64,000 nt of DNA from Belliella buryatensis (GTDB lineage Bacteria; Bacteroidota; Bacteroidia; Cytophagales; Cyclobacteriaceae), in NCBI RefSeq assembly GCF_900188245.1, contig NZ_FZOK01000011.1, positions 1-64,000 on the forward strand, read 5' to 3'. The first letter of the stretch is position 1. Each line of letters starts with the position of its first letter. Positions 1 through 64,000 of this stretch are shown one piece after another. A model generated the notes under the pieces. That model was not told where the DNA came from and made no database searches. It was given only the letters and a program-made list of their open reading frames with translations. A program made the position numbers and the translations under genes.

Positions 1-520
1 GTATAGTCTCTGCTTGCTGACTGACCTGGAAGTAGGGTGCCTACATTCTCAGATACTTCTAGCATTTCGTCAACTAGCATTACATCTGTCAAGGTTGTGT
101 TACCTGTGTTCGTTACCGTCAAGGTGTACACTACTTCCTCACCAGCCACTGTCACTACTGACTTATCTGCTGATTTAGCTAAGCTGATCGCTGAGTTCTG
201 ATCAACGTCTACTGTTACCGTTGCATCGTCTTCTGGCATATCTCCGTTTGGATCTTCACCTGTTGTGCTCGCTACGTTCACGATAGAACCGTTGTCTATA
301 TCAGACTGGGTTACTGTGTATGTATAGTCTCTGCTTGCTGACTGACCTGGTAGTAGGGTGCCTACATTCTCAGATACTTCTAGCATCGCATCCACGATCA
401 TCACATCTGTCAAGGTCGTGTTGCCTGTGTTCGTTACCGTCAAGGTATACACTACTTCCTCGCCTGCTGCTGTTACTATTGTTTTGTTCGCTGATTTAGC
501 TATTGCGATTGCTGAGTTTT
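1..520 (-). repeat. Second tandem coding repeat with 321-bp period, partly in window
   Basis: The sequence from position 1 matches that from 322 (both begin GTATAGTCTCTGCTTGCTGA) over about 200 bp, giving a 321-bp (107-residue) period. The copies are more diverged than the 309-bp pair. The encoded unit contains AGEEVVYTLTVTNTGNTTL. More copies may lie outside the window. Confidence 0.85.
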
Positions 521-3290
521 GTACTGCATCAACCTCTTCATCATCACTTACTGTGATATCGCCTACTGTTGCTGTCGCTACATTCGTCACACTTCCCGCA
601 TCAATGTCATCTTGATCTACTGTGTAAGTAGTGTTGATTACTTCTGATGCATTTGGTGCCAACGTTGCTATCGTCTGGTTCAAGCCTGTCAATGGATCTA
701 CAACAACTATGTTGCTCAAAGTCACATTTCCAGTATTCGTTACCGTAATCACGTAGTCAATCTCGTCGCCTACTGCTTCATAGCTTGAGCCAGGAGCTGC
801 TGCCTTCGTGATGGCTAAACCTGGTGTCTGTACTGCATCAACCTCTTCATCATCACTTACTGTGATATCGCCTACTGTTGCTGTCGCTACATTCGTCACA
901 CTTCCCACATCAATGTCATCCTGATCTACTGTGTAAGTAGTGTTGATTACTTCTGATGCATTTGGTGCTAACGTTGCTATCGTCTGGTTCAAGCCTGTCA
1001 ATGGATCTACAACAGCTATGTTGCTCAAAGTCACATTTCCAGTATTCGTTACCGTAATCACGTAGTCAATCTCGTCGCCTACTGCTTCATAGCTTGAGCC
1101 AGGAGCTGCTGCCTTCGTGATGGCTAAACCTGGTGTCTGAGTGATCGTCGTCGTCACACTCGCCTCTTCCTCTCCTGTCAAATCTGTGTTAACAAATGCT
1201 GTATTTACGATATCAGCACCTGCATCGATCATCGCTTGTGTAACTACAAAAGAAGCATTGAAAACCCAAGTTTCGTCTGTATCTAAGTTTCCATCTCCAT
1301 TTGTATCACCTGAAGCAAGTGTCAATGGAGTAGCATCATTTGTTAATGGGTCAGTTACTACAACACCCGTCAATGGTGTATTACCTGGATTCGTGACTGT
1401 GATGGTGTAGTTCAAAGTTGTTGGCTTATCGATTTCATCGAAGTCAACTGTCTTAGTGATTGCTACGCTACAGTCATTGATTGTCAAAGTCACTGGTGTT
1501 CTTTCAAGAGACACACAACCCTCAGCTGTTACTGCCTCTGCATAAAAAGTAGCAGAACCGATCGAACTCAAAGTTGGTGTAACTTCAGATCCACCAGTGG
1601 GAGTAGCATACCATCGGTAAGTAATATCTGAAACTGCTTCGATTGCATCATTTGCATCTAAAGTCTGGATTGGATCTACTGAACAAACAGTGATATCACC
1701 AGTAGATACAGGTCTAACTGGAGCTTGATTTACAATCACTTCTACTGGCTGAATCACGAAACAACCTGCTAAAGAAGTAGCTTTGATATAATAAGTACCT
1801 GTTTCTGATATTTCTTCTGGATTAGTTAACTCAACTAATCCCGCTGCATCTGAAAAATAGGCTAAAGAATTAAACCCACTAGAACCAGCTGTTATTGCAC
1901 CAGCAGTCAAATCAACCGTGCCTGGCTCACATACAGCAGCTGGGTTGGTGATAGTTAATACTGGAAGTGGGTTCACTGTAATAGACACTTCTACTCTAGT
2001 ACTTTCACACTGACCGTCTTTCACTTGAGCAACCCAAACTGGATAAGTACCGGAGGCTACATTATCTGTATCTACCGTAGGAACAGATTCAAATGGTAAA
2101 TCTGAAGTTTGTGAATCATAATATACCAATGAATATCCTGCATCAGCAGTGATATTGTAACCCTGTACCCCAGAACCCACACAATAATTCTCATTGCTGA
2201 AAACTGATGGTGCTGGTGCAGCATTTGGTCTGGTGATATTGGAAGTGGATATATTGAAACAGCCTCTACCATCTGTAACAGTCACAGTGTATGTACCAGG
2301 GCTTAAATTGGTTTGGTTTTGATTGTTTTCTGTACCAGCAGGAATAATCCCACCATCTGTAGCTGTCCATGAGAAAGTATAGTTCCCATCACCACCTGTA
2401 ACATTCGTCAACGTAATGGTGCCTGCACCTTCTACTGAGCAATCATCATCTATTTTAGTCGCTGTAATTGAGAGTGGACTGAGTACAGTTACAGTTTTTG
2501 TTTCTGAACTAGTAAGCCTACCATCAGTGGTAGTTAAAGTTACGTTATATTCTCCAGGACTTGAGAAATTAAAAGTAGGGTTAGCATCAGTAGATGTTCC
2601 TAAACCACCAAAATCCCATAAATAGGAGTAATTTTCGGGATTACCCCCAGAGGTAAGATTTTCAAAACTAACCGAAAAGTCATTACATAAATCATCAAAA
2701 TCAAAATCAACATTGATAGGGGTAATTATAACCCTAATAGCTTCTGGTTCTTCTTGACATTGAGAAGAGTTAGTATAACTAGAACAGTCATAATTGCTTT
2801 CCGTAGGATTTGTCCCTGAACCACCTGATGCTTGCTGTCTCCAAACTAATAATATATCAGTCAATCCAAGACTAGTTCCACAGGACCATAAAAAAGGAGA
2901 ATCTGTTAAAATCAATTCCTGAGGCCCAGCAGTTTGAGATGGCAAAACTGAAATCCACCTATTTATAAAAAACACATCATTTCCGATAAGCAAGTCAGCT
3001 TGAAACCTTGCTCTATATCTATCAGCAGCTGCATTTGATTGATACTGTATGGCTACATTAACAAGAAAAGAATCTCCTTGATTACATTCTGTAACGATTT
3101 CATCAAGTCTATTTCCATTAATATCTACTAAATAAACATCTGTCAAAGTATAACTGTTTTGAGGACAATTATAAGTGTTTGAACAATCCGATGATGATTC
3201 TCTTAAATCAAGTAAACTTTGGGAATACCCAATTTGAATACCTAAAAGAAGGAAAACCAAACTCAATAACGATTTAATATACGTCTTCAT
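1..3290 (-). CDS. Giant surface adhesin with PKD, SprB-like and DUF11-like repeats, partial (C-terminus outside window)
   Basis: The frame is open for 1096 codons from the ATG at 3290 to the window edge. An N-terminal Sec signal peptide (about residues 1-23, ending GYSQ) precedes a cysteine-containing region to about 190. A PKD fold with LWDFGG and SPGEYNVTLT follows (about 190-262), then a SprB-like repeat with SPGTYTVTVTDG (about 290-345). Several Ig-like CHU_C-associated domains rich in Cys and Pro run to about 600. From about 605 to the edge come DUF11-type units of 103-112 residues with VTNTGN cores, the last four arranged as two near-identical pairs. Such proteins are secreted in Bacteroidota, commonly through type IX secretion; the C-terminal sorting domain is not visible here. 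Role inferred: cell-surface adhesion or gliding-associated adhesin. The precise function is unknown. Confidence 0.85.
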   Translation of the reverse strand, partial: MKTYIKSLLSLVFLLLGIQIGYSQSLLDLRESSSDCSNTYNCPQNSYTLTDVYLVDINGNRLDEIVTECNQGDSFLVNVAIQYQSNAAADRYRARFQADLLIGNDVFFINRWISVLPSQTAGPQELILTDSPFLWSCGTSLGLTDILLVWRQQASGGSGTNPTESNYDCSSYTNSSQCQEEPEAIRVIITPINVDFDFDDLCNDFSVSFENLTSGGNPENYSYLWDFGGLGTSTDANPTFNFSSPGEYNVTLTTTDGRLTSSETKTVTVLSPLSITATKIDDDCSVEGAGTITLTNVTGGDGNYTFSWTATDGGIIPAGTENNQNQTNLSPGTYTVTVTDGRGCFNISTSNITRPNAAPAPSVFSNENYCVGSGVQGYNITADAGYSLVYYDSQTSDLPFESVPTVDTDNVASGTYPVWVAQVKDGQCESTRVEVSITVNPLPVLTITNPAAVCEPGTVDLTAGAITAGSSGFNSLAYFSDAAGLVELTNPEEISETGTYYIKATSLAGCFVIQPVEVIVNQAPVRPVSTGDITVCSVDPIQTLDANDAIEAVSDITYRWYATPTGGSEVTPTLSSIGSATFYAEAVTAEGCVSLERTPVTLTINDCSVAITKTVDFDEIDKPTTLNYTITVTNPGNTPLTGVVVTDPLTNDATPLTLASGDTNGDGNLDTDETWVFNASFVVTQAMIDAGADIVNTAFVNTDLTGEEEASVTTTITQTPGLAITKAAAPGSSYEAVGDEIDYVITVTNTGNVTLSNIAVVDPLTGLNQTIATLAPNASEVINTTYTVDQDDIDVGSVTNVATATVGDITVSDDEEVDAVQTPGLAITKAAAPGSSYEAVGDEIDYVITVTNTGNVTLSNIVVVDPLTGLNQTIATLAPNASEVINTTYTVDQDDIDAGSVTNVATATVGDITVSDDEEVDAVQNSAIAIAKSANKTIVTAAGEEVVYTLTVTNTGNTTLTDVMIVDAMLEVSENVGTLLPGQSASRDYTYTVTQSDIDNGSIVNVASTTGEDPNGDMPEDDATVTVDVDQNSAISLAKSADKSVVTVAGEEVVYTLTVTNTGNTTLTDVMLVDEMLEVSENVGTLLPGQSASRDY
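521..1138 (-). repeat. Tandem 309-bp coding repeat, two near-identical copies
   Basis: Positions 521-829 and 830-1138 align without gaps and I count four differing bases out of 309. Each copy encodes one 103-residue DUF11-type unit beginning near TPGLAITKAAAPG. The near identity at DNA level, including silent positions, points to recent duplication or ongoing gene conversion inside the adhesin gene. Confidence 0.93.
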
Positions 3291-3301
3291 AACCTAATAG
3301 A

Positions 3302-3547
3302 TTAAGATACCTGACCCGTGAAGGTCATGGTTTGTGAATAAACATTTTTGATGGATGGAAGCGGGGTGCTAGGTGTACTAAGCGGCTTCTTGAAAAATCC
3401 CCCTGATGCTTCTGAATGAAAATCTAAAATCCAGTCTCCAAAATTGACTGGGATTACCTCGAAGAACTTCTGCGCGTCCTTCTGCATCTGCGCATAGCAG
3501 TAATACTGTAAACCTTTTCCCATAACCTGTTTTATTAAAAGCTTCAA
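3302..3547 (-). other. Possible small gene or remnant upstream of the adhesin; unrecognised
   Basis: An 81-codon frame starts at 3547 and stops at 3302, 11 bp before the adhesin ATG on the same strand. A second overlapping frame (3578-3378, 66 codons) is also open, so coding is not proven. The base composition is close to that of genes, while the neighbouring 3590-4080 stretch is very AT-rich. The peptide has no signal peptide, no membrane segment and no motif I recognise. It could be a small gene in the adhesin transcript, a structured leader or a degraded gene. Confidence 0.25.
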
Positions 3548-3578
3548 TTTCAGTTCGATACCCTGTTTTTTGATTCAA

Positions 3579-4096
3579 TCTTGTTACACAGAATCAATCG
3601 AACATATTTATTTGCTGTAAAAATACACAAATTTGTATTTCATAAACAAGTTTTTTCAAAAAAAATATTCAACATAATGCATTTTTTTTTATTCAAAATA
3701 CATTTTTATTTTTGTATAATAATTTTAATCAGCTGATTATTAATGTTTTATGTATTTTTACATTTCGAAAAAAATTTGAAATTATTTCAGACAAAGCTTA
3801 AAAATAAATTTCTACTTCACTGAAATATAATTGATTATAGATTTTTCGGTAGATTAAAAACCCATTGATTTAACAATTAAACATAAAAAAATATGACCTT
3901 TTGAGTTATACTTTATCTTTTGATTTTGAAAAAAACTTTTTAAAACTTAATAATCCTATTTTGTCATATTTTAAAATGACAAGAAAAAAACTGCCAGGTT
4001 TCTTTTAATACAATAAATATTACAGCTATTATGATTTACAAACCTGGCAGGTTTGACCAAAACTGCTACTTAGACTAAGTAGGAATAAATCTAATT
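3579..4096. other. AT-rich intergenic region with REP-like hairpin
   Basis: No convincing gene is visible in this very AT-rich stretch, which has long A and T runs between 3590 and 3990. Near its right end is an inverted repeat, CTGCCAGGTTT at 3991-4001 and AAACCTGGCAG at 4040-4050. The second arm is part of the 15-bp palindrome AAACCTGGCAGGTTT (4040-4054). A close relative of that palindrome occurs at 31748, so it may be a dispersed repeat or lie in a 3' region of the minus-strand gene ending at 4097. Confidence 0.6.
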
Positions 4097-5224
4097 TTAT
4101 TTTACCGTGAGTAATCTAAACTGAAACAGGTCTTCATCTATATCGGGATTGTTAGGATGATCCGTAGAAAACCAAATCCCTTCCTCTGTCTCAAAAATAT
4201 AATTGGCATTGGTGGCGCTTTCGGGAAGTATGATTTCTCCCACTTTTTGGAAATCCTCATCTAAAAATACCAAAGCCCATTTTGAAGCTAGAAATGTCAC
4301 CCTTGACTCCATCTCATCGCCAGGGGATTCCTCAAACCTCGCCACACGCATATATAAGTTGTGCAACGGCAAATAAGCTGTACGCTCATAAGCATTTGAA
4401 TAATTCATGATGCGCATGATTTCATCCATATCCTCAAACATATCCTTTGATGAGGTGGGAGGGTCTGCGGGGAATTGAGAGAAAGAAGCTGGGTAGCTAT
4501 GCTGCACTCCATCCTTCATCACATAGATATCTCGAAAGTTAAGATTGACGATCAGTTCTCCATTTTTCCCCAAAGTGACTCCTGACATGATCATTTTATT
4601 GAGGTTTGTTCCCAAAAACTCCCGATCAAACATACTTGCAAACTCATATGTATCATCTTTCAAGTTGTAAGCAATTACATTAGGCAAAGCTGCCAGCTCA
4701 TCGACAGTCAATGACGTCCATTGAAAAACCATTGGAATAGTTGGAATATAGAGCACATCATCTACCTTTTCCAATGCAAAACCTAGTGGAGAAATGTTCT
4801 TTTCAAAAATCTCCGCAGTCTTCAAAGTATGTTGTGATAAGACCTCCCCTGATGCATTCATTTGAAAAAATCTATCTCCTGATGTATAAAGCCAAATCTC
4901 GCCATCATCGGTGATCTTGACATCAGCAACATTTCCTCCCATGCCATTTGGCCCCTCTTTTTCAAACTTGGTTTCAAAAAGCAATTCCGAGGTCTTTTTA
5001 TCAAAAGCAACTAGGGAATTTTTTCCATAATTGTAGAAATAAATCTTGTCTATGGTATTTACAAAGATATGGTTGAAGTGCCCCCAACCCTCTGGCATGG
5101 CAAAGGTTTTGATTTCAGTACTGAGATCTAACTGTATTTCGCTAGCTACATCTTCTTGATTTTTAGCTGTATTACAAGCAATAAGTAGGCTGATACTAAT
5201 AATTGTAAAAATACTTCTGATCAT
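4097..5224 (-). CDS. DUF4221-like lipoprotein, predicted beta-propeller
   Basis: This 375-residue protein begins with a lipoprotein signal peptide, with the lipobox LIAC at about residues 14-17. The rest reads as short beta-rich repeats with GEIWLYTSGD-like and GKNGELIV-like strand-turn units, as in six-bladed propeller proteins. The layout resembles the DUF4221 family, common as cell-envelope lipoproteins in Cyclobacteriaceae and of unknown function. The start at 5224 places the signal peptide at the very N-terminus. The gene stands alone, with 72 bp to the DUF3109 gene upstream on the same strand. The DUF4221 assignment is from memory of the family's appearance; lipoprotein nature is the firmer part. 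Confidence 0.6.
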   Translation of the reverse strand: MIRSIFTIISISLLIACNTAKNQEDVASEIQLDLSTEIKTFAMPEGWGHFNHIFVNTIDKIYFYNYGKNSLVAFDKKTSELLFETKFEKEGPNGMGGNVADVKITDDGEIWLYTSGDRFFQMNASGEVLSQHTLKTAEIFEKNISPLGFALEKVDDVLYIPTIPMVFQWTSLTVDELAALPNVIAYNLKDDTYEFASMFDREFLGTNLNKMIMSGVTLGKNGELIVNLNFRDIYVMKDGVQHSYPASFSQFPADPPTSSKDMFEDMDEIMRIMNYSNAYERTAYLPLHNLYMRVARFEESPGDEMESRVTFLASKWALVFLDEDFQKVGEIILPESATNANYIFETEEGIWFSTDHPNNPDIDEDLFQFRLLTVK

Positions 5225-5296
5225 GGTCTGGATTTTTGATGACTATATATTTCAGAAATATACTAAAAAATATTTTTAAAACTAAAACTTATATAC

Positions 5297-5893
5297 TTAC
5301 CCTTTAACTTCAATTTGATCTTGAGAATTACCAGCTTCTATCTCCACCACCAATTCCGCATACCAAGATTCTCCAAATTTCCTAATCAAAGCATCCTTCA
5401 AAAACTTGTAAACAGGAACACCTAATTTGGTTCCTAACACACAAGCGGCACTACAGATATCCCATCGATCATAGTTCAATGCTTCAAATCCATCATACTT
5501 TTTGACTCTGATGGGATAGAGGTGACAAGAAATTGGCTTTTTGTAGGCGATTTTCCCATCTAGATAAGCCTGCTCTATTCCGCATTTCAAAATACCTTTT
5601 TCATCATATAGGGCATAAGCGCATTCTCTATTTTCTCCAATGGTAGGAGTTCCCTTATCTCCTTCTGTGTCAATCACCCAAGTACCTTGTGCTTCAATGG
5701 CATCACGCCCTTCTTGTGTAATATAGTCCTTAACAATCGGGTATATATCTTCAATAATCTTAGTCTCTTCATCTTCCAGCGGTGCTCCAGCATCCCCTTC
5801 CACACAGCAAGCTCCCTTGCATTTTTCTAAATCACACACAAAAAACTGGTCTTTTATATCATCAGAGATGACTGCATTGCCTACTAGGATCAT
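5297..5893 (-). CDS. DUF3109 family cysteine-rich protein
   Basis: The 198-residue protein carries cysteine clusters typical of the DUF3109/YkgJ-like group: [11 protein letters not shown] near the N-terminus, then [24 protein letters not shown] and DICSAAC. The spacing suggests binding of a metal or iron-sulfur cluster, but the biochemical role of the family is not established. It has no signal peptide, so it should be cytoplasmic. Two ATGs are available; I chose 5893 because relatives start MI(I/L)-x-G just before the ISDD-FVC segment, and 5899 adds only two residues. It lies between the DUF4221-like gene and the TonB receptor on the same strand, with no sign of operon coupling. Confidence 0.8.
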
Positions 5894-6014
5894 GATCATT
5901 ATTCTTTAGACCTCAAAGCTACAAAAAAGCTTCTCTTTAACTCTACAAAAGATTCATTTGATTGTCTGGAATGCCTACAGTATATATTAAAACTTTCAGA
6001 ATGGACCAAAAAAA

Positions 6015-6042
6015 GAACCGCCCCGATTTCTCGGAGCGGTTC
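6015..6042 (-). terminator. Rho-independent terminator of the TonB receptor gene
   Basis: Read on the minus strand, a 12-bp stem with one G-U pair and a GAAA tetraloop is followed directly by seven T residues. It lies about 100 bp after the receptor stop codon at 6146 and before the DUF3109 gene. Confidence 0.9.
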
Positions 6043-6145
6043 AACCCAGCACTATGAAGAAAAGCTATTTAAAGCCTTACTAACATCATAAACAGTACTG
6101 ATTAGATAATGTTTGAAAGTTTGAAAAAAAAATTACTTTTTTTTC

Positions 6146-8575
6146 TTAGAATCTAAATTCGTAGCCTGCTGTGATGAATCTAGGGATACCTACTCTGATT
6201 CCTTGTGGTCTTCTTGTAGCTATATACCTCTCATCTGTCAGGTTTTTGATAGCTACATTGAATCTAGAATTCCACTTTTTGACATCATAGCTTATCATGG
6301 CATCCAGAACTGTATAACTATCTAGCTTTCCTATTCTCCCATCTACAGAAGGCGCTACTGTATTCAATTCATCACCAAACTGATCACCAACATAGTTCAA
6401 GGTCAGTCGAGCACCAAAACCAGACTCAGTTTCTAATGTCAATGCTGAATTGATAAACCAGTTAGGCGCATAAGGCGTTCTGTTGCCGTTGATATTTATA
6501 TCATCGATAAATCTATCAGCTGAATAAGTGGAAAGCGCATATGTTGCATTGATGTCATAGTTTAATCTTGTTTTGGTCAGACCGAAAAGGTTACTCAAAT
6601 CAAAAACCATTGCAGATTCCACACCTCTATGTAAGGTAGCGCCTGCGTTGACTACTCCAAAGCCAAGTCCACCAGCAGACTCTGCCACAGGAATGATCTG
6701 ATTGCTGAAATCCATGTAGAAACCAGTCATTTCCATAAAAATCCAATTGCTGATCTCTGTCCTGAATCCCAATTCATAATTCCAGCTTTCTTCCGCATCA
6801 AGGTCTAGCACATCTCCCATGGCTGTAATCGCATCTTTAGTTCTTGGAGGAGCATATCCTTTGTGCACACCACCAAAGAAATTCACTTTTTGAGCTGGTC
6901 TATAATTGAAACCCATACCTGGGATGATTTCTTGAATTACATTTCCTGCTACTAAGATGGTGTCTCTGATACCGACTCCTGCAAAATTTCTTCTTCTGAT
7001 ATCTCTCTCGTAGTTGAAATTTTCATATCTCACCCCAAGGTTGAAGTCAACTTTTTCAGAAAGTGCGATTTTATTTTGCGCATAAGCAGCAAAAGCATTG
7101 CCTGTTCTTACTTCATCTTCGACCAAGTTCCCACTCTTCACACCTGCCTTTGTACCGTTGATACGTTGTTCGTTGGCTTGTTCCCATAGTAGTCTAGTTC
7201 CTACGGTCAACTCATTCTTCAAATTGAAAAGCTTGTGATCTATTTCTAATCTAGGCTCAATTCCACCTACAGCAAACTGCCTATTTCTATTTCCTGTACC
7301 ATTTCTCATGAAGATAGCACCTCCTGGAATCTCTCTATCACCCCAAACCACTCCAGTCCAATTTGAAGGAGGGGTATTCGTATCGTTGATGCTGAAATCT
7401 TGCCTATTCCAATTTCTAGTTGTGGTGTAAGCATAGGCAATGGTATTCAACCTTACATTGCTATTGAATCTGTATTTATGACTGAAGCTGATAGAATATC
7501 TTGACACATCAAGTTGATCATCAGGAGCCAATCTAGTAAAGTCTTGACCACCTTGATCAAACATCACTTGATTGATACCTATATAAGTGGAATTAGAAAC
7601 TTCATTGTATAGGCCCAACTTTAAGCCCAATTCAGATTTATCATTGATGTTAAAAAGAAACTTGGTATTGAGGTCAGTGATATCAAATTTTGTAGGTCCA
7701 ATGTTATCCGCTCTCTTTTTCAAAAGGTTGACTTGCATACCTGTGTTGCCAAAGGTGTTGCCATAATTTACCAAGCCAGAGAAAAATCCTCCTTGCCCTC
7801 CTAGAATTTTTACTGATCCTTCTTGTTCTTGCGGAGGATTTGGAGAGATATAGTTGACCACCCCACCGATGGTCTGAGGACCGTAGAGGATTTGTCCAGA
7901 ACCTTTAAGGATTTCCACGCCTGCCATTCTGTCGATTGCTGGAGTGTAGTACATTTCTGGCTCACCGTAAGGAGAAAGCGCTACTGGCACTCCATCTTCT
8001 AAAACCAAAACAGATCTACTTCTATCAGGGTCTAGTCCTCTGATACCGATATTGACACGCATGCCAATACCTTCCTCATCTACTACGTGTACACCTGGAG
8101 ATCTTCTGAGTACTTCATTGCCACTGATCGGAGAAATGGTATTCAACTCTCTTTGATCTATATAAGTAACAGAGCCAGGAACTTTCGAAAACACCCTGTC
8201 TTTGTTAGCGATCACCGTGATCTGCGGCATTTCAACACCAGTCTCTTCAAATACCAAGTCCAACTCGCTAATCTGACCACCTCTGACAGTGACTTCGCGC
8301 GTGAAAGTTTTGTATCCTACAGCAGATACTTTGATGGTGTAGGTACCATCTTCCAAATCATAAATTTGAAAAGTCCCATCAAGGTTGGTGAAAGTCCCTT
8401 TCACTGTTCCCACTACCAAGATATTAGCATACGGGATGTTTTCTCCTTCTTTGGATTTGATTTTACCTGATATGACTACTGTCTTTTCATCTTTATCATT
8501 GATCAGTACTTCATTTGAAAATGCTGCCGTTGTAAAAGCGAGCATCAAAAGGGTGATAATTACCTTGATTTTCAT
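6146..8575 (-). CDS. TonB-dependent outer-membrane receptor, FecA-like
   Basis: This 809-residue receptor has a Sec signal peptide (about 1-20, ending AAFS) and a CarboxypepD regulatory-like domain at about 33-112 ([19 protein letters not shown]). The plug follows at about 128-240 ([21 protein letters not shown]), and a 22-stranded-type barrel ends in GYEFRF with the terminal Phe needed for outer-membrane assembly. Such receptors import ferric siderophores or other scarce ligands using TonB-ExbBD energy. Plug and barrel resemble the FecA/ferric-citrate group (COG4772), but the ligand cannot be read from sequence. The upstream region has two matching Fur-like palindromes and the gene ends in a strong terminator, so it is probably a monocistronic iron-regulated gene. 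Confidence 0.88.
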
Positions 8576-8891
8576 ACAATTGGTATAAAACTTATCTATT
8601 CTTATTTAGATTTAATTCAATTAACGATGCAAATGTATACGCTATTTAAACTTAATCCAAATAAGGTTAATAAGATTATCATAAATATTTTTTATGAAAT
8701 ACAGGCTATAATAGAAAAAATCAAAGCCTCATATTCTGCTCATAATTGCGACAACTTCTCTTGGTCAAAGGCAAAACACAAAGATAATTAACAGCTCTTG
8801 GGATATAATTTAGTAGTCTAACCAGACATACTTTATAAGGATTCTACAGAGCCAATGGAATCACATCTGAATAATTTGCGTTTATTTGCAT
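8576..8891. other. Divergent intergenic region between TonB receptor and rnpB
   Basis: This 316-bp AT-rich stretch should contain the minus-strand receptor promoter, with the Fur-like pair at 8602-8665, and the plus-strand rnpB promoter near its right end. I see no ORF with coding character and no unambiguous TAnnTTTG promoter element for rnpB. Confidence 0.5.
8602..8665 (-). promoter_or_regulatory. Two putative Fur boxes in the TonB receptor promoter
   Basis: Positions 8602-8624 and 8642-8665 each hold an AT-rich dyad of about 23 bp built on the pattern (T/C)TATTTA-R-A-Y-TTAAT-Y-CAA. The two copies agree at most positions and start exactly 40 bp apart. They lie 27 to 90 bp upstream of the receptor ATG at 8575. 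Bacteroidota Fur boxes have this general form of palindromic ATTTA/TAAAT, so iron regulation is the natural inference. It is not demonstrated here. Confidence 0.5.
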
Positions 8892-9290
8892 TGTGCAAGC
8901 TGGCTTGTCGCCGTCCCGCTTCTTGGCGGGAAGGAGGAAAGTCCGGGCAACATAGAGCACCATACTTCCTAACGGGAAGGTATCAAGTTGGTGACGACTT
9001 GATAACAGATAGTGCCACAGAAAATATACCGCCCCGATCCGATCGGGGTAAGGGTGAAAAGGTGGGGTAAGAGCCCACCGCCCTGGTAGTGATATCAGGG
9101 GCAGGGCAAACCTTATGGGTTGAAAGACCAAATAGGTCCCGCACCGGATTCAATTTCGGAAAAGGTGGCTCGTCTTTCTGCGGGATGGGTAGGTTGATTG
9201 ATCCCGACTGTGAAGTCGGGACTAGATAAATGACAGGCACTCTTTTTGTCTGACAAGAGGAGTACAGAACCCGGCTTATAAGCTTGCACA
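8892..9290 (+). ncRNA. rnpB: RNase P RNA component (bacterial class A)
   Basis: Hallmark conserved blocks are present: GAGGAAAGTCCGGGC near the 5' end, ACAGAAAATATACCGCC, GGTAAGGGTGAAAAGGTG, and the 3' block AGTACAGAACCCGGCTTA. The P1 helix is a perfect 10-bp pairing of TGTGCAAGCT (8892-8901) with AGCTTGCACA (9281-9290) and sets the ends. The 399-nt length fits an A-type RNA. A CTTTTTATTT tract follows P1 and probably ends transcription. The product is the catalytic subunit that matures tRNA 5' ends together with RnpA. Overlapping reading frames on both strands here are not genes. Confidence 0.97.
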
Positions 9291-9321
9291 CTTTTTATTT
9301 AAATAAACCAAAAACTGAAAT

Positions 9322-10479
9322 ATGCCAAAGATTCTAATTATCGATGATGAAAAAGTCATCAGAGCGACATTAAAGGAAATTCTGGAATACGAAAAATACG
9401 AAATCTCAGAGGCACAGGATGGTGAAGAAGGTTTAAAGAAAATACAACAAGAAGATTTTGATTTAGTGCTTTGTGATATCAAAATGCCAAAAATGGACGG
9501 CATAGAAGTTTTGGACAAAGTAGCAGCTTTGGATAAGCAACCTCAATTTATCATGATCTCAGCGCATGGTTCTATAGAAACGGCAGTAGAAGCTACCAAA
9601 AAAGGTGCATTTGATTTTGTACCCAAGCCACCTGATCTGAACAGGCTTTTGTTAACTGTTCGCAATGCCTTGGATAAAAAGAATCTTGTGACGGAAACTA
9701 AGGTCCTAAAGAAAAAACTTTCCAAAAAATTGGATATGGTGGGTGAGTCAGCCACCATTCAACAAGTCAAAGAAACTATTGAAAAAGTAGCTCCAACAGA
9801 TGCTAGGGTTTTGATCACTGGGTCAAATGGTACTGGCAAAGAATTGGTAGCACACTGGCTCCATCAGAAAAGCAACAGATCATCAGCTCCATTTATAGCA
9901 GTCAACTGTGCTGCCATCCCAGCAGAATTGATAGAGTCAGAGCTATTTGGACACGAAAAAGGGGCTTTCACTTCTGCTGTGAAACAAAGACAAGGAAAAT
10001 TTGAGCAAGCTGATGGTGGAACTTTATTCTTGGATGAAATCGGAGACATGAGCCTTTCAGCACAAGCTAAAGTACTTCGAGCGCTTCAAGAACATAAAGT
10101 CACTAGGGTAGGTGGTGACAAGGACATCAAAGTAGATGTGAGGGTACTTGCTGCCACCAACAAGGACTTGAAAAAAGAAATTGAAGAAGGAAAATTCAGG
10201 GAAGATCTTTATCATAGACTGAGTGTCATATTAATTCAAGTACCTGCACTGAAAGACCGGAAAGAAGATATTCCGATGCTTGTAGATAAGTTTTTGGGTG
10301 ACATCTCAAGCGAATATGGTACTGCAAAAAAAGATATTGATAAAAAAGCCATTGCCAAGCTTCAAGAATTTCCTTGGACTGGTAATATTAGAGAATTAAG
10401 AAATGTAGTCGAACGCTTGGTGATACTTGGAGGACAAGTGATTAGTGAAGATGATGTAAAAAAATATGCTGACTATTAA
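9322..10479 (+). CDS. NtrC-family sigma-54 activator without DNA-binding domain
   Basis: The 385-residue protein has an N-terminal receiver domain (about 1-120) with phospho-acceptor Asp52 in LCDIKMPKMDG and a CheY-like KP pair at FVPKPP. An AAA+ domain (about 140-370) has Walker A GSNGTGKE near 167, a GAFTSA loop near 214 where sigma-54 contact loops usually read GAFTGA, Walker B TLFLDEIGD, and an R-finger region REDLYHRLSV. The protein ends at DVKKYADY with no Fis-type helix-turn-helix, which NtrC carries in its last about 80 residues. It therefore probably activates sigma-54 RNA polymerase from solution or through a partner. It lies directly after rnpB; no cognate kinase adjoins it. Confidence 0.88.
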   Translation: MPKILIIDDEKVIRATLKEILEYEKYEISEAQDGEEGLKKIQQEDFDLVLCDIKMPKMDGIEVLDKVAALDKQPQFIMISAHGSIETAVEATKKGAFDFVPKPPDLNRLLLTVRNALDKKNLVTETKVLKKKLSKKLDMVGESATIQQVKETIEKVAPTDARVLITGSNGTGKELVAHWLHQKSNRSSAPFIAVNCAAIPAELIESELFGHEKGAFTSAVKQRQGKFEQADGGTLFLDEIGDMSLSAQAKVLRALQEHKVTRVGGDKDIKVDVRVLAATNKDLKKEIEEGKFREDLYHRLSVILIQVPALKDRKEDIPMLVDKFLGDISSEYGTAKKDIDKKAIAKLQEFPWTGNIRELRNVVERLVILGGQVISEDDVKKYADY

Positions 10480-10490
10480 TGGTCAGCATA
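10465..10490. terminator. Bidirectional terminator between the NtrC-like gene and the small lipoprotein
   Basis: TATGCTGAC (10465-10473) and GTCAGCATA (10482-10490) form a 9-bp stem. On the minus strand the stem is followed by TTTTTTACATC, a good terminator for the lipoprotein gene. On the plus strand it is followed by TTCTTT. The stop codon of the NtrC-like gene (10477-10479) lies in the loop, so the two convergent genes share this site. Confidence 0.75.
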
Positions 10491-10494
10491 TTCT

Positions 10495-10614
10495 TTATCC
10501 CTTGATTTCTTTGGCGTCCATAGCTTTGGCGTATGCTGGACATGGTCTGCTAGAAGCACAAGAAGCTAAAGCCAAAAGTCCAACTGCTAATACTGCGATC
10601 ATTAACCTTTTCAT
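10495..10614 (-). CDS. Small 39-residue lipoprotein, function unknown
   Basis: On the minus strand the ATG at 10614 opens a 39-codon frame beginning MKRLMIAVLAVGLLALASC and ending YAKAMDAKEIKG. It has a positively charged N-terminus, a 13-residue hydrophobic core and the lipobox LASC, so signal peptidase II should cleave before Cys19. That leaves a mature lipopeptide of only about 21 residues with a second Cys. A terminator stem follows its stop directly, which supports real expression. Similar tiny lipoproteins are frequent and usually unannotated in Bacteroidota. The opposite-strand frame over the same DNA lacks such features. Confidence 0.7.
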   Translation of the reverse strand: MKRLMIAVLAVGLLALASCASSRPCPAYAKAMDAKEIKG

Positions 10615-10670
10615 AGATTTACTTTTTATAACTGTTTTCAAATATGTCTATTTCTCTGAGGAATACAAAA

Positions 10671-11666
10671 TTAATTCAGCATTAAGTTGCAACCTCTGAC
10701 CTCACTGTGGTCAAATCTTCCTAGAATTTCCAAATAACCATTTTCATCAAACTTGCCCAAGTCTTGAGTTTCTATAAAAGCGCAGGAATGAAAATTTGCC
10801 AAATCAATCACATTGATGCCGCCCTGTGATTTTGGAGACAAGGTATATGGATCATTCACATCTCTGATCATGACTTTCATGGTAGGTGGCAAGATGTACT
10901 TACCAAAGCCCCTGGAATAAGCTTGCGACATCAGTTCGGTCATTCCATACTCTGAATGGATCACATCCACTTGAAATGCAGGTTTAAGAATCGCATGCAC
11001 TTCCTCTCTGATCATTTCCTTCCTTCTACCCTTCATACCACCGGTTTCCATAATAATAAGATTATCCATTTTCGGAAATTCCAACCCACCTTCTGCCAAA
11101 TCCAATAAGGCAAAAGTGACACCTAAAAGTAAAACATTCCTGTTACTCTCTTTTAATAAGTATAACTTTTGAAGTAAATCTTCATGATTGTAAAGATAAC
11201 TATCCGAGTGTTCAGACCCCGATTTTCCTATAAAATATTGCGCCATACTCACCAGTGAACTCCCAGGGCGTTCCAAGTAAGCTGGCAATAGTGCCAATAC
11301 ATGAAAGTTGTTTATACTGCCATATTCTAATTCAAAAAGATTTAAAGCGTGTTGCAGATAAAAATCCTCCGACCAAATATAATGTCTGCTCGTAATCGCT
11401 CCAGTCGTACCACTAGAGGAATAAAACTTATTATATTGATCAGGATTTCCGCTGATTACTTGATGATCCTTGAAAAATCTGATCGGTAAAAAAGGAATTG
11501 ATTCTACGGATTGAATCTTCAAAGGATCGACCTTCCTCAGTGCGAGGTATTTGCTATATATTTGATTATATTGAGCCTGATAATGAAAAAGTTCTAGGGC
11601 TTTTTGATCAAAATCATCGAGTCGGAGATTTATGATATCTTCTGAAAAACTTTTGAAATAATTCAT
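10671..11666 (-). CDS. LuxE/PaaK-like acyl-activating protein
   Basis: The 331-residue protein resembles the LuxE acyl-protein synthetase domain of the ANL adenylating superfamily. It shows the phosphate loop SSSGTTG (about 95-101), METGGMKGRRKEM (about 207-219), a HSEYGMTELMSQAYS segment equivalent to the ANL YGxTE motif (about 238-252) and a final LGRFDHSEVRGCNL. The C-terminal subdomain of full-length CoA ligases is absent, as in LuxE. Relatives activate or transfer acyl groups; the substrate is unknown. I prefer the ATG at 11666 (MNYFKSF) because the frame upstream to 11726 adds 20 unconserved-looking residues. It is divergent from the lipoprotein gene at 11739. Confidence 0.72.
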   Translation of the reverse strand: MNYFKSFSEDIINLRLDDFDQKALELFHYQAQYNQIYSKYLALRKVDPLKIQSVESIPFLPIRFFKDHQVISGNPDQYNKFYSSSGTTGAITSRHYIWSEDFYLQHALNLFELEYGSINNFHVLALLPAYLERPGSSLVSMAQYFIGKSGSEHSDSYLYNHEDLLQKLYLLKESNRNVLLLGVTFALLDLAEGGLEFPKMDNLIIMETGGMKGRRKEMIREEVHAILKPAFQVDVIHSEYGMTELMSQAYSRGFGKYILPPTMKVMIRDVNDPYTLSPKSQGGINVIDLANFHSCAFIETQDLGKFDENGYLEILGRFDHSEVRGCNLMLN

Positions 11667-11738
11667 CGTTTTATAATTTGTCATTTCAAAATTAAGCAAT
11701 TTTACAAGAGTAGAATCCCTAATCAATAAATCCTAGGC

Positions 11739-12413
11739 ATGGACAGCATCAAACACCTGATTTACACCTTACTTTTTACAGTCATGACGGTGGCATGTAT
11801 CACTCCACCGGACAACTTTCCATCTGTTCCAGAAATAGTCTTTGAAAAATTAGAATTTGTCAATACTTCAGGTGCAGATTCATTGATGGTGACCATTGGA
11901 TTCAGAGATGCAGAAGGTGATATTGGACTCAATCCGACCGATATCAATCCTCCCTTCAACGCCATTAATTTTATCAGAGACGCGGGAGGAAGTGTGATCA
12001 CTTACAGCCAAAGACCTCCTGGAGCACCTAATTTTAACCCTTTGGACTGGGCAATCAACCCAACTATCAACAATCAAGTATTTAGAGATACTGTCTGGGT
12101 AGAACAAAACCCTGATCACAATAATATTTTTGTCAAATTCTTTATCAAACGAAATGGTGTATTCCAAGAATTCAGATGGGAAGACCCTCCATTTTTCACA
12201 ACTTTCAATGGTCGTTTTCCGAGAATTCTCCCAGACAATAGAACACAAGCTGTAGAAGGAAGTATCCGCTACAATATGCTTTCCTTTGGTTGGGAGTCAA
12301 TTTTCCGAAATGACACCTTGAGAATTGATGTGCAAATTCAGGACAGACAGTTGAATAAAAGCAATGTGGTCTCAAGTCCTGAATTGACATTAAACCAAAT
12401 TACTAGAAGGTAG
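11739..12413 (+). CDS. Hypothetical lipoprotein
   Basis: The 224-residue product has a lipoprotein signal peptide with lipobox TVAC and Cys20. The mature part is beta-rich and acidic, with a GFRDAEGDIGLNP motif near residue 50 like the short DxEGDIG turn seen in many Bacteroidota lipoproteins of unknown function. No catalytic signature is visible. It lies between a divergent LuxE-like gene and an outer-membrane barrel gene 159 bp downstream on the same strand. I do not recognise a function. Confidence 0.7.
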   Translation: MDSIKHLIYTLLFTVMTVACITPPDNFPSVPEIVFEKLEFVNTSGADSLMVTIGFRDAEGDIGLNPTDINPPFNAINFIRDAGGSVITYSQRPPGAPNFNPLDWAINPTINNQVFRDTVWVEQNPDHNNIFVKFFIKRNGVFQEFRWEDPPFFTTFNGRFPRILPDNRTQAVEGSIRYNMLSFGWESIFRNDTLRIDVQIQDRQLNKSNVVSSPELTLNQITRR

Positions 12414-12572
12414 GAGACTTTCATATTTCACCAAAGTTTGGCATTTCTAACCAATCTTCCTTTTTTATAAAGTCTTGGCAAGGAATGTGTTAAAATATTA
12501 TTATAGATTGTTATTATCTTACTATATATGATACTTTCATTCTTTAAAAATCTAAACCAAACTCCTACTAAC

Positions 12573-13133
12573 ATGAAAAAAACAATTTATTTATCTCTGC
12601 TGATATCTATGATCAGCTTCTCAGGTGCTATGGCACAGGGATTAAATTTCGGTATCAAAGGTGGTGCTAATTTCTCGAATTTTGCGGGTAGCACCGATAA
12701 CTTCAATCAAGAAAGTATTACTTCCTATCATGCGGGTATTTTTGCTGAGCTTGGATTAGGAGCTAACTTCTCCATTCAACCTGAATTGCTTTATTCCACA
12801 GTGGGTTCTAATTTGACTTTTGCAGGAGCTCAAGAAGATTTCAAGAATGAATTGGGCTACTTATCACTTCCAGTATTGATGAGAATTTATTTGATTCCAA
12901 ATAGACTCAGTTTGGATTTAGGGCCACAAGTTTCCTTTTTGATGAGCGAATCTCAAAATGTGGATGTCTCTGATTCCAACACCTTTGACTTTTCTTTAGC
13001 TGGTGGCGCTACGCTTCATGTATTGGGGCCACTTTTTGTACAAGGTAGATATAACCTAGGGCTCACAGATGTGAAACCTGACGCCCAAATCACCAACAGA
13101 GTAGTACAACTATCTGTTGGTCTCAGATTCTAA
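12573..13133 (+). CDS. Outer-membrane beta-barrel protein (PorT/OmpW-like size class)
   Basis: The 186-residue protein has a Sec signal peptide (MKKTIYLSLL to AMAQ, about 1-22). Alternating hydrophobic strands follow, typical of the small OMP_b-brl_2 barrels of Bacteroidota: LNFGIKGGANFSNF at the start, LSLPVLMRIYL in the middle and QLSVGLRF at the C-terminus with a terminal Phe. The frame is open upstream to 12528, but the ATG at 12573 places the signal peptide correctly. The fold suggests an eight-stranded barrel in the outer membrane. A hairpin terminator follows at 13159. The specific role is unknown. Confidence 0.82.
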   Translation: MKKTIYLSLLISMISFSGAMAQGLNFGIKGGANFSNFAGSTDNFNQESITSYHAGIFAELGLGANFSIQPELLYSTVGSNLTFAGAQEDFKNELGYLSLPVLMRIYLIPNRLSLDLGPQVSFLMSESQNVDVSDSNTFDFSLAGGATLHVLGPLFVQGRYNLGLTDVKPDAQITNRVVQLSVGLRF

Positions 13134-13158
13134 CTTCAATTGATTTCAGCAAGGCAGG

Positions 13159-13176
13159 AAGTCCCTCAGGGGACTT
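13159..13176 (+). terminator. Terminator after the outer-membrane barrel gene
   Basis: AAGTCCC and GGGACTT form a 7-bp stem with a TCAG loop, followed by TCTTCATTT. It lies 26 bp after the stop codon. Confidence 0.65.
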
Positions 13177-13359
13177 TCTTCATTTGTAGAAATTCGAAAT
13201 CAACGAAATCATTTCGAGGACAAATGAGTTATATAAGTGTATCTTGTTTTTAATCTAACTGATTTATATTTTATGAAATGCTCACCAAAAACAAGTTTTC
13301 ATTCGATTAATAATTATTTTGAGCATTCCATCTGAACCCTAAAAACAAACCATAAACAG

Positions 13360-15000
13360 ATGAAAGCATCAGATCTTTTTGTCAAAGCATTGGAAAACGA
13401 AGGCGTAGAATACATCTTTGCCGTGCCAGGTGAGGAAAACTTAGACCTACTCCATTCCCTGAAAAATTCCAAAATCAAACTTATTCTTAATAGACACGAA
13501 CAAGGTGCTGGCTTCATGGCTGCTACTTATGGTCGACTGACTGGCAAACCCGGTGTCTGTATGGCTACATTGGGGCCAGGAGCGACTAACTTGGTCACTC
13601 CTGCAGCTTATGCTCAGCTAGGAGGCATGCCCATGATGATGATCACAGGTCAGAAACCTATCAAGAAAAGCAAGCAGGCACGGTTTCAAATCATTGATGT
13701 GGTGGACATGATGCGTCCCATTACCAAATACACCAAACAAATCGTCAATAGCAATAACATTGCTTCTCAAATCCGAGAGGCATTTAGAATCGCACAAGAA
13801 GAAAAACCCGGAGCTGTACATTTGGAGTTCCCAGAAGATATCGCGCAGGAGGATTGTGAGGATACGGTCTTCCAAGTGACAGGACATATCATCCCCAAGC
13901 CAGATGAGCAAGCTATTACTGATGCTGTCAAAATGATAGAAGCTGCAAAAATGCCTCTGTTATTGATCGGAGCTGGAGCAAATAGAAAAATCACTTGCGA
14001 GGCTTTGAAAGCATTTGTAGATCAAACAGGGATCTATTTTTTTACTACGCAAATGGGCAAAGGGGTCATCGATGAAAGACATGCTCAATACCTTGGGACG
14101 GCAGCTTTATCTAGCAATGACTTTCTTCACGCTGCCATCGAAGAGGCTGATTTGATCATCAATGTAGGTCATGATGTGATTGAAAAACCACCCTTCTTCA
14201 TGAAGCAAGGCGGTAAAAAAGTAATTCATGTCAATTTTGATCCTGCTGAAATTGATCCAGTTTATTTCCCCCAACTCAATGTGGTAGGAGACATTACTAA
14301 TGCTGTCAAAAAGCTAACAACAGAAATATCCCATCAGAAACACTGGGATTTTGAATTCTTTGAAAAAGTAAAAAAAGAAGTCGGAGAGCATCTGAGTAAG
14401 TATTTCGAGGATATGCGATTCCCGATGCTTCCACAGCGATTGGTCAACCTGCTGAGAAAAAAGCTTGACTCCAAAGATGTCATCACGCTAGATAATGGGA
14501 TCTATAAACTTTGGTTTGCAAGAAACTACACCTGTCATCAACCCAATACACTTCTGCTAGACAATGCGCTAGCAAGCATGGGCGCGGGGCTTCCATCTGC
14601 TATGGCAGTCAATATGCTGTATCCTGATAGAAAAGTAGTCTCAGTCTGTGGAGATGGAGGATTTATGATGAATTCCCAGGAAATCGAAACAGCAGTCCGT
14701 CTCAAACTCAATCTCACCGTGATCATTCTCAATGATGAAGCTTATGGCATGATCAAGTGGAAGCAAGAGGATATGGGCTTTGATGATTTTGGCTTAGGTT
14801 ATAAAAATCCCGATTTTGTCAAATATGCAGAGAGCTATGGAGCAAATGGCTACAGACCAGCTAACGACCAAGACTTTCAAAAGATCTTGGCTCATTGCTT
14901 AGCGTCAGAAGGAGTTCACTTGATCGACCTGCCAGTGGACTATTCCCTCAACCACCCTATATTAAATGTTATGTTGAAAGAAAAAGCACAAAAACTATGA
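13360..15000 (+). CDS. Acetolactate synthase-like ThDP enzyme, large subunit
   Basis: The 546-residue protein has the three domains of the ThDP-dependent acetohydroxyacid synthase family. The N-terminal part has the catalytic Glu in NRHEQGAGFMA (about residue 48) and LGPGATNL. A central FAD/NAD-like domain follows, and the C-terminal part has the ThDP motif GDGGFMMNSQEIETA ending in LND (about 430-460). It most resembles the catabolic AlsS-like group (condensation of two pyruvates to acetolactate) rather than biosynthetic IlvB; no regulatory subunit gene adjoins it. The stop overlaps the aldehyde dehydrogenase start (ATGA), so the two are translationally coupled. The coupling leaves open another 2-oxoacid substrate. 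Confidence 0.82.
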   Translation: MKASDLFVKALENEGVEYIFAVPGEENLDLLHSLKNSKIKLILNRHEQGAGFMAATYGRLTGKPGVCMATLGPGATNLVTPAAYAQLGGMPMMMITGQKPIKKSKQARFQIIDVVDMMRPITKYTKQIVNSNNIASQIREAFRIAQEEKPGAVHLEFPEDIAQEDCEDTVFQVTGHIIPKPDEQAITDAVKMIEAAKMPLLLIGAGANRKITCEALKAFVDQTGIYFFTTQMGKGVIDERHAQYLGTAALSSNDFLHAAIEEADLIINVGHDVIEKPPFFMKQGGKKVIHVNFDPAEIDPVYFPQLNVVGDITNAVKKLTTEISHQKHWDFEFFEKVKKEVGEHLSKYFEDMRFPMLPQRLVNLLRKKLDSKDVITLDNGIYKLWFARNYTCHQPNTLLLDNALASMGAGLPSAMAVNMLYPDRKVVSVCGDGGFMMNSQEIETAVRLKLNLTVIILNDEAYGMIKWKQEDMGFDDFGLGYKNPDFVKYAESYGANGYRPANDQDFQKILAHCLASEGVHLIDLPVDYSLNHPILNVMLKEKAQKL

Positions 15001-16394
15001 GTAATCAGAAACTGAAAATATTCAATCCATATAACCAAAGTCTGATCAGAGAAATCCCCATAGTGGGAAATGAAGCTGTAGAATCAGCCTTAGAAATTGC
15101 ATCTACACTTTTCTTAGATAGGACGAAATGGATTCCTTCTTATAAGAAAATTGAGATTCTGGAAAAGGTTCAGGAGATCATGAAATCTAAAATTGAAGCA
15201 CTTACAAAAACTGCTGCTGAGGAAGGTGGTAAGCCTTATCAAGACTCAAAAGTGGAAGTCCTTCGCGCCATCAATGGTGTAAAAATAGCTGCGGAAGAAA
15301 TTGGTAAACTCAATGGTGAGCAAATCCCTATGGGACTTACCCAAGCTTCTGTCAATAGAATCGCTTTCACGACAAGAGAACCCATCGGTGTAGTGGCGTC
15401 CATTTCGGCATTCAACCACCCGCTTAATTTGATCATCCATCAGACAATCACTGCCTTCGCTGCAGGCTGTCCGGTCATCGTCAAGCCAGCCTCTACCACG
15501 CCACTTTCTTGCTTAGCTTTTATAGATATCTTGCAAGAAGCAGGAGTTCCTGAGGGCTGGGTGCAATGTTTGATCATTGACAATGAAGCTGCGGAAACTT
15601 TGGTGACAGACAAAAGGGTCAATTATCTTTCTTTCATCGGCTCGGCCAAGATTGGTTGGTACCTCAAATCAAAGCTGGCTCCAGGAACTCGCTGCGCACT
15701 AGAGCATGGCGGTGCTGCGCCTGTGATCGTCGAACCTGATGCAAATATGAATGAAATGATCCCCGCATTGGCCAAGGGTGGATTTTATCATGCAGGTCAA
15801 GTTTGTGTGTCCGTGCAGAAAGTATTTGTTCACGAATCTATCGCAAGAGATGTAGCAGAAAAAATCGCCGAAGCTGGCTCTAAGATGCTAGTAGGTGACC
15901 CTCTAGATGAAAAAACTGAAGTTGGGCCATTGATTCTACCCAAGGAAGTCGATCGTGTAGAAGAATGGGTCAAAGAGGCTAAAGCCAAAGGAGGAGAAAT
16001 CCTAAGCGGCGGCAAGCGAATCTCTGATACCTGCTATGCTCCTACAGTAATATTCAACCCTCCACAAGATGTAAATGTATCTAAAGAAGAGATTTTTGGA
16101 CCAGTGGTCTGTATCTATAGTTATACTGACCGATTAGAAGCTATTGAGCAAGCCAATGCATTGGATTATCACTTCCAAGCTGCTGTTTTCACCCAAGATA
16201 TTGACATTGCTTTAGACACAGTTCAGCGACTCAACGCCACTGCCGTGATGGTCAACGACCATACTGCCTTCCGTGTTGACTGGATGCCATTTGGAGGAAG
16301 AGATGCTTCGGGAGAAGGTCTGGGAGGTATACCTTACTCCATGCATGAAATGACAAGAGAAAAACTAATGGTCATCAAAAGTAAATTACTATGA
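14997..16394 (+). CDS. NAD(P)-dependent aldehyde dehydrogenase
   Basis: The 465-residue protein has the full aldehyde dehydrogenase fold. Visible are the nucleotide-binding region with SFIGSAKIGWYLKS (about 208-222), catalytic Glu in ALEHGGAAPVIV (about 235) and catalytic Cys in HAGQVCVSVQKVF (about 267). The cofactor motif EEIFGPVVC is near 365 and PFGGRDASGEGLG near the end. It oxidises an aldehyde to an acid or acyl-CoA; the substrate is not deducible. Although the frame is open from 14895, the ATG at 14997 forms an ATGA overlap with the ThDP-enzyme stop, and the protein family starts there. Its own stop overlaps the GNAT gene in the same way. Confidence 0.9.
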   Translation: MSNQKLKIFNPYNQSLIREIPIVGNEAVESALEIASTLFLDRTKWIPSYKKIEILEKVQEIMKSKIEALTKTAAEEGGKPYQDSKVEVLRAINGVKIAAEEIGKLNGEQIPMGLTQASVNRIAFTTREPIGVVASISAFNHPLNLIIHQTITAFAAGCPVIVKPASTTPLSCLAFIDILQEAGVPEGWVQCLIIDNEAAETLVTDKRVNYLSFIGSAKIGWYLKSKLAPGTRCALEHGGAAPVIVEPDANMNEMIPALAKGGFYHAGQVCVSVQKVFVHESIARDVAEKIAEAGSKMLVGDPLDEKTEVGPLILPKEVDRVEEWVKEAKAKGGEILSGGKRISDTCYAPTVIFNPPQDVNVSKEEIFGPVVCIYSYTDRLEAIEQANALDYHFQAAVFTQDIDIALDTVQRLNATAVMVNDHTAFRVDWMPFGGRDASGEGLGGIPYSMHEMTREKLMVIKSKLL

Positions 16395-16675
16395 TAACAG
16401 TAAAACATCAGAAATCGGAAAGTAAAGGTCAATTTGTATTGGAAGATGACGACAAGCAGATAGGTATAATGACTTATTCAGTAGCTGGAGCAGACAAGAT
16501 CATCATAGACCACACAGAAGTAGACCCAGCTTATAAGGGTGAAGGTTTGGGGGAAAAGCTTGTCATGGCAGGAGTGGATTTTGCTCGAGAACAGAATATC
16601 AAAATTCTACCACTTTGCCCCTATGCAAAAAGTATTTTTGCAAAAAAGGAGGATATTCAGGATGTAAGATTATAA
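16391..16675 (+). CDS. Small GNAT-family acetyltransferase, YjdJ-like
   Basis: The 94-residue protein matches the compact Yjdj-type GNAT domain. The acetyl-CoA binding segment reads HTEVDPAYKGEGLGEKLV (about 41-58), followed by ILPLCPYAKSIFAK near the C-terminus, where the family has a conserved CPY-x-K. The acceptor is unknown. Its ATG overlaps the aldehyde dehydrogenase stop by an ATGA, making it the third gene of a tightly coupled operon. The function within that operon is not evident from sequence. Confidence 0.85.
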   Translation: MITVKHQKSESKGQFVLEDDDKQIGIMTYSVAGADKIIIDHTEVDPAYKGEGLGEKLVMAGVDFAREQNIKILPLCPYAKSIFAKKEDIQDVRL

Positions 16676-16715
16676 CTTGTCAAAATGAAGATCATCCAAA
16701 AGTACTGAGGACTGC

Positions 16716-17873
16716 ATGAAGCATATTTTACCCACTATTGTCATTGCACAGTTTCTCTGTACATCATTATGGTTTGCCGGCAATGCTGTACTTCCTGAGC
16801 TGGCAGCAGCCATGCAGTTGCCAAGTTCTTACTTGGGACACCTGACCAGTGCAGTACAGATAGGGTTTATTGGAGGCACGCTGATCTTTGCTATTCTTAC
16901 GATTGCAGATAAGTTTTCGCCATCCAAAGTGTTTCTGATCTCTGCTTTGATCGCAGCAGCATTCAATTGGATGATGGTCTTCCCTAATGTTGAAGCGTGG
17001 CAGTTGTTACTTTATCGATTTGGTGCTGGCTTCTTCCTTGCGGGGATCTATCCTGTGGGTATGAAGATAGCTGCTGACTATTTTGAAAAAGGTCTAGGTC
17101 AGTCCTTAGGCTTTTTGGTTGGTGCCCTTGTATTAGGAACAGCCTTTCCGCATTTGGTTAGAAGTCTTACGGATTCTTTCCCTTGGGAATTTGCCATTTA
17201 TTCCACTAGCATTTTAGCTATATTTGGGGGTTTGCTAATTTACTTCCTTGTTCCAGATGGCCCATTTAGAAAACCGGGGGCAACATTCAATCCATCTGCC
17301 TTTATCAAAGTTTTTGAAATCAAAAACTTCCGAAATGCTGCCTTTGGCTATTTTGGACATATGTGGGAGCTTTATGCATTCTGGGCATTTATACCCGTGA
17401 TATTAGCTTATTTAGCCGGAAATCAAAATTTAAATATTCCCTTTTGGTCATTTTTGATCATTGCAGTTGGTGGAATCTCCTGTGCTTTGGGAGGGATGAT
17501 TTCAAAAGTGATTCCTCCAAAAAAAATCGCCTTTTCAGCATTGGCGCTATCGGGTATTTGTTGCCTATTATCCCCTTTCATATTAAGCATTCCCAACCTG
17601 TACTTTACACTATTCTTTTTATTAATCTGGGGATTAGCAGTGACCGCCGACTCACCCATGTTTTCAACTTTAGTGGCTCAAAATGCTCCATCAGCATCCA
17701 AAGGAACTTCACTGACTATTGTTAATAGTATTGGGTTTGGAATTACAATCCTAAGCATTCAACTCTTGAATTTTCTGGCTCAATCTATCCCCACGCAATA
17801 TCTTTTTCTTATTTTAGCGTTAGGACCTTTGCTAGGATTGATTGCCACTGCGAAGATCAAGACCCAACACTAA
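16716..17873 (+). CDS. MFS transporter
   Basis: The 385-residue protein shows about 12 hydrophobic membrane segments in two six-helix halves, with the sequence LYRFGAGFFLAGIYPVGMKIAADYF in the fourth to fifth segments resembling the MFS motif region. It starts 40 bp after the GNAT gene on the same strand and probably belongs to the same transcript. The substrate cannot be told. The position after the ThDP enzyme and aldehyde dehydrogenase suggests import or export of a related organic acid, which is inference only. Confidence 0.85.
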   Translation: MKHILPTIVIAQFLCTSLWFAGNAVLPELAAAMQLPSSYLGHLTSAVQIGFIGGTLIFAILTIADKFSPSKVFLISALIAAAFNWMMVFPNVEAWQLLLYRFGAGFFLAGIYPVGMKIAADYFEKGLGQSLGFLVGALVLGTAFPHLVRSLTDSFPWEFAIYSTSILAIFGGLLIYFLVPDGPFRKPGATFNPSAFIKVFEIKNFRNAAFGYFGHMWELYAFWAFIPVILAYLAGNQNLNIPFWSFLIIAVGGISCALGGMISKVIPPKKIAFSALALSGICCLLSPFILSIPNLYFTLFFLLIWGLAVTADSPMFSTLVAQNAPSASKGTSLTIVNSIGFGITILSIQLLNFLAQSIPTQYLFLILALGPLLGLIATAKIKTQH

Positions 17874-17883
17874 ACTCAACAGC

Positions 17884-18450
17884 ATGAAAAAAGAGCATAA
17901 ATGGCAAGAAGAAATCGACTTGCTTAAATCTATTGTGGAGCAAAAAACGCAACTTGTACACAGCATCAAATGGGGCGGTGATGTCTATACCCATGAAGGA
18001 AAAAACATCATCGGCATCAGTGGCTTCAAAAACTATTTTGGTATTTGGTTTTTCAATGGAGTATTTATCAACGACCATCAAAATGTTTTTGTCAACGCGC
18101 AGGAGGAAAAAACAAATGCCATGCTCCAATGGAGAATGACTTCAAAATCAGAAATTGACGAAAAAACACTTCTAGACTATATCGCACAAGCCATAAAAAA
18201 TGAGGAAGCAGGAATCAGGTGGACTCCTAAGAAGTCCGAGAAAAAGGAGGCTACGGGACTTTTGGCAGAAGCCTTAAGTGCCGATAAAGTTTTTAAAACG
18301 CACTTTGATGCATTGACGCCAGGTAAACAAAAAGAATATATCGATTATGTCAGTAGTGCAAAAAGAATAGAAACGCAACAAGCTAGAATAGACAAAATCA
18401 AACCGATGGTTTTGGAAGGCAAAGGACTCAATGATAAATACAAGAAGTGA
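17884..18450 (+). CDS. YdeI/OmdA-like protein with DUF1801 domain
   Basis: The 188-residue protein has an N-terminal DUF1801-like domain (about 20-110; SIKWGGDVYTHEGKNIIGISGFKNY split by turns, FFNGVFIND). A C-terminal YdeI/OmdA-like helical tail follows (about 125-188; LSADKVFKTHFDALTPGKQKEY, AKRIETQQARIDKI). Members have been linked to protection against peptides or stress, but their biochemical role is not known. The frame extends upstream into the MFS gene, but the ATG at 17884 is ten bases past the MFS stop and begins the conserved part. Confidence 0.8.
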   Translation: MKKEHKWQEEIDLLKSIVEQKTQLVHSIKWGGDVYTHEGKNIIGISGFKNYFGIWFFNGVFINDHQNVFVNAQEEKTNAMLQWRMTSKSEIDEKTLLDYIAQAIKNEEAGIRWTPKKSEKKEATGLLAEALSADKVFKTHFDALTPGKQKEYIDYVSSAKRIETQQARIDKIKPMVLEGKGLNDKYKK

Positions 18451-18492
18451 GAACATGTAAACTATTGCATTGTATTAGGTGTTGAAACTGTA

Positions 18493-19563
18493 ATGAAACG
18501 AAAATACATTTTTGCACTCCTGATTCCTGCCTTGCTGCTCTTTATGATAATCGATACAAAAGAAGAAACCATCACTTATACTTCAAATCCAAACCTTAAA
18601 ACTACCGCTCCAGACGAAAATTGGAAAGGAAATCCCATAGAAGAGGACAGGCAATTTATCAATTTATACCATCCTTTTGAATCTTCGGTTAAAGACTTGC
18701 TCAAGTGGAAATTGAGTAAAAATCCACAAAAAGAAGAAAAGGAAGCTGACATTAGGACTTTACCGATTTCAACGGAAACATTTGATTTTGAATCAAAGGA
18801 AGATTATATCATTTGGCTAGGACATGCAAGCTATCTGATTCGATTGGATGGGGTTACTTTTATTACAGATCCATTGTTAATAGATAACCTTTTTTTAAAA
18901 AGAAAGAGTGAGCTTCCCTTTCCCCTAGCGCAATTTCCTCAAATAGATTACCTTTTGCTTTCACATAGTCACAGAGATCATTGTGATAAGTCAAGTATTA
19001 AATGGCTTTCGGAACAAAATCCAAACCTCAAAGTACTAACCGGCTTAGGGATAAATAAGGTCATAAAAAATTGGCTTGACGACCAGGAAGTACAGCAAGC
19101 AGGCTGGTATCAGACTTATGATTTAAATGATTCCAATCTTAGTATACATTATGTCCCGAGTAGGCATTGGTCTAAGCGTTGGCTCAATGATGACAATAAA
19201 AGCCTATGGGGTGGTTTTTATATTCAAAGTAAAAATCAGCGCATCTACTTTATGGGGGATAGTGGTGCAGGCCCACATTTCGAGGACATCAAAAACACTT
19301 TGGGCTCACCTGAGTACTGCTTGATGGGTATAGGCGCCTATAAACCAGAATGGTTTATGCATCAAGCACACATCAGTCCAACTGATGCAATAGAAGCTTT
19401 CAATGTTCTTGAAGGTAGCTATTTTATCCCCATGCATTACGGAACATTTGATCTTTCGGACGAGCCACTTTTAGAACCATGGGATGTTGTTGCATCCAAT
19501 CAACAATCAATTAATGGCGAGTTGATTGAGCCAGTATTAGGCAAAAACCTGATCAAAAAATAA
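18493..19563 (+). CDS. Metallo-beta-lactamase fold hydrolase, NAPE-PLD/UlaG-like
   Basis: The 356-residue protein starts with a hydrophobic segment (about 4-20), probably a signal anchor, and continues into an MBL fold. It has the metal motif SHSHRDHCD (about 156-164), WLGHASYLIRLDG upstream, the metal-binding RHWSKR and MGDSGAGPHF segments, and IPMHYGTFDLSDEPL near the end. The arrangement matches the N-acyl-phosphatidylethanolamine phospholipase D-like or UlaG-like branch. It could act on a lipid or phosphodiester in the envelope, but the substrate is uncertain. It lies 42 bp after the YdeI-like gene. Confidence 0.82.
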   Translation: MKRKYIFALLIPALLLFMIIDTKEETITYTSNPNLKTTAPDENWKGNPIEEDRQFINLYHPFESSVKDLLKWKLSKNPQKEEKEADIRTLPISTETFDFESKEDYIIWLGHASYLIRLDGVTFITDPLLIDNLFLKRKSELPFPLAQFPQIDYLLLSHSHRDHCDKSSIKWLSEQNPNLKVLTGLGINKVIKNWLDDQEVQQAGWYQTYDLNDSNLSIHYVPSRHWSKRWLNDDNKSLWGGFYIQSKNQRIYFMGDSGAGPHFEDIKNTLGSPEYCLMGIGAYKPEWFMHQAHISPTDAIEAFNVLEGSYFIPMHYGTFDLSDEPLLEPWDVVASNQQSINGELIEPVLGKNLIKK

Positions 19564-19682
19564 GCTTTTCACATTAGAGAAATATTAAAAACTATTTATT
19601 AGGTTTATCCACTTCTTGGAAAAACTTTGAACCCATCTTTATAAATTAATTTATCGTATCTTTACAGCACTTTGTAAAAAGA

Positions 19683-19700
19683 TCGACCAGTTGTAGGTCG
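19683..19700 (+). promoter_or_regulatory. Hairpin in the leader of the DEAD-box helicase gene
   Basis: CGACC and GGTCG form a 5-bp stem with a 7-base loop, followed by CTTTAATAG, 70-87 bp before the helicase start. The 206-bp gap before the helicase holds no gene. Helicase mRNAs often have long structured leaders; regulation here is only a guess. Confidence 0.3.
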
Positions 19701-19769
19701 CTTTAATAGAACATTTCCTGCTGTCATAGACCATACAACATCTTTTGCAGCATCATTACACACAGCCAA

Positions 19770-20993
19770 ATGGCATTCAAAAATCTTAATCTTATTGACC
19801 CTATCCTTAAAGCATTGGCTTTGGAAGGATACACTACGCCTACACCCATTCAGAAGCAAGCAATTCCTTTGATCTTGGAAAGAAGAGACCTCTTGGGCTG
19901 TGCTCAGACGGGCACGGGTAAAACCGCCGCATTCTCCATCCCGATGATCCAATTGCTTCATGATCAAAAAAAGCAAAAATTTGGAATCAAAGCATTGATC
20001 CTTACTCCTACCAGGGAGTTGGCGATTCAGATAGATGAGAGTTTAGCAGCATATAGCAAATTCACAAGCCTAAGACATACCGTCATATTTGGAGGAGTCA
20101 ACCAAAATCCACAAACTGCTGCCTTGAAAAGGGGCGTAGATATCCTTGTGGCTACTCCAGGGAGATTGTTGGATTTGATCAATCAGAAATTCGTAGACTT
20201 GAGGCAATTGCAGTTTTTTGTACTTGACGAAGCCGATCGTATGTTAGATATGGGCTTTATTCATGACATCAAGAAGATCATTGCACTACTACCTACAAAA
20301 AGACAAACCTTGTTTTTCTCTGCTACAATGCCTCCAGAAATTCAGGTGCTTGCAGACAGGTTATTGACCAATCCTGCAAAAGTTGAGGTAACGCCACCAT
20401 CTTCTACAGTTGATAAAATAGATCAGAGGCTTTATTACACTTCCAAAAGTGATAAGCCGAAATTACTCAAGCATTTATTGGAGACGCTTGATATTGAGAC
20501 TGCCCTGGTATTTACCAGAACCAAACACGGTGCGGATAAAGTAGTAAAATACTTGCAAAAAGATGATATTCGAGCTGCTGCGATTCATGGAAATAAAAGC
20601 CAAAATCAAAGGCAAAACGCCTTGAAAGATTTTAAAGCAGGTAAATTAAAAGTTTTGGTAGCCACCGACATTGCTGCTAGAGGAATCGATATTGATGAAC
20701 TTGCCCACGTTATCAATTTTGACTTACCCAATGTATCTGAAACTTACGTGCACCGAATCGGTAGAACAGGTAGAGCTGGCAACTCAGGAATCGCTGTATC
20801 CATCTGTGACGAAGAACAACACAAGGAATTGAAGGATATTGAAAAGTTGATCGGGAAAAGAATTCCTGAGATCACTGACCATCCCTATCCATTTACTGGT
20901 AAAGTAACTGGTCCAGCACCAAAACAACAAAGACCTTCTAGAAATAGTAAATCAGGAGATAGACGACCTGAAAATCGGTTCAAAAGAAGATAA
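19770..20993 (+). CDS. DEAD-box ATP-dependent RNA helicase, RhlE-like
   Basis: The 407-residue protein shows all helicase motifs in order: Q motif PTPIQKQAIP (about 24-33), Walker A AQTGTGKT (about 47-54), PTRELA, TPGRLLD, DEAD (VLDEADRM, about 150), SAT, ARGIDIDELAHVINFD and HRIGRTGR (about 330-337). A basic tail follows (about 375-407; RPSRNSKSGDRRPENRFKRR). It unwinds RNA duplexes in ribosome assembly or RNA decay, and RhlE-type members are often cold-responsive. It ends 5 bp before a shared hairpin terminator. Confidence 0.95.
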   Translation: MAFKNLNLIDPILKALALEGYTTPTPIQKQAIPLILERRDLLGCAQTGTGKTAAFSIPMIQLLHDQKKQKFGIKALILTPTRELAIQIDESLAAYSKFTSLRHTVIFGGVNQNPQTAALKRGVDILVATPGRLLDLINQKFVDLRQLQFFVLDEADRMLDMGFIHDIKKIIALLPTKRQTLFFSATMPPEIQVLADRLLTNPAKVEVTPPSSTVDKIDQRLYYTSKSDKPKLLKHLLETLDIETALVFTRTKHGADKVVKYLQKDDIRAAAIHGNKSQNQRQNALKDFKAGKLKVLVATDIAARGIDIDELAHVINFDLPNVSETYVHRIGRTGRAGNSGIAVSICDEEQHKELKDIEKLIGKRIPEITDHPYPFTGKVTGPAPKQQRPSRNSKSGDRRPENRFKRR

Positions 20994-20998
20994 ACAAA

Positions 20999-21025
20999 AA
21001 GCCGTCAGCATCCTGCTGACGGCTT
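20999..21025. terminator. Bidirectional terminator between helicase and SoxB-like genes
   Basis: AAGCCGTCAGCA and TGCTGACGGCTT form a perfect 12-bp stem with a 3-base loop. It is flanked on the left by AAACAAAAA (a T run on the minus strand) and on the right by AGTTT. It serves the plus-strand helicase and, 41 bp past its stop, the minus-strand phosphoesterase gene. Confidence 0.9.
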
Positions 21026-21065
21026 AGTTTAAAAAGGTTACGGTATAATATTCTTGATTTTTTTA

Positions 21066-22754
21066 CTACCTGAATTGATATTCAACACCAGAAACTTGTG
21101 TCAAAAGTGTAGCTGGGGCATCCAATGCTTTTGCCGCTCCCTTTGGTGTAGGTGTCACGGGAGAATTTTCAGCCAAATACTCCAACATCACTTGATGTAA
21201 AGTCAAATCTTTATTGACTACGTTCTGTACATTGTTCATTCTACAGATCACATCGGCTGGATCTCCATCTCTTTCACAGGCACTGATCGAATAGGTCTTG
21301 GTCAATTCCAAGGGTTCACCTTTTACAGTCACTGATTTTACACGCTTCCCTTCATCTCCAAAAGCGTAAAATTCCACTTCCATTCCTTGAAACTTAATCA
21401 CCCAGCCTCCAAATCGCTTTGAGGCATCTTCGGCAAAGACATTGTTCAATTCCTTCTCCAACCAATTCATCAGCTGGAGCCCTGTGACCCTGCCTGTTCT
21501 CACAATGCTATCCACTGGCAACATGTCGTATACATTCCCCCTGGTGATCGGGATATTACCTGTCTCATCCGGAGTAGTATTCGGCGGACAGAATCGGAAT
21601 CCATTGGATAATACAATATCAATATCTGGTATCTTCCAACTCAAAGCATCCAGCACCATCTGATCGATGGGATTCTCGATGACAAAATACCGATAAAGAG
21701 GTATGGTAGAATAGCCTACTACTTTTTCAATGTCTGATTTAAAAGGCGCTTCTACTTGCTCGATGATGTTAGTTATTTTTTCAGAGCCTTTGATCTCATC
21801 AGCTAGCACATCCAAGAGCTCGTATTCATCTTTGACGACCTTACCATCTTCAAAAGTCAGCTCCAATTTCCCTAGAAAGGAACCGAAGGCACCCGGCTGT
21901 ACTACTTTCGCATATTTGCCTTGAATAGGTTTTCTAACTCGTTCGTGTGTATCCGCTCCCAAAATGTAATCCACACCTTCTGCTGCAGGATTGTTAGCTA
22001 AAGCGATTTCTTGAGAAAGTCCTATATGTGAAACGATGGCTACAAAAGCACATTTTTCCTGATTTTTCAACACATCCACATAATGGGCTACATTGTCTTC
22101 TGGCTTGGTGAAAATGATACCCTCACTGTAATTTGGAGATTGTCGATTTGGAACTAGGTGATCATTGTAGCCCAAAAATCCGATTTTCACCCCATTGACT
22201 CTCCATATATAATATGGGGGAAAAATCAACTCTCCTTTTTGTCCATTTCCCAAATCATGGTACATATTGGCACATACCTTAGGTGCATTAAGTGAACCAA
22301 GAAGGTCTTGCATGGATTTCTTGTAGTAGACCACTTCCCAGTTACCTGGTAGATAGAGATCATAACTCATGGCATTGAGTATGGGCACCATGGCTTCACC
22401 TTCAGTCTTTACAGAAAGCATAGAGCCTTGGAACATATCGCCTGTATCAATCAAAAATGAATTTTCAACTTTGGCACGTTCTTGTTGAATGAATGTATGT
22501 AAATTAGCATACCCTCCAGCTTTTTTGAAAATGGACTCTCCATTTTCCCAGTATAGTTCATCATGCGGATGAATTTGACAGTGGACATCAGTAGTTTGAA
22601 ATATGGTCAGTTTAAAGTTGGTTTTTGGGCTATCGTCTAAATCTACGGCTTGTTTTTGAGTTTCATTGGCACAACCTGGAGCTAAAGAGATCAAGCCTGT
22701 TCCTGCACTGAGTGCGCCCAATTTGGCAATAAAACTTCTTCTTGAGTTTTTCAT
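21066..22754 (-). CDS. Tat-exported 5'-nucleotidase/SoxB-like metallophosphoesterase
   Basis: The 562-residue protein begins with the twin-arginine signal NSRRSFIAKLGALSAG and a possible lipobox APGC (Cys28). The phosphoesterase domain has TTDVHCQ (about 53-59), DTGDMFQGS (about 103), GNWE (about 137), SHIG and GADTHER (about 256-268). A 5'-nucleotidase C-terminal domain follows with NGFRF near 385 and VDSIVRTGRVTGLQL. GNWE replaces the usual GNHE/GNHD and resembles the tryptophan variant in SoxB (thiosulfohydrolase), so the substrate may be a sulfur compound or nucleotide. No other sox gene is in view. It is divergent from the SulP transporter gene. Confidence 0.8.
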   Translation of the reverse strand: MKNSRRSFIAKLGALSAGTGLISLAPGCANETQKQAVDLDDSPKTNFKLTIFQTTDVHCQIHPHDELYWENGESIFKKAGGYANLHTFIQQERAKVENSFLIDTGDMFQGSMLSVKTEGEAMVPILNAMSYDLYLPGNWEVVYYKKSMQDLLGSLNAPKVCANMYHDLGNGQKGELIFPPYYIWRVNGVKIGFLGYNDHLVPNRQSPNYSEGIIFTKPEDNVAHYVDVLKNQEKCAFVAIVSHIGLSQEIALANNPAAEGVDYILGADTHERVRKPIQGKYAKVVQPGAFGSFLGKLELTFEDGKVVKDEYELLDVLADEIKGSEKITNIIEQVEAPFKSDIEKVVGYSTIPLYRYFVIENPIDQMVLDALSWKIPDIDIVLSNGFRFCPPNTTPDETGNIPITRGNVYDMLPVDSIVRTGRVTGLQLMNWLEKELNNVFAEDASKRFGGWVIKFQGMEVEFYAFGDEGKRVKSVTVKGEPLELTKTYSISACERDGDPADVICRMNNVQNVVNKDLTLHQVMLEYLAENSPVTPTPKGAAKALDAPATLLTQVSGVEYQFR

Positions 22755-22955
22755 GTTTGAATGTTAGTGTTTGCATCAAGCTACCAATAATATAAGGTAG
22801 ATTGAATAATCAATATGTCACAAAGCAAAAATGTGAATTTCCGTAAATCAATGAAGTGATAAAAGTTACAAAGACAAAAAAAATCCAAGATTTCAAAATT
22901 TATAAAACATCGCTTCAGATGTAACAAACATCACCAAACCTAATCTCAATAGTTA

Positions 22956-22967
22956 TGACTTTTGTAG
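22956..22967 (+). promoter_or_regulatory. Degenerate FNR-type site before the SulP gene
   Basis: TGACTTTTGTAG matches the first half-site and spacer of the uspA site TGACTTTTGTCA but is degraded in the second half. It is centred 69 bp before the SulP start. A TAnn-like element (TAGCCTGA, 22993-23000) follows at roughly the spacing seen in the better sites. This is a weak call on its own. Confidence 0.3.
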
Positions 22968-23030
22968 GGTGATTTCAGGAAATGCTGATGGCTAGCCTGA
23001 TTTTTACTATCTTCAAATAGAATTTAGACT

Positions 23031-24785
23031 ATGAACAATACGTTTGCACATAAGCTTAGAGGTTTCCTTCCTATTTTGGAATGGCTACCTAATTATAAAA
23101 AAACAGATCTGCAGGGTGACCTTTCAGCGGGTCTAACTGTAGGTATCATGTTGATTCCTCAGGGAATGGCTTATGCCATGCTTGCAGGTTTGGAACCCAT
23201 ACATGGATTGTATGCAGTGACTGTCCCGCTTCTACTTTATGCGATTTTTGGCACATCTAGACAGCTTGCAGTTGGCCCTGTGGCGATGGTATCACTATTG
23301 ACAGCATCAGGTATAGCGAGTTTGAATGCTGGATCTCCCGAACAATATTTGATTTATGCACTAACACTCGCTTTTTTGGTTGGCTTGATTCAGTTTGGAA
23401 TGGGAGCACTCAAACTTGGATTTGTTGTCAACTTCCTCTCCCACCCTGTAATCAGTGGCTTTACTTCCGCTGCTGCTATCATTATTGGTTTGAGTCAGAT
23501 CAAGCACCTTTTCAGAATCAACCTGCCTAATTCTGAGCATATTCAAGAAATGGCTGTAGCCATATTCCAAAATATTGGGGACATTCACTGGATCACTTTT
23601 GGAATCGGCGTAATTGGAATCATCATCATCAAGTACGGTAAGAAAATTCATAAAAGCTTTCCTGCTCCTCTAGTCGCAGTAGTGGTGGGTATTGCATTAG
23701 TTGCAGGTTTTGATTTGACGCAATATGGTGTCAAAATCGTAGGTGATGTACCAAGTGGACTCCCTACCTTTTCTTCACCATCTTTTGATATGGAGTCTTG
23801 GAAAACACTCTTCCCTATTGCATTGACGATTTCATTGGTTGGTTTTGCAGAGAGTTTTGCAGTGGCTAAAACTATCCAAGCAAAGCATAAAAATTATCGA
23901 CTCAATGCCAATCAAGAACTGATCGCTTTGGGAATGGCCAACTTTGGGTCTGCCTTTTTCAGAGGTTATCCTGTGACAGGAGGATTTTCTAGGACAGCTG
24001 TCAACAATGATGCTGGGGCTAAGACTACTATGGCTTCTATCATTTCTGCGGTACTAATCGTATTGACTTTACTATTCTTCACAAGTTTATTCTACAATTT
24101 ACCAAGTGCAATTCTTGCAGCAGTGGTTTTGGTGGCTGTTTCTGGCTTGGTTGATTTCAAAGAACCAGTTCATTTATGGCATAAGGATAAGTTTGATTTC
24201 ACCATGCTTGTGGCGACGTTTATCATCACATTGACACTGGGGATAGAGACCGGAATCATTTCAGGGATGGTTTTATCCCTTTTAGTGGTGATCTACAAGG
24301 CTTCTAGACCTCATATGGCTCAGCTTGGTAGAGTACCCGGCACCAATATCTACAGAAATATCAATAGATTTTCGGACTTAGACGTCAAGGAGAATTTACT
24401 AATGGTCAGAATCGATGGCCCAATCTACTTTGCCAATGTAGAATACATCAAAGACAAACTGGACAAATGGATTCAAGAGCGCAATGATCAGGTAAAAATG
24501 ATCGTGTTCAACATGGAATCTGTCACCAATATCGATAGCACGGGCGCACATGAACTTAATGAATGGATCAATGCTTGGAGAAAATCGGATATAGATATTT
24601 GTATGACAAGCATCAAAGGCCCAGTAAGAGATGTGCTCAACAGGTGGGCAATTCTAGAATGTGTGGGTGCAGACCATGTATTTGTAGATGATAACTCAGC
24701 CGTCTCAGCTTACGAGCATACAATGGATACTGAAACATTAGAAAAATATACGCCATACGCCATTCAATCAAATATCAAGAAATAA
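23031..24785 (+). CDS. SulP-family anion transporter with STAS domain
   Basis: The 584-residue protein has the SulP core of about 10-14 membrane segments with the signature LTVGIMLIPQGMAYAMLAGLEP in two pieces near 35-60. The C-terminal STAS domain (about 440-560) carries IVFNMESVTNIDSTGAHELNEW around a DSTG phosphorylation-type loop. SulP members carry sulfate, bicarbonate or other anions. The stop codon overlaps the ATG of a beta-carbonic anhydrase gene by one base (TAATG), which favours bicarbonate as substrate; that is inference from context. A SoxB-like gene is divergent upstream, so a sulfur anion is the alternative. Confidence 0.88.
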   Translation: MNNTFAHKLRGFLPILEWLPNYKKTDLQGDLSAGLTVGIMLIPQGMAYAMLAGLEPIHGLYAVTVPLLLYAIFGTSRQLAVGPVAMVSLLTASGIASLNAGSPEQYLIYALTLAFLVGLIQFGMGALKLGFVVNFLSHPVISGFTSAAAIIIGLSQIKHLFRINLPNSEHIQEMAVAIFQNIGDIHWITFGIGVIGIIIIKYGKKIHKSFPAPLVAVVVGIALVAGFDLTQYGVKIVGDVPSGLPTFSSPSFDMESWKTLFPIALTISLVGFAESFAVAKTIQAKHKNYRLNANQELIALGMANFGSAFFRGYPVTGGFSRTAVNNDAGAKTTMASIISAVLIVLTLLFFTSLFYNLPSAILAAVVLVAVSGLVDFKEPVHLWHKDKFDFTMLVATFIITLTLGIETGIISGMVLSLLVVIYKASRPHMAQLGRVPGTNIYRNINRFSDLDVKENLLMVRIDGPIYFANVEYIKDKLDKWIQERNDQVKMIVFNMESVTNIDSTGAHELNEWINAWRKSDIDICMTSIKGPVRDVLNRWAILECVGADHVFVDDNSAVSAYEHTMDTETLEKYTPYAIQSNIKK

Positions 24786-25387
24786 TGTGCCAGATCAACG
24801 TCAATCAATACCTGTCCAATAATGAAAATTGGGTAAAAGAAGTACTGGCCAAGGATGCTGCGTATTTCGATGAATTGAAAATAGGTCAACACCCCAAGGC
24901 ATTGCTCTTAGGATGTTCTGATAGCCGAGTGAACCCTTCTAAAGTTCTAGGGACTGAACTTGGGGAGCTATTTATCCATAGAAACATCGCGAATGTGGTA
25001 TCACACACCGACTTGAATTTCCTCTCTGTCATGCAATATGCCGTGGAAGCATTGGGAGTGAGAGACATCATCGTGTATGGTCATTATGGCTGCGGAGGAA
25101 TCAAGGCTGCTTATGAAAACAAAGCCAATGGACTGATCGATAACTGGCTTGCCAACATCAAAGATGTGATCAGACATTATAGAAAAGACCTAGAGGCTAT
25201 AGCAGATGAAAACGAAAAACTCAATCGGCTTGTAGAATACAATGTACTGGAGCAAATAGAAAATATCAAACAATCCTCAGTCTATACAGAAGCCTTGGCC
25301 AAAGACATCAAACTCAACCTCCATGGCTGGGTATTTGACTTATCTACAGGATTAGTGAGAAATTTGAAGGAAGAGGTGATTGTTTGA
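24785..25387 (+). CDS. Beta-class carbonic anhydrase
   Basis: The 200-residue protein has the zinc and catalytic motifs of beta carbonic anhydrases: CSDSRVNP (about 44-51), HRNIANVV (about 66-73) and HYGCGGIKAA (about 101-110), with Cys, His and Cys as zinc ligands. It interconverts CO2 and bicarbonate in the cytoplasm. Its start overlaps the SulP stop by one nucleotide, so the two proteins should be made in a fixed ratio. It is convergent with the Crp/Fnr gene; I see no strong terminator in the 109-bp gap. Confidence 0.95.
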   Translation: MCQINVNQYLSNNENWVKEVLAKDAAYFDELKIGQHPKALLLGCSDSRVNPSKVLGTELGELFIHRNIANVVSHTDLNFLSVMQYAVEALGVRDIIVYGHYGCGGIKAAYENKANGLIDNWLANIKDVIRHYRKDLEAIADENEKLNRLVEYNVLEQIENIKQSSVYTEALAKDIKLNLHGWVFDLSTGLVRNLKEEVIV

Positions 25388-25496
25388 AGAAAAATCAATG
25401 GTCATCATAATGACCCCAAGCGGCAAGAACTAAAAATACTTCTTTTCCCTTTGCTTCTCTCCGTCCCTTAGAACCCTTTGCGAGCCAGTAAACCCA

Positions 25497-26150
25497 CTAT
25501 GCAATCAACTCTTCGAAGTCATCTCGGATATAGATTACATTTCTACCTAACTCAATCCATTTCTTCTTTTCCAATTGCTTGAGCAATCTTGAGATTACTT
25601 CCCTGGAAGTTCCTAGTTCATTGGAGATTTCTTGATGGGTGGTATGTAGCTCATTTGACTTATACTGCTTCATTTTGGTTACAATGTAGCGCATCAATCG
25701 CTCATCCATTCGCTTGAATGCAACTGCATCTAAGGCCACCAACATTTCTTGGAATCTATTTTGATAAGTATTGGCTACAAAATCTTTCCACTGCTTGTAT
25801 CTATCAGACCACTGTTCATGGAGTTGAATCGGGATGCCTAAAATGACGGTATTTTCTTCAGCTACAGCCTTGATTTCTGATGGTTTGGAAGTAGTACAGC
25901 AGGTCAAGGAGAGCGCACAAGTTTCTCCAGGCTCGAGATAATACAAGAAAAGTTCTCTCCCATCTTCATCCATTCGCATGATTTTGATCGCTCCCTCCAG
26001 TACAATAGGCACCATTTTCACAAACTGACCTGGTTCTGTGATCACCTTGCCATAATCGAATTTATGCACTGTACCCTGCTCCAACATGGCACAAAGCAAA
26101 TTAGGGTCGGTGATGTTGGGTAATTTTTGTTTGAGGTAATCTAATTCCAT
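25497..26150 (-). CDS. Crp/Fnr-family transcriptional regulator
   Basis: The 217-residue protein has a cyclic-nucleotide-binding-like sensor domain (about 10-125), a long dimer helix and a C-terminal winged helix (about 150-215). The recognition helix reads TSREVISRLLKQL, giving the E-x-x-S-R pattern of FNR, which reads TGA half-sites, rather than the CRP pattern. The N-terminal iron-sulfur cysteines of FNR are missing. A CALSLTCCTTS motif around residues 80-90 is typical of this Bacteroidota subgroup and might sense redox or a metal. The frame opens at 26198, but the ATG at 26150 starts the conserved domain. A TGAT-N4-GTCA dyad lies just upstream, suggesting autoregulation. Confidence 0.88.
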   Translation of the reverse strand: MELDYLKQKLPNITDPNLLCAMLEQGTVHKFDYGKVITEPGQFVKMVPIVLEGAIKIMRMDEDGRELFLYYLEPGETCALSLTCCTTSKPSEIKAVAEENTVILGIPIQLHEQWSDRYKQWKDFVANTYQNRFQEMLVALDAVAFKRMDERLMRYIVTKMKQYKSNELHTTHQEISNELGTSREVISRLLKQLEKKKWIELGRNVIYIRDDFEELIA

Positions 26151-26184
26151 GTGATAAAGAAAAGCTGAATGAATATCCAAAATA

Positions 26185-26198
26185 GTGATAATAGTCAC
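26185..26198 (-). promoter_or_regulatory. FNR-type dyad in the crp/fnr-like promoter
   Basis: GTGATAATAGTCAC contains TGAT-AATA-GTCA (26186-26197). Its half-sites are identical to those of the site before the site-2 protease gene. It is centred 41 bp before the regulator ATG, close enough to overlap the promoter, so autorepression or autoactivation is plausible. Confidence 0.5.
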
Positions 26199-26206
26199 AA
26201 AAAGAA

Positions 26207-26235
26207 AAAGGGTTGGATAAAATACCCAACCCTTT
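26207..26235 (-). terminator. Terminator of the SDR gene
   Basis: AAAGGGTTGG (26207-26216) and CCAACCCTTT (26226-26235) form a 10-bp stem with a 9-base loop. On the minus strand it is followed by TTCTTTTTG. It separates the SDR gene from the regulator gene downstream. Confidence 0.8.
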
Positions 26236-26261
26236 GTTAAAATAGTAAACCAACCACACGC

Positions 26262-27020
26262 TCAAGTAGTAAAGCCTCCGTCGATTACATAAGTCGCACC
26301 AGTGATAAATTTACTTTGATCAGAGGCAAGAAATGCAACCAAGTCAGCGATATCCTGATTATCCGCGTATCTTCCAAGTGGGATCATCTGCTCAAAACTC
26401 TTTTTCACTTCAGCTCCAGCACCTGGTGCAAAGCCATCTTCCAAAGAGCGCATCATCCTATTGTCTACAGGTGATGGATGGACAGAATTAACCCGTATTT
26501 TCAATGGAGCACCTTCTAATGCTCCTACTTTCATAGCACCTATAGTGGCATGCTTACTAGTGGTATAAGCCATCATTTGTGCAGTGCCTACCATGCCTGC
26601 TACAGAAGAGGTGATGATGACAGCACCTCCGTTTTTCATTTCTGGGAAACCATATTTCATCCCTAACCATACCCCCTTGACATTCACAGCGATTACCTTG
26701 TCAAACATCTCCTCTGGATACTCAGTCAGAGGCTTCACTACTCCTTCAATTCCTGCATTGAGAAAAAGAATGTCAATAGGCCCCATCTTTTCTACTGCTG
26801 CTTTGGTATAAGCCTCCACTTGTGAAGCTTGACTGACATCTGCTGCAAATGTGTAAACCAAGTCAGAATTGAGGGTTTGCTTTGCTGCTTTCAAATCTTC
26901 TTCCCGGAGATCTACCAGCATGACGGCGGCTACCCCCATCTCCAAAAATGTCTTGGCAGTAGCCAGGCCTATTCCTCCACTGCCTCCAGTAATAATTGCT
27001 GTTTTTCCTTTGAGTGTCAT
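26262..27020 (-). CDS. SDR-family oxidoreductase
   Basis: The 252-residue protein is a classical short-chain dehydrogenase. It has the nucleotide motif TGGSGGIGLA (about 12-21), DLREEDL at the NAD/NADP-selecting strand where Asp favours NAD(H), LNAGIEG (about 87), catalytic Ser in ITSSVAG (about 138) and YTTSKHA (about 152-158). GGFTT at the C-terminus completes the fold. The substrate is unknown. The frame extends to 27050, but the ATG at 27020 begins the Rossmann fold directly. It is divergent from the universal stress gene with which it shares a 150-bp control region. Confidence 0.9.
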   Translation of the reverse strand: MTLKGKTAIITGGSGGIGLATAKTFLEMGVAAVMLVDLREEDLKAAKQTLNSDLVYTFAADVSQASQVEAYTKAAVEKMGPIDILFLNAGIEGVVKPLTEYPEEMFDKVIAVNVKGVWLGMKYGFPEMKNGGAVIITSSVAGMVGTAQMMAYTTSKHATIGAMKVGALEGAPLKIRVNSVHPSPVDNRMMRSLEDGFAPGAGAEVKKSFEQMIPLGRYADNQDIADLVAFLASDQSKFITGATYVIDGGFTT

Positions 27021-27100
27021 GGTTTTTGTTAGTTTATTGATGTAACTCAAAGATACGACACAGCTTCACTTACTAAACAGTCTATAATCAGCACTTTAAC

Positions 27101-27112
27101 TGACTTTTGTCA
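27101..27112 (+). promoter_or_regulatory. FNR-type dyad before the universal stress gene
   Basis: TGAC-TTTT-GTCA is a perfect 4-bp-arm dyad inside AACTGACTTTTGTCATAA. It is centred at 27106.5, with the TTTG of a possible promoter element ending 36.5 bp downstream at 27143. That would put the dyad near -41 if transcription starts a few bases after TTTG. The divergent SDR gene could share it. Confidence 0.55.
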
Positions 27113-27170
27113 TAAAATAAAAAAGAAAAATTAAAGACCTTTGAATCATTGAAACCAAATAACCCTAGCC

Positions 27171-27998
27171 ATGAAAAGAATCATCGTCCCTGTAGACTTC
27201 TCGAGTTACTCAGAGAATGCTTTCCTAAGTGCTTTGAAGATTGCTTCCAAAGGCAACAGCAGTATCACCTGTGTTAATGTCGTGGCTTCCACACTCAAAT
27301 GGGCAAAATTGGATGAAAAAGAAAAATCCAAACATCAAGATATCATAGATCTAGAGGCAGAGAGCAGAGACAAGCTCAAGGCTTTTATCATGGACCACAA
27401 ATCACCCGGAATCCCAATAGAAGGTGTAGTAGAAGTAGGCCTTCCTGATGAAGAAATTGTCAACTTAGCCGAAAAACAAGCCGCTGATCTTATCGTGATC
27501 GGTGCCTATGGAAAAGGACATATAGAGGGTAAGTTCATCGGCTCCAACCTTCAAAAAGTCATGCGCCAAGCCAATTGCCCTGTATTGGCTGTGAAAAAAC
27601 CTCTCAATGGAAATGATCTGCGCAAAATGGCTTTTGCATCTCTTTTCAACGAGGAATCCAAACCTGCATTTACTCGAATGAAGCCATTGATCAAGCAACT
27701 TCGATGCGCAGTGCATTTCCTTTTCGTCAATACCCCTGAGAAATTTGTAACCTCTATGGAGTCAGAACATAAAATGCAAAAATACGCTATAGGTCAAGAG
27801 GAATTGATCATTCACAAACATGTGTACAATCACCACGAAGCAGAAAATGGTATCGTCGAATTTGCCACTAGAAATAATATTGGCTTTATAGGTATGGCAT
27901 CCAACAAGAGGAAATCTGCCAACACTTATATGATTGGTGCTACAGAAACTGTTCTTTTCAAATCAGAAATCCCAGTACTCAGCGTTAAATTTGAGTAA
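27171..27998 (+). CDS. Universal stress protein with two UspA domains
   Basis: The 275-residue protein holds two UspA-like domains. The first (about 1-143) starts MKRIIVPVDFSSYSENAF and has the ATP-type motif IVIGAYGKGHIEGKFIGSN (about 105-123). The second (about 150-275) is more diverged, ending IGATETVLFKSEIPVLSVKF. Tandem Usp proteins help survival under starvation or low oxygen in several bacteria, where Anr/FNR often controls them. The FNR-type dyad upstream fits that pattern. A strong terminator follows at 28038. Confidence 0.9.
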   Translation: MKRIIVPVDFSSYSENAFLSALKIASKGNSSITCVNVVASTLKWAKLDEKEKSKHQDIIDLEAESRDKLKAFIMDHKSPGIPIEGVVEVGLPDEEIVNLAEKQAADLIVIGAYGKGHIEGKFIGSNLQKVMRQANCPVLAVKKPLNGNDLRKMAFASLFNEESKPAFTRMKPLIKQLRCAVHFLFVNTPEKFVTSMESEHKMQKYAIGQEELIIHKHVYNHHEAENGIVEFATRNNIGFIGMASNKRKSANTYMIGATETVLFKSEIPVLSVKFE

Positions 27999-28037
27999 GA
28001 AATCGAAAAGTTGCAAAACCACCCAAATGTAACCCTA

Positions 28038-28061
28038 AGCAGTAGTCGAAAGGCTACTGCT
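28038..28061 (+). terminator. Terminator of the universal stress gene
   Basis: AGCAGTAGTC and GGCTACTGCT form a 10-bp stem with one G-T pair and a GAAA loop, followed by six T residues. It stops transcription just before the convergent Na/Pi transporter gene. Confidence 0.92.
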
Positions 28062-28065
28062 TTTT

Positions 28066-29715
28066 TTAATCTATCACCACTTTTTCCATGTGTTTCCAAT
28101 GAATAATCGAGTTACCCAAATTATCCAAACTAGAAATCACTTGTTTGATGACATTGGTTAAAGTAGAAATCGGGATCTCAGGTTGGTGCTTTCTAGCTTT
28201 CTGGTAGAGTTCACCTATGGCATTTTGATATACCTTATCATGCATACTGATCCAATCTGGCCTATCGCCTTCATGACTGGCATCAATGTAGGCTTTCATC
28301 TTAATGAGCTGGTCAAAAGTGATTTTTTTTAGAAAACTCAATAGTTCTTTGACCTGATCATCTTCTGATTCATGCATTTCTTTGACATTGTGCATGACAT
28401 CTTTGATATCTTTGGCTGAGTAGACCATCGTTCTCAGTGCCAACATCAGGGAAGTTGCTCTTTGAGCTGATACTTCATCCAAATTTTCTTCTTGCAATTG
28501 GATATGATAGGCGGTGAGCTCGTCTTCTAGTTGCTTGATATTTTTATATTGAGAAAGCAGGTCATAGGGCTGTTGGATCAATTTTCGCCAGATAGACATA
28601 TTCTTATTTTCTATTCTATCTCCTTCCCAAATTTTGAAAATGAAGTCAGCCGTCAGATCAAATGCCAAGTGAATTTCCTTTTCCAAAGCAGCTACTGCAG
28701 CTTCTGGTATTTGGGGACTCACTTTGCCAATATATCTTGCCAATCCTTGCTGCTTTTCTTCTCCAAACTGATGTCGAAGCCAGTTTTCTAGTTTGTTGAT
28801 AAAAGGATAAAAGAGCAAAATCCCAATCAAATTGATCACGGTATTCAGCAATACCAACTCCATCAATGGGTCATGGATGGAGAATACTTGCATTGTGATA
28901 TCTATCAAAGGCCGGATAAAAGCAAACACAATCAAGCCTGTAATCAGATTAAAAAGGAAATGAGCCAGAGCCAGCCTTTTCTTATCTGCCGGCCCATTGA
29001 GCGAACCGATACCAACAGTTACTGTCGTGCCAATATTAGCCCCAATGATCAGGACTGCCCCCTCTACTAAGCCTATGACACCAGCACTCATGGCTGATAG
29101 GATGATCACAACCATCGCTGAACTAGATTGGATCAATGCCGTCACTACTAGTCCAATGACTAGATAAATCCAAAGTCCATATTTATCAAATTGGCTTAAA
29201 TCAATCTGATCAGCAACTGCCTCGATAGCTGATTTCATAAAATCCAAACCCAAAAAGAGGAGCCCAAAACCAACTGTGAAAGCTCCCAAATTACGAAGCA
29301 TAGGCCTGCTAGAGGCAAATAAAAATAATAAACTCCCCATTCCAAGAAAAGGCATAGAAAAAGCTGCTACACTAAATTTAAAACCCAACGTTGCTACAAT
29401 CCATGCAGTGACTGTAGTTCCTAGATTAGCACCTAGTATCACCCCAATGGCATTTTTGAGATTGATCACCCCTGCTCCTAGAAATGCCAAGACCATCAAG
29501 GTCACCAATGAACTACTTTGCAAAACCGCAGTAATCATTGCTCCAATCAAAATTCCTTTCCATGCGGTATTGGTAGATTTTTGAAGCAAATTTTTAAATG
29601 ACTTCCCAGCCAATTCCTTGATAGATCCCTCCAACTGATTCATCCCCCAAAGGAATAGCCCAATCCCTGCCAAAAACTTCCAAAAGTCAAATATCTCTTG
29701 TTCCATAGTGCTCAA
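28066..29715 (-). CDS. Na/Pi cotransporter-family protein with PhoU-like tail
   Basis: The 549-residue protein has the two inverted-repeat halves of the PNaS family, each marked by a QSSS motif: TAVLQSSSLVTLM (about 64-76) and TALIQSSSAMVVI (about 191-203). About eight membrane segments lie in the first 320 residues. The C-terminal part (about 340-549) is helical and PhoU-like. Such proteins move phosphate with sodium, often exporting it when it is in excess. The start at 29715 begins MSTMEQEIFDFWKFLAGIGLF, with a later ATG three codons in. It is convergent with the universal stress gene. Confidence 0.9.
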   Translation of the reverse strand: MSTMEQEIFDFWKFLAGIGLFLWGMNQLEGSIKELAGKSFKNLLQKSTNTAWKGILIGAMITAVLQSSSLVTLMVLAFLGAGVINLKNAIGVILGANLGTTVTAWIVATLGFKFSVAAFSMPFLGMGSLLFLFASSRPMLRNLGAFTVGFGLLFLGLDFMKSAIEAVADQIDLSQFDKYGLWIYLVIGLVVTALIQSSSAMVVIILSAMSAGVIGLVEGAVLIIGANIGTTVTVGIGSLNGPADKKRLALAHFLFNLITGLIVFAFIRPLIDITMQVFSIHDPLMELVLLNTVINLIGILLFYPFINKLENWLRHQFGEEKQQGLARYIGKVSPQIPEAAVAALEKEIHLAFDLTADFIFKIWEGDRIENKNMSIWRKLIQQPYDLLSQYKNIKQLEDELTAYHIQLQEENLDEVSAQRATSLMLALRTMVYSAKDIKDVMHNVKEMHESEDDQVKELLSFLKKITFDQLIKMKAYIDASHEGDRPDWISMHDKVYQNAIGELYQKARKHQPEIPISTLTNVIKQVISSLDNLGNSIIHWKHMEKVVID

Positions 29716-30024
29716 TGATGCTGAAAACTAAGATAGGGAAAATCTTCCCAAATAAGCAAGTCTGATAGAATACTGATGAAAGGGATTAGGCGGATGTTCA
29801 CAGTTTTAATCATATCCACTCGTCTGACGGATTGAAACCTTATTATGGGATTAACGCTCTACCCGTCTGACGGTTTGGAACCGTATTAAGGTTTACCGTT
29901 GACCCGTCTGACGGTTTAGAACCGTCTGACGGGTATCGGGTATCGTCTATCCATCTGACGGTTTGGAACCGTCTGACAGATTTACAAACTTCACTAAAAT
30001 CCCAATCAGTTTAAATCCGCTAGA
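29716..30024. other. Intergenic region carrying the CCGTCTGACGG repeat cluster
   Basis: The 309 bp between the PepSY gene and the Na/Pi gene contain no ORF with coding character. Most of the region is taken up by the palindromic repeats at 29820-29981, which are followed by about 40 bp of unremarkable AT-rich DNA. Confidence 0.6.
29820..29981. repeat. Cluster of six CCGTCTGACGG-like palindromes
   Basis: Six copies of a CGTCTGACGG-type core occur at 29821, 29864, 29905, 29923, 29952 and 29970. The full unit CCGTCTGACGG is palindromic around its central T. The last four form two pairs joined by TTTAGAA or TTTGGAA, giving hairpins of the REP/BIME kind; the first two are followed by a half-copy ending in TTATTA or CGTATTAA. 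The spacing is irregular, which argues against CRISPR. The cluster lies between two minus-strand genes. Confidence 0.85.
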
Positions 30025-30588
30025 TCAGCGTTCTATTCTTCTGGCTTTTTCCTTCTTTATTGCTTTTGGATTGTACCATAGAATCAAGCCTGTGATACTT
30101 AAAAGAATCAAAAAAACTGAGGTAATGGTAGAATAAATATGCTTTACCCCGCCATCTCTTCCAAAGATAAAATCCAAGATACTACCATCATGAATTTTTT
30201 CTATTAGGTCAGAATTCCTTTGGCTGACAGACAGTATTTCTCCAGAATAACCATCCACCTGTATTTCTGTAAAATGCCTTTTAAAAACTACTTTAGCAAT
30301 ACCTTTTTCTGGTCTGATATCTACTCGATCAATTTCATATCCCTTACCAACACTGTCCTTCATGTGAGTGCTCGCTACAACAATAATTTGTTCTACAGGA
30401 ATCCAATTAGCTCCTTCCGCAACTCTTGTCTTTTGACTCGTTGGAATGAGGCGCATTTCTTTTTTCCAAGCCAACATAATTGCTGTTACCGATACCAAGA
30501 TCAAAAAAATGGCAATAGGCACACCAAACCACTTGTGTAGCCTTCGAGAGATTCTGGTTTGGGTGACGAGTTGGTTGATTTTTGGCAT
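30025..30588 (-). CDS. PepSY-domain membrane protein
   Basis: The 187-residue protein has a first membrane segment (about 19-40; WFGVPIAIFLILVSVTAIML), a PepSY-like periplasmic domain (about 60-125; VDGYSGEILSVSQRN) and a second membrane segment (about 148-168; IYSTITSVFLILLSITGLILW). The short R/K-rich tail is cytoplasmic. It resembles the smaller PepSY_TM proteins often linked to iron acquisition, but no iron gene is adjacent. The start at 30588 keeps the SRRLHKWFGVP segment that precedes the first membrane helix in the family. Confidence 0.82.
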   Translation of the reverse strand: MPKINQLVTQTRISRRLHKWFGVPIAIFLILVSVTAIMLAWKKEMRLIPTSQKTRVAEGANWIPVEQIIVVASTHMKDSVGKGYEIDRVDIRPEKGIAKVVFKRHFTEIQVDGYSGEILSVSQRNSDLIEKIHDGSILDFIFGRDGGVKHIYSTITSVFLILLSITGLILWYNPKAIKKEKARRIER

Positions 30589-30670
30589 TTTTTATTTAGA
30601 AACTCCAAAGTACACGAGAGATCATCAATAAACAAAAAGATTCATATCAGCGGTGAAATTAGATTCTCAA

Positions 30671-31519
30671 CTAGGCAAAAACCACATTGGCTAATTTCAT
30701 CGCTTCGTTGAACTCCATCATATTCAAGCCTGGAGTTCTACCGCATTTTTCAAGGATTTTGATCAGTGACTCTGTTGCTACATTTCCTACCAAGTCATCT
30801 TTGGCCATTGGGCAACCACCATAGCCTTTGATCGCCCCGTCAAATCGCTTACAACCAGCTTTGATCGCAGCTTTAATTTTGGGTTCTAGCTCATCAGGTT
30901 TGGTATGTAGATGCGCCCCAAACTCAATATGTGGATAAGCTTGGATATTGACCTCAAAAAGATTGCTTATCAATGCTGGGCTGGCTGTACCCACCGTGTC
31001 AGCAAATGAAATAATTTTGATGCCAAGTTCGTCCAATTGCTTGACAAAATCAGCAATCAATTCAGGTGAATAAGGATCATCATAAGGATTTCCAAAGCCC
31101 ATGCTGAGATAAGTTACAAGTATCTTGCCTTTGACTTCAGCTAAGTTTTGGATTTCTTCCACCGTCTGCAAAGCTTCCTGAATAGTCCTATTCGTATTGC
31201 GTTGCTGGAAGGTCTCAGAAACAGAAAGCGGAAAACCAAGATAGTCAATCTGCTCAAACTGCAAAGCATCCTCAGCTCCTCTTGTATTCGCTACTATAGC
31301 AAGGAGCTTTGATTTACTCTCAAAAAGGTCTAAAAGATCGAGCACTTCTGCGGTATCACGCATCTGAGGAATGGCTTTGGGGCTTACAAAACTCCCGAAA
31401 TCTATAGTATCAAAACCTACTTGAAGCAATTGATTGATATAGGCAGCCTTGATGGCTGTGTCTATAAATTGCGGAAGCCCTTGCATGGCATCCCGTGGAC
31501 ACTCTATCAGTTTAATCAT
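30671..31519 (-). CDS. Hydroxymethylglutaryl-CoA lyase
   Basis: The 282-residue protein is a TIM-barrel HMG-CoA lyase. It has ECPRDAMQG near residue 7, corresponding to the PRDGLQ active-site segment, then FGSFVSPKAIPQM (about 41-53). AHLHTK (about 200) is the metal-binding HxH, and the catalytic-Cys loop GGCPMAKDDLVGNVATE is near 233-249. It splits HMG-CoA into acetyl-CoA and acetoacetate, the last step of leucine breakdown. No neighbouring gene of that pathway is contiguous, but the E2 subunit and IcmF elsewhere in the window fit branched-chain catabolism. Confidence 0.93.
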   Translation of the reverse strand: MIKLIECPRDAMQGLPQFIDTAIKAAYINQLLQVGFDTIDFGSFVSPKAIPQMRDTAEVLDLLDLFESKSKLLAIVANTRGAEDALQFEQIDYLGFPLSVSETFQQRNTNRTIQEALQTVEEIQNLAEVKGKILVTYLSMGFGNPYDDPYSPELIADFVKQLDELGIKIISFADTVGTASPALISNLFEVNIQAYPHIEFGAHLHTKPDELEPKIKAAIKAGCKRFDGAIKGYGGCPMAKDDLVGNVATESLIKILEKCGRTPGLNMMEFNEAMKLANVVFA

Positions 31520-31855
31520 GCCTTGAAGATAGTCCTAGAGGTCTGGAGGAACAAGTTTTTTTTGCAATTATTAACTCTTAGAGTTCCAAAAAAGACTAAG
31601 ATCCACTAGTTAGAAATGATAGGTTCTCGCAACGATCAAAATGGAACTGTAAAGGACCTAAAAGGAAAAAAGAAAAACATATGTTGTGAATTTTACAGAT
31701 TTCTCTGTGGACGATGAATGGAAAAACAAAACCCTCGAGATTTCCAAAAACCTCACAGGTTTAGCATATCAAATTTAATACTTTGAGGTCTCAAATGAAT
31801 TCAAGGAAAAGATCTTGATATTATAAAGACCTCAAAGGATTTTTAATAAAGACCT
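31520..31855. other. Intergenic region with short inverted repeats
   Basis: This 336-bp gap between the HMG-CoA lyase start and the metF stop has no credible gene. It contains the palindrome AAACCTCACAGGTTT (31748-31762), related to the one at 4040, and an inverted repeat CTTTGAGGTC (31781-31790) with GACCTCAAAG (31828-31837). Several AAAGACCT-type words follow toward 31850. The right-hand stems may help end metF transcription, but none has a clean T run. Confidence 0.5.
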
Positions 31856-32809
31856 TTAAAAGACCTCTTTTGCAATCTTATAAGTCGCGTCAGCCTTACT
31901 CATGGTGTAGTAATGCAGGCAAGGAGTCCCAGCTGCAATCAACTCTCTACTTTGCTGGATCGCCCATTCGATTCCGACTTGCTTGACATCTGCATTGGTC
32001 CTGCATTTTTCTAAGTCATCCATCAGTGCATCTGGCAAATCAAGAAAGAAAGTCCTCGGTAACATCGTAATCTGCCCCAAAGTTGTAATAGGCTTCAAGC
32101 CTGGTATGATCGGAACTGTAATTCCCAAGTCCCTAACTTTCTTGACAAAATCAAAATACTTCTCATTATCAAAAAACATCTGTGTGACGATGTACTCAGC
32201 ACCAGCATCTACTTTTTCCTTGAGATGCTTGAGATCAAATTTTAAGCTTGGCGCTTCAAAATGCTTCTCAGGATAACCTGCCACACCCACACAAAAATCT
32301 GTCTGAAAGCCTGTTTCAGTCTCTTCATGCAGGTATTTCCCCTGATTCATCCCTATAATCTGAGCTACCAAGTCCTTGGTAAATGCATGCCCATCGGGCT
32401 CTGGCACAAACTTATTCTCACTTTTAGGAGCATCTCCTCGCAAAGCCAGCACATTCTGCACACCAATAAAATTCAGGTCAATCAATGCATTTTCTGTCTC
32501 TTCCTTTGTAAATCCCCCACATAACAAATGTGGTACTGCTTCTACCTGAAATCGATTCATGATCGCAGCACATATCCCAACAGTGCCAGGACGTTTTTTG
32601 GTACTGACTTTTTCAAGCAGGCCATTGGGATGCTTTTTGTAAATGAACTCCTCTCTATGATAGGTCACATCCACAAAAGGTGGCTGAAACTCCATCAAAG
32701 GCTCAATTCCTTCACAAAGATCCTTGAGACTTTGCCCCTTCAAAGGAGGTAAGATTTCAAAAGAGAAAAGTGTTTTCTCAGCTTGAGAAATATATTCTGT
32801 AATTTTCAT
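31856..32809 (-). CDS. metF: Methylenetetrahydrofolate reductase
   Basis: The 317-residue protein matches MetF: FSFEILPPLKG near residue 16 (the family's FEFFPP motif), DVTYHREE (about 48), FVPEPDGHAF, VGVAGYPEKHFEAPSL (about 175) and YIVTQMFFDNEKYFDF (about 209-224). It uses FADH2 from NAD(P)H to reduce 5,10-methylene-THF to 5-methyl-THF, the methyl donor for methionine synthase. It is 90 bp downstream of metH on the same strand, so it should be in the same transcript and under the SAM riboswitch. Confidence 0.95.
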   Translation of the reverse strand: MKITEYISQAEKTLFSFEILPPLKGQSLKDLCEGIEPLMEFQPPFVDVTYHREEFIYKKHPNGLLEKVSTKKRPGTVGICAAIMNRFQVEAVPHLLCGGFTKEETENALIDLNFIGVQNVLALRGDAPKSENKFVPEPDGHAFTKDLVAQIIGMNQGKYLHEETETGFQTDFCVGVAGYPEKHFEAPSLKFDLKHLKEKVDAGAEYIVTQMFFDNEKYFDFVKKVRDLGITVPIIPGLKPITTLGQITMLPRTFFLDLPDALMDDLEKCRTNADVKQVGIEWAIQQSRELIAAGTPCLHYYTMSKADATYKIAKEVF

Positions 32810-32899
32810 TCGTTTAAAATTTATCTGTCAGTTGCCACATGGAATGGTTCAATGAATCAAATTATTTGATTAAATCTACTACTTGTAGGCGCGTTAAAC

Positions 32900-35596
32900 T
32901 TAAGATTCTTGAATATTAAATGATGGTGAATATGCCAAATTTGGAGAAAGCCACTTTTCTGCTTGTTCTTGGCTGACACCTTTTCTTCTAGCGTAATCTT
33001 TGACTTGATCCTCTCCGATTTTTCCTAGTCCGAAATACTTGCTCTCAGGATGCCCAAAGTAAAATCCACTTACCGAAGAGGTAGGGTACATGGCAAAACT
33101 ATCCGTCAAAGTGATTCCTATACTTTCTTCTACTTGCAACAAGTTGAAGAGCGTTCGCTTCTCGCTGTGCTCTGGACAAGCAGGGTAACCTGGAGCAGGT
33201 CTGATTCCTGTGTAGGTTTCCTTGATCAGCGCATCATTATCCAGGTTTTCATCCTTAGCGTAGCCCCAAAGTTCCTTTCTTACCAATTCATGAAGATATT
33301 CCGCTCCAGCTTCAGCGAGTCGATCGGCTAGTGCTTTGAGCATGATATCATTATAGTCGTCTCCTTTTTCTTGAAACTCCTTCAGCTTCGTCTCGATCCC
33401 CCAGCCAGCAGTCACTGCAAAGCCCCCTAGGTAATCTGTTTGATCTGGGTGAATATAATCAGTTAAGGAGCGATTAGGCACACCTTTGCCTTTTTTACCC
33501 TGTTGTCTCAAGAAATGAAAACTTACTCCATGCCCTGGAAGTACTAAGTCATCTTCCACACGATCCACAGGGAATAGTCCCACTACTGCCTTAGCTTGAA
33601 GCCATTTCTCAGCAATGATTTGATCCAGCATGTCATTGGCCTCTTTGAAAAGTCGCTGTGCTTCTTGACCTACAACTTCATCTTTGAGGATTTTAGGGTA
33701 TTTGCCCGAAAGCATCCATGTGCTGAAGAAAGGGGTCCAATCGATGTATTGCCTCAAAATATTCAAGTCCAAATCTTCCAACACAGTGGTTCCAAGTTGA
33801 GAAGGCACCACAGGCTGGTAATGCTCCCAATCAATAAATACTGGATTAGCTTTGGCTTCTTCATACGTTGCCATTTGCTTTACTTGTTGCTTAGCTTCGT
33901 GCTCGATTCTCAGTTGTCTATACGTTTCCTTGATTTGCTTGTGATAAGCTTCTTTGGTCTCTTCAGAGATGGACTCACCTGCTATGGGGACAGATTTGGA
34001 TGCATCCGTTACGTGAATCACTGTTCCAGAATATACAGGGTCAATTTTGACAGCTGTGTGAATTCTTGAAGTCGTAGCCCCACCGATGAGCAGTGGAATT
34101 TGAAGGCCTTGGCGCTCCATCTCAGCAGCTACATGAACCATCTCGTCTAAAGACGGTGTGATCAGACCACTCAATCCAATAATGTCAACTTTATTCTTGA
34201 CCGCTTCATCGATGATCTTTTGCGCATCTACCATCACACCTAGGTCGATGATTTGATAGCTGTTGCAAGCGAGTACTACTCCCACTATGTTTTTACCAAT
34301 ATCATGCACATCACCTTTCACAGTGGCCAAAAGTATCTTCTTGATGCTACTTTGCTCTTCATTGTAATCCACATCTCCTACTTTTGGCATGAAGGGCTCT
34401 AGGTAAGCTACGGCTTTTTTCATCACCCTGGCAGATTTCACTACCTGCGGCAGAAACATCTTACCTTCTCCAAAAAGATCCCCCACCACATTCATCCCGT
34501 CCATAAGAGGTCCTTCGATGACTTTGAGCGGATTTTTGAGTTCAATCCTAGCTGCTTCTGTATCTTCGATGATGTAGTCTATGATTCCTTTGACCAATGC
34601 ATATTCTATTCGTTTAGACACAGGCTCTTCTCTCCAAAGTTCCGCTGCTGCCTCTTTTTTATCAGAAGCCTTCACCGTCTCGGCAAATTCCAATAAATCT
34701 TCTGTAGCCGAATCATGCCTATCAAAAAGCACATCTTCTACTTTTTGAAGCAAGTCTTTTGGAATATCATCATAGACTTCTAGCATCGTCGGGTTGACAA
34801 TTCCCATATCCATTCCATGCTTGATGGCATGATAGAGAAAAGCTGCGTGCATAGCTTCCCGCACAGGGTTATTCCCTCTAAAAGAAAAACTCACATTACT
34901 CACTCCTCCGCTGACTTTGGCGCCAGGGAGATTTTGTTTGATCCATTGGGTTGCATGGAAAAAATCTAAAGCGTTTTTCCTATGTTCTTCCATTCCAGTA
35001 GCAACTGGAAATATGTTTGGGTCAAAGATGATATCCTGAGGATTGAACTTTACCACATTAACGAGAATATCATAGCTACGCTTACAAATGTCGATTCTAC
35101 GTTGGTAGGTATCCGCCTGACCCGCCTCATCAAATGCCATGATCACCACAGCTGCACCAAATTTTTTGATAGTCTTGGCTTGGTGAATAAATTCAGTCTC
35201 TCCATTCTTCAAACTAATGGAATTTACAATCCCCTTGCCCTGAATACACTTGAGGCCTGCCAAGATTATCTCCCAGCGGCTACTATCGATCATGATTGGA
35301 ATTCTACTGATCTCAGGCTCAGAAGCAATCAAATTGAGGTATTTTTGCATTGCAGCTACACCATCAAGCATCCCTTCATCCATACACACATCTAATACCT
35401 GAGCTCCTCCACGAACTTGCTCTAATGCTACATCCAGTGCCTCATCATATTGCCCATTGAGAATTAATCTGGCAAACTTCTTAGACCCTGTGACATTGGT
35501 TCGCTCTCCTATATTGACAAAGTTGATTTCAGGTGTAAAAACCAAAGGCTCCAACCCCGAAAGCTTCATCACATCTATATTTTTGATTTTACTCAT
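32900..35596 (-). CDS. metH: Methionine synthase, pterin/cobalamin/activation part of split MetH
   Basis: The 898-residue protein carries the second to fourth modules of B12-dependent methionine synthase. The pterin-binding domain starts [17 protein letters not shown] (about 27-43). The cap and B12 domain contains [15 protein letters not shown] (about 425), whose His ligates cobalt. The SAM-binding reactivation domain has [14 protein letters not shown] (about 800-813) and [15 protein letters not shown]. The homocysteine-binding module is a separate upstream gene whose stop overlaps this ATG by eight bases. The split layout is common in Bacteroidota, so it is not a frameshift. The SAM-I riboswitch upstream fits. 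Confidence 0.95.
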
Positions 35597-36632
35597 CTGA
35601 ATCGTTTACAAATTCTAATTTCCTTGGACTATACTTTGCTGCTGTCTTAGCCAAAGCAGCAATATGGTCTGGTGTAGTTCCACAACATCCTCCCAGTATA
35701 TTGATCAAACCATCTTTGAGAAACTCCTCCACCTGACCCGACATCTCTGCTGCATCTTGATCATATTGACCAAACTCATTAGGCAATCCTGCATTGGGAT
35801 ATGCACTGATATTGAAAGATGCATTTTCTGAAAGCACTTTCAGATAAGGGCGCAATTCTTTGGCACCAAGTGCACAATTTAGCCCCACACTGAATAGGGG
35901 TATATGGGATACAGATATCAAAAATGCCTCCGTGGTCTGACCAGACAAAGTCCTGCCTGACGCATCAGTGATCGTACCAGAGATCATTACTGGAATACCT
36001 CCATCTTTAGGATCTAGTGGTAAGCCTTTTTCTTCAAAAACCTCCTGAATAGCATAGATAGCGGCTTTGGCATTCAGTGTATCGAATATAGTCTCCACTA
36101 AAATGATATCAGCACCTCCGTCAAGGAGACCTTCTACTTGCTGCTTATAAGCTGCTGCAAGTTCATCAAAAGTCACAGCTCGATAACCAGGATCATTCAC
36201 ATCTGGTGATATAGAAGCCGTCCTATTAGTTGGCCCCACTGCTCCAGCGACAAACCTTGGCTGATCAGGGGTCTTCTCTGAATATTTTAAAGCGACCTCT
36301 TTGGCAAGCTTCGCAGATTCATAATTGATCTGATAAGCTAGATGTTCTAAACCATAGTCAGCTTGGGCAATGGTAGTCCCGCTGAAGGTATTGGTTTCGA
36401 TGATATCTGCACCTACTTCAAGGTAAGCAGCATGAATGGCTGTGATAATATCAGGACGGCTGAGGGAAAGTAAGTCATTGTTACCTTTGAGTGGCTTTGG
36501 GTGATGCTTCAACTCAGGAGTTCTGAAATCATCTTCAGTGAGTTTATATCGCTGGATCATGGTACCCATGGCTCCATCTAGGATAAGGATTCTATTTTGT
36601 GATTGGTTGAGAAGTAACTCGGTTCTATTCAT
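35589..36632 (-). CDS. Homocysteine S-methyltransferase subunit of split MetH
   Basis: The 347-residue protein is the N-terminal homocysteine-binding TIM barrel of methionine synthase. [15 protein letters not shown] begins near residue 17, [15 protein letters not shown] near 80, zinc Cys in [14 protein letters not shown] near 250, and the paired zinc cysteines in [16 protein letters not shown] near 315-325. It transfers the methyl group to homocysteine together with the partner encoded just downstream. An eight-base overlap couples the two genes. It is the first gene after the SAM-I riboswitch at 36707-36806. Confidence 0.93.
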
Positions 36633-36706
36633 GTCTGTCGCTATCTATTCAAAAACCTATGCGAGCAAGAACCGGAAGAAAAAAGATTTTTGAATCTAAT
36701 CTACCG

Positions 36707-36806
36707 CTCATCTTTTCCCGAACTCAATTCGGAATGGGAGTTAGCACCTTGCTGATTCAGGTTGCTAAGACGTCTCAGGGCCCTTCCCTCGGTCTTTCTC
36801 GATAAG
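36707..36806 (-). promoter_or_regulatory. SAM-I (S-box) riboswitch before the metH/metF operon
   Basis: On the minus strand the leader reads CTTATCGAGAAAGACC, then GAGGGAAGGGCCC, TTAGCAACCT, AAGGTGCTAACTCC and finally GAAAAGATGAG. These are the conserved S-box blocks in the right order. The P1 helix pairs CTTATC (36801-36806) with GATGAG (36707-36712) with one wobble pair. It lies 75 bp before the first metH subunit ATG. Downstream, a weak 5-bp hairpin with AGATT/AATCT arms before TTTTTT may act as the switching terminator. When SAM is high, methionine synthesis should be turned down. Confidence 0.93.
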
Positions 36807-36926
36807 CAAGTCCAAAGGTACTGCCTAATCTTCAATAATATCAACTTTTTTAAAAAATCTTTGTCAACGTAGAGAATTTGACAATAAACTACATCGAAAT
36901 GAAATGATTTAACAATAAAAAAGCGA

Positions 36927-38231
36927 TTATGGCCTGATTCCTACTGTGAAGTGTAGATAAGAATTTGACATATACTGATACATAGGCACGCTGGCCAGGC
37001 GATACCTACTTAGCGGAACTTCATAGCCTCCGTGCACAGAAAAGAGTAAGTTGAAGACATTCTCAGAAGTGAAAGGAATACCATAAGCAATATAAAGCTC
37101 AGGCTTTGCCATCATTCCTGCATTTCTCAAATACCCATCAAAATCAGGCTCCTCAAAAAGTCTTGGAAAGTCAGGTTTGATATTATTGGTAAGCGTATAT
37201 CTAATATTAGCATAACCAAGACCTGCCAATCCACCTATTTCGAAATTTTTTCGCTCAAAGAATTTATACCCTGCATTCCCGTACATCCTTACACTGTTGA
37301 GGGTATGGGAGTGATTTTCTTTCGCCTGACCTTTCATCCCTAGATTATAAAGATCCATGCCATAGAGCCAACCTTTGGACTCACCAAGAATTTTGATACC
37401 CCAATTATTAGGTCGACCTTCGAAAGCTTCTAATCCATTTGCTTCAAGAGATTCATTGAACCGATTAGGCTGCGTAAAATGAAACCCCGTCAATATCTGA
37501 GCAGAAAGAGAGGCGTCACGATAGAAGAAGTTTCGATCTGGAAGAGAAATTCCCGTACCAACTCTGAAAAAAGCGCCACTCTGTACATTCCCAAATCGAA
37601 TTCCGTTCAATTCCCATGATTCTTCAAATGGACTGAAAGAGTAGCCAAACTTTGCCATCACTTCAAAAACCTCTTCTCTTCCAGGAATGTCTAAATCATA
37701 ACTCATCTGAAATCCTATTTCTGTCAATAGACCAGTAAAATACCTTGATCCTTTATGAATATTACCGTCTCTCAAGATAAATCCATGCTGAGGTTGTTCC
37801 AGAAATTGATTGATATTTTGAGCGGTATTTTCCCGCAACATCTGAAAGTTCAAAAAGCCAGAGCCTAAAGACATGTAATGTATAAACTGAAATCGACCCT
37901 CTTCTGTCAAGGCATAACCAACATTGAGCAAAGCACGGGTTGACCTGTAATCAATGTCATATCCATTGAAAGTAGATTTAAGACCTGCATTTTGATAAAT
38001 TTCAAATCCTAGGATAAAGTCATTATACCTTGTTTGATAACCCATCCCTAGATTAGAATATCCATTTCGCATGGGGGTGAGCCCTTTATTAGCCAACATT
38101 TCATTGAATAGTCTTAGATTGGCTCCTGTGTGCCCATAGGTCACATAGAAGGTAGATCTATTCCCTTCATTATTTTGGGCAAAGGCTCCAAGAGAAAAAA
38201 AGAAAATAAAAACGAAAACAAGATTTTTCAT
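36927..38231 (-). CDS. Outer-membrane barrel protein, unknown function
   Basis: The 434-residue protein has a Sec signal peptide (about 1-19, ending GAFAQ). The rest is strand-rich with aromatic girdles (YVTYGHTG, LGMGYQTRY, GYKFFERKNF, LHFTVGIRP), as expected for a barrel of 14 or more strands. No plug or TonB-dependent region is present. The frame opens three codons earlier, but MKNLVFVF is the natural signal-peptide start. The gene sits alone between the metH leader and the hybrid kinase gene. I do not recognise the family. Confidence 0.65.
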   Translation of the reverse strand: MKNLVFVFIFFFSLGAFAQNNEGNRSTFYVTYGHTGANLRLFNEMLANKGLTPMRNGYSNLGMGYQTRYNDFILGFEIYQNAGLKSTFNGYDIDYRSTRALLNVGYALTEEGRFQFIHYMSLGSGFLNFQMLRENTAQNINQFLEQPQHGFILRDGNIHKGSRYFTGLLTEIGFQMSYDLDIPGREEVFEVMAKFGYSFSPFEESWELNGIRFGNVQSGAFFRVGTGISLPDRNFFYRDASLSAQILTGFHFTQPNRFNESLEANGLEAFEGRPNNWGIKILGESKGWLYGMDLYNLGMKGQAKENHSHTLNSVRMYGNAGYKFFERKNFEIGGLAGLGYANIRYTLTNNIKPDFPRLFEEPDFDGYLRNAGMMAKPELYIAYGIPFTSENVFNLLFSVHGGYEVPLSRYRLASVPMYQYMSNSYLHFTVGIRP

Positions 38232-38289
38232 AGTTGGCATTTGTCTTTCAAAATTAATTGAAAAACCTCAATAGAAAAGCGCTGTAAAA

Positions 38290-41200
38290 TCAAACATTAA
38301 GGTATTTGATGATTTTGGCATAGAGGTTATCTGGATTGAATGGTTTTGGAATGTAGTCATTCATCCCTACAGCTTCTAGCTGATCTTTTACCTCCAACAA
38401 AGATGATGCTGTTAGTGCAATGATAGGAAGATTCCTTATTGAGACATCTTTATGAGCACGGATAAATTCGCCCACTTCAAATCCATCCTTCTCTGGCATT
38501 TGCAAGTCTAATAGAATCAAATCGAATGATTGAGATAGCACAGCCTCTATGGCTTCATTACCATCGTTGGCCATGATGACTTCTTTTACTCCCCACTTAT
38601 TCAAAAACTTCTTGATCATAATTTGATTCACCAAGTTATCCTCAGCAACGAGAATTTTGGCATGAGACAAATTTTTCTCAGTATTCACTTTTTCTTCTTT
38701 GCTCTCAAGCAATTGAATATCTGGTTTTTCAAACCCTATCTCAAAAGAGAACATAGTTCCGCCGTGGGGCATTCTGTCCACTTGTATCTGTCCGCCAAAT
38801 AATTCTACTAATCTTTTCACAATGGCCAATCCAAGTCCAGTACCTCCATATTTGCGGGTAGTTTCTGCACTTGCTTGTGTGAAGGCTTCAAAAATACTCC
38901 CCAATTTTTCCTTAGGAATCCCTATTCCGCTATCTTCAAACTCAAACCTAATTTTGACCTCATTTGTAGTTTCCTCTAGGTTTTTCAAATGAATTCTTAC
39001 AAACCCCTTTTCGGTAAATTTGATCGCATTTGAAATCAAGTTATTCGCAACCTGTGCCAGTCGAACTGGATCTCCCATTACCACCTTAGGAAGCCTGCCA
39101 TCCACGTCAAAACTGACTTCGAGGCTCTTTTCTCTTGTCTGATAAGTATAAGAATGAATGATGCGATTGAAAACCAAAGAAAGATCAAAGGCAACTCTTT
39201 CCAATTCTATTTTTCCGGATTCTATTTTACTGTAATCCAAAATATCATTGATTAATCCAAGTAGATTTTCAGCAGAAAACTGAAGGGTTCTCAAATTTTC
39301 CAATTGATCAGGCCTCGGCTCATCTTCTATTAATAAATGTGCCATTCCTATAACTGCATTCATTGGAGTCCTGATCTCATGACTCATGATAGACAAGAAT
39401 TGAGATTTGATGGTAGATGCTTTCTCTGCTCGATCTTTGGCATGAAATAGTTCGCGCTGAGCTTCTTTGAGTTTTGTGATATCTCGGGCAATCCCCGTAT
39501 AATGTCGGATATTACCCATTTCATCTTTGATCAACCTACCATTAGAGCTAAATACCCGATAATCACCTGATCTGTGCTTTAGCCTGTATTCTAGGTATTG
39601 ATTCACTTCAAAAAAATCAGTAGAGGCAGATTTCAAGATATCAGAAAACACCATCAAGTCATCTTCGTGGAGAAACTCTGTCAGTTTCCTACCTGTGACT
39701 TCTTTATATTCGTAACCCAAAAACTGCTTCACATTGGGAGACACATAGGTCAACTCCATATCCAAGGATAGGGAGAAAATGATCTCAGTTGACTCTTCTA
39801 CCAGCGTCCTATACTTTTCCTCACTTGTCCTGAGATTTTCCTTAGCTTCGTATTCTTCGTTGATATCTCTTACTATACCCAATGCATATTCTACTTCTCC
39901 GTCATAAACGATCGGTCTAACAGTCATTTCATAGACCCGCTTTTTATAAAGTAAGGTTTTTTGCACAAACTCTCTCTTTTCCAAGGCTCTGATTACCGCA
40001 GGCTTGATTTCGTGAAGATTGTACTTATGGATTTCTTCGAGTGACTTCCCCTCAAAATCAGCAGAAGACATGCCCCAATTCCCGAAATTTGTCCCTTCCG
40101 CCACGATATAAGTGAGATTTTTGTCAATCAGGAAGACATTCGTCAAAGGAATGTTTGCAGCAAGGACTCTATATCTTTGTTGTGAACGGATAATTTCTTC
40201 TCTATTTTTTTTGCGCTCGGTAATATCTTGAAGCAAGCCTTCATGTAAGATAATATTTCCCTGAGAATCATATACTTCTTGCGTTTTATCTTCCACCCAG
40301 CGATAGGTGCCATCTTTTTTACGAATTCTATATTCTCCAGAAAATGCTGGTACTCCTTTCCCATCTTTTTTAGCATAATGATATTCCACCAATTGCTCTG
40401 CGTCATCAGGATGAATCAAATCCAAAATACTCACTCCACTAGCCAGTAGAAAATCTGCTTGATATCCAAATTGCTTGATATTCTCAGTGATGTAGACCAA
40501 TCTAAAGTGATCATTGGGGTCCACTGTAAAAAGAATTGCAGAACTATTCTCCACGATCATTTTAGCCTTTTTAGCCAAATCCTGCTGTTTAAACAATTGA
40601 GATAAGTTTCTAATCAAAAAAGAAAAACCAATGGGCTCTTTCAAATCATTGCAAAAAACCTGTACAGATAATTCATAGGGGTCAGTTTTTCCTTTGATAT
40701 TTTTTAAGACAAGTTCTTTTCTAAATTCATCTTTTCCATCAAGTTTTTGTAATATTTCGATCAAATCAAATTCCTCCTGAAAATTAAAATCGAACAATTC
40801 AGTGATCTTTCCTTCAAACTTGGTCTTCACTTCCAATTGACATTCCATAAAAGCTGCTTCATTCATATAAATGACTTTCAACTGATTGTCAGTCACATAA
40901 ACTGCATCATTAACTTGCGCAAGAATCTGTGATTGGAGTTTGAGGTATTTCTCTGCATCACGCTTATCAGTGATGTCAGTACAGTAACCGTAGATCTCAA
41001 AGCTTGATGTGCCTGGAATATTCCTTACCTCTATCGTGTAGCTAATATACTTGGTCTCTTCAGCACCGATGAGGTTGAATTCTCCTGAGATAGAACTACG
41101 CTTATTAATTGCCTGGTTGATATTGTCCAAAAATCCAACTCTATCAGCTTTATCAATTTTTTTGATCAGTTCAGTAACTGATGCAGACCCAACATGCTCG

Positions 41201-42606
41201 TCTAGTCCAAATAGAATATTTAAACCTTTAGAGAAGAAGAGTCTATTCTTAGAATTACTGTATCTCCAAGAACCAGATTTGGCAAGCAATTCTGTCGAAG
41301 TCAGTAAGTTTTCATTTCGTTCAAGACGCTTCTTGATAGACCTATTGATAAAAGTACCCGCATACACATCTCCAAGCTGTCGTAGTACATACTCATCCTT
41401 CTCGTGCCATGCTCTTGCTTGCCCTACAGCATCTAGCCCAAAGAATCCAATCAATTTATTCTCAGAAAAAATCGGTATAAGGATCACTGATTCTATCCCT
41501 TGTTGCAAATAGATTTCTCTTTCATAGGCGAATTTATCATCCATTTTGGACACTTCTGGAATGATAAAAATTTCCCCTTCCTTGAGAGACTTGATCGTAA
41601 GTAGATCATCCGTGATCTGTATACTCTTCATGAATTCCATCTGCGGCTCAACTCCGTCAGCCACCCACTCATAAGCATACTCTATCTCTCCTTTGACTTC
41701 ATGGAAAAGGAAAATATAAGCACGATCTGCTTTTTCAAATTCTCCCAACATACGCAAGGAATCGTTGAATACCTCGTCTAATTGCTCTTGCGTCGCATTT
41801 ACAAATTTTTTGGAAATTCGATTGATCAGCCGCTCTAATTCATAACGCTTTTGAAGTGATTTCTCTGCTTTCTTGTAGTCTGTGATATCCCGAGCACTGA
41901 ATAGTATTCCTCTAATCTGTGGATCCTTGAGAAGATTCCTTCCATAACTCTCTATGTAAATTTTTTTTCTTCCTGGAATTTTGATCCAGAAGTCAAAATT
42001 CACCTCTTCTTCCGTCCCCAAAAGTTGTTCGAAATCACCAGTTACAATTTTCAAAATACCTTGATTGATGAAATCTATATAGGTTTTTCCTAATACTTTT
42101 TCAGGTTCAACACCTAATTTCTCAATGATAGAGGAACTGATGAATTTGTACATCCCTTTTTCATCCAAAATCACCACCATATCATGGTTATAGCGCAAAA
42201 TGCTCTTGACCAACTCAAGATCCGCGTTTGCTGACTTTGAACGAGTAGCCATCTCAGATATTTCCATGATATCTTTGATCAATCTACCTTTGACAAAGAG
42301 TAACCTATCTGATTCCCCTTTTGGCATGCTTACAAAAACCCATTCGAAACTTCTTAGGTTACCAGATTTATCTTTAAGAGATTTGATAATTTCCACTTTC
42401 GGTAAGTCACCATCAAGAAAAAATTTGTTAATTTCTGATTCAATTGTATCTGCCTCGAAAAAATCATGAAATCCTTGGACATTCAGATCAAAATTATCTT
42501 TGAAATACTGATTGAGATAGACAATTCTATCAGGTGCAAACACCAAAATAGGTTCATTTACTTGATCAAAAAAACTAATTAAGTCTACTGGGGTGAATTC
42601 GTTCAT
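38290..42606 (-). CDS. Soluble multi-PAS hybrid histidine kinase
   Basis: The 1438-residue kinase has no membrane segment. Domains in order: PAS (about 1-115), PAS (about 130-250), GAF (about 262-430), then five more PAS-like units to about 1080, several with ITDYKKAEK-type PAC ends. HisKA has FLSIMSHEIRTPMNAVIG (phospho-His, about 1100), the HATPase has NLISNAIKFTEKG and GTGLGLAIVKRLV (about 1205-1315), and the C-terminal receiver has LLDLQMPEKDG (about 1370) and KPF. It must sense cytoplasmic cues such as redox, oxygen or small molecules. An ATG upstream at 42699 would add 31 unrelated residues; 42606 (MNEFTPVDLI) is preferred. The S9 peptidase gene is divergent. Confidence 0.9.
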   Translation of the reverse strand: MNEFTPVDLISFFDQVNEPILVFAPDRIVYLNQYFKDNFDLNVQGFHDFFEADTIESEINKFFLDGDLPKVEIIKSLKDKSGNLRSFEWVFVSMPKGESDRLLFVKGRLIKDIMEISEMATRSKSANADLELVKSILRYNHDMVVILDEKGMYKFISSSIIEKLGVEPEKVLGKTYIDFINQGILKIVTGDFEQLLGTEEEVNFDFWIKIPGRKKIYIESYGRNLLKDPQIRGILFSARDITDYKKAEKSLQKRYELERLINRISKKFVNATQEQLDEVFNDSLRMLGEFEKADRAYIFLFHEVKGEIEYAYEWVADGVEPQMEFMKSIQITDDLLTIKSLKEGEIFIIPEVSKMDDKFAYEREIYLQQGIESVILIPIFSENKLIGFFGLDAVGQARAWHEKDEYVLRQLGDVYAGTFINRSIKKRLERNENLLTSTELLAKSGSWRYSNSKNRLFFSKGLNILFGLDEHVGSASVTELIKKIDKADRVGFLDNINQAINKRSSISGEFNLIGAEETKYISYTIEVRNIPGTSSFEIYGYCTDITDKRDAEKYLKLQSQILAQVNDAVYVTDNQLKVIYMNEAAFMECQLEVKTKFEGKITELFDFNFQEEFDLIEILQKLDGKDEFRKELVLKNIKGKTDPYELSVQVFCNDLKEPIGFSFLIRNLSQLFKQQDLAKKAKMIVENSSAILFTVDPNDHFRLVYITENIKQFGYQADFLLASGVSILDLIHPDDAEQLVEYHYAKKDGKGVPAFSGEYRIRKKDGTYRWVEDKTQEVYDSQGNIILHEGLLQDITERKKNREEIIRSQQRYRVLAANIPLTNVFLIDKNLTYIVAEGTNFGNWGMSSADFEGKSLEEIHKYNLHEIKPAVIRALEKREFVQKTLLYKKRVYEMTVRPIVYDGEVEYALGIVRDINEEYEAKENLRTSEEKYRTLVEESTEIIFSLSLDMELTYVSPNVKQFLGYEYKEVTGRKLTEFLHEDDLMVFSDILKSASTDFFEVNQYLEYRLKHRSGDYRVFSSNGRLIKDEMGNIRHYTGIARDITKLKEAQRELFHAKDRAEKASTIKSQFLSIMSHEIRTPMNAVIGMAHLLIEDEPRPDQLENLRTLQFSAENLLGLINDILDYSKIESGKIELERVAFDLSLVFNRIIHSYTYQTREKSLEVSFDVDGRLPKVVMGDPVRLAQVANNLISNAIKFTEKGFVRIHLKNLEETTNEVKIRFEFEDSGIGIPKEKLGSIFEAFTQASAETTRKYGGTGLGLAIVKRLVELFGGQIQVDRMPHGGTMFSFEIGFEKPDIQLLESKEEKVNTEKNLSHAKILVAEDNLVNQIMIKKFLNKWGVKEVIMANDGNEAIEAVLSQSFDLILLDLQMPEKDGFEVGEFIRAHKDVSIRNLPIIALTASSLLEVKDQLEAVGMNDYIPKPFNPDNLYAKIIKYLNV

Positions 42607-42713
42607 CTTGGAAAATAATCTTAGCTTCGATTCAGATAGGATGTACAATATAAGCTTTGCGACTAAACTACAACATTTTCTCTTAAAACATATTTGCAAC
42701 TAAAATTAAAATA

Positions 42714-44873
42714 ATGTTCCAAAAAACAAAAACCCTATTTGTGCTATTCCTGCTGCTTTGGCAATACAGTATCGCACAAGAAAATGACTTGATTCAGTTG
42801 ACTGATCTGACCAAAATCATCACTACTTCTTCACATCAAATTACCCCTGATGGTAAGCAGGTAGTTTTTGTAAAAAACTTTGTGGAGAGCAAAGGAAATG
42901 ATCAGTATAGCTACAAAAGCCAAGCTTTTATAGCTGACCTTACAGCACCATTCGCAACTAGACCTTTGACTTCTGCAGAGTACAATGTCTCTTCTATTGC
43001 ACTTTCTCCAGATGGCAAGCATCTGGCATTTGTAAGACCCAAAGACGGTAAGGCTCAAATCTGGATACTTCCAATGAACGGAGGGGAAAGTCAAGTGCTA
43101 ACTAATGAAAAAAATGGCGCAAGCAGTCCTCAATGGTCTCCTGATGGTAAGAAAATATTATTCTCCTCTACCTTCCCTATTTGGACTGTGGATGGAAGGC
43201 CTGAGTGGGAACACCAAAGACCTGGCAGAGAATATGGTGACGAACCAAATTATAAGGCAATCAATGCTGGAATTGGCAAGGAGGAAATCAAACCGAATCC
43301 TGATGGAAACTTGGAAGAACTCCGTGCCTGGTTGGCAAAAAATGCAGCCAAAAATGATCCAAGGGTTATAGATCGCTTAAATTTCCTTGGCGAGAAAGAC
43401 TTGAGTCCAGACCTTTTCTTCTCTCATCTAGGCATTTATGACCTCAATACTGAAAAATCTGAGATAATCACCCAAGGATTCCAAAGTTACTTTGGGGCTA
43501 CTTGGTCTCCTGATGGAAACTATATTTTAGCGTCTTCATTAAAAAATGAGGAGCATCCAGACCTAACATCACATGCTGAAATCTGGAAAATTGACCTAAA
43601 AACTAAGGCTTCTGGGGTATTTTTCAAATTGGATAATCATAGGGTCGGCAACCCTTCTTTCTCTCCTGATGGAAAATGGTTACTTATCAATGGTCAAAAC
43701 ATAGAAGAGCCTAGTTATAACCAAAGTATGATCGGTGTGATGAAACCTGACGGCTCTGGCTTCAAATGGCTTTCCGAAAATCTTGACAGAAGCATCTCTA
43801 GTGGTCAATGGACAGCAGATAGCCAATCAATCTACTTCACGGGAGGCAATCAAGGAGGTACTTCACTCTGGAAAGTCAATCCAATTAATGGCAAAATCGA
43901 CCCCATTATCACCGGGCCAATAGGTGTGGGTAACCTGAACATCGTAGGGCAAAAAATGGTCTATAGCCTGATAAAAATCGAAAATCCTTCTGAATTTTAC
44001 GTGGCTGACCTTGCAAACAAGTCTCCACAACAAGTGAGTAAATTCAATGAAGGCTGGCTAGCTGGTAAGAAAATTTCCAAACCAAAAGCACATCAAATTC
44101 AAACACCTGAAGGTTTCACCATCGATTATTGGGTAATGGAGCCAGTGAATAGAAAAGAAGGTGTCAAATATCCAACAGTGCTTCAGATGCATGGTGGGCC
44201 TTCTGCTATGTGGGGTCCGGGTGAAGGATCCATGTGGCATGAATTCCAAGTCATGACAGCCATGGGTTATGGAGTAGTCTATGCCAATCCAAGAGGAAGC
44301 GGTGGCTATGGCAAAGCTTTCCAAAAAGGCAATTATAGAGATTGGGGAGACGGTCCTGCTGCGGATGTCCTAGGATCACTAGATGATGCGACCAATAGAT
44401 ATGACTGGATTGACAAGGATCAGTACTTCCTGACAGGAGGTTCCTATGCAGGCTATTTGACTGCTTGGATAGTCGGACATGATCACAGATTCAAAGCAGC
44501 ATTTTCTCAGAGAGGTGTTTACGAACTGACTTTTTTCCTTGGTGAAGGAAATGCATGGAGATTGGTTCCAAATCACTTTGGGTATCCATGGGAAGAAGGT
44601 GTGAAAGAAATCATGGATTATAACAGTCCACAAACTTACGTGGCTAATATCCAAACGCCTCTATTGATCAAGCATGGCGATGTGGATTACAGAACTGGTG
44701 TCCGTCAATCTGAATTGCTCTACAAGAGCTTAAAAATCCTCGGTAAACCAGTAGAGTATGTCAGATATCCAGATGAAGGTCACGAGTTATCAAGGTCTGG
44801 GGCTGTACATAGGAGAATAGACAGAATCGGACGTATCATGGAGTTTTTTGAACGCTATGTAGCCCACCCATAA
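42714..44873 (+). CDS. S9-family peptidase (prolyl oligopeptidase type)
   Basis: The 719-residue protein has a signal peptide (about 1-21, ending SIAQ), a TolB/WD40-like propeller with SPDGKHLAF, SPDGKKILF and SPDGKWLLI repeats, and a C-terminal alpha/beta hydrolase. The catalytic Ser lies in GGSYAGYL (about 578-585), Asp in HGDVDYRTG (about 658) and His in DEGHEL (about 690). It should be a periplasmic or surface exopeptidase or oligopeptidase acting on short peptides. A second S9 gene follows 9 bp after its stop, so they probably share a transcript. The large hybrid kinase is divergent. Confidence 0.92.
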   Translation: MFQKTKTLFVLFLLLWQYSIAQENDLIQLTDLTKIITTSSHQITPDGKQVVFVKNFVESKGNDQYSYKSQAFIADLTAPFATRPLTSAEYNVSSIALSPDGKHLAFVRPKDGKAQIWILPMNGGESQVLTNEKNGASSPQWSPDGKKILFSSTFPIWTVDGRPEWEHQRPGREYGDEPNYKAINAGIGKEEIKPNPDGNLEELRAWLAKNAAKNDPRVIDRLNFLGEKDLSPDLFFSHLGIYDLNTEKSEIITQGFQSYFGATWSPDGNYILASSLKNEEHPDLTSHAEIWKIDLKTKASGVFFKLDNHRVGNPSFSPDGKWLLINGQNIEEPSYNQSMIGVMKPDGSGFKWLSENLDRSISSGQWTADSQSIYFTGGNQGGTSLWKVNPINGKIDPIITGPIGVGNLNIVGQKMVYSLIKIENPSEFYVADLANKSPQQVSKFNEGWLAGKKISKPKAHQIQTPEGFTIDYWVMEPVNRKEGVKYPTVLQMHGGPSAMWGPGEGSMWHEFQVMTAMGYGVVYANPRGSGGYGKAFQKGNYRDWGDGPAADVLGSLDDATNRYDWIDKDQYFLTGGSYAGYLTAWIVGHDHRFKAAFSQRGVYELTFFLGEGNAWRLVPNHFGYPWEEGVKEIMDYNSPQTYVANIQTPLLIKHGDVDYRTGVRQSELLYKSLKILGKPVEYVRYPDEGHELSRSGAVHRRIDRIGRIMEFFERYVAHP

Positions 44874-44882
44874 TTAAAACCA

Positions 44883-47843
44883 ATGAAAAACAGAACAATG
44901 AAAAAACAGCTATTTTATTTCCTGTTTGCATTTCTCTTCATTTTTGAAGCTAATGCGCAGGACAAATCCGAACCTCGTCCAATGGACTGGAAAGACATCC
45001 CCTCTTGGAAATCCATTTCCAGCAATAGTGTTAGGATGTCTCCCGATGGCAAATGGATGGCCTATGCTATGCTACCTGTAGAAGGCGATGGGGAATTGAT
45101 TATCCAAAAAACAGATGATCCAAAATCAAAAAAGACTTATGCAATTGGTTCTACCAACTTTGCGAGCCTAAGCTTCAGTGAAGATAGCAGATGGATAGCC
45201 TTCAAAGAATATCCAAAAGAGAAAGAAAAAAAAGCAAATAAAGGCAAGCCTCTTCCTGAAAAAGTAATCCTATTGGACTTAAAGGAAGATAAAAAGTCTG
45301 AATTTGAAAAAGTAGCCAACTTCTCTTTCAATGGAAAAGCCGCTTCTCACTTGGCACTAAATCTTACCAAAGAAGGTACAAATGGTGATGCTAAAGGTTC
45401 TGATTTACTTATGGTACAATTGAACTCAGGTAAAAAACAGAATCTAGGTAACGTCCTGGAGTTTTCTTTTAATAAGTCAGGGTCACACTTGGCCTATGTA
45501 GTCGATGCTGCTAATCAATCTGGCAATGGAATTTACCTGATGAATATGGCCAGCAATAGCACGCAAGTCTTAGACAGTGATGCAGCATCGTACAAGTCCA
45601 TAAATTGGACTGAAAATGGGGATGCTTTTGCTTTGCTCAAAATGGTCAAAGACAAAAAATATAAACAAGATCATGGTAAATTGATCGGTGTCAAAAACCT
45701 GAATAATCCACAATTGACAATCTATGATCCTGTGAAGGATAGTGTCAATTTCTCAAAGGACTACACCATCAGCCCAAACAGAAGACCACAATGGTCTGAG
45801 GACTTAAATAAGCTATTCTATGGCATACATCCGCTTGTTCTTGCCAAAAAAGAAGATAAAAAAGAGGACAAAAAAGAAGTAGATCAAGACTCTGTCAAAG
45901 CAGCTGAGGCTGAGAAATTGGCGAAAATTATGGCTGACACTTCTATCAAATCTATTGCTGATCTTCAAAAAGCGATCGCAAAAGCTGACAGTACCAAATC
46001 CAAGCCAGCAACTTCTAATGGAGATTTGACAAAGCCTGATATGACCATCTGGCATTGGCAAGACAGCAGACTGCAGTCCAGGCAGCAAGTGCTAGAAAAT
46101 CAGGACAAAAACTACAGTTTCTGGGCTATGTATGATGTGAAGTCAGGTAAGCATATTGTACTTCAGGACAGCAGCATGAAAGAGTTGACCTTGATGCCTC
46201 AGGAGAAATTTGCACTCGGAGCAGATCAGAGTGCTTATGAACTGGACATCAACCTTGATGGACAGAATTATAGAGATATTTATGTAGTTGACCTTTCCAA
46301 TGGTGAAAGAAAGCAACTATTTGAAAAATTCTATCTTCCTTCATTCGCTTCCTATCCAAGATCATCACCTGATGGGACTAAAATGTTATATGCATATGAT
46401 GGACATTTCTACATCTATGACTTGAACAACGAAAGCAAAACCAATATTACTGAATCCATTCCTGTCACCTTTGTCAATGAAGAAGATGATCACAATGTGA
46501 TCAAACCGATGCAGAATGCTTTGGGATGGAGCAATGACAGTAAATATGTCTTATTGAGAGATGGCTGGGATATCTGGCAGGTTCCTTTGAACCCGAAGGA
46601 AAAAGCTGTGAATCTAACCCAAAACGGCAGAAAAGAAAACATCAGATACCAAAGCAGATTTGTCTTAGATGATGAAGAAAAAGGCTACGATTGGAAGCAA
46701 ACTCAGTACTTCAGAAGCTACGGAGAGAATTCTAAAAAGAGTGGAATTGTCTCTATAGAACCAGGTAAAGCAGGATTGAAAACAGGTGCTAGGTCTTTGA
46801 TTTGGGAAGATGCCAATATCAATAGGTTTACTAAAGCTAAAGATGCTCCTGTCTATTTCTTCACAAAAGAGACATTCAATCAACCTACCGAATACTATCT
46901 CACCGATGCCCAAATCAATCAACAAACTCAGCTGACAGAGAATACGCCTGATGCCTCAAAATTTGTATGGTCATCTGGAGTGAGATTGGTAGATTATACT
47001 TCAGACAAAGGAGCCGAACTTCAAGGAGCTCTTTTCCTTCCGGCCAATTATGAAGAAGGCAAGAAGTACCCTACTATCATTTATTATTACGAGAAACTTT
47101 CTCAAACCTTACATAATTATAATGCTCCGGGATTTAGTGGTACAGGCTGGAATCCTAATATCTACACAAGTAATGGTTATGCGGTATTTATTCCAGACAT
47201 CGTCTATACTATGGATGATCCAGGAATGTCTGCAGTATGGTGTGTCTTACCAGCAGTGAAAGAAGCCATCAAAACAGGTGTAATCGACGAGAATAGAATG
47301 GGACTTCATGGCCATTCTTGGGGAGGTTATCAGACTTCCTTCTTGATTACACAAACTGACATGTTCAAAGCTGCAGCAGCTGGAGCACCACTGACCAATA
47401 TGATCTCCATGTATGACTTGATCTACTGGAATACTGGTGGCGGCAATATGTCCATCTTCGAAGCTTCTCAAGGAAGATTCACAGGAGGCCCGTGGGAAAA
47501 CTGGGGATCCTATCAAAGAAACTCACCCGTATATCATGTCAAAAACGTCAAAACACCACTTTTGATGTTGCATAATGACAAAGATGGGGCTGTTGATTTC
47601 ACTCAGGGTATTGAATATTACAATGCGCTAAGAAGATTGAAAAAACCTGTGATCATGGTTCAATACAAAGGTGAAAATCACGGACTGTCTAAGTTGGAAA
47701 ACAGAAAGGATTACAGCGTAAGAATGATGGAATTCTTCGACCATCACCTCAAAGGAAAAGAAGCACCAGACTGGATTGCTGATGGCGTTGAGAAACTCAA
47801 GCTGGAAGAACATTTAGAGACAAGAGTATTCGGGAATAACTAA
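44883..47843 (+). CDS. S9-family peptidase with K/E-rich insertion
   Basis: The 986-residue protein has a signal peptide (about 1-27, ending EANAQ; a second ATG at 44898 is an equally good start), a long propeller region, and an alpha/beta hydrolase at about 690-970. The catalytic Ser is in GLHGHSWGGYQT (about 808), Asp in HNDKDGAVDF (about 900) and His in GENHGLSK (about 930). A Lys/Glu/Asp-rich stretch (about 320-375; EDKKEDKKEVDQDSV) interrupts the propeller. The protein is 267 residues longer than its neighbour. The pair of secreted S9 enzymes suggests dipeptide or oligopeptide scavenging. Confidence 0.9.
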   Translation: MKNRTMKKQLFYFLFAFLFIFEANAQDKSEPRPMDWKDIPSWKSISSNSVRMSPDGKWMAYAMLPVEGDGELIIQKTDDPKSKKTYAIGSTNFASLSFSEDSRWIAFKEYPKEKEKKANKGKPLPEKVILLDLKEDKKSEFEKVANFSFNGKAASHLALNLTKEGTNGDAKGSDLLMVQLNSGKKQNLGNVLEFSFNKSGSHLAYVVDAANQSGNGIYLMNMASNSTQVLDSDAASYKSINWTENGDAFALLKMVKDKKYKQDHGKLIGVKNLNNPQLTIYDPVKDSVNFSKDYTISPNRRPQWSEDLNKLFYGIHPLVLAKKEDKKEDKKEVDQDSVKAAEAEKLAKIMADTSIKSIADLQKAIAKADSTKSKPATSNGDLTKPDMTIWHWQDSRLQSRQQVLENQDKNYSFWAMYDVKSGKHIVLQDSSMKELTLMPQEKFALGADQSAYELDINLDGQNYRDIYVVDLSNGERKQLFEKFYLPSFASYPRSSPDGTKMLYAYDGHFYIYDLNNESKTNITESIPVTFVNEEDDHNVIKPMQNALGWSNDSKYVLLRDGWDIWQVPLNPKEKAVNLTQNGRKENIRYQSRFVLDDEEKGYDWKQTQYFRSYGENSKKSGIVSIEPGKAGLKTGARSLIWEDANINRFTKAKDAPVYFFTKETFNQPTEYYLTDAQINQQTQLTENTPDASKFVWSSGVRLVDYTSDKGAELQGALFLPANYEEGKKYPTIIYYYEKLSQTLHNYNAPGFSGTGWNPNIYTSNGYAVFIPDIVYTMDDPGMSAVWCVLPAVKEAIKTGVIDENRMGLHGHSWGGYQTSFLITQTDMFKAAAAGAPLTNMISMYDLIYWNTGGGNMSIFEASQGRFTGGPWENWGSYQRNSPVYHVKNVKTPLLMLHNDKDGAVDFTQGIEYYNALRRLKKPVIMVQYKGENHGLSKLENRKDYSVRMMEFFDHHLKGKEAPDWIADGVEKLKLEEHLETRVFGNN

Positions 47844-47890
47844 AAATAAAATTAATTTTAAATAATTTTATTGATATTTTATTTCACTAT

Positions 47891-47960
47891 TCAAATATGA
47901 TAGTTCAAAAAATACCTACAAGTAGCTATTTTTTGAATAAAATTTTATAATCATATTTGA
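47891..47960. repeat. Nested AT-rich inverted repeat
   Basis: Outer arms TCAAATATGAT (47891-47901) and ATCATATTTGA (47950-47960) enclose inner arms TTCAAAAAATA (47904-47914) and TATTTTTTGAA (47927-47937). The two arm pairs are each perfect 11-mers, separated by 2 bases on the left and 12 on the right. RNA from either strand could fold into a long hairpin with one side bulge. Confidence 0.75.
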
Positions 47961-48022
47961 AATGCTTTTAAGAGTAAATCTGTAAAGGTGTTTAAGTTTT
48001 AAGTGGGATCCACGAGATTCAA

Positions 48023-48055
48023 AAAAAAGTCTTTGCCAGTGGCAAAGACTTTTTT
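48023..48055. terminator. Strong terminator after the S9 peptidase pair
   Basis: Two perfectly complementary 15-base arms with a core of GTCTTTGCC/GGCAAAGAC flank an AGT loop, and the outer six pairs are A-T. The stem ends in a T run on both strands. It lies about 180 bp after the peptidase stop. Confidence 0.9.
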
Positions 48056-48112
48056 AATTTTTAAAAGTATACAATTCGGTTCAAATAGACTTCATTCGAA
48101 AACTTTATAGGA

Positions 48113-48120
48113 TACCTTTG
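48113..48120 (+). promoter_or_regulatory. Likely -7 promoter element for fmt
   Basis: TACCTTTG matches the Bacteroidota TAnnTTTG element exactly and lies 33 bp before the ATG at 48153. No clear -33 TTG partner is seen. Confidence 0.45.
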
Positions 48121-48152
48121 TAATTCTATATTAAAAAGGTGCATTAGTGAAT

Positions 48153-49079
48153 ATGAAAAAAGACCTTCGAATTATTTATATGGGTACGCCTGAGTTTGCT
48201 GTACCTTCTTTGGAAATATTGGCCGAAAATGGCTGGAATATAGTAGCTGTAATTACCGCACCTGATAAACCGAAGGGAAGAGGACAAAAACTGATACCTT
48301 CACCAGTAAAAGAAGCCGCGCTCAAACTTAACATACCAGTTTTACAACCCACCAACCTCAAATCACCCGAATTCCTAGATGAATTAAAATCCTTTCAGGC
48401 AGACATACAAGTAGTCGTAGCTTTCCGAATGCTCCCTGAGGTAGTTTGGAATATGCCTCCATTAGGGACATTCAATTTGCATGCCTCACTTTTACCCAAT
48501 TACAGAGGCGCTGCACCTATCAATTGGGCCATCATCAATGGTGAAAAAGAAACAGGTGTCACTACTTTCTTCCTCAAGCATGAAATAGACACAGGAAGTA
48601 TTATCTTCCAAGAAAAAGAATCTATTCATCCAGAGGATAATATTGGAACATTGTATACAAGATTGATGGAAAAAGGGTCAAAACTGGTACTCAAAACAAT
48701 CCAAGCTGTAGCAGAAGAAAATATTCATCCACTTCCACAAGATGAATCAAATGCCCTACATCATGCTCCCAAAATATTCAAAGAGACTTGTGAAATAGAT
48801 TGGAACAAATCTGCCATAGAAATCCATAATCTGGTACGTGGGCTCTCTCCTTATCCAGCAGCTTGGACCACTTTCTTAGATAAAAACTGTAAAATCTATC
48901 TGACAGAAGTAAGTGATAAAAACCTTCCAAATCTAAAGCCTGGAGAATATTATTCGGATAGTAAATCCAAATTAACCTTTCAAACTGGAAATGGCAGTCT
49001 CAATATCCTAGAGCTACAACTAGAAGGAAAAAAGAGAATGCCTATAGCTGACTTCCTGAGAGGAAATAAATTACCTTAA
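48153..49079 (+). CDS. fmt: Methionyl-tRNA formyltransferase
   Basis: The 308-residue enzyme formylates initiator Met-tRNA using 10-formyl-THF. Its motifs are YMGTPEFAVPSLEIL near the N-terminus, NLHASLLPNYRGAAPINWAI (about 107-126, with catalytic Asn and His), GVTTFFLKHEIDTG (catalytic Asp near 145) and a C-terminal anticodon-arm domain with LVRGLSPYPAAWT (about 227-239). The GTG at 48147 is another possible start; I prefer ATG at 48153, which gives MKKDLRIIYMG. It is preceded by a TAnnTTTG element and followed closely by the Xre/RES pair. Confidence 0.95.
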   Translation: MKKDLRIIYMGTPEFAVPSLEILAENGWNIVAVITAPDKPKGRGQKLIPSPVKEAALKLNIPVLQPTNLKSPEFLDELKSFQADIQVVVAFRMLPEVVWNMPPLGTFNLHASLLPNYRGAAPINWAIINGEKETGVTTFFLKHEIDTGSIIFQEKESIHPEDNIGTLYTRLMEKGSKLVLKTIQAVAEENIHPLPQDESNALHHAPKIFKETCEIDWNKSAIEIHNLVRGLSPYPAAWTTFLDKNCKIYLTEVSDKNLPNLKPGEYYSDSKSKLTFQTGNGSLNILELQLEGKKRMPIADFLRGNKLP

Positions 49080-49149
49080 AAATAACAATTAAAAAACTTG
49101 CCAATTGTCTGATTTTTTACGACATTTGTTGTATATAAAATCAAGAGCC

Positions 49150-49572
49150 ATGGGGATTGTCAGTGATTTTGTTGCCAGCTATGGATTTGCAGGAGATAGA
49201 CTTTCACTACGTCTAGCAAAGACCAGCCGTAATGGGCTAGCTTATGAAGATTTCTCAAATATCGTAGCAGATAGCCCTATCCCAGAAGAGAGTTGGGCTG
49301 ACCTCTTACACGTATCAGAGAGGACCATGCAGCGCTACAAAAAAGACCAAAAGCCATTTGAATCAATTCATTGTGAGCGCATCCTTAAATTAGCCATGCT
49401 CTTCAAGTTTGGCGAGGAGGTATTTGGCGATATGGATTTATTCAAATCATGGCTTTATGAGACTTCTATTCCATTGGGTTCACAGACTCCCTTTTCGCTA
49501 TTAGATACCTCTTTTGGGATGGACTTAGTCAAGGACGAGTTAGGGAGGATTCAGCATGGTATTTTTGTATGA
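49150..49572 (+). CDS. Xre/MbcA/ParS-type antitoxin
   Basis: The 140-residue protein has a helical N-terminal Xre-like region with LLHVSERTMQRYKK (about 56-69). The C-terminal toxin-binding domain of the DUF2384 family is marked by FGDMDLFKSWL and QTPFSLLDTSFGMDLV, with DELGRIQHGIF at its end (about 95-140). It binds and silences the RES toxin encoded next, and such antitoxins usually repress their own promoter. Its stop overlaps the toxin ATG (ATGA). A TTG start at 49105 would add 15 residues; ATG at 49150 is preferred but not certain. Confidence 0.88.
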   Translation: MGIVSDFVASYGFAGDRLSLRLAKTSRNGLAYEDFSNIVADSPIPEESWADLLHVSERTMQRYKKDQKPFESIHCERILKLAMLFKFGEEVFGDMDLFKSWLYETSIPLGSQTPFSLLDTSFGMDLVKDELGRIQHGIFV

Positions 49573-50024
49573 TAGTCTATCGCATCAGCAGAGAAGCATA
49601 CGCTAATGACCTCAGCGGAAAAGGTGCCATGCTCTATGGTGCAAGATGGAATAGCAAAGGAAAACCTGCACTTTACACAGCTGCTTCCATATCTTTGGCC
49701 ATGCTAGAAGTAGCTGTGCACATCAATCCTATTAAAGTCCCCAAAGACCTACAATTGGTCAAAATCCAAGTTCCAGAATTATTAATTAAAAAAATCCATC
49801 TGGAAGACTTGGATCCTTCTTGGAAAGAATCACCCCCTAGTCACTTTACTCAAGATATCGGAGACAAATTTTTATTGGAACGAAAATATTTTATACTTCA
49901 AGTCCCTTCAGCTGTGGTACCAGAGGAGAATAATTATATCATCAACCCCATGCATCCTCAATTTGACAACTTAGAAATACTATCAATCTCACCAATGCGA
50001 TTTGATGCTAGACTTTTTCCATAA
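49569..50024 (+). CDS. RES-domain toxin
   Basis: The 151-residue protein is a RES toxin, with the conserved pattern MIVYRISRE, then GARWNSKGKPALYTAASIS and LAMLEVAVH (about 21-55). The Arg, Tyr and Glu of this region form the NAD-binding active site in studied RES toxins, which deplete NAD+ by phosphorolysis or hydrolysis. The ATGA overlap with the antitoxin stop is the usual tight coupling. The pair sits between fmt and a DUF4412 gene with no sign of a mobile element, so it is probably a chromosomal stress module. Confidence 0.9.
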   Translation: MIVYRISREAYANDLSGKGAMLYGARWNSKGKPALYTAASISLAMLEVAVHINPIKVPKDLQLVKIQVPELLIKKIHLEDLDPSWKESPPSHFTQDIGDKFLLERKYFILQVPSAVVPEENNYIINPMHPQFDNLEILSISPMRFDARLFP

Positions 50025-50145
50025 ATAGAACATAGGACAGCTTATCTCTTTGATCAACAATTGATTTTGCATTTTTTATACTCGAATTTTTGAATTTCAT
50101 CACAGCAAGTGGTAATTTTATATCCTTATTTAAAATCTATTTGAT

Positions 50146-51075
50146 ATGAAAAAAATGATAAAACTTTTCTTACTGATTTTTCTCTTTTCATCAGCAGCAG
50201 AATCAGAAGCACAAATTGGCAATAGGCTGAAACAAGCCGCAAGTAGAGGACTAAGCAATGCTTTAGAAAAAAGAGTTGAAAAAGAAGCAGAAAACATTGC
50301 GCAAAGGCAACTTGAAAAGGCATTTGAAAACATCTATGGACCTGATATGCCTGCTGGAGGCGGATTCAACATGGAAAAGATCCTTAGCGGAATTTCTATG
50401 GATGTAGAAGTTGCAGATACTTATAATTTTGATGGCTATACAACCATGGTTGTCAAAAGTGTAGATGAAAAAGGGAAAGATTTAGACCCTTTTATGATGA
50501 AAACATATATCTCTGAAAGTGATAAGGCGGTTGCAATGGAATTTGAAAATCAAGATAAAAAAAGTAATGCTAAGACCGTCCTCATCTATGATATGGAGCG
50601 AAATGCTTCGATTTTCTTAATAGATTCCGACGGAAAGAAAAATAGCATGGCTTATAGTTATGATTTTGAAGCAATGTCAGAGGGAGTAGATATGACAGAC
50701 TGGGAAAACGATTTGGAAGATGCGGATTTCAAAATTCGTAAAACTGGTAATAGTAAAGTCATACATGGATACACCTGTGAAGAATATATTGCAGAATCAG
50801 AAGATGGAAAAGCGACTTATTGGATTACAGATAAGCCAGTCAAAGGAAGTGGGACATTTTGGGGTGAGGGTAACCCTCTCATGAGCACCAAAGCTTATCA
50901 ACAGCAAAGTGGTAGAATGGACAATCTCCCTAATGGTCACATGATGGAGATGTATTTTGAAAGTCACAAAGACCAATCTAAGAGCGAAATTAAAATAACA
51001 GAAATCAATGATAATAGCCCCTCAAATTTTATCATGAAAGACTATCCGAACATCCTTAAGGGAGAAGAAAAGTAA
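50146..51075 (+). CDS. DUF4412-domain secreted protein
   Basis: The 309-residue protein has a signal peptide (about 1-23, ending ESEAQ), then an amphipathic helix rich in Glu, Lys and Ala (about 27-60), and a DUF4412-like domain with KTGNSKVIHGYTCEEYIAES (about 203-222) and ATYWITDKP. The domain is typical of Bacteroidota secreted proteins whose function is unknown. A hairpin terminator follows at 51106. The gene stands alone on its strand after the toxin-antitoxin pair. Confidence 0.72.
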   Translation: MKKMIKLFLLIFLFSSAAESEAQIGNRLKQAASRGLSNALEKRVEKEAENIAQRQLEKAFENIYGPDMPAGGGFNMEKILSGISMDVEVADTYNFDGYTTMVVKSVDEKGKDLDPFMMKTYISESDKAVAMEFENQDKKSNAKTVLIYDMERNASIFLIDSDGKKNSMAYSYDFEAMSEGVDMTDWENDLEDADFKIRKTGNSKVIHGYTCEEYIAESEDGKATYWITDKPVKGSGTFWGEGNPLMSTKAYQQQSGRMDNLPNGHMMEMYFESHKDQSKSEIKITEINDNSPSNFIMKDYPNILKGEEK

Positions 51076-51105
51076 AAAAGACAAACAACCCTATTACCTA
51101 AAACC

Positions 51106-51139
51106 AAAGTCCATCTATTTTAAAAAATTGATGGACTTT
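51106..51139 (+). terminator. Terminator of the DUF4412 gene
   Basis: AAAGTCCATC (51106-51115) and GATGGACTTT (51130-51139) form a 10-bp stem with a 14-base AT-rich loop, followed by TTTC. Confidence 0.75.
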
Positions 51140-51304
51140 TTTCTAGATGCGGGTCAATTGTAGTCATATGAAACATCATCATCCCGCAAGACCTATAACT
51201 AGTCAAAGTATGAAAACTTGAATACTGTAAATTCATTTTCACAATTTGATTTTTTGCCTTCAAAATCCTTGGTATCTTGTGTTCCTAACCTATAAATTCC
51301 CACA

Positions 51305-51805
51305 TTGAAAATATCTTTAATAGTTGCCAAGGCTGAAAATAATGTCATAGGCAAAGACAATCAGCTGATTTGGAGACTTTCATCAGATTTGAAACTCTTC
51401 AAAAAATATACTACTGGTCACCATATCATCATGGGTAGAAAAACCTATGAATCTATGGGCAAACCACTACCCAACCGTACATCTATCGTGATCAGTAGAA
51501 ATAAAGACTTTGAAGTTCCGGAAGGTCACTTTTTGGCACATTCTCTTGAGGAGGCTATCCAATTGGGCATCAGTAGGAACTTAGATCAAGTATTTATCAT
51601 TGGTGGAGCTCAAATATACAAGGAAGCAATACAATTCTGTGACGAAATGATCATTACCGAGGTACAAGCTGCTCCTGAGGGAGATGCCTTTTTCCCTGAA
51701 TTTGACCGTAAAGCATGGAAAATTGTACACTCAGAGCACTTCCCAAAAGATGATAAAAACGAGTATGATTTCAATTTTATGATTTATAAAAGAATCAATC
51801 CATGA
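51305..51805 (+). CDS. folA: Dihydrofolate reductase with TTG start
   Basis: The 166-residue enzyme reduces dihydrofolate with NADPH. It shows KISLIVAKAENNVIGKDNQL (about 2-21), IWRLSSDLK (about 22), HHIIMGRKTYESMGKPLPNR (about 39-58), VFIIGGAQIYKEAI (about 98-111) and TEVQAAPEGDAFFPE (about 118-132), all typical of bacterial FolA. There is no ATG that fits: an in-frame TAA lies at 51293-51295 and the conserved N-terminus begins right after the TTG at 51305. The stop overlaps the next gene's ATG. It supplies tetrahydrofolate for the metF/metH and fmt reactions also encoded here. Confidence 0.95.
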   Translation: MKISLIVAKAENNVIGKDNQLIWRLSSDLKLFKKYTTGHHIIMGRKTYESMGKPLPNRTSIVISRNKDFEVPEGHFLAHSLEEAIQLGISRNLDQVFIIGGAQIYKEAIQFCDEMIITEVQAAPEGDAFFPEFDRKAWKIVHSEHFPKDDKNEYDFNFMIYKRINP

Positions 51806-52587
51806 TAGACTCAGTAGTGTGGATCACGGGAGCTTCTTCTGGAATAGGTGAAGCCTTGGTAAAAACTTACCATCAAGCTGGTTGGAAAATCATCATTTCA
51901 AGTAGAAAAAAAGAGGCTTTAGAAAATCTTAAAGCAACCTGTCAAAACACGGGAAATATTTACGTACTCCCTTTAGACTTAGCTGACAGCTCCCAATTCA
52001 CTGAAATAGTAACAGATGCAATCAAGGCATTTGGCCATATAGATATCTTGATCAACAATGGTGGAATTAGCCAAAGATCCCTTGCTCTAGATACAAGCAT
52101 AGAAGTGGACAGGAAGATTATGGAAATAGACTTTTTTGGAACCATTGCTTTGAGCAAGGCGATTCTTCCTCACTTTGTGGAAAGAAAATCTGGGCATTTT
52201 GGTGTGGTAAGTAGTCTAGTGGGGAAATTTGGATCCCCATATAGATCCTCTTATTCAGCAGCCAAACATGCTTTACATGGCTTTTTTGATTCATTAAGAG
52301 CTGAGATATATAAAGAAAATATTTGGGTAACCATGATTTGTCCTGGTTTCATACGCACCAATGTCTCCATCAATGCCCTCACGGCTGACGGCACTCCACT
52401 TAACGAAATGGATGAAGCACAGGACAAAGGAATGAGTCCCGAAGATTGTGCCCAAGCAATCAAAAAGGCTTTGGATCGCAAAAAAGAGGAAGTGCTAATA
52501 GGGGGAAAAGAAGTTTTGGCGGTATACTTGAAACGTTTCTTCCCAAAGGTCTTTTCAAAACTTATCAGAAAAGCCAAAGTTAGATAG
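51802..52587 (+). CDS. SDR-family oxidoreductase, DHRS7-like
   Basis: The 261-residue short-chain dehydrogenase has TGASSGIGEALV (about 9-20), DLAD (about 59), INNGGISQRSLAL (about 83-95), VVSSLVGKFG (catalytic Ser near 135) and YSAAKHALHGFF (about 151-162). The C-terminal basic tail has KRFFPKVFSKLIRKAKVR, which may associate with membrane. SSRKK at the second strand suggests NADP(H). It starts inside the folA stop (ATGA), so the two are coupled; the substrate is unknown. Confidence 0.9.
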   Translation: MIDSVVWITGASSGIGEALVKTYHQAGWKIIISSRKKEALENLKATCQNTGNIYVLPLDLADSSQFTEIVTDAIKAFGHIDILINNGGISQRSLALDTSIEVDRKIMEIDFFGTIALSKAILPHFVERKSGHFGVVSSLVGKFGSPYRSSYSAAKHALHGFFDSLRAEIYKENIWVTMICPGFIRTNVSINALTADGTPLNEMDEAQDKGMSPEDCAQAIKKALDRKKEEVLIGGKEVLAVYLKRFFPKVFSKLIRKAKVR

Positions 52588-52652
52588 TCGAGAGAATTTT
52601 CGCCAATAATTTCATTACTTATCATTCTCTTTAAGCAAAAGATTACCCAAAA

Positions 52653-53918
52653 ATGACTAATTACAAAGAGATCAAAGCAGAGATTTTAGCCATCGGAGAC
52701 GAGCTCCTCTATGGTCAGATCATAGATACCAATAGCCATTGGATCAGCCAAGAGTTGGATAAAATTGGCGTACGAGTAGTAAGAAGAACGACTGTTGGTG
52801 ATAATCGAGATTCCATCTTAGCTGCATTTGCAGATGCCGAAAAGCGTGCAGACATCATCTTAATGACAGGTGGACTAGGTCCGACAAATGACGATCTGAC
52901 CAAACCGCTACTGGCAGAATACTTCAAATGCTCCATTGAGCTGGTACCCGAAGCCTTGGAAGCGGTAAGAATATTTTTTGAAAAAAGAGGAAGAGAGCTT
53001 ACTGAATTAAACAGATTGCAAGCTCACTTACCTACCAAATGCACCTACGTACCCAATGAAGTAGGAACAGCTCCGGGCATGTGGTTTGAGGAAAATGGCA
53101 AAGTATGGATGTCAATGCCAGGGGTACCTCACGAAATGAAAAAATTGATGACGGACTTCGTACTCCCAAAAATAAAATCACTTTATGCTCTCCCAGTAAT
53201 TTATCATAAAGTAATTAAAACTGTAGGGATTGGTGAAAGCTGGCTAGCCAATATCATCAAAGATTGGGAAAAAAATCTTCCAAATCATATCAAATTGGCC
53301 TATCTCCCATCTCTTGGTCAAGTGAAGCTCAGACTGACAGCTTTTGGAGATGACTACGACGAACTTCAGGCTGAGGTAGAAACTGCCATTGATCAAGTCA
53401 GACCTCTAATTGATAAGTACATCTATGGCTACAACCATGAAAGCTTGGAAGAATCCATTGGTAGACTTTTGAAACAGGCAAATAAAAAAGTAGCTTTGGC
53501 AGAAAGCTGTTCTGGAGGATATATTTCACATCTAATCACCAGCATACCCGGAAGTAGTAAGTATTTTCAAGGTTCTTTGGTCCCGTATCACAATCAATTC
53601 AAAAATGAAATTTTAGATGTAAATGCCGATACCTTGAAAGCATATGGAGCTGTAAGTGAAGAAACCATCATCCAAATGGCCGAAAATATCAAAACAATGT
53701 TTGGTGCAGATTATGGTTTGGCAAGTAGTGGAATAGCAGGCCCAGATGGAGGTTGGAAAGAAAAACCAGTTGGCACGGTTTGGATCGCTTGTGCATATGA
53801 AGGAAAAACAGTCAGTAAAAAACTTCAATTAACTCAAGACAGAATGTTGAATATTCAATTGACGGCTATAGCCGCCTTGAATTTACTAAGATTATGCATT
53901 TTAGGAAAAACAGAATAA
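52653..53918 (+). CDS. cinA: CinA-family protein with nicotinamide nucleotide amidase domain
   Basis: The 421-residue protein has an N-terminal MoCF-like domain (about 5-170; EILAIGDELLYGQIIDTNS and MTGGLGPTNDDLT) and a C-terminal PncC domain (about 255-415; ALAESCSGGYISHLITSIPG split around the catalytic Ser, ASSGIAGPDGG and KPVGTVWIA). The first domain is linked to ADP-ribose pyrophosphatase activity in some members. The second hydrolyses nicotinamide mononucleotide, recycling NAD by-products. It lies 65 bp after the SDR on the same strand. Confidence 0.92.
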   Translation: MTNYKEIKAEILAIGDELLYGQIIDTNSHWISQELDKIGVRVVRRTTVGDNRDSILAAFADAEKRADIILMTGGLGPTNDDLTKPLLAEYFKCSIELVPEALEAVRIFFEKRGRELTELNRLQAHLPTKCTYVPNEVGTAPGMWFEENGKVWMSMPGVPHEMKKLMTDFVLPKIKSLYALPVIYHKVIKTVGIGESWLANIIKDWEKNLPNHIKLAYLPSLGQVKLRLTAFGDDYDELQAEVETAIDQVRPLIDKYIYGYNHESLEESIGRLLKQANKKVALAESCSGGYISHLITSIPGSSKYFQGSLVPYHNQFKNEILDVNADTLKAYGAVSEETIIQMAENIKTMFGADYGLASSGIAGPDGGWKEKPVGTVWIACAYEGKTVSKKLQLTQDRMLNIQLTAIAALNLLRLCILGKTE

Positions 53919-54001
53919 AAATTTTATTAAATGATTTTGTATTACCTAAAATAAAATTTAATTTTAAAAGTCAGAAATAAACCCAATTAAATAATATAAA
54001 C

Positions 54002-55309
54002 ATGGCAACTGTAGAAATGGTAATGCCCAAGATGGGTGAAAGCATTATAGAGGGTACCATCCTAACATGGCTTAAAAAAGAAGGAGACAAAATCGAGCAG
54101 GATGAGTCTGTTTTGGAGGTCGCCACGGACAAGGTGGACACAGAAGTTCCAGCTATATATGGTGGTATTTTGAAGCAAATATTAGTTAAAGAAGGAGATG
54201 TAGTCGCTGTAGGTGCAACGATTGCGATCATAGAAACTGATGAGGAAGTCTCTCAATCAGACAATACTGAAGCACCTTCTCCTGAGACTGCTAATAAGGC
54301 AGAATTGATCGCAGCAGCTCCTGCGCAAACAGCAACTTTGGTTGAAAGTATTTCATCTGATGATTCTAAGGGAGATAATCGCTTTTACTCTCCACTGGTA
54401 CAAAGTATTGCTAAGGAAGAAAATATTTCAAAAGCCGAATTAGCCGCTATTTCTGGAACGGGCAAAGATGGAAGAGTCACCAAAAACGACATGCTTCAAT
54501 ACCTCAAAAATAGAGGTCAACAAAAGCCTCTTCCACAATCAGCTACACCAAAACCATCAGCAAGTGCACCTATGCCTAAGGTAGAGGTGAGTATTTCTGC
54601 CCATGACGAGATTATCGAAATGGATAGAATGCGTAAGATGATCGCTCAAAGAATGCTTGACTCCAAGCGTATATCTCCACATGTAACTTCTTTTGTGGAG
54701 GCGGATGTAACCAATATCGTTCTTTGGAGAAATAAGGTAAAAGATGCTTATAAGAAAAAAGAGGGCGAGGCACTTACTTTTACTCCTTTCTTTGTTCAGG
54801 CTGTTGCAAAAGCCATTAGGGATTTTCCAATGATCAATATTTCTGTTGATGGTGAGAATATCATAAAAAAGAAAGATATCAACATTGGAATTGCAGTCGC
54901 TTTACCTTCGGGTAATTTGATCGTACCCAATATCAAAAATGCTGATCAATTCAACTTGACTGGACTTTCTAAGAAAGTGAATGATTTGGCTACTAGAGCT
55001 AGAAACAACAAACTTTCTCCTGATGAATTGGGAGGAGGCACTTATACGATTTCTAATGTTGGATCTTTTGGCAATGTCATGGGAACGCCGATCATTATGC
55101 AACCTCAGGTGGCAATTCTCGCAGTAGGAGCAATCACCAAGAAGCCAGCTGTGATAGAAACTCCAACTGGTGATGTCATCGCTATCAGACATAAGATGTT
55201 CCTTTCCCACTCGTATGACCATAGAGTTGTAGATGGTTCACTTGGGGGGATGTTTGTAAGAAGAGTGGCTGACTACCTAGAGGCATTTGATTTAGAAACT
55301 GAGCTTTGA
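54002..55309 (+). CDS. 2-oxoacid dehydrogenase complex E2 (acyltransferase)
   Basis: The 435-residue protein has an N-terminal lipoyl domain (about 1-78) with lipoylated Lys44 in EVATDKVDTEVP, an Ala/Pro-rich linker, a peripheral-subunit-binding domain (about 126-166; FYSPLVQSIAKEENISKAEL and GKDGRVTKNDML), a second linker and a catalytic domain (about 205-435) ending SHSYDHRVVDGSLGG with HxxxDG at about 407-412. The family includes E2 of pyruvate, 2-oxoglutarate and branched-chain complexes. The single lipoyl domain and HMG-CoA lyase/IcmF context favour a branched-chain enzyme, but this is not decisive. No E1 or E3 gene adjoins it. Confidence 0.9.
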   Translation: MATVEMVMPKMGESIIEGTILTWLKKEGDKIEQDESVLEVATDKVDTEVPAIYGGILKQILVKEGDVVAVGATIAIIETDEEVSQSDNTEAPSPETANKAELIAAAPAQTATLVESISSDDSKGDNRFYSPLVQSIAKEENISKAELAAISGTGKDGRVTKNDMLQYLKNRGQQKPLPQSATPKPSASAPMPKVEVSISAHDEIIEMDRMRKMIAQRMLDSKRISPHVTSFVEADVTNIVLWRNKVKDAYKKKEGEALTFTPFFVQAVAKAIRDFPMINISVDGENIIKKKDINIGIAVALPSGNLIVPNIKNADQFNLTGLSKKVNDLATRARNNKLSPDELGGGTYTISNVGSFGNVMGTPIIMQPQVAILAVGAITKKPAVIETPTGDVIAIRHKMFLSHSYDHRVVDGSLGGMFVRRVADYLEAFDLETEL

Positions 55310-55319
55310 TCAATTCAGC

Positions 55320-55349
55320 AAAAAAGGAGGCTTCTAAGCCTCCTTTTTT
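55320..55349. terminator. Bidirectional terminator between E2 and hybrid kinase genes
   Basis: GGAGGCTT and AAGCCTCC form the core stem, extended by six A-T pairs, with T runs on both strands and a 2-base loop. The last codons and the TAG stop of the minus-strand kinase (55334-55336) are part of the hairpin. Confidence 0.92.
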
Positions 55350-58225
55350 GCTTTCTTTTCATATTGTTTTTTGATGGTGAGGGCTATTTCCTGAACTTGT
55401 ACAGGTTTGGTTAGGTAGCCATCCATTCCGATCGCTATAGCATTGTTGATATCTTCTTGAAAAGCATTTGCTGATAAGCCAATGATAGGGACATTCTTTT
55501 TCTCATCATCCATTTGTCTGATGATTTCCGTAGCTTCAAGACCATTCATTTTTGGCATTTGAATATCCATCAGCACTAGATCAAACTTACCATCACGAAC
55601 AGCAGATACCGCTTCTACCCCATTCTTTGCTATATTAATTTTATATCCCAACTCTTTCATGAGCATTTTCATAAATTTCAAATTAGTATCGTTGTCTTCT
55701 ACCAATAAAATATCAACTGGGTAGGTTTTGGCCATGTTGCCCCATTCGAATTCCTCCAGCTTTTGGTCTGGCAATTCGCTAAGAAAATGCTCTTCTTCCA
55801 ACCAGACCGTCCCATAAAGATTAAAGGCAAAAACAGACCCCTTACCCAATTCACTGGTAATTTTCAACTCTCCACCCATTAGTTCTATCAGCTTCTCTGA
55901 AATAGCCAAACCAAGACCCGTCCCTTTGTACTCTCTAGTAGTACTTCCATCAGCCTGTACAAAGGGCTGGGTTAAAGAGTTGATTTTATCAGCAGGTATA
56001 CCAATACCCGAATCTATGATAGTAAAATAGAGAATGACATTCGTTTCCATAAAAAGTTCCCCCGTGATATGAATACTGATCTCTCCCTCTTCCGGTGTAA
56101 ACTTCACGGCATTTCCAATCAGGTTAAATAGAATCTGACCGAGTTTAGTTCTATCTAACTGTACATATTCAGGCATCAATGGTCCAAAAGTATACCTCAG
56201 TCTAATTCTTTTCTCCTGAACAAGGCCGTTGAATATTTTAAGAATTTTTTCAATCTCATTTTTGAAGTGAAATTTACTCACATCCAGTTTCATCATCCCC
56301 GCCTCAATTTTGGAGTAATCAAGGATGTCATTGATAATTACTGAAAGTGATTGACCAGAGTCCTTGATTACTTGCAGAAACTCTTGCTGCTGCACGTCAA
56401 GATTGGTCTTTTCCATCAAACCAATGATTCCAAGCAAACCATTCATTGGCGTTCTAATCTCATGACTCATATTTGCCAAAAATTCTGATTTGGCTTTGTT
56501 GGCTAGTTCTGCCGCTTCCATAGCTTCTTGCAAACCCTTTTCCCAAAGTTTTTGCCCAGTGATATCTCTTGCTATGGAAATGACACGTTCATCATCCAAT
56601 TTGAAAAGTCGTGTTTCAAATATCTTCTTCCCAGATTGAGATATAGCTTCAAATTCGATGGTGACCAGTTTCCCTGTTTTCTTTACCCGCTCAAAACCTT
56701 CCATTATTTCTAGACTTAGTGGTTCGGGCAGGACTTCTTTAATATTTTTCCCTATTGATTCGCTAGCAGAGCTAATCAATAGGCTCTCGTCCTGAACATA
56801 GTAATCCAAAAACATACCTTCATTATTATAAATAAAGATAATATCAGGTAAGCTTCGTAAAACTGAAACCAATCTATTATTACTCTTGAACAATTCTTGA
56901 TCTGCCAAAAAACGATCTTGGATATCTGTACAGATCCCTACATTTCCAGTGAAAACGCCTTTATCATCAAAAAACAATTTTTCAAATACACGAACCCTTA
57001 GCCACTCCCCTGATTTTCTTAAAAAATTAAACTCCAAAGAAAAACTCTCTTCTTTATTTTCAATGGCCTTTTGAATGACTGTATCCAATATCTGATCATC
57101 TTTAGGGTCGATAAATGATTTAAATCCATCAATAAATTCTGTCTCATCATAACCCAAAATCTTTTTCACTTCACTACTGACATTCGTCATTTTCCGGTCT
57201 GCATTTTGAAAATAAATAAAGCCTTTAGATTCTTGCAAAAGGAGACTTTGTTGCCTAAAAAGTGATGTGATCTTATCAGAATTCTGCATCAAAACCCTAT
57301 TCGACTCTTGAGCGTTTTTGATAAATCGGTATAAAATCAAGATTACCACGACAAGTAAAAACATCAAACCTACAAGTAAATAGGCATAAGTTGAGAAAAT
57401 CCCTGAAGTGATGGATTGTCTATCTTGAACAAAAACCACAGAAAATTTATCATTGAGTGGGTATAATGTGAATGGATATTGGAAAATCAAGGCTTCAAAC
57501 TCCCTGCTCTCTGGTTCATTAGTTAAAAAACCTTGGTAATTCCCTTTTAAACCTATTTCTATATCTTTCTGGATAGTATTGAATACCTCCTGCTGAATTT
57601 TGTAGCCTTTAGTAGGCATATACTCAAAAACACCAAAAAGCTGCCCATTGAAAAACAAGAGTTTTTCACTATTGATTCCTAAGTAATAATTACCCAACTG
57701 ATCACCCAAAAATCTCTCTATATTAATCGCTGCTAGGATTTTAACCTTCTTTACAGGATTTTCAAATTTGATGTAAGCATCCTTATTTTGGACAGCTTCA
57801 TCAAGGTTAGTGAAAGAGTTTTTTACAAAATTATTCCTTTGATCAAAGTGAAAAGACACCACTTGATCAGGAAACTCAACCACTATGGTATCCAATAAAT
57901 TGCGATGATTATTGAAAACCCGTCTAGCCCGTCCTTCAAAAGCCATCTGCTCATTCTCAACTTGGTAGGTCCAAGGCTCTAGATTATTGACAAAAAAAAC
58001 TAAATCATCATAGGTAACACCAAAATGATTCTGTATATCTTTTGCTGCCAATTCTACTTGTCTATTTAGGAATTGCTTTCTAGCTTCAAGTTGATTTTTG
58101 GATAGTGCATCATAAAAATTAAAAGCCAAAAAAACGACAAGCAAAACTACCAAAATACCAGTAATCACAAACCATCGATAGGCCTTGCTATATGAGTTTG
58201 AAGGTTGTTTTTCAATATCTATCAT
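55334..58225 (-). CDS. Membrane hybrid histidine kinase
   Basis: The 963-residue kinase has two membrane segments (about 17-40 and 283-303) around a large periplasmic sensor domain (about 45-280). Two PAS domains follow (about 315-430 and 440-560), then HisKA with FLANMSHEIRTPMNGLLGIIG (about 590), HATPase with NLIGNAVKFTPEEG and GTGLGLAISEKLI, and a receiver with LVLMDIQMPKMNGLEA (about 885). Its ATG at 58225 shares the last base of the upstream lipoprotein stop (TGATG). The frame runs up to 58252, but the overlap and the membrane segment support 58225. The upstream lipoprotein is probably its sensory partner. Confidence 0.92.
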   Translation of the reverse strand: MIDIEKQPSNSYSKAYRWFVITGILVVLLVVFLAFNFYDALSKNQLEARKQFLNRQVELAAKDIQNHFGVTYDDLVFFVNNLEPWTYQVENEQMAFEGRARRVFNNHRNLLDTIVVEFPDQVVSFHFDQRNNFVKNSFTNLDEAVQNKDAYIKFENPVKKVKILAAINIERFLGDQLGNYYLGINSEKLLFFNGQLFGVFEYMPTKGYKIQQEVFNTIQKDIEIGLKGNYQGFLTNEPESREFEALIFQYPFTLYPLNDKFSVVFVQDRQSITSGIFSTYAYLLVGLMFLLVVVILILYRFIKNAQESNRVLMQNSDKITSLFRQQSLLLQESKGFIYFQNADRKMTNVSSEVKKILGYDETEFIDGFKSFIDPKDDQILDTVIQKAIENKEESFSLEFNFLRKSGEWLRVRVFEKLFFDDKGVFTGNVGICTDIQDRFLADQELFKSNNRLVSVLRSLPDIIFIYNNEGMFLDYYVQDESLLISSASESIGKNIKEVLPEPLSLEIMEGFERVKKTGKLVTIEFEAISQSGKKIFETRLFKLDDERVISIARDITGQKLWEKGLQEAMEAAELANKAKSEFLANMSHEIRTPMNGLLGIIGLMEKTNLDVQQQEFLQVIKDSGQSLSVIINDILDYSKIEAGMMKLDVSKFHFKNEIEKILKIFNGLVQEKRIRLRYTFGPLMPEYVQLDRTKLGQILFNLIGNAVKFTPEEGEISIHITGELFMETNVILYFTIIDSGIGIPADKINSLTQPFVQADGSTTREYKGTGLGLAISEKLIELMGGELKITSELGKGSVFAFNLYGTVWLEEEHFLSELPDQKLEEFEWGNMAKTYPVDILLVEDNDTNLKFMKMLMKELGYKINIAKNGVEAVSAVRDGKFDLVLMDIQMPKMNGLEATEIIRQMDDEKKNVPIIGLSANAFQEDINNAIAIGMDGYLTKPVQVQEIALTIKKQYEKKAKKEA

Positions 58226-59229
58226 CAGATTTCTACATCTAAAATTAACCAACCTGTCCTTTTCATCTTGTATGCTCCAACCTCGAAATTGTCTAAACCT
58301 TCATTGAGTAAATATCTGTCGCCACCTGAAAGTAGGAAATGAGAAATCATACTTCTTACGGTCTTATTTTTACTTTTGAAAAGATTATATTCTTCAGGTC
58401 TAAAGCTATCAGAAGAAATCGTCTGAATATAAGTGTGGTTTTTCAAAGGTGGTAAGGCTAAAGCTTCTATAGCTCTTGACTTTCCTGCTATAACAGTTCC
58501 TGCTTCATCCAGTATTATTAACTTTCGATTAGTTTGTGATAGATAATTATCCAAAATCGCATTGATCGAAATATCAAAAGCTAAGACCATCTTGAGGTCA
58601 TCATCAATGTAAACAGGGTTCAATAATGAGACCACCCATCCCTTTCCGACGGGGTCAATATATATTTCTCTCACCCAAACCATCTTTCTCTCTGGATTAT
58701 TAACTTCATCAGCTTCATAATAAAAATTATAAGAAGTTACATCCAAATCTGGATCCAACATGGTAGCTGCATCATAGGGTGGATACAATCTGTTGAACTG
58801 TACTTTACTATTGAGGTATACTTGGGATATGACTTCGTTATTACTAATAACCCTCCTGAAAGCATCGTCCAATGGGTTAGTTAAAAGCAACATCTCCTCT
58901 ACAGCTTGTGGGTCTGTATTGGGGATTTTAGGCAAGTACAATGTGCTCAACTCTGGATTTTCGTTCGGCGCAGAATTAGCATAATGCCCCTCAATCTTGT
59001 ATCTACTACGATCTGCCAAAGCCAGTACACTATCTTTAGAGGCATAAAGTTTTTGAATTTGATTACCCAATCTTGCTAGCTCTTGCTCCAAAGCCTCAAA
59101 ATCATAGTCCAATAATGCTATAAACGCCTCTACCTCCAATGATTTTTCTTCAGAGGAATAGTTTTTATTTGGCTGACAAGCAGTTATTATCAGAAAAAGA
59201 ATAAGAAAAAGTAATGGTTTGCGTCTCAT
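58225..59229 (-). CDS. Cache-like sensor lipoprotein coupled to hybrid kinase
   Basis: The 334-residue protein has a lipoprotein signal with lipobox ITAC (Cys18), a helical stretch (about 29-70), and a region resembling a dCache/PDC sensor (about 85-325). That region has NEVISQVYLNSKVQFNRLYP (about 129-148), MVWVREIYIDPVGKGWVVSL (about 183-202), MVLAFDISINAIL (about 213) and LIILDEAGTVIAG (about 235). No membrane helix or signalling domain follows, so it is a stand-alone periplasmic binding domain anchored by lipid. One-base overlap with the downstream hybrid kinase suggests it reports a ligand to that kinase. The Cache assignment is by pattern and needs a profile search. Confidence 0.72.
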   Translation of the reverse strand: MRRKPLLFLILFLIITACQPNKNYSSEEKSLEVEAFIALLDYDFEALEQELARLGNQIQKLYASKDSVLALADRSRYKIEGHYANSAPNENPELSTLYLPKIPNTDPQAVEEMLLLTNPLDDAFRRVISNNEVISQVYLNSKVQFNRLYPPYDAATMLDPDLDVTSYNFYYEADEVNNPERKMVWVREIYIDPVGKGWVVSLLNPVYIDDDLKMVLAFDISINAILDNYLSQTNRKLIILDEAGTVIAGKSRAIEALALPPLKNHTYIQTISSDSFRPEEYNLFKSKNKTVRSMISHFLLSGGDRYLLNEGLDNFEVGAYKMKRTGWLILDVEI

Positions 59230-59251
59230 AAACCTTTAGGCTTTCATAAAG

Positions 59252-59491
59252 CTAAAGATTTTCAAGCTGTTTTTGAAAAGATTGTCCCATTTCTTTAAAT
59301 CTCAGCTTGACAGCATCAAAAAAATCTGACTCATAAAAGGTATTCAAGTCAGACTCATCAAGAACATCCATTTCTGGAATCTTGAACGTTTGCTCCATCG
59401 GACCAAGCTCAAACTTGATCAAATATTTATTGTTCCAAGAGAAAATAGATATCCTGATGTCTTCTTTGACAAACTCTTGAACTACTCTCAT
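59252..59491 (-). CDS. Small conserved-type protein, unknown
   Basis: The 79-residue protein begins MRVVQEFVKEDIRISIFSWN and is acidic, with FKIPEMDVLDESDLNTFYES and a C-terminal helix rich in Phe, Lys and Gln. It has no signal peptide or membrane segment. Its ATG overlaps the stop of the OsmC-like gene (ATGA), so it is part of the same transcript and probably expressed. Small beta-alpha proteins of this size next to OsmC or kinase genes recur in Bacteroidota, but I do not recognise a family. Confidence 0.65.
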   Translation of the reverse strand: MRVVQEFVKEDIRISIFSWNNKYLIKFELGPMEQTFKIPEMDVLDESDLNTFYESDFFDAVKLRFKEMGQSFQKQLENL

Positions 59492-59904
59492 GCTGGTCTT
59501 CTTACTTCAGAGCTATAGGTAATTTCAGATTTCAAAGAGGACGCTACTGAACAATACTTGTCCACCGACAAAGCTACCACCTTGGCAAACTCTTCCTCTG
59601 TAGCATCGGGAGAAACTAGCACAAATTTCAAATTGATGCTTTTATAAAATGCAGGAATCCCATCATTTCTATCTCCTTCTGCCTCCACATAAAAATCCAC
59701 TATTGTTTTACGCTTTTTCTTCATCATCACCACTGCATCTACAGATCCGCAGCCCGCCAGGGCTGAAAGTAATAAATCCATTGGGGATTGAGCCTGCTTA
59801 TTTGGTGCATCATACATGTCAATCTCCACTTTATTACCCTGTTGATTGACAGCTTCGTATTCGTAGTCCGCCTTCATGCGTACTGTTACACTTCTCTTAC
59901 TCAT
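59488..59904 (-). CDS. OsmC-family peroxiredoxin-like protein
   Basis: The 138-residue protein has both redox cysteines of the OsmC/Ohr family: SALAGCGSVDAVVM (about 48-61) and DKYCSVASSLKS (about 115-126). The family reduces organic or other hydroperoxides. Most OsmC proteins are cytosolic and stress-induced. The start at 59904 gives MSKRSVTVRM, in keeping with relatives. It is followed by a small gene overlapping its stop and lies 81 bp downstream of the icmF stop. Confidence 0.88.
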   Translation of the reverse strand: MSKRSVTVRMKADYEYEAVNQQGNKVEIDMYDAPNKQAQSPMDLLLSALAGCGSVDAVVMMKKKRKTIVDFYVEAEGDRNDGIPAFYKSINLKFVLVSPDATEEEFAKVVALSVDKYCSVASSLKSEITYSSEVRRPA

Positions 59905-59985
59905 AAATTAAAGATTATATATTCCAGTTTTTCACCTTCAAAACTACACCATCCCCCCTTTTCAACCTTAATCCTTTCTTAAGAT

Positions 59986-62900
59986 TTACATATTTCTTCT
60001 ATACTGCCCACCTACTTCATAAAGGGCATTTGTGATTTGACCTAATGAACAGTACTTGGCTGCATCCATCAGCTTTTCAAATATATTTTCATTTTTGATA
60101 GCTGCTGTTTGAAGTTTAGTCAGCCACTCTTCTGTGGTGGCTTCATTTCTCTTATGGAGATTGTTTAAAGTTTGAATTTGTGCTTCCTTCTCTTCTACAT
60201 TTGCTCTGATCACCTCTCCTGGAGTTACTGTAGGAGATCCTTCTGATGAAAGAAAAGTATTCACTCCAATTATAGGGTATTCACCGGTATGCTTCAGCAT
60301 TTCATAGTGAAGACTTTCCTCTTGGATTTTACCTCGTTGGTACATGGTTTCCATGGCTCCTAATACACCTCCACGCTCAGTGATTCTGTCAAATTCAGCG
60401 TAAACTGCCTCCTCTACCAAATCGGTCAGCTCCCCTATGATAAAAGCCCCCTGTAGAGGATTTTCATTCTTAGCCAATCCCAGTTCTTTGTTGATGATCA
60501 ACTGAATAGCCATTGCTCTTCTCACTGATGCTTCTGTAGGAGTAGTAATCGCCTCATCATAAGCATTGGTATGAAGAGAGTTACAGTTGTCATAGATTGC
60601 ATACAATGCTTGGAGTGTAGTTCTGATATCATTAAAATCAATCTCTTGAGCATGCAGTGATCTCCCTGAAGTCTGAATATGATATTTCAGCATCTGGGAG
60701 CGCTCATTGGCAGCGTATTTCAACTTCATCGCTTTGGCCCAAATTCTCCTTGCTACTCTACCGATGACTGAATATTCTGGATCGATGCCATTGGAAAAGA
60801 AAAACGAAAGATTTGGAGCAAACTTATTGATATCCATCCCTCTAGAGACATAGTACTCTACATAAGTAAATCCATTGGACAAGGTCAGCGCCAATTGTGT
60901 AATTGGATTGGCTCCTGCCTCAGCAATATGATATCCTGATATGGAAACGGAGTAGAAATTCCTGATTTGATTTTCTATAAAATACTGCTGTACATCTCCC
61001 ATCAGTCTCAAGGAGAATTCTGTAGAGAATATGCAAGTATTCTGGGCTTGATCCTCTTTGAGAATATCCGCTTGAACAGTACCCCTCACCTTTGCTACAG
61101 TTTCAGCTTTGATTTTGGCATATACCTCTGCCGGTAGCACTTCATCCCCTGTCACTCCAAGCAACATCAGACCTAGCCCATCATTTCCTTCTGGGATTTG
61201 TCCTTGATACTGAGGTCTAGTAATTCCTTTATTTTTATAAATCGAATCAATTTTGGCATTGACCTCTTCCTCAAGGCCATTAGCCATAATGTAGATTTCA
61301 CACTGCTGATCTATCGCAGCATTCATAAAAAATGCAGTCATAGTGGCTGCAGGCCCATTGATGGTCATGGAGACAGAAGTCATCGGATCAGCTAGATTGA
61401 AACCAGAATAAAGTTTCTTGGCATCATCCAAGCAGCAGATATTAACTCCTGAGTTACCTATCTTTCCATAGATATCAGGCCTATAATCTGGATCTTCTCC
61501 ATAAAGTGTCACCGAGTCAAAAGCAGTGGAAAGTCTCTTGGCAGGCAATCCTTTTGATACATAATGAAATCTTTTATTGGTTCGCTCAGGTCCTCCTTCA
61601 CCAGCAAACATTCTGGTAGGGTCTTCACCTTCTCTTTTGAATGGAAACACACCGGAGGTATAGGGGAATTCTCCAGGAACATTTTCAGTCAAACCCCATT
61701 TCAAAAGATCACCCCACGCTTCATATCTAGGCAGCGAAACTTTTGGAATACTGCTACCCGAAAGCGAAGTAGTAAAGGTTTTTACTTTGATTTCTTTATC
61801 TCTTACCTTGAATACATAGTATTCGTCTCTGTATTGTTGTGCTTTTGCAGGCCATTCTTCTAGCCATTTTTTATTTTTAGGATCCAGTTCTAGCTCCACT
61901 TCAGCATAGACTTCTTGGAGTTCTTTGACCAATCTATCTTTGTCCCCAATTTGGGTATTTTGAATAGCTTCGATGGATTTTTGAATACTGTATAGCTTTT
62001 GGGCAACTTCTTTTTGCTCTGATACCCATTTTCCATAAGCTCTATTGTTTTCAGAAATTTCAGACAAATACCTTGTCCTAGCTGGAGGAATGATATATAT
62101 CTTTTCTGACATTTCACCAGTGACTTCAAACGAAGTCTTCAAGTCAACTCCAGTTTTTTCCACTAATTTATTGATGATTGCCTTGTACAGGCTATTCATC
62201 CCAGGGTCATTGAATTGAGAAGCAATGGTCCCGAATACTGGTATATCCTCGTCAGCGATTTCCCAAAGGTTGTGATTACGTTTATATTGTTTTTTGACAT
62301 CTCTAAGTGCATCCTGAGCACCTCTTTTATCGAACTTATTCAATGCAATCACATCTGCAAAATCCAACATATCGATTTTCTCCAACTGCGTAGCAGCACC
62401 ATATTCGGGAGTCATCACATAGAGTGACATGTCAGAATGCTCAATGATTTCAGTATCAGACTGACCTATTCCGGAAGTTTCCAGAACAATCAGATCAAAA
62501 TTTGCTGCCTTCACAATGTCAACGGCATCCTGCACATACTTTGAAAGTGCCAAGTTGGATTGTCTTGTAGCCAAAGACCGCATGTAGATATTTGGATGAT
62601 TGATGGCATTCATTCGAATTCTATCTCCTAATAATGCTCCACCTGTTTTCCTTTTGGATGGATCTACAGAGATGATGGCCATATTCTTATCCTTGAAATC
62701 AATCAAAAATCTCCTAACCAACTCATCCACCAAAGAAGACTTCCCAGCACCGCCTGTCCCTGTGATTCCAAGCACAGGTGTCTTGCTCTCACTAGCCATT
62801 TTTCTAATCTGTGCCAAAAGCTCTTTGCTTTCCTCAGGAAAATTCTCAGCAGCAGAAATCAACCTACCCAATTCCTTCTTATTAGTCTTATCCAAACTTT

Positions 62901-63366
62901 CAAGTCCCTTGTGACTGTCACCTACTGGAAAGTCCGATTTTTGTACCAGATCATTGATCATCCCTTGCAAACCCATGGATCTTCCATCATCAGGGGCATA
63001 GATTCTGGTAATGCCATACTGATGCAATTCCTTGATTTCTTCAGGGAGAATTGTACCTCCTCCTCCACCAAAAATCTTGATATGCCCTGCTCCTTTTTCT
63101 TGAAGTAAATCATACATGTATTTGAAAAATTCCACATGACCACCTTGGTAAGAGGTAATGGCAATAGCCTGTACATCTTCTTGGATCGCACAGTCTACGA
63201 TTTCCTGAACTGACCTATTGTGCCCTAAATGGATCACCTCACAACCTGTAGCTTGGATGATCCTACGCATGATATTGATGGCAGCGTCATGGCCATCAAA
63301 TAAGGACGCAGCAGTGACAATTCTAATGTGGTTTTGTGGTTTATAAATCTCTGAAGTAACTGACAT
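59986..63366 (-). CDS. icmF: Fused isobutyryl-CoA mutase-type protein (IcmF)
   Basis: The 1126-residue protein combines the three parts of IcmF. A B12-binding domain (about 12-140) has [11 protein letters not shown] with cobalt-ligating His26, a MeaI-like GTPase (about 175-420) has Walker [11 protein letters not shown] (about 202) and ALNKFD (about 340), and a mutase barrel (about 540-1126) has [16 protein letters not shown] where methylmalonyl-CoA mutase has a Tyr-containing GPYATMY. The Phe variant favours isobutyryl-CoA/butyryl-CoA or a related branched acyl-CoA over methylmalonyl-CoA. It needs B12 and GTP. The E2 and HMG-CoA lyase genes in the window support a branched-chain role. Confidence 0.92.
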
Positions 63367-63714
63367 ATCAATGAATTGGGTTTATTTCTACTTGATCAAA
63401 AACTATTGTAGCTTTCGTTTTAATACTTTTTGAATGTGCTTGCGAATATAAGAAAAATAGAAGACTCAATCAGTATGGCGGCACAAGGATTTCGAAATAT
63501 TATTCTGAATAAGTGATTCATTGCCTGAGGATTCCAAAAACAAAACAAATAATGCAAAGTCATTCAAAACAAAACATAATATTTTAAGAATAAGTGAAAT
63601 CAGCTTATTAACTGATTTTTGTCATGAAAATCACACTTGAATTGGGCGTACTTTGTGCAAAGAAAAATTCTAATGCTTATCTTAAAGATTCATTAGGAAA
63701 TAAATCTAAGCACC
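63367..63714. other. Divergent intergenic region between icmF and the site-2 protease
   Basis: No gene is visible in these 348 bp. The region holds the probable promoters of both genes, including the FNR-type dyad at 63613-63624 and a TTTG element at 63652-63655 for the protease. Confidence 0.55.
63613..63624 (+). promoter_or_regulatory. FNR-type dyad before the site-2 protease gene
   Basis: TGAT-TTTT-GTCA lies inside AACTGATTTTTGTCATGA, which differs from the uspA site by two bases over 18. Its centre at 63618.5 is 36.5 bp from the end of TTTG at 63655, the same distance as at uspA. Confidence 0.5.
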
Positions 63715-64000
63715 ATGAAGCTATCCCTCTATCTAGGCACCTACAAGCGTGTAAAAGTATTTATCCACTGGACTTTTTCTTTGCTTTTACTCTGGATTAT
63801 TATTTCAAATCTAAGGAACAACACTCCTGTAGAAGATATTTTATGGACTATTTTATTTGTATTCGGTCTTTTCTTCTGTGTGATTCTCCATGAATTTGGA
63901 CATGCACTTGCTGCCCAGAAATATGGCATAGACACAAGGGACATCACCTTACTCCCTATCGGAGGCCTTGCGAGGCTCGAAAAAATCCCTGAAGAGCCAA
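63715..64000 (+). CDS. M50 site-2 protease family protein, partial at right edge
   Basis: The ATG at 63715 opens a frame that runs off the window after 95 codons, reading MKLSLYLGTYKRVKVFIHWT and on. It has two early hydrophobic helices and the zinc motif HEFGHALAAQKYGI (about 63-76), followed by LLPIGGLARLEKIP. The HExxH motif at the membrane and the short N-terminus match the SpoIVFB-like branch of site-2 proteases, which cut transmembrane substrates such as anti-sigma factors or precursor proteins. The fraction present is only the N-terminal part; the second zinc motif and any CBS domain lie outside. Confidence 0.85.
   Translation, partial: MKLSLYLGTYKRVKVFIHWTFSLLLLWIIISNLRNNTPVEDILWTILFVFGLFFCVILHEFGHALAAQKYGIDTRDITLLPIGGLARLEKIPEEP

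Follow-up and report, generated by a model that had tools for sequence, protein, structure and literature searches.

The locus analysed here, in a 64-kb stretch of the Belliella buryatensis genome (the window), raises the question of how a riboswitch located upstream of metH might control its gene. Since Bacteroidota mostly initiate translation without Shine-Dalgarno sequences, the mode by which a riboswitch would act on translation in these organisms is not obvious. In Firmicutes, the textbook S box acts by terminating transcription, and the 3' strand of its P1 helix takes part in an antiterminator. Outside Firmicutes, translational control is given as commonest by Barrick and Breaker (2007, PMC2258182), where a sequestor/anti-sequestor logic is described, and translational control as such is therefore expected here. 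In a study on Flavobacterium johnsoniae (PMC6847099), Bacteroidetes mRNAs are reported to lack Shine-Dalgarno sequences and to have initiation tuned by mRNA structure, and the start region in the window, which has no Shine-Dalgarno sequence, fits that report. Among the matches listed from the open PubMed Central literature, no description of a Bacteroidota SAM-I expression platform, or of a SAM-I riboswitch combined with a cysteine leader peptide, was found. We propose, with a probability of about 0.7, that a SAM-I riboswitch shuts down translation of the metH-metF mRNA at high SAM levels; SAM binding, the direction of the response and translation as the regulated step are what we infer from the comparisons below.

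The aptamer and its operon

The preliminary description had placed a SAM-I riboswitch at 36707-36806, upstream of a metH/metF operon, and had named an Infernal search with the SAM model as a check. A cmscan of the whole window returned two Rfam matches at or above the gathering score, an RNase P RNA (class A, 8892-9294, plus strand, 294.7 bits) and the SAM-I riboswitch (RF00162) at 36808-36705 of the minus strand, which scores 75.9 bits against a gathering score of 44.4 (E 5.1e-16, model positions 1-108 complete), so that the earlier coordinates, which came with no strand, were right to within 2 nt. The helices P1 to P4 are present around the conserved core, with 30 canonical pairs in the model alignment, including 8 of 8 in P1, and with non-standard positions flagged in the third helix. 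The ligand of the SAM-I family, bound selectively, is S-adenosylmethionine (SAM), and further hallmarks of the family are a pseudoknot between the P2 loop and J3-4 and a kink-turn. The elements of the locus, in order of the transcript, are the following.

36813-36820, minus strand: TACCTTTG, fits TAnnTTTG, the -7 element of Bacteroidota, from the sequence; would start the RNA at about P1
36705-36808, minus strand: SAM-I (S-box) riboswitch aptamer, complete model (RF00162)
36798-36807, minus strand: X1 (GCUUAUCGAG), made up of the P1 5' strand and J1/2; candidate switching strand, from linker pairing beyond permuted controls and the J1/2 test
36705-36712, minus strand: P1 3' strand, GAUGAGCG, from the model alignment
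36679-36697, minus strand: AT-rich hairpin and U run, weak terminator candidate; hairpin not kept in all genus relatives
36656-36675, minus strand: Y, linker strand CCGGUUCUUGCUCGCAUAGG, putative partner of X1 (CUCG, bulged C, AUAGG) or of the start region
36636-36641, minus strand: X2a, GCGACA, adjoining the start codon upstream; predicted OFF-fold partner of UG and UCGC of Y (duplex, constrained fold)
36620-36626, minus strand: X2b, AGAACCG, metH codons 3-5; predicted OFF-fold partner of CGGUUCU of Y (duplex, constrained fold)
35589-36632, minus strand: metH N-terminal part, homocysteine methyltransferase, 347 aa (PF02574, E 1.8e-97)
32900-35596, minus strand: metH C-terminal part, 898 aa, with pterin-binding, two B12-binding and activation domains (PF00809, PF02607, PF02310, PF02965)
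31856-32809, minus strand: metF, methylenetetrahydrofolate reductase, 317 aa (PF02219, E 5.4e-70)

The next gene on the minus strand, after a gap of 72 nt, is metH, which is split in two ORFs overlapping by 8 nt and followed by metF. The best named match to the N-terminal part, 92% identical, comes from Belliella aquatica. Belliella is a member of the Cyclobacteriaceae, a family in which a split metH is common; fused forms exist too, as 21 of the matches listed lie in ORFs longer than 1000 aa. Because no match to the MetE domain PF01717 was found in the B. buryatensis genome, MetH looks to be its only methionine synthase. Elsewhere in the window, a 1469-aa ORF (38290-42699, minus strand) has by eye the look of a multi-PAS hybrid histidine kinase, and two adjacent large ORFs of 719 and 986 aa (42714-47843, plus strand) that of prolyl-oligopeptidase-type peptidases.

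In order to compare leaders across the family, in which a metH match is present in 144 of 146 genomes, 80 metH loci were scanned for RF00162, namely 70 from the family-genome matches (30 first loci and 40 from lower-ranked matches) and 10 named ones. The riboswitch was found upstream of metH in 77 of them, the three loci with no match being L186, L198 and L203, and after removal of a duplicate (L179, identical to L066) 76 distinct leaders remained. Start codons were set by rule, the in-frame ATG closest to where the match begins being taken first, failing that a GTG, and failing that a TTG (the start of L182 was shifted by 3 nt), and the starts used for distant relatives are accordingly inferred ones. 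Covariance score, gene content and this conservation together bear out the preliminary description and support the view that the element upstream of metH is a SAM-I riboswitch, which would bind SAM. The consensus of the Bacteroidota -7 promoter element is TAnnTTTG, and 52 of the 76 leaders carry it within 20 nt upstream of the aptamer, a count made without a chance control. Given this position just upstream of the aptamer, the RNA probably begins at about P1.

Pairing partners of the linker

Which strand of the leader might switch was approached through the energy of duplexes between the linker and its candidate partners in the 76 leaders, with partners swapped among related leaders as control. 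These permutations ignore phylogeny and are therefore rough, and with this in mind the linker strand Y pairs with its own start region at a mean of -13.38 kcal/mol, against -11.52 for permuted partners (sd 0.30), none of 5000 permutations being as low. Likewise, Y pairs with the P1 5' strand and J1/2 at -13.49 kcal/mol versus -11.07 (sd 0.24; 0 of 5000 as low), and if a longer Y is taken the means are -14.83 versus -12.18 kcal/mol, a level that again none of the 5000 permutations reached. For the P1 3' strand, pooled over the 76 leaders, the corresponding values are -8.46 and -8.57 kcal/mol, 3528 of 5000 permutations being as low, so that no excess pairing was found. The signal emerges from averages and is modest in single leaders. 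Swapped partners that pair equally well make up a median share of 0.28 (start region) or 0.23 (P1 5' strand), and this share falls to 0.05 or below in only 11 and 12 of the 76 leaders, respectively. The longest unbroken match between X1 and the linker has a mean of 8.2 against 6.2 in shuffles, and in 30 of the 76 leaders a match as long occurs in at most 5 of 100 shuffled linkers.

A more pointed comparison is offered by the J1/2 base, which is unpaired in the aptamer and is G in 40, A in 19 and C in 17 of the 76 leaders. The native base was replaced in silico by each of the other three and the duplexes with the linker were compared, with 20 draws per control. In 68 of the 76 leaders the strongest duplex with the leader's own linker is formed by the native base, whereas with a random other linker this holds for 20-36 of 76, and with the linker of another J1/2 class for only 1-8. 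The fit is 39 of 40 in the G class, 17 of 17 in the C class and 12 of 19 in the A class, the weakest. We read this co-variation of J1/2 and linker as an indication that the P1 5' strand acts as the switching strand.

The metH leaders fall into two groups, by eye rather than by count. In the group formed by Belliella, Algoriphagus and Cyclobacterium, the stem extends, again by eye, into the first codons of metH. Within the genus, the linker after P1 keeps an CCGGUUCUUGCUCG-AUAAG-like stretch, followed by an A/U-rich stretch before the AUG, and the AT-rich hairpin that precedes it varies; in the window itself, the X1-Y helix contains one bulge. In the distant group, the linker contains CUCUUUCUGG or GGCUCUCUGG, which match AGAAAGAG or AGAGAGC immediately upstream of the start codon or overlapping it (as in L177, L180, L185 and L197), and a Shine-Dalgarno-like GGAGGG is at times present (L066, L174, L201). 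Both groups include many leaders whose linker matches, by eye, UUAUCNAGA of the aptamer 5' end as well.

Folding of the leader and proposed mechanism

Folding with P1 either favoured or forbidden points in the same direction. Averaged over the 76 leaders, the probability that the start region (-15 to +15) is unpaired rises from 0.486 with P1 favoured to 0.584 with P1 forbidden, the region being more open in 70 leaders, with a gain above 0.05 in 46, and not opening in six. With shuffled linkers the gain is 0.025 (0.009-0.037 over 15 replicates). In the same P1-forbidden folds the probability of pairing between the 5' strand (X1) and the linker is 0.762, against 0.339 with shuffled linkers, and for the window leader (L135) forbidding P1 raises the unpaired probability of the start region from 0.45 to 0.71. 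X1-Y is absent from whole-RNA folding in several leaders, such as L059, L163, L168 and L175. The alternative stems covering the start region are thus predicted ones, drawn from computed alternative pairing and computed opening.

On this basis we hypothesize that SAM would stabilize P1, so that the 5' end of the RNA (X1) is held by the P1 3' strand and the free Y may pair on both sides of the metH start, with GCGACA and with codons 3-5, in 13 pairs in total. As the predicted pairs CGGUUCU/AGAACCG and UG,UCGC/GCGACA flank the start, the AUG itself would lie in a 9-nt bulge; it is computed to stay unpaired (0.85-0.94) when the window leader adopts the OFF fold, which counts against the proposal. 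Without SAM, Y would instead pair with X1, that is with the P1 5' strand and J1/2, the partner of X1 being CUCGCAUAGG; such pairing would dissolve P1 and make the metH start accessible to a ribosome that does without a Shine-Dalgarno sequence. The ligand-free minimum-energy fold of the window leader already consists of P1 and the OFF stem, at -49.6 kcal/mol, and a fold with X1-Y enforced lies 2.3 kcal/mol above it, at -47.3; the switch would therefore need to be near balance or be decided kinetically, during transcription.

The metH leader resembles the SAM-I/S box family (RF00162) in its full-length match of sequence and structure and in its location upstream of methionine genes. It appears to differ from known cases in that the P1 5' strand and J1/2 would be in use and in that the window start region carries no Shine-Dalgarno sequence. 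Compared with the Firmicutes S boxes, the metH leader has no terminator by the scan rule, and it is the P1 5' strand with J1/2 that matches the linker. With the translational riboswitches presented in PMC2258182 it would share an OFF logic based on mutually exclusive stems; in the SAM-I cases given there the ribosome binding site lies inside the 3' side of P1, whereas in metH a separate linker strand would cover the start region, in the window partly within the coding sequence. The metH leaders offer a testable answer to the question of riboswitch control in Bacteroidota, with the proposed switching strand named base by base, and platforms of this kind could go unnoticed where a hidden Shine-Dalgarno sequence or a terminator is what is looked for.

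Alternative modes of control

The sequence comparisons suggest that the start codon is covered by an alternative RNA strand rather than that transcription is stopped, and three other accounts have to be weighed against this reading. If control were transcriptional, SAM would let the AT-rich hairpin and U run at 36697-36679 act as an intrinsic terminator. A U run does follow P1 in the genus leaders, and in L144, L146 and L155 a longer AT-rich stem precedes a U-rich stretch. The weak terminator stem mentioned in the preliminary description stands as far as an AGAUU/AAUCU hairpin (36697-36684), followed by a U run to 36679, can be recognized; as a terminator it does not, since no intrinsic terminator was found by the scan rule in 36600-36930 and the hairpin is lost, by eye, in the close genus relatives L005 and L006. 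Terminator-like sites occur in 4 of 76 family linkers, against a mean of 1.2 and a range of 0-6 in shuffled ones, and an intrinsic terminator after P1 was rejected as a candidate; we regard transcriptional control as unlikely. The other option of the preliminary description, "translational control or an unusual switch", is the one favoured by the permutations, the J1/2 test and the folding.

A classic anti-sequestor, which the Belliella leaders had brought to mind, would have the P1 3' strand as switching strand: without SAM its GAGCGG would pair with CCG and UUGCUC of the linker, and with SAM it would be locked in P1. GAGCGG and CCG..GCUC both occur in Belliella and Algoriphagus leaders; across the 76 leaders pooled, however, the P1 3' strand fits its own linker no better than others (the 3528 of 5000 permutations given above), which leaves this candidate unsupported and slightly less probable even than the terminator. 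The block of translation might also be followed by Rho-dependent termination, so that the level of the mRNA falls too. Such coupling is known for other riboswitches, and Bastet et al. 2017 reportedly found a translation block coupled to Rho-dependent termination at riboswitches; we give this account no better odds than the terminator, and it is compatible with a translational OFF switch. A shared metH leader peptide was considered separately and rejected, as the frame starting at an AUG inside P1 (36711) differs between relatives, by eye in a few leaders.

Other SAM-I leaders and the metY upstream ORF

The aptamer itself is ordinary, as RF00162 has at least one match in 145 of 148 sampled family genomes and three copies in each of the genus genomes (8 of 8, B. 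buryatensis included). In B. buryatensis the three precede metH, metY and metZ, and the 24 genus loci likewise divide into 8 metH, 8 metY and 8 metZ; the names metY (metY-like, O-acetylhomoserine sulfhydrylase) and metZ (a related gene) were assigned here from the sequence. The metY leader of B. buryatensis, located outside the window (L001:1292-1610, minus strand; aptamer at C18:84726-84835 plus the following leader), has a SAM-I riboswitch and, directly after it, an upstream ORF (uORF) whose C-terminal end, CPMCR, is rich in cysteine; elsewhere (L205-L294) this end goes up to CCCCCC. In the genus a 34-codon ORF is present in 8 of 8 metY leaders, ending in CPMCR or CLMCR in seven and in CPMRR in L004.

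The family metY sample comprised 98 loci, of which six had no aptamer core by pattern; one of the loci so classed, L271, nevertheless matches RF00162, which indicates that the pattern misses some aptamers. By cmscan, RF00162 was confirmed in 56 of 60 metY loci scanned. As the uORF we took the first frame that opens with ATG 20-60 nt beyond the aptamer core, has 15 codons or more and closes upstream of metY; L290 has no such ORF, and 87 distinct uORFs remained after identical ones were removed. Cysteine accounts for 32% of the residues in their last 10 positions versus 2.3% of the rest, and at least three cysteines occur in the last 10 residues in 49 of 87, against 8 of 87 and 1 of 87 for the two other frames and 2.2% of shuffles. 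Some uORFs (L233, L269, L270) end in six cysteines, and others, such as L215, L216 and L241, have none in their last 14 residues. A search of NCBIfam with three of the metY leader peptides returned no family, even at E values as high as 1. In a class-wide sample, a cysteine-tailed uORF lies within 700 nt of metY in 16 of 24 loci, counted without a chance control and with one locus, L296, belonging to this family. Seven of these uORFs, from other families, have no SAM aptamer pattern (L295, L301, L302, L306, L313, L314, L315), and the peptide may thus be a module of its own.

The uORF starts 1-11 nt after the 3' end of P1 in 48 of 55 metY leaders examined, and formation of P1 could therefore block the uORF ribosome directly. 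We regard the metY leader as a candidate tandem of SAM riboswitch and cysteine leader peptide, and perhaps as a more interesting system than metH. It may be, although we hold the chances to be even, that SAM-I riboswitches of the family gate Shine-Dalgarno-independent starts in two ways: in metH the linker would choose between the aptamer 5' strand and the start region, and in metY P1 would end just before the start of the leader peptide, so that metY would respond to SAM by way of the aptamer and to the supply of cysteine by way of stalled ribosomes.

Similar arrangements are on record. Canestrari et al. 2020 reportedly described polycysteine uORF attenuators in mycobacteria; like the metY uORFs, these are short upstream ORFs encoding several cysteines, but the mycobacterial ones are said to be leaderless, whereas those of metY follow a SAM-I aptamer in Bacteroidota. 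A riboswitch beside a small uORF, as in the metY leader, is also found in the B12 riboswitches of Mycobacterium tuberculosis (PMC11260477), with another ligand and in another phylum; the metY uORFs often end in cysteine runs. Within Bacteroidota, one report gives hints that amino-acid operons of Flavobacterium psychrophilum are preceded by leader-peptide attenuators (PMC9723704), and another describes short ORFs in long leaders of Bacteroides thetaiotaomicron (PMC7366714).

The metZ SAM-I leaders of the genus (L003:1612-1902, plus strand, L012, L014 and L020-L024) also contain an open frame, of 44-96 codons, soon after P1 in 8 of 8; the peptides encoded have no clear conservation in the genus, as judged without statistics, and in L003 the frame extends beyond the metZ start. 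In a genus relative, a DUF805 RNA (RF03081, 63.7 bits) was detected at L010:2508-2577 on the minus strand.
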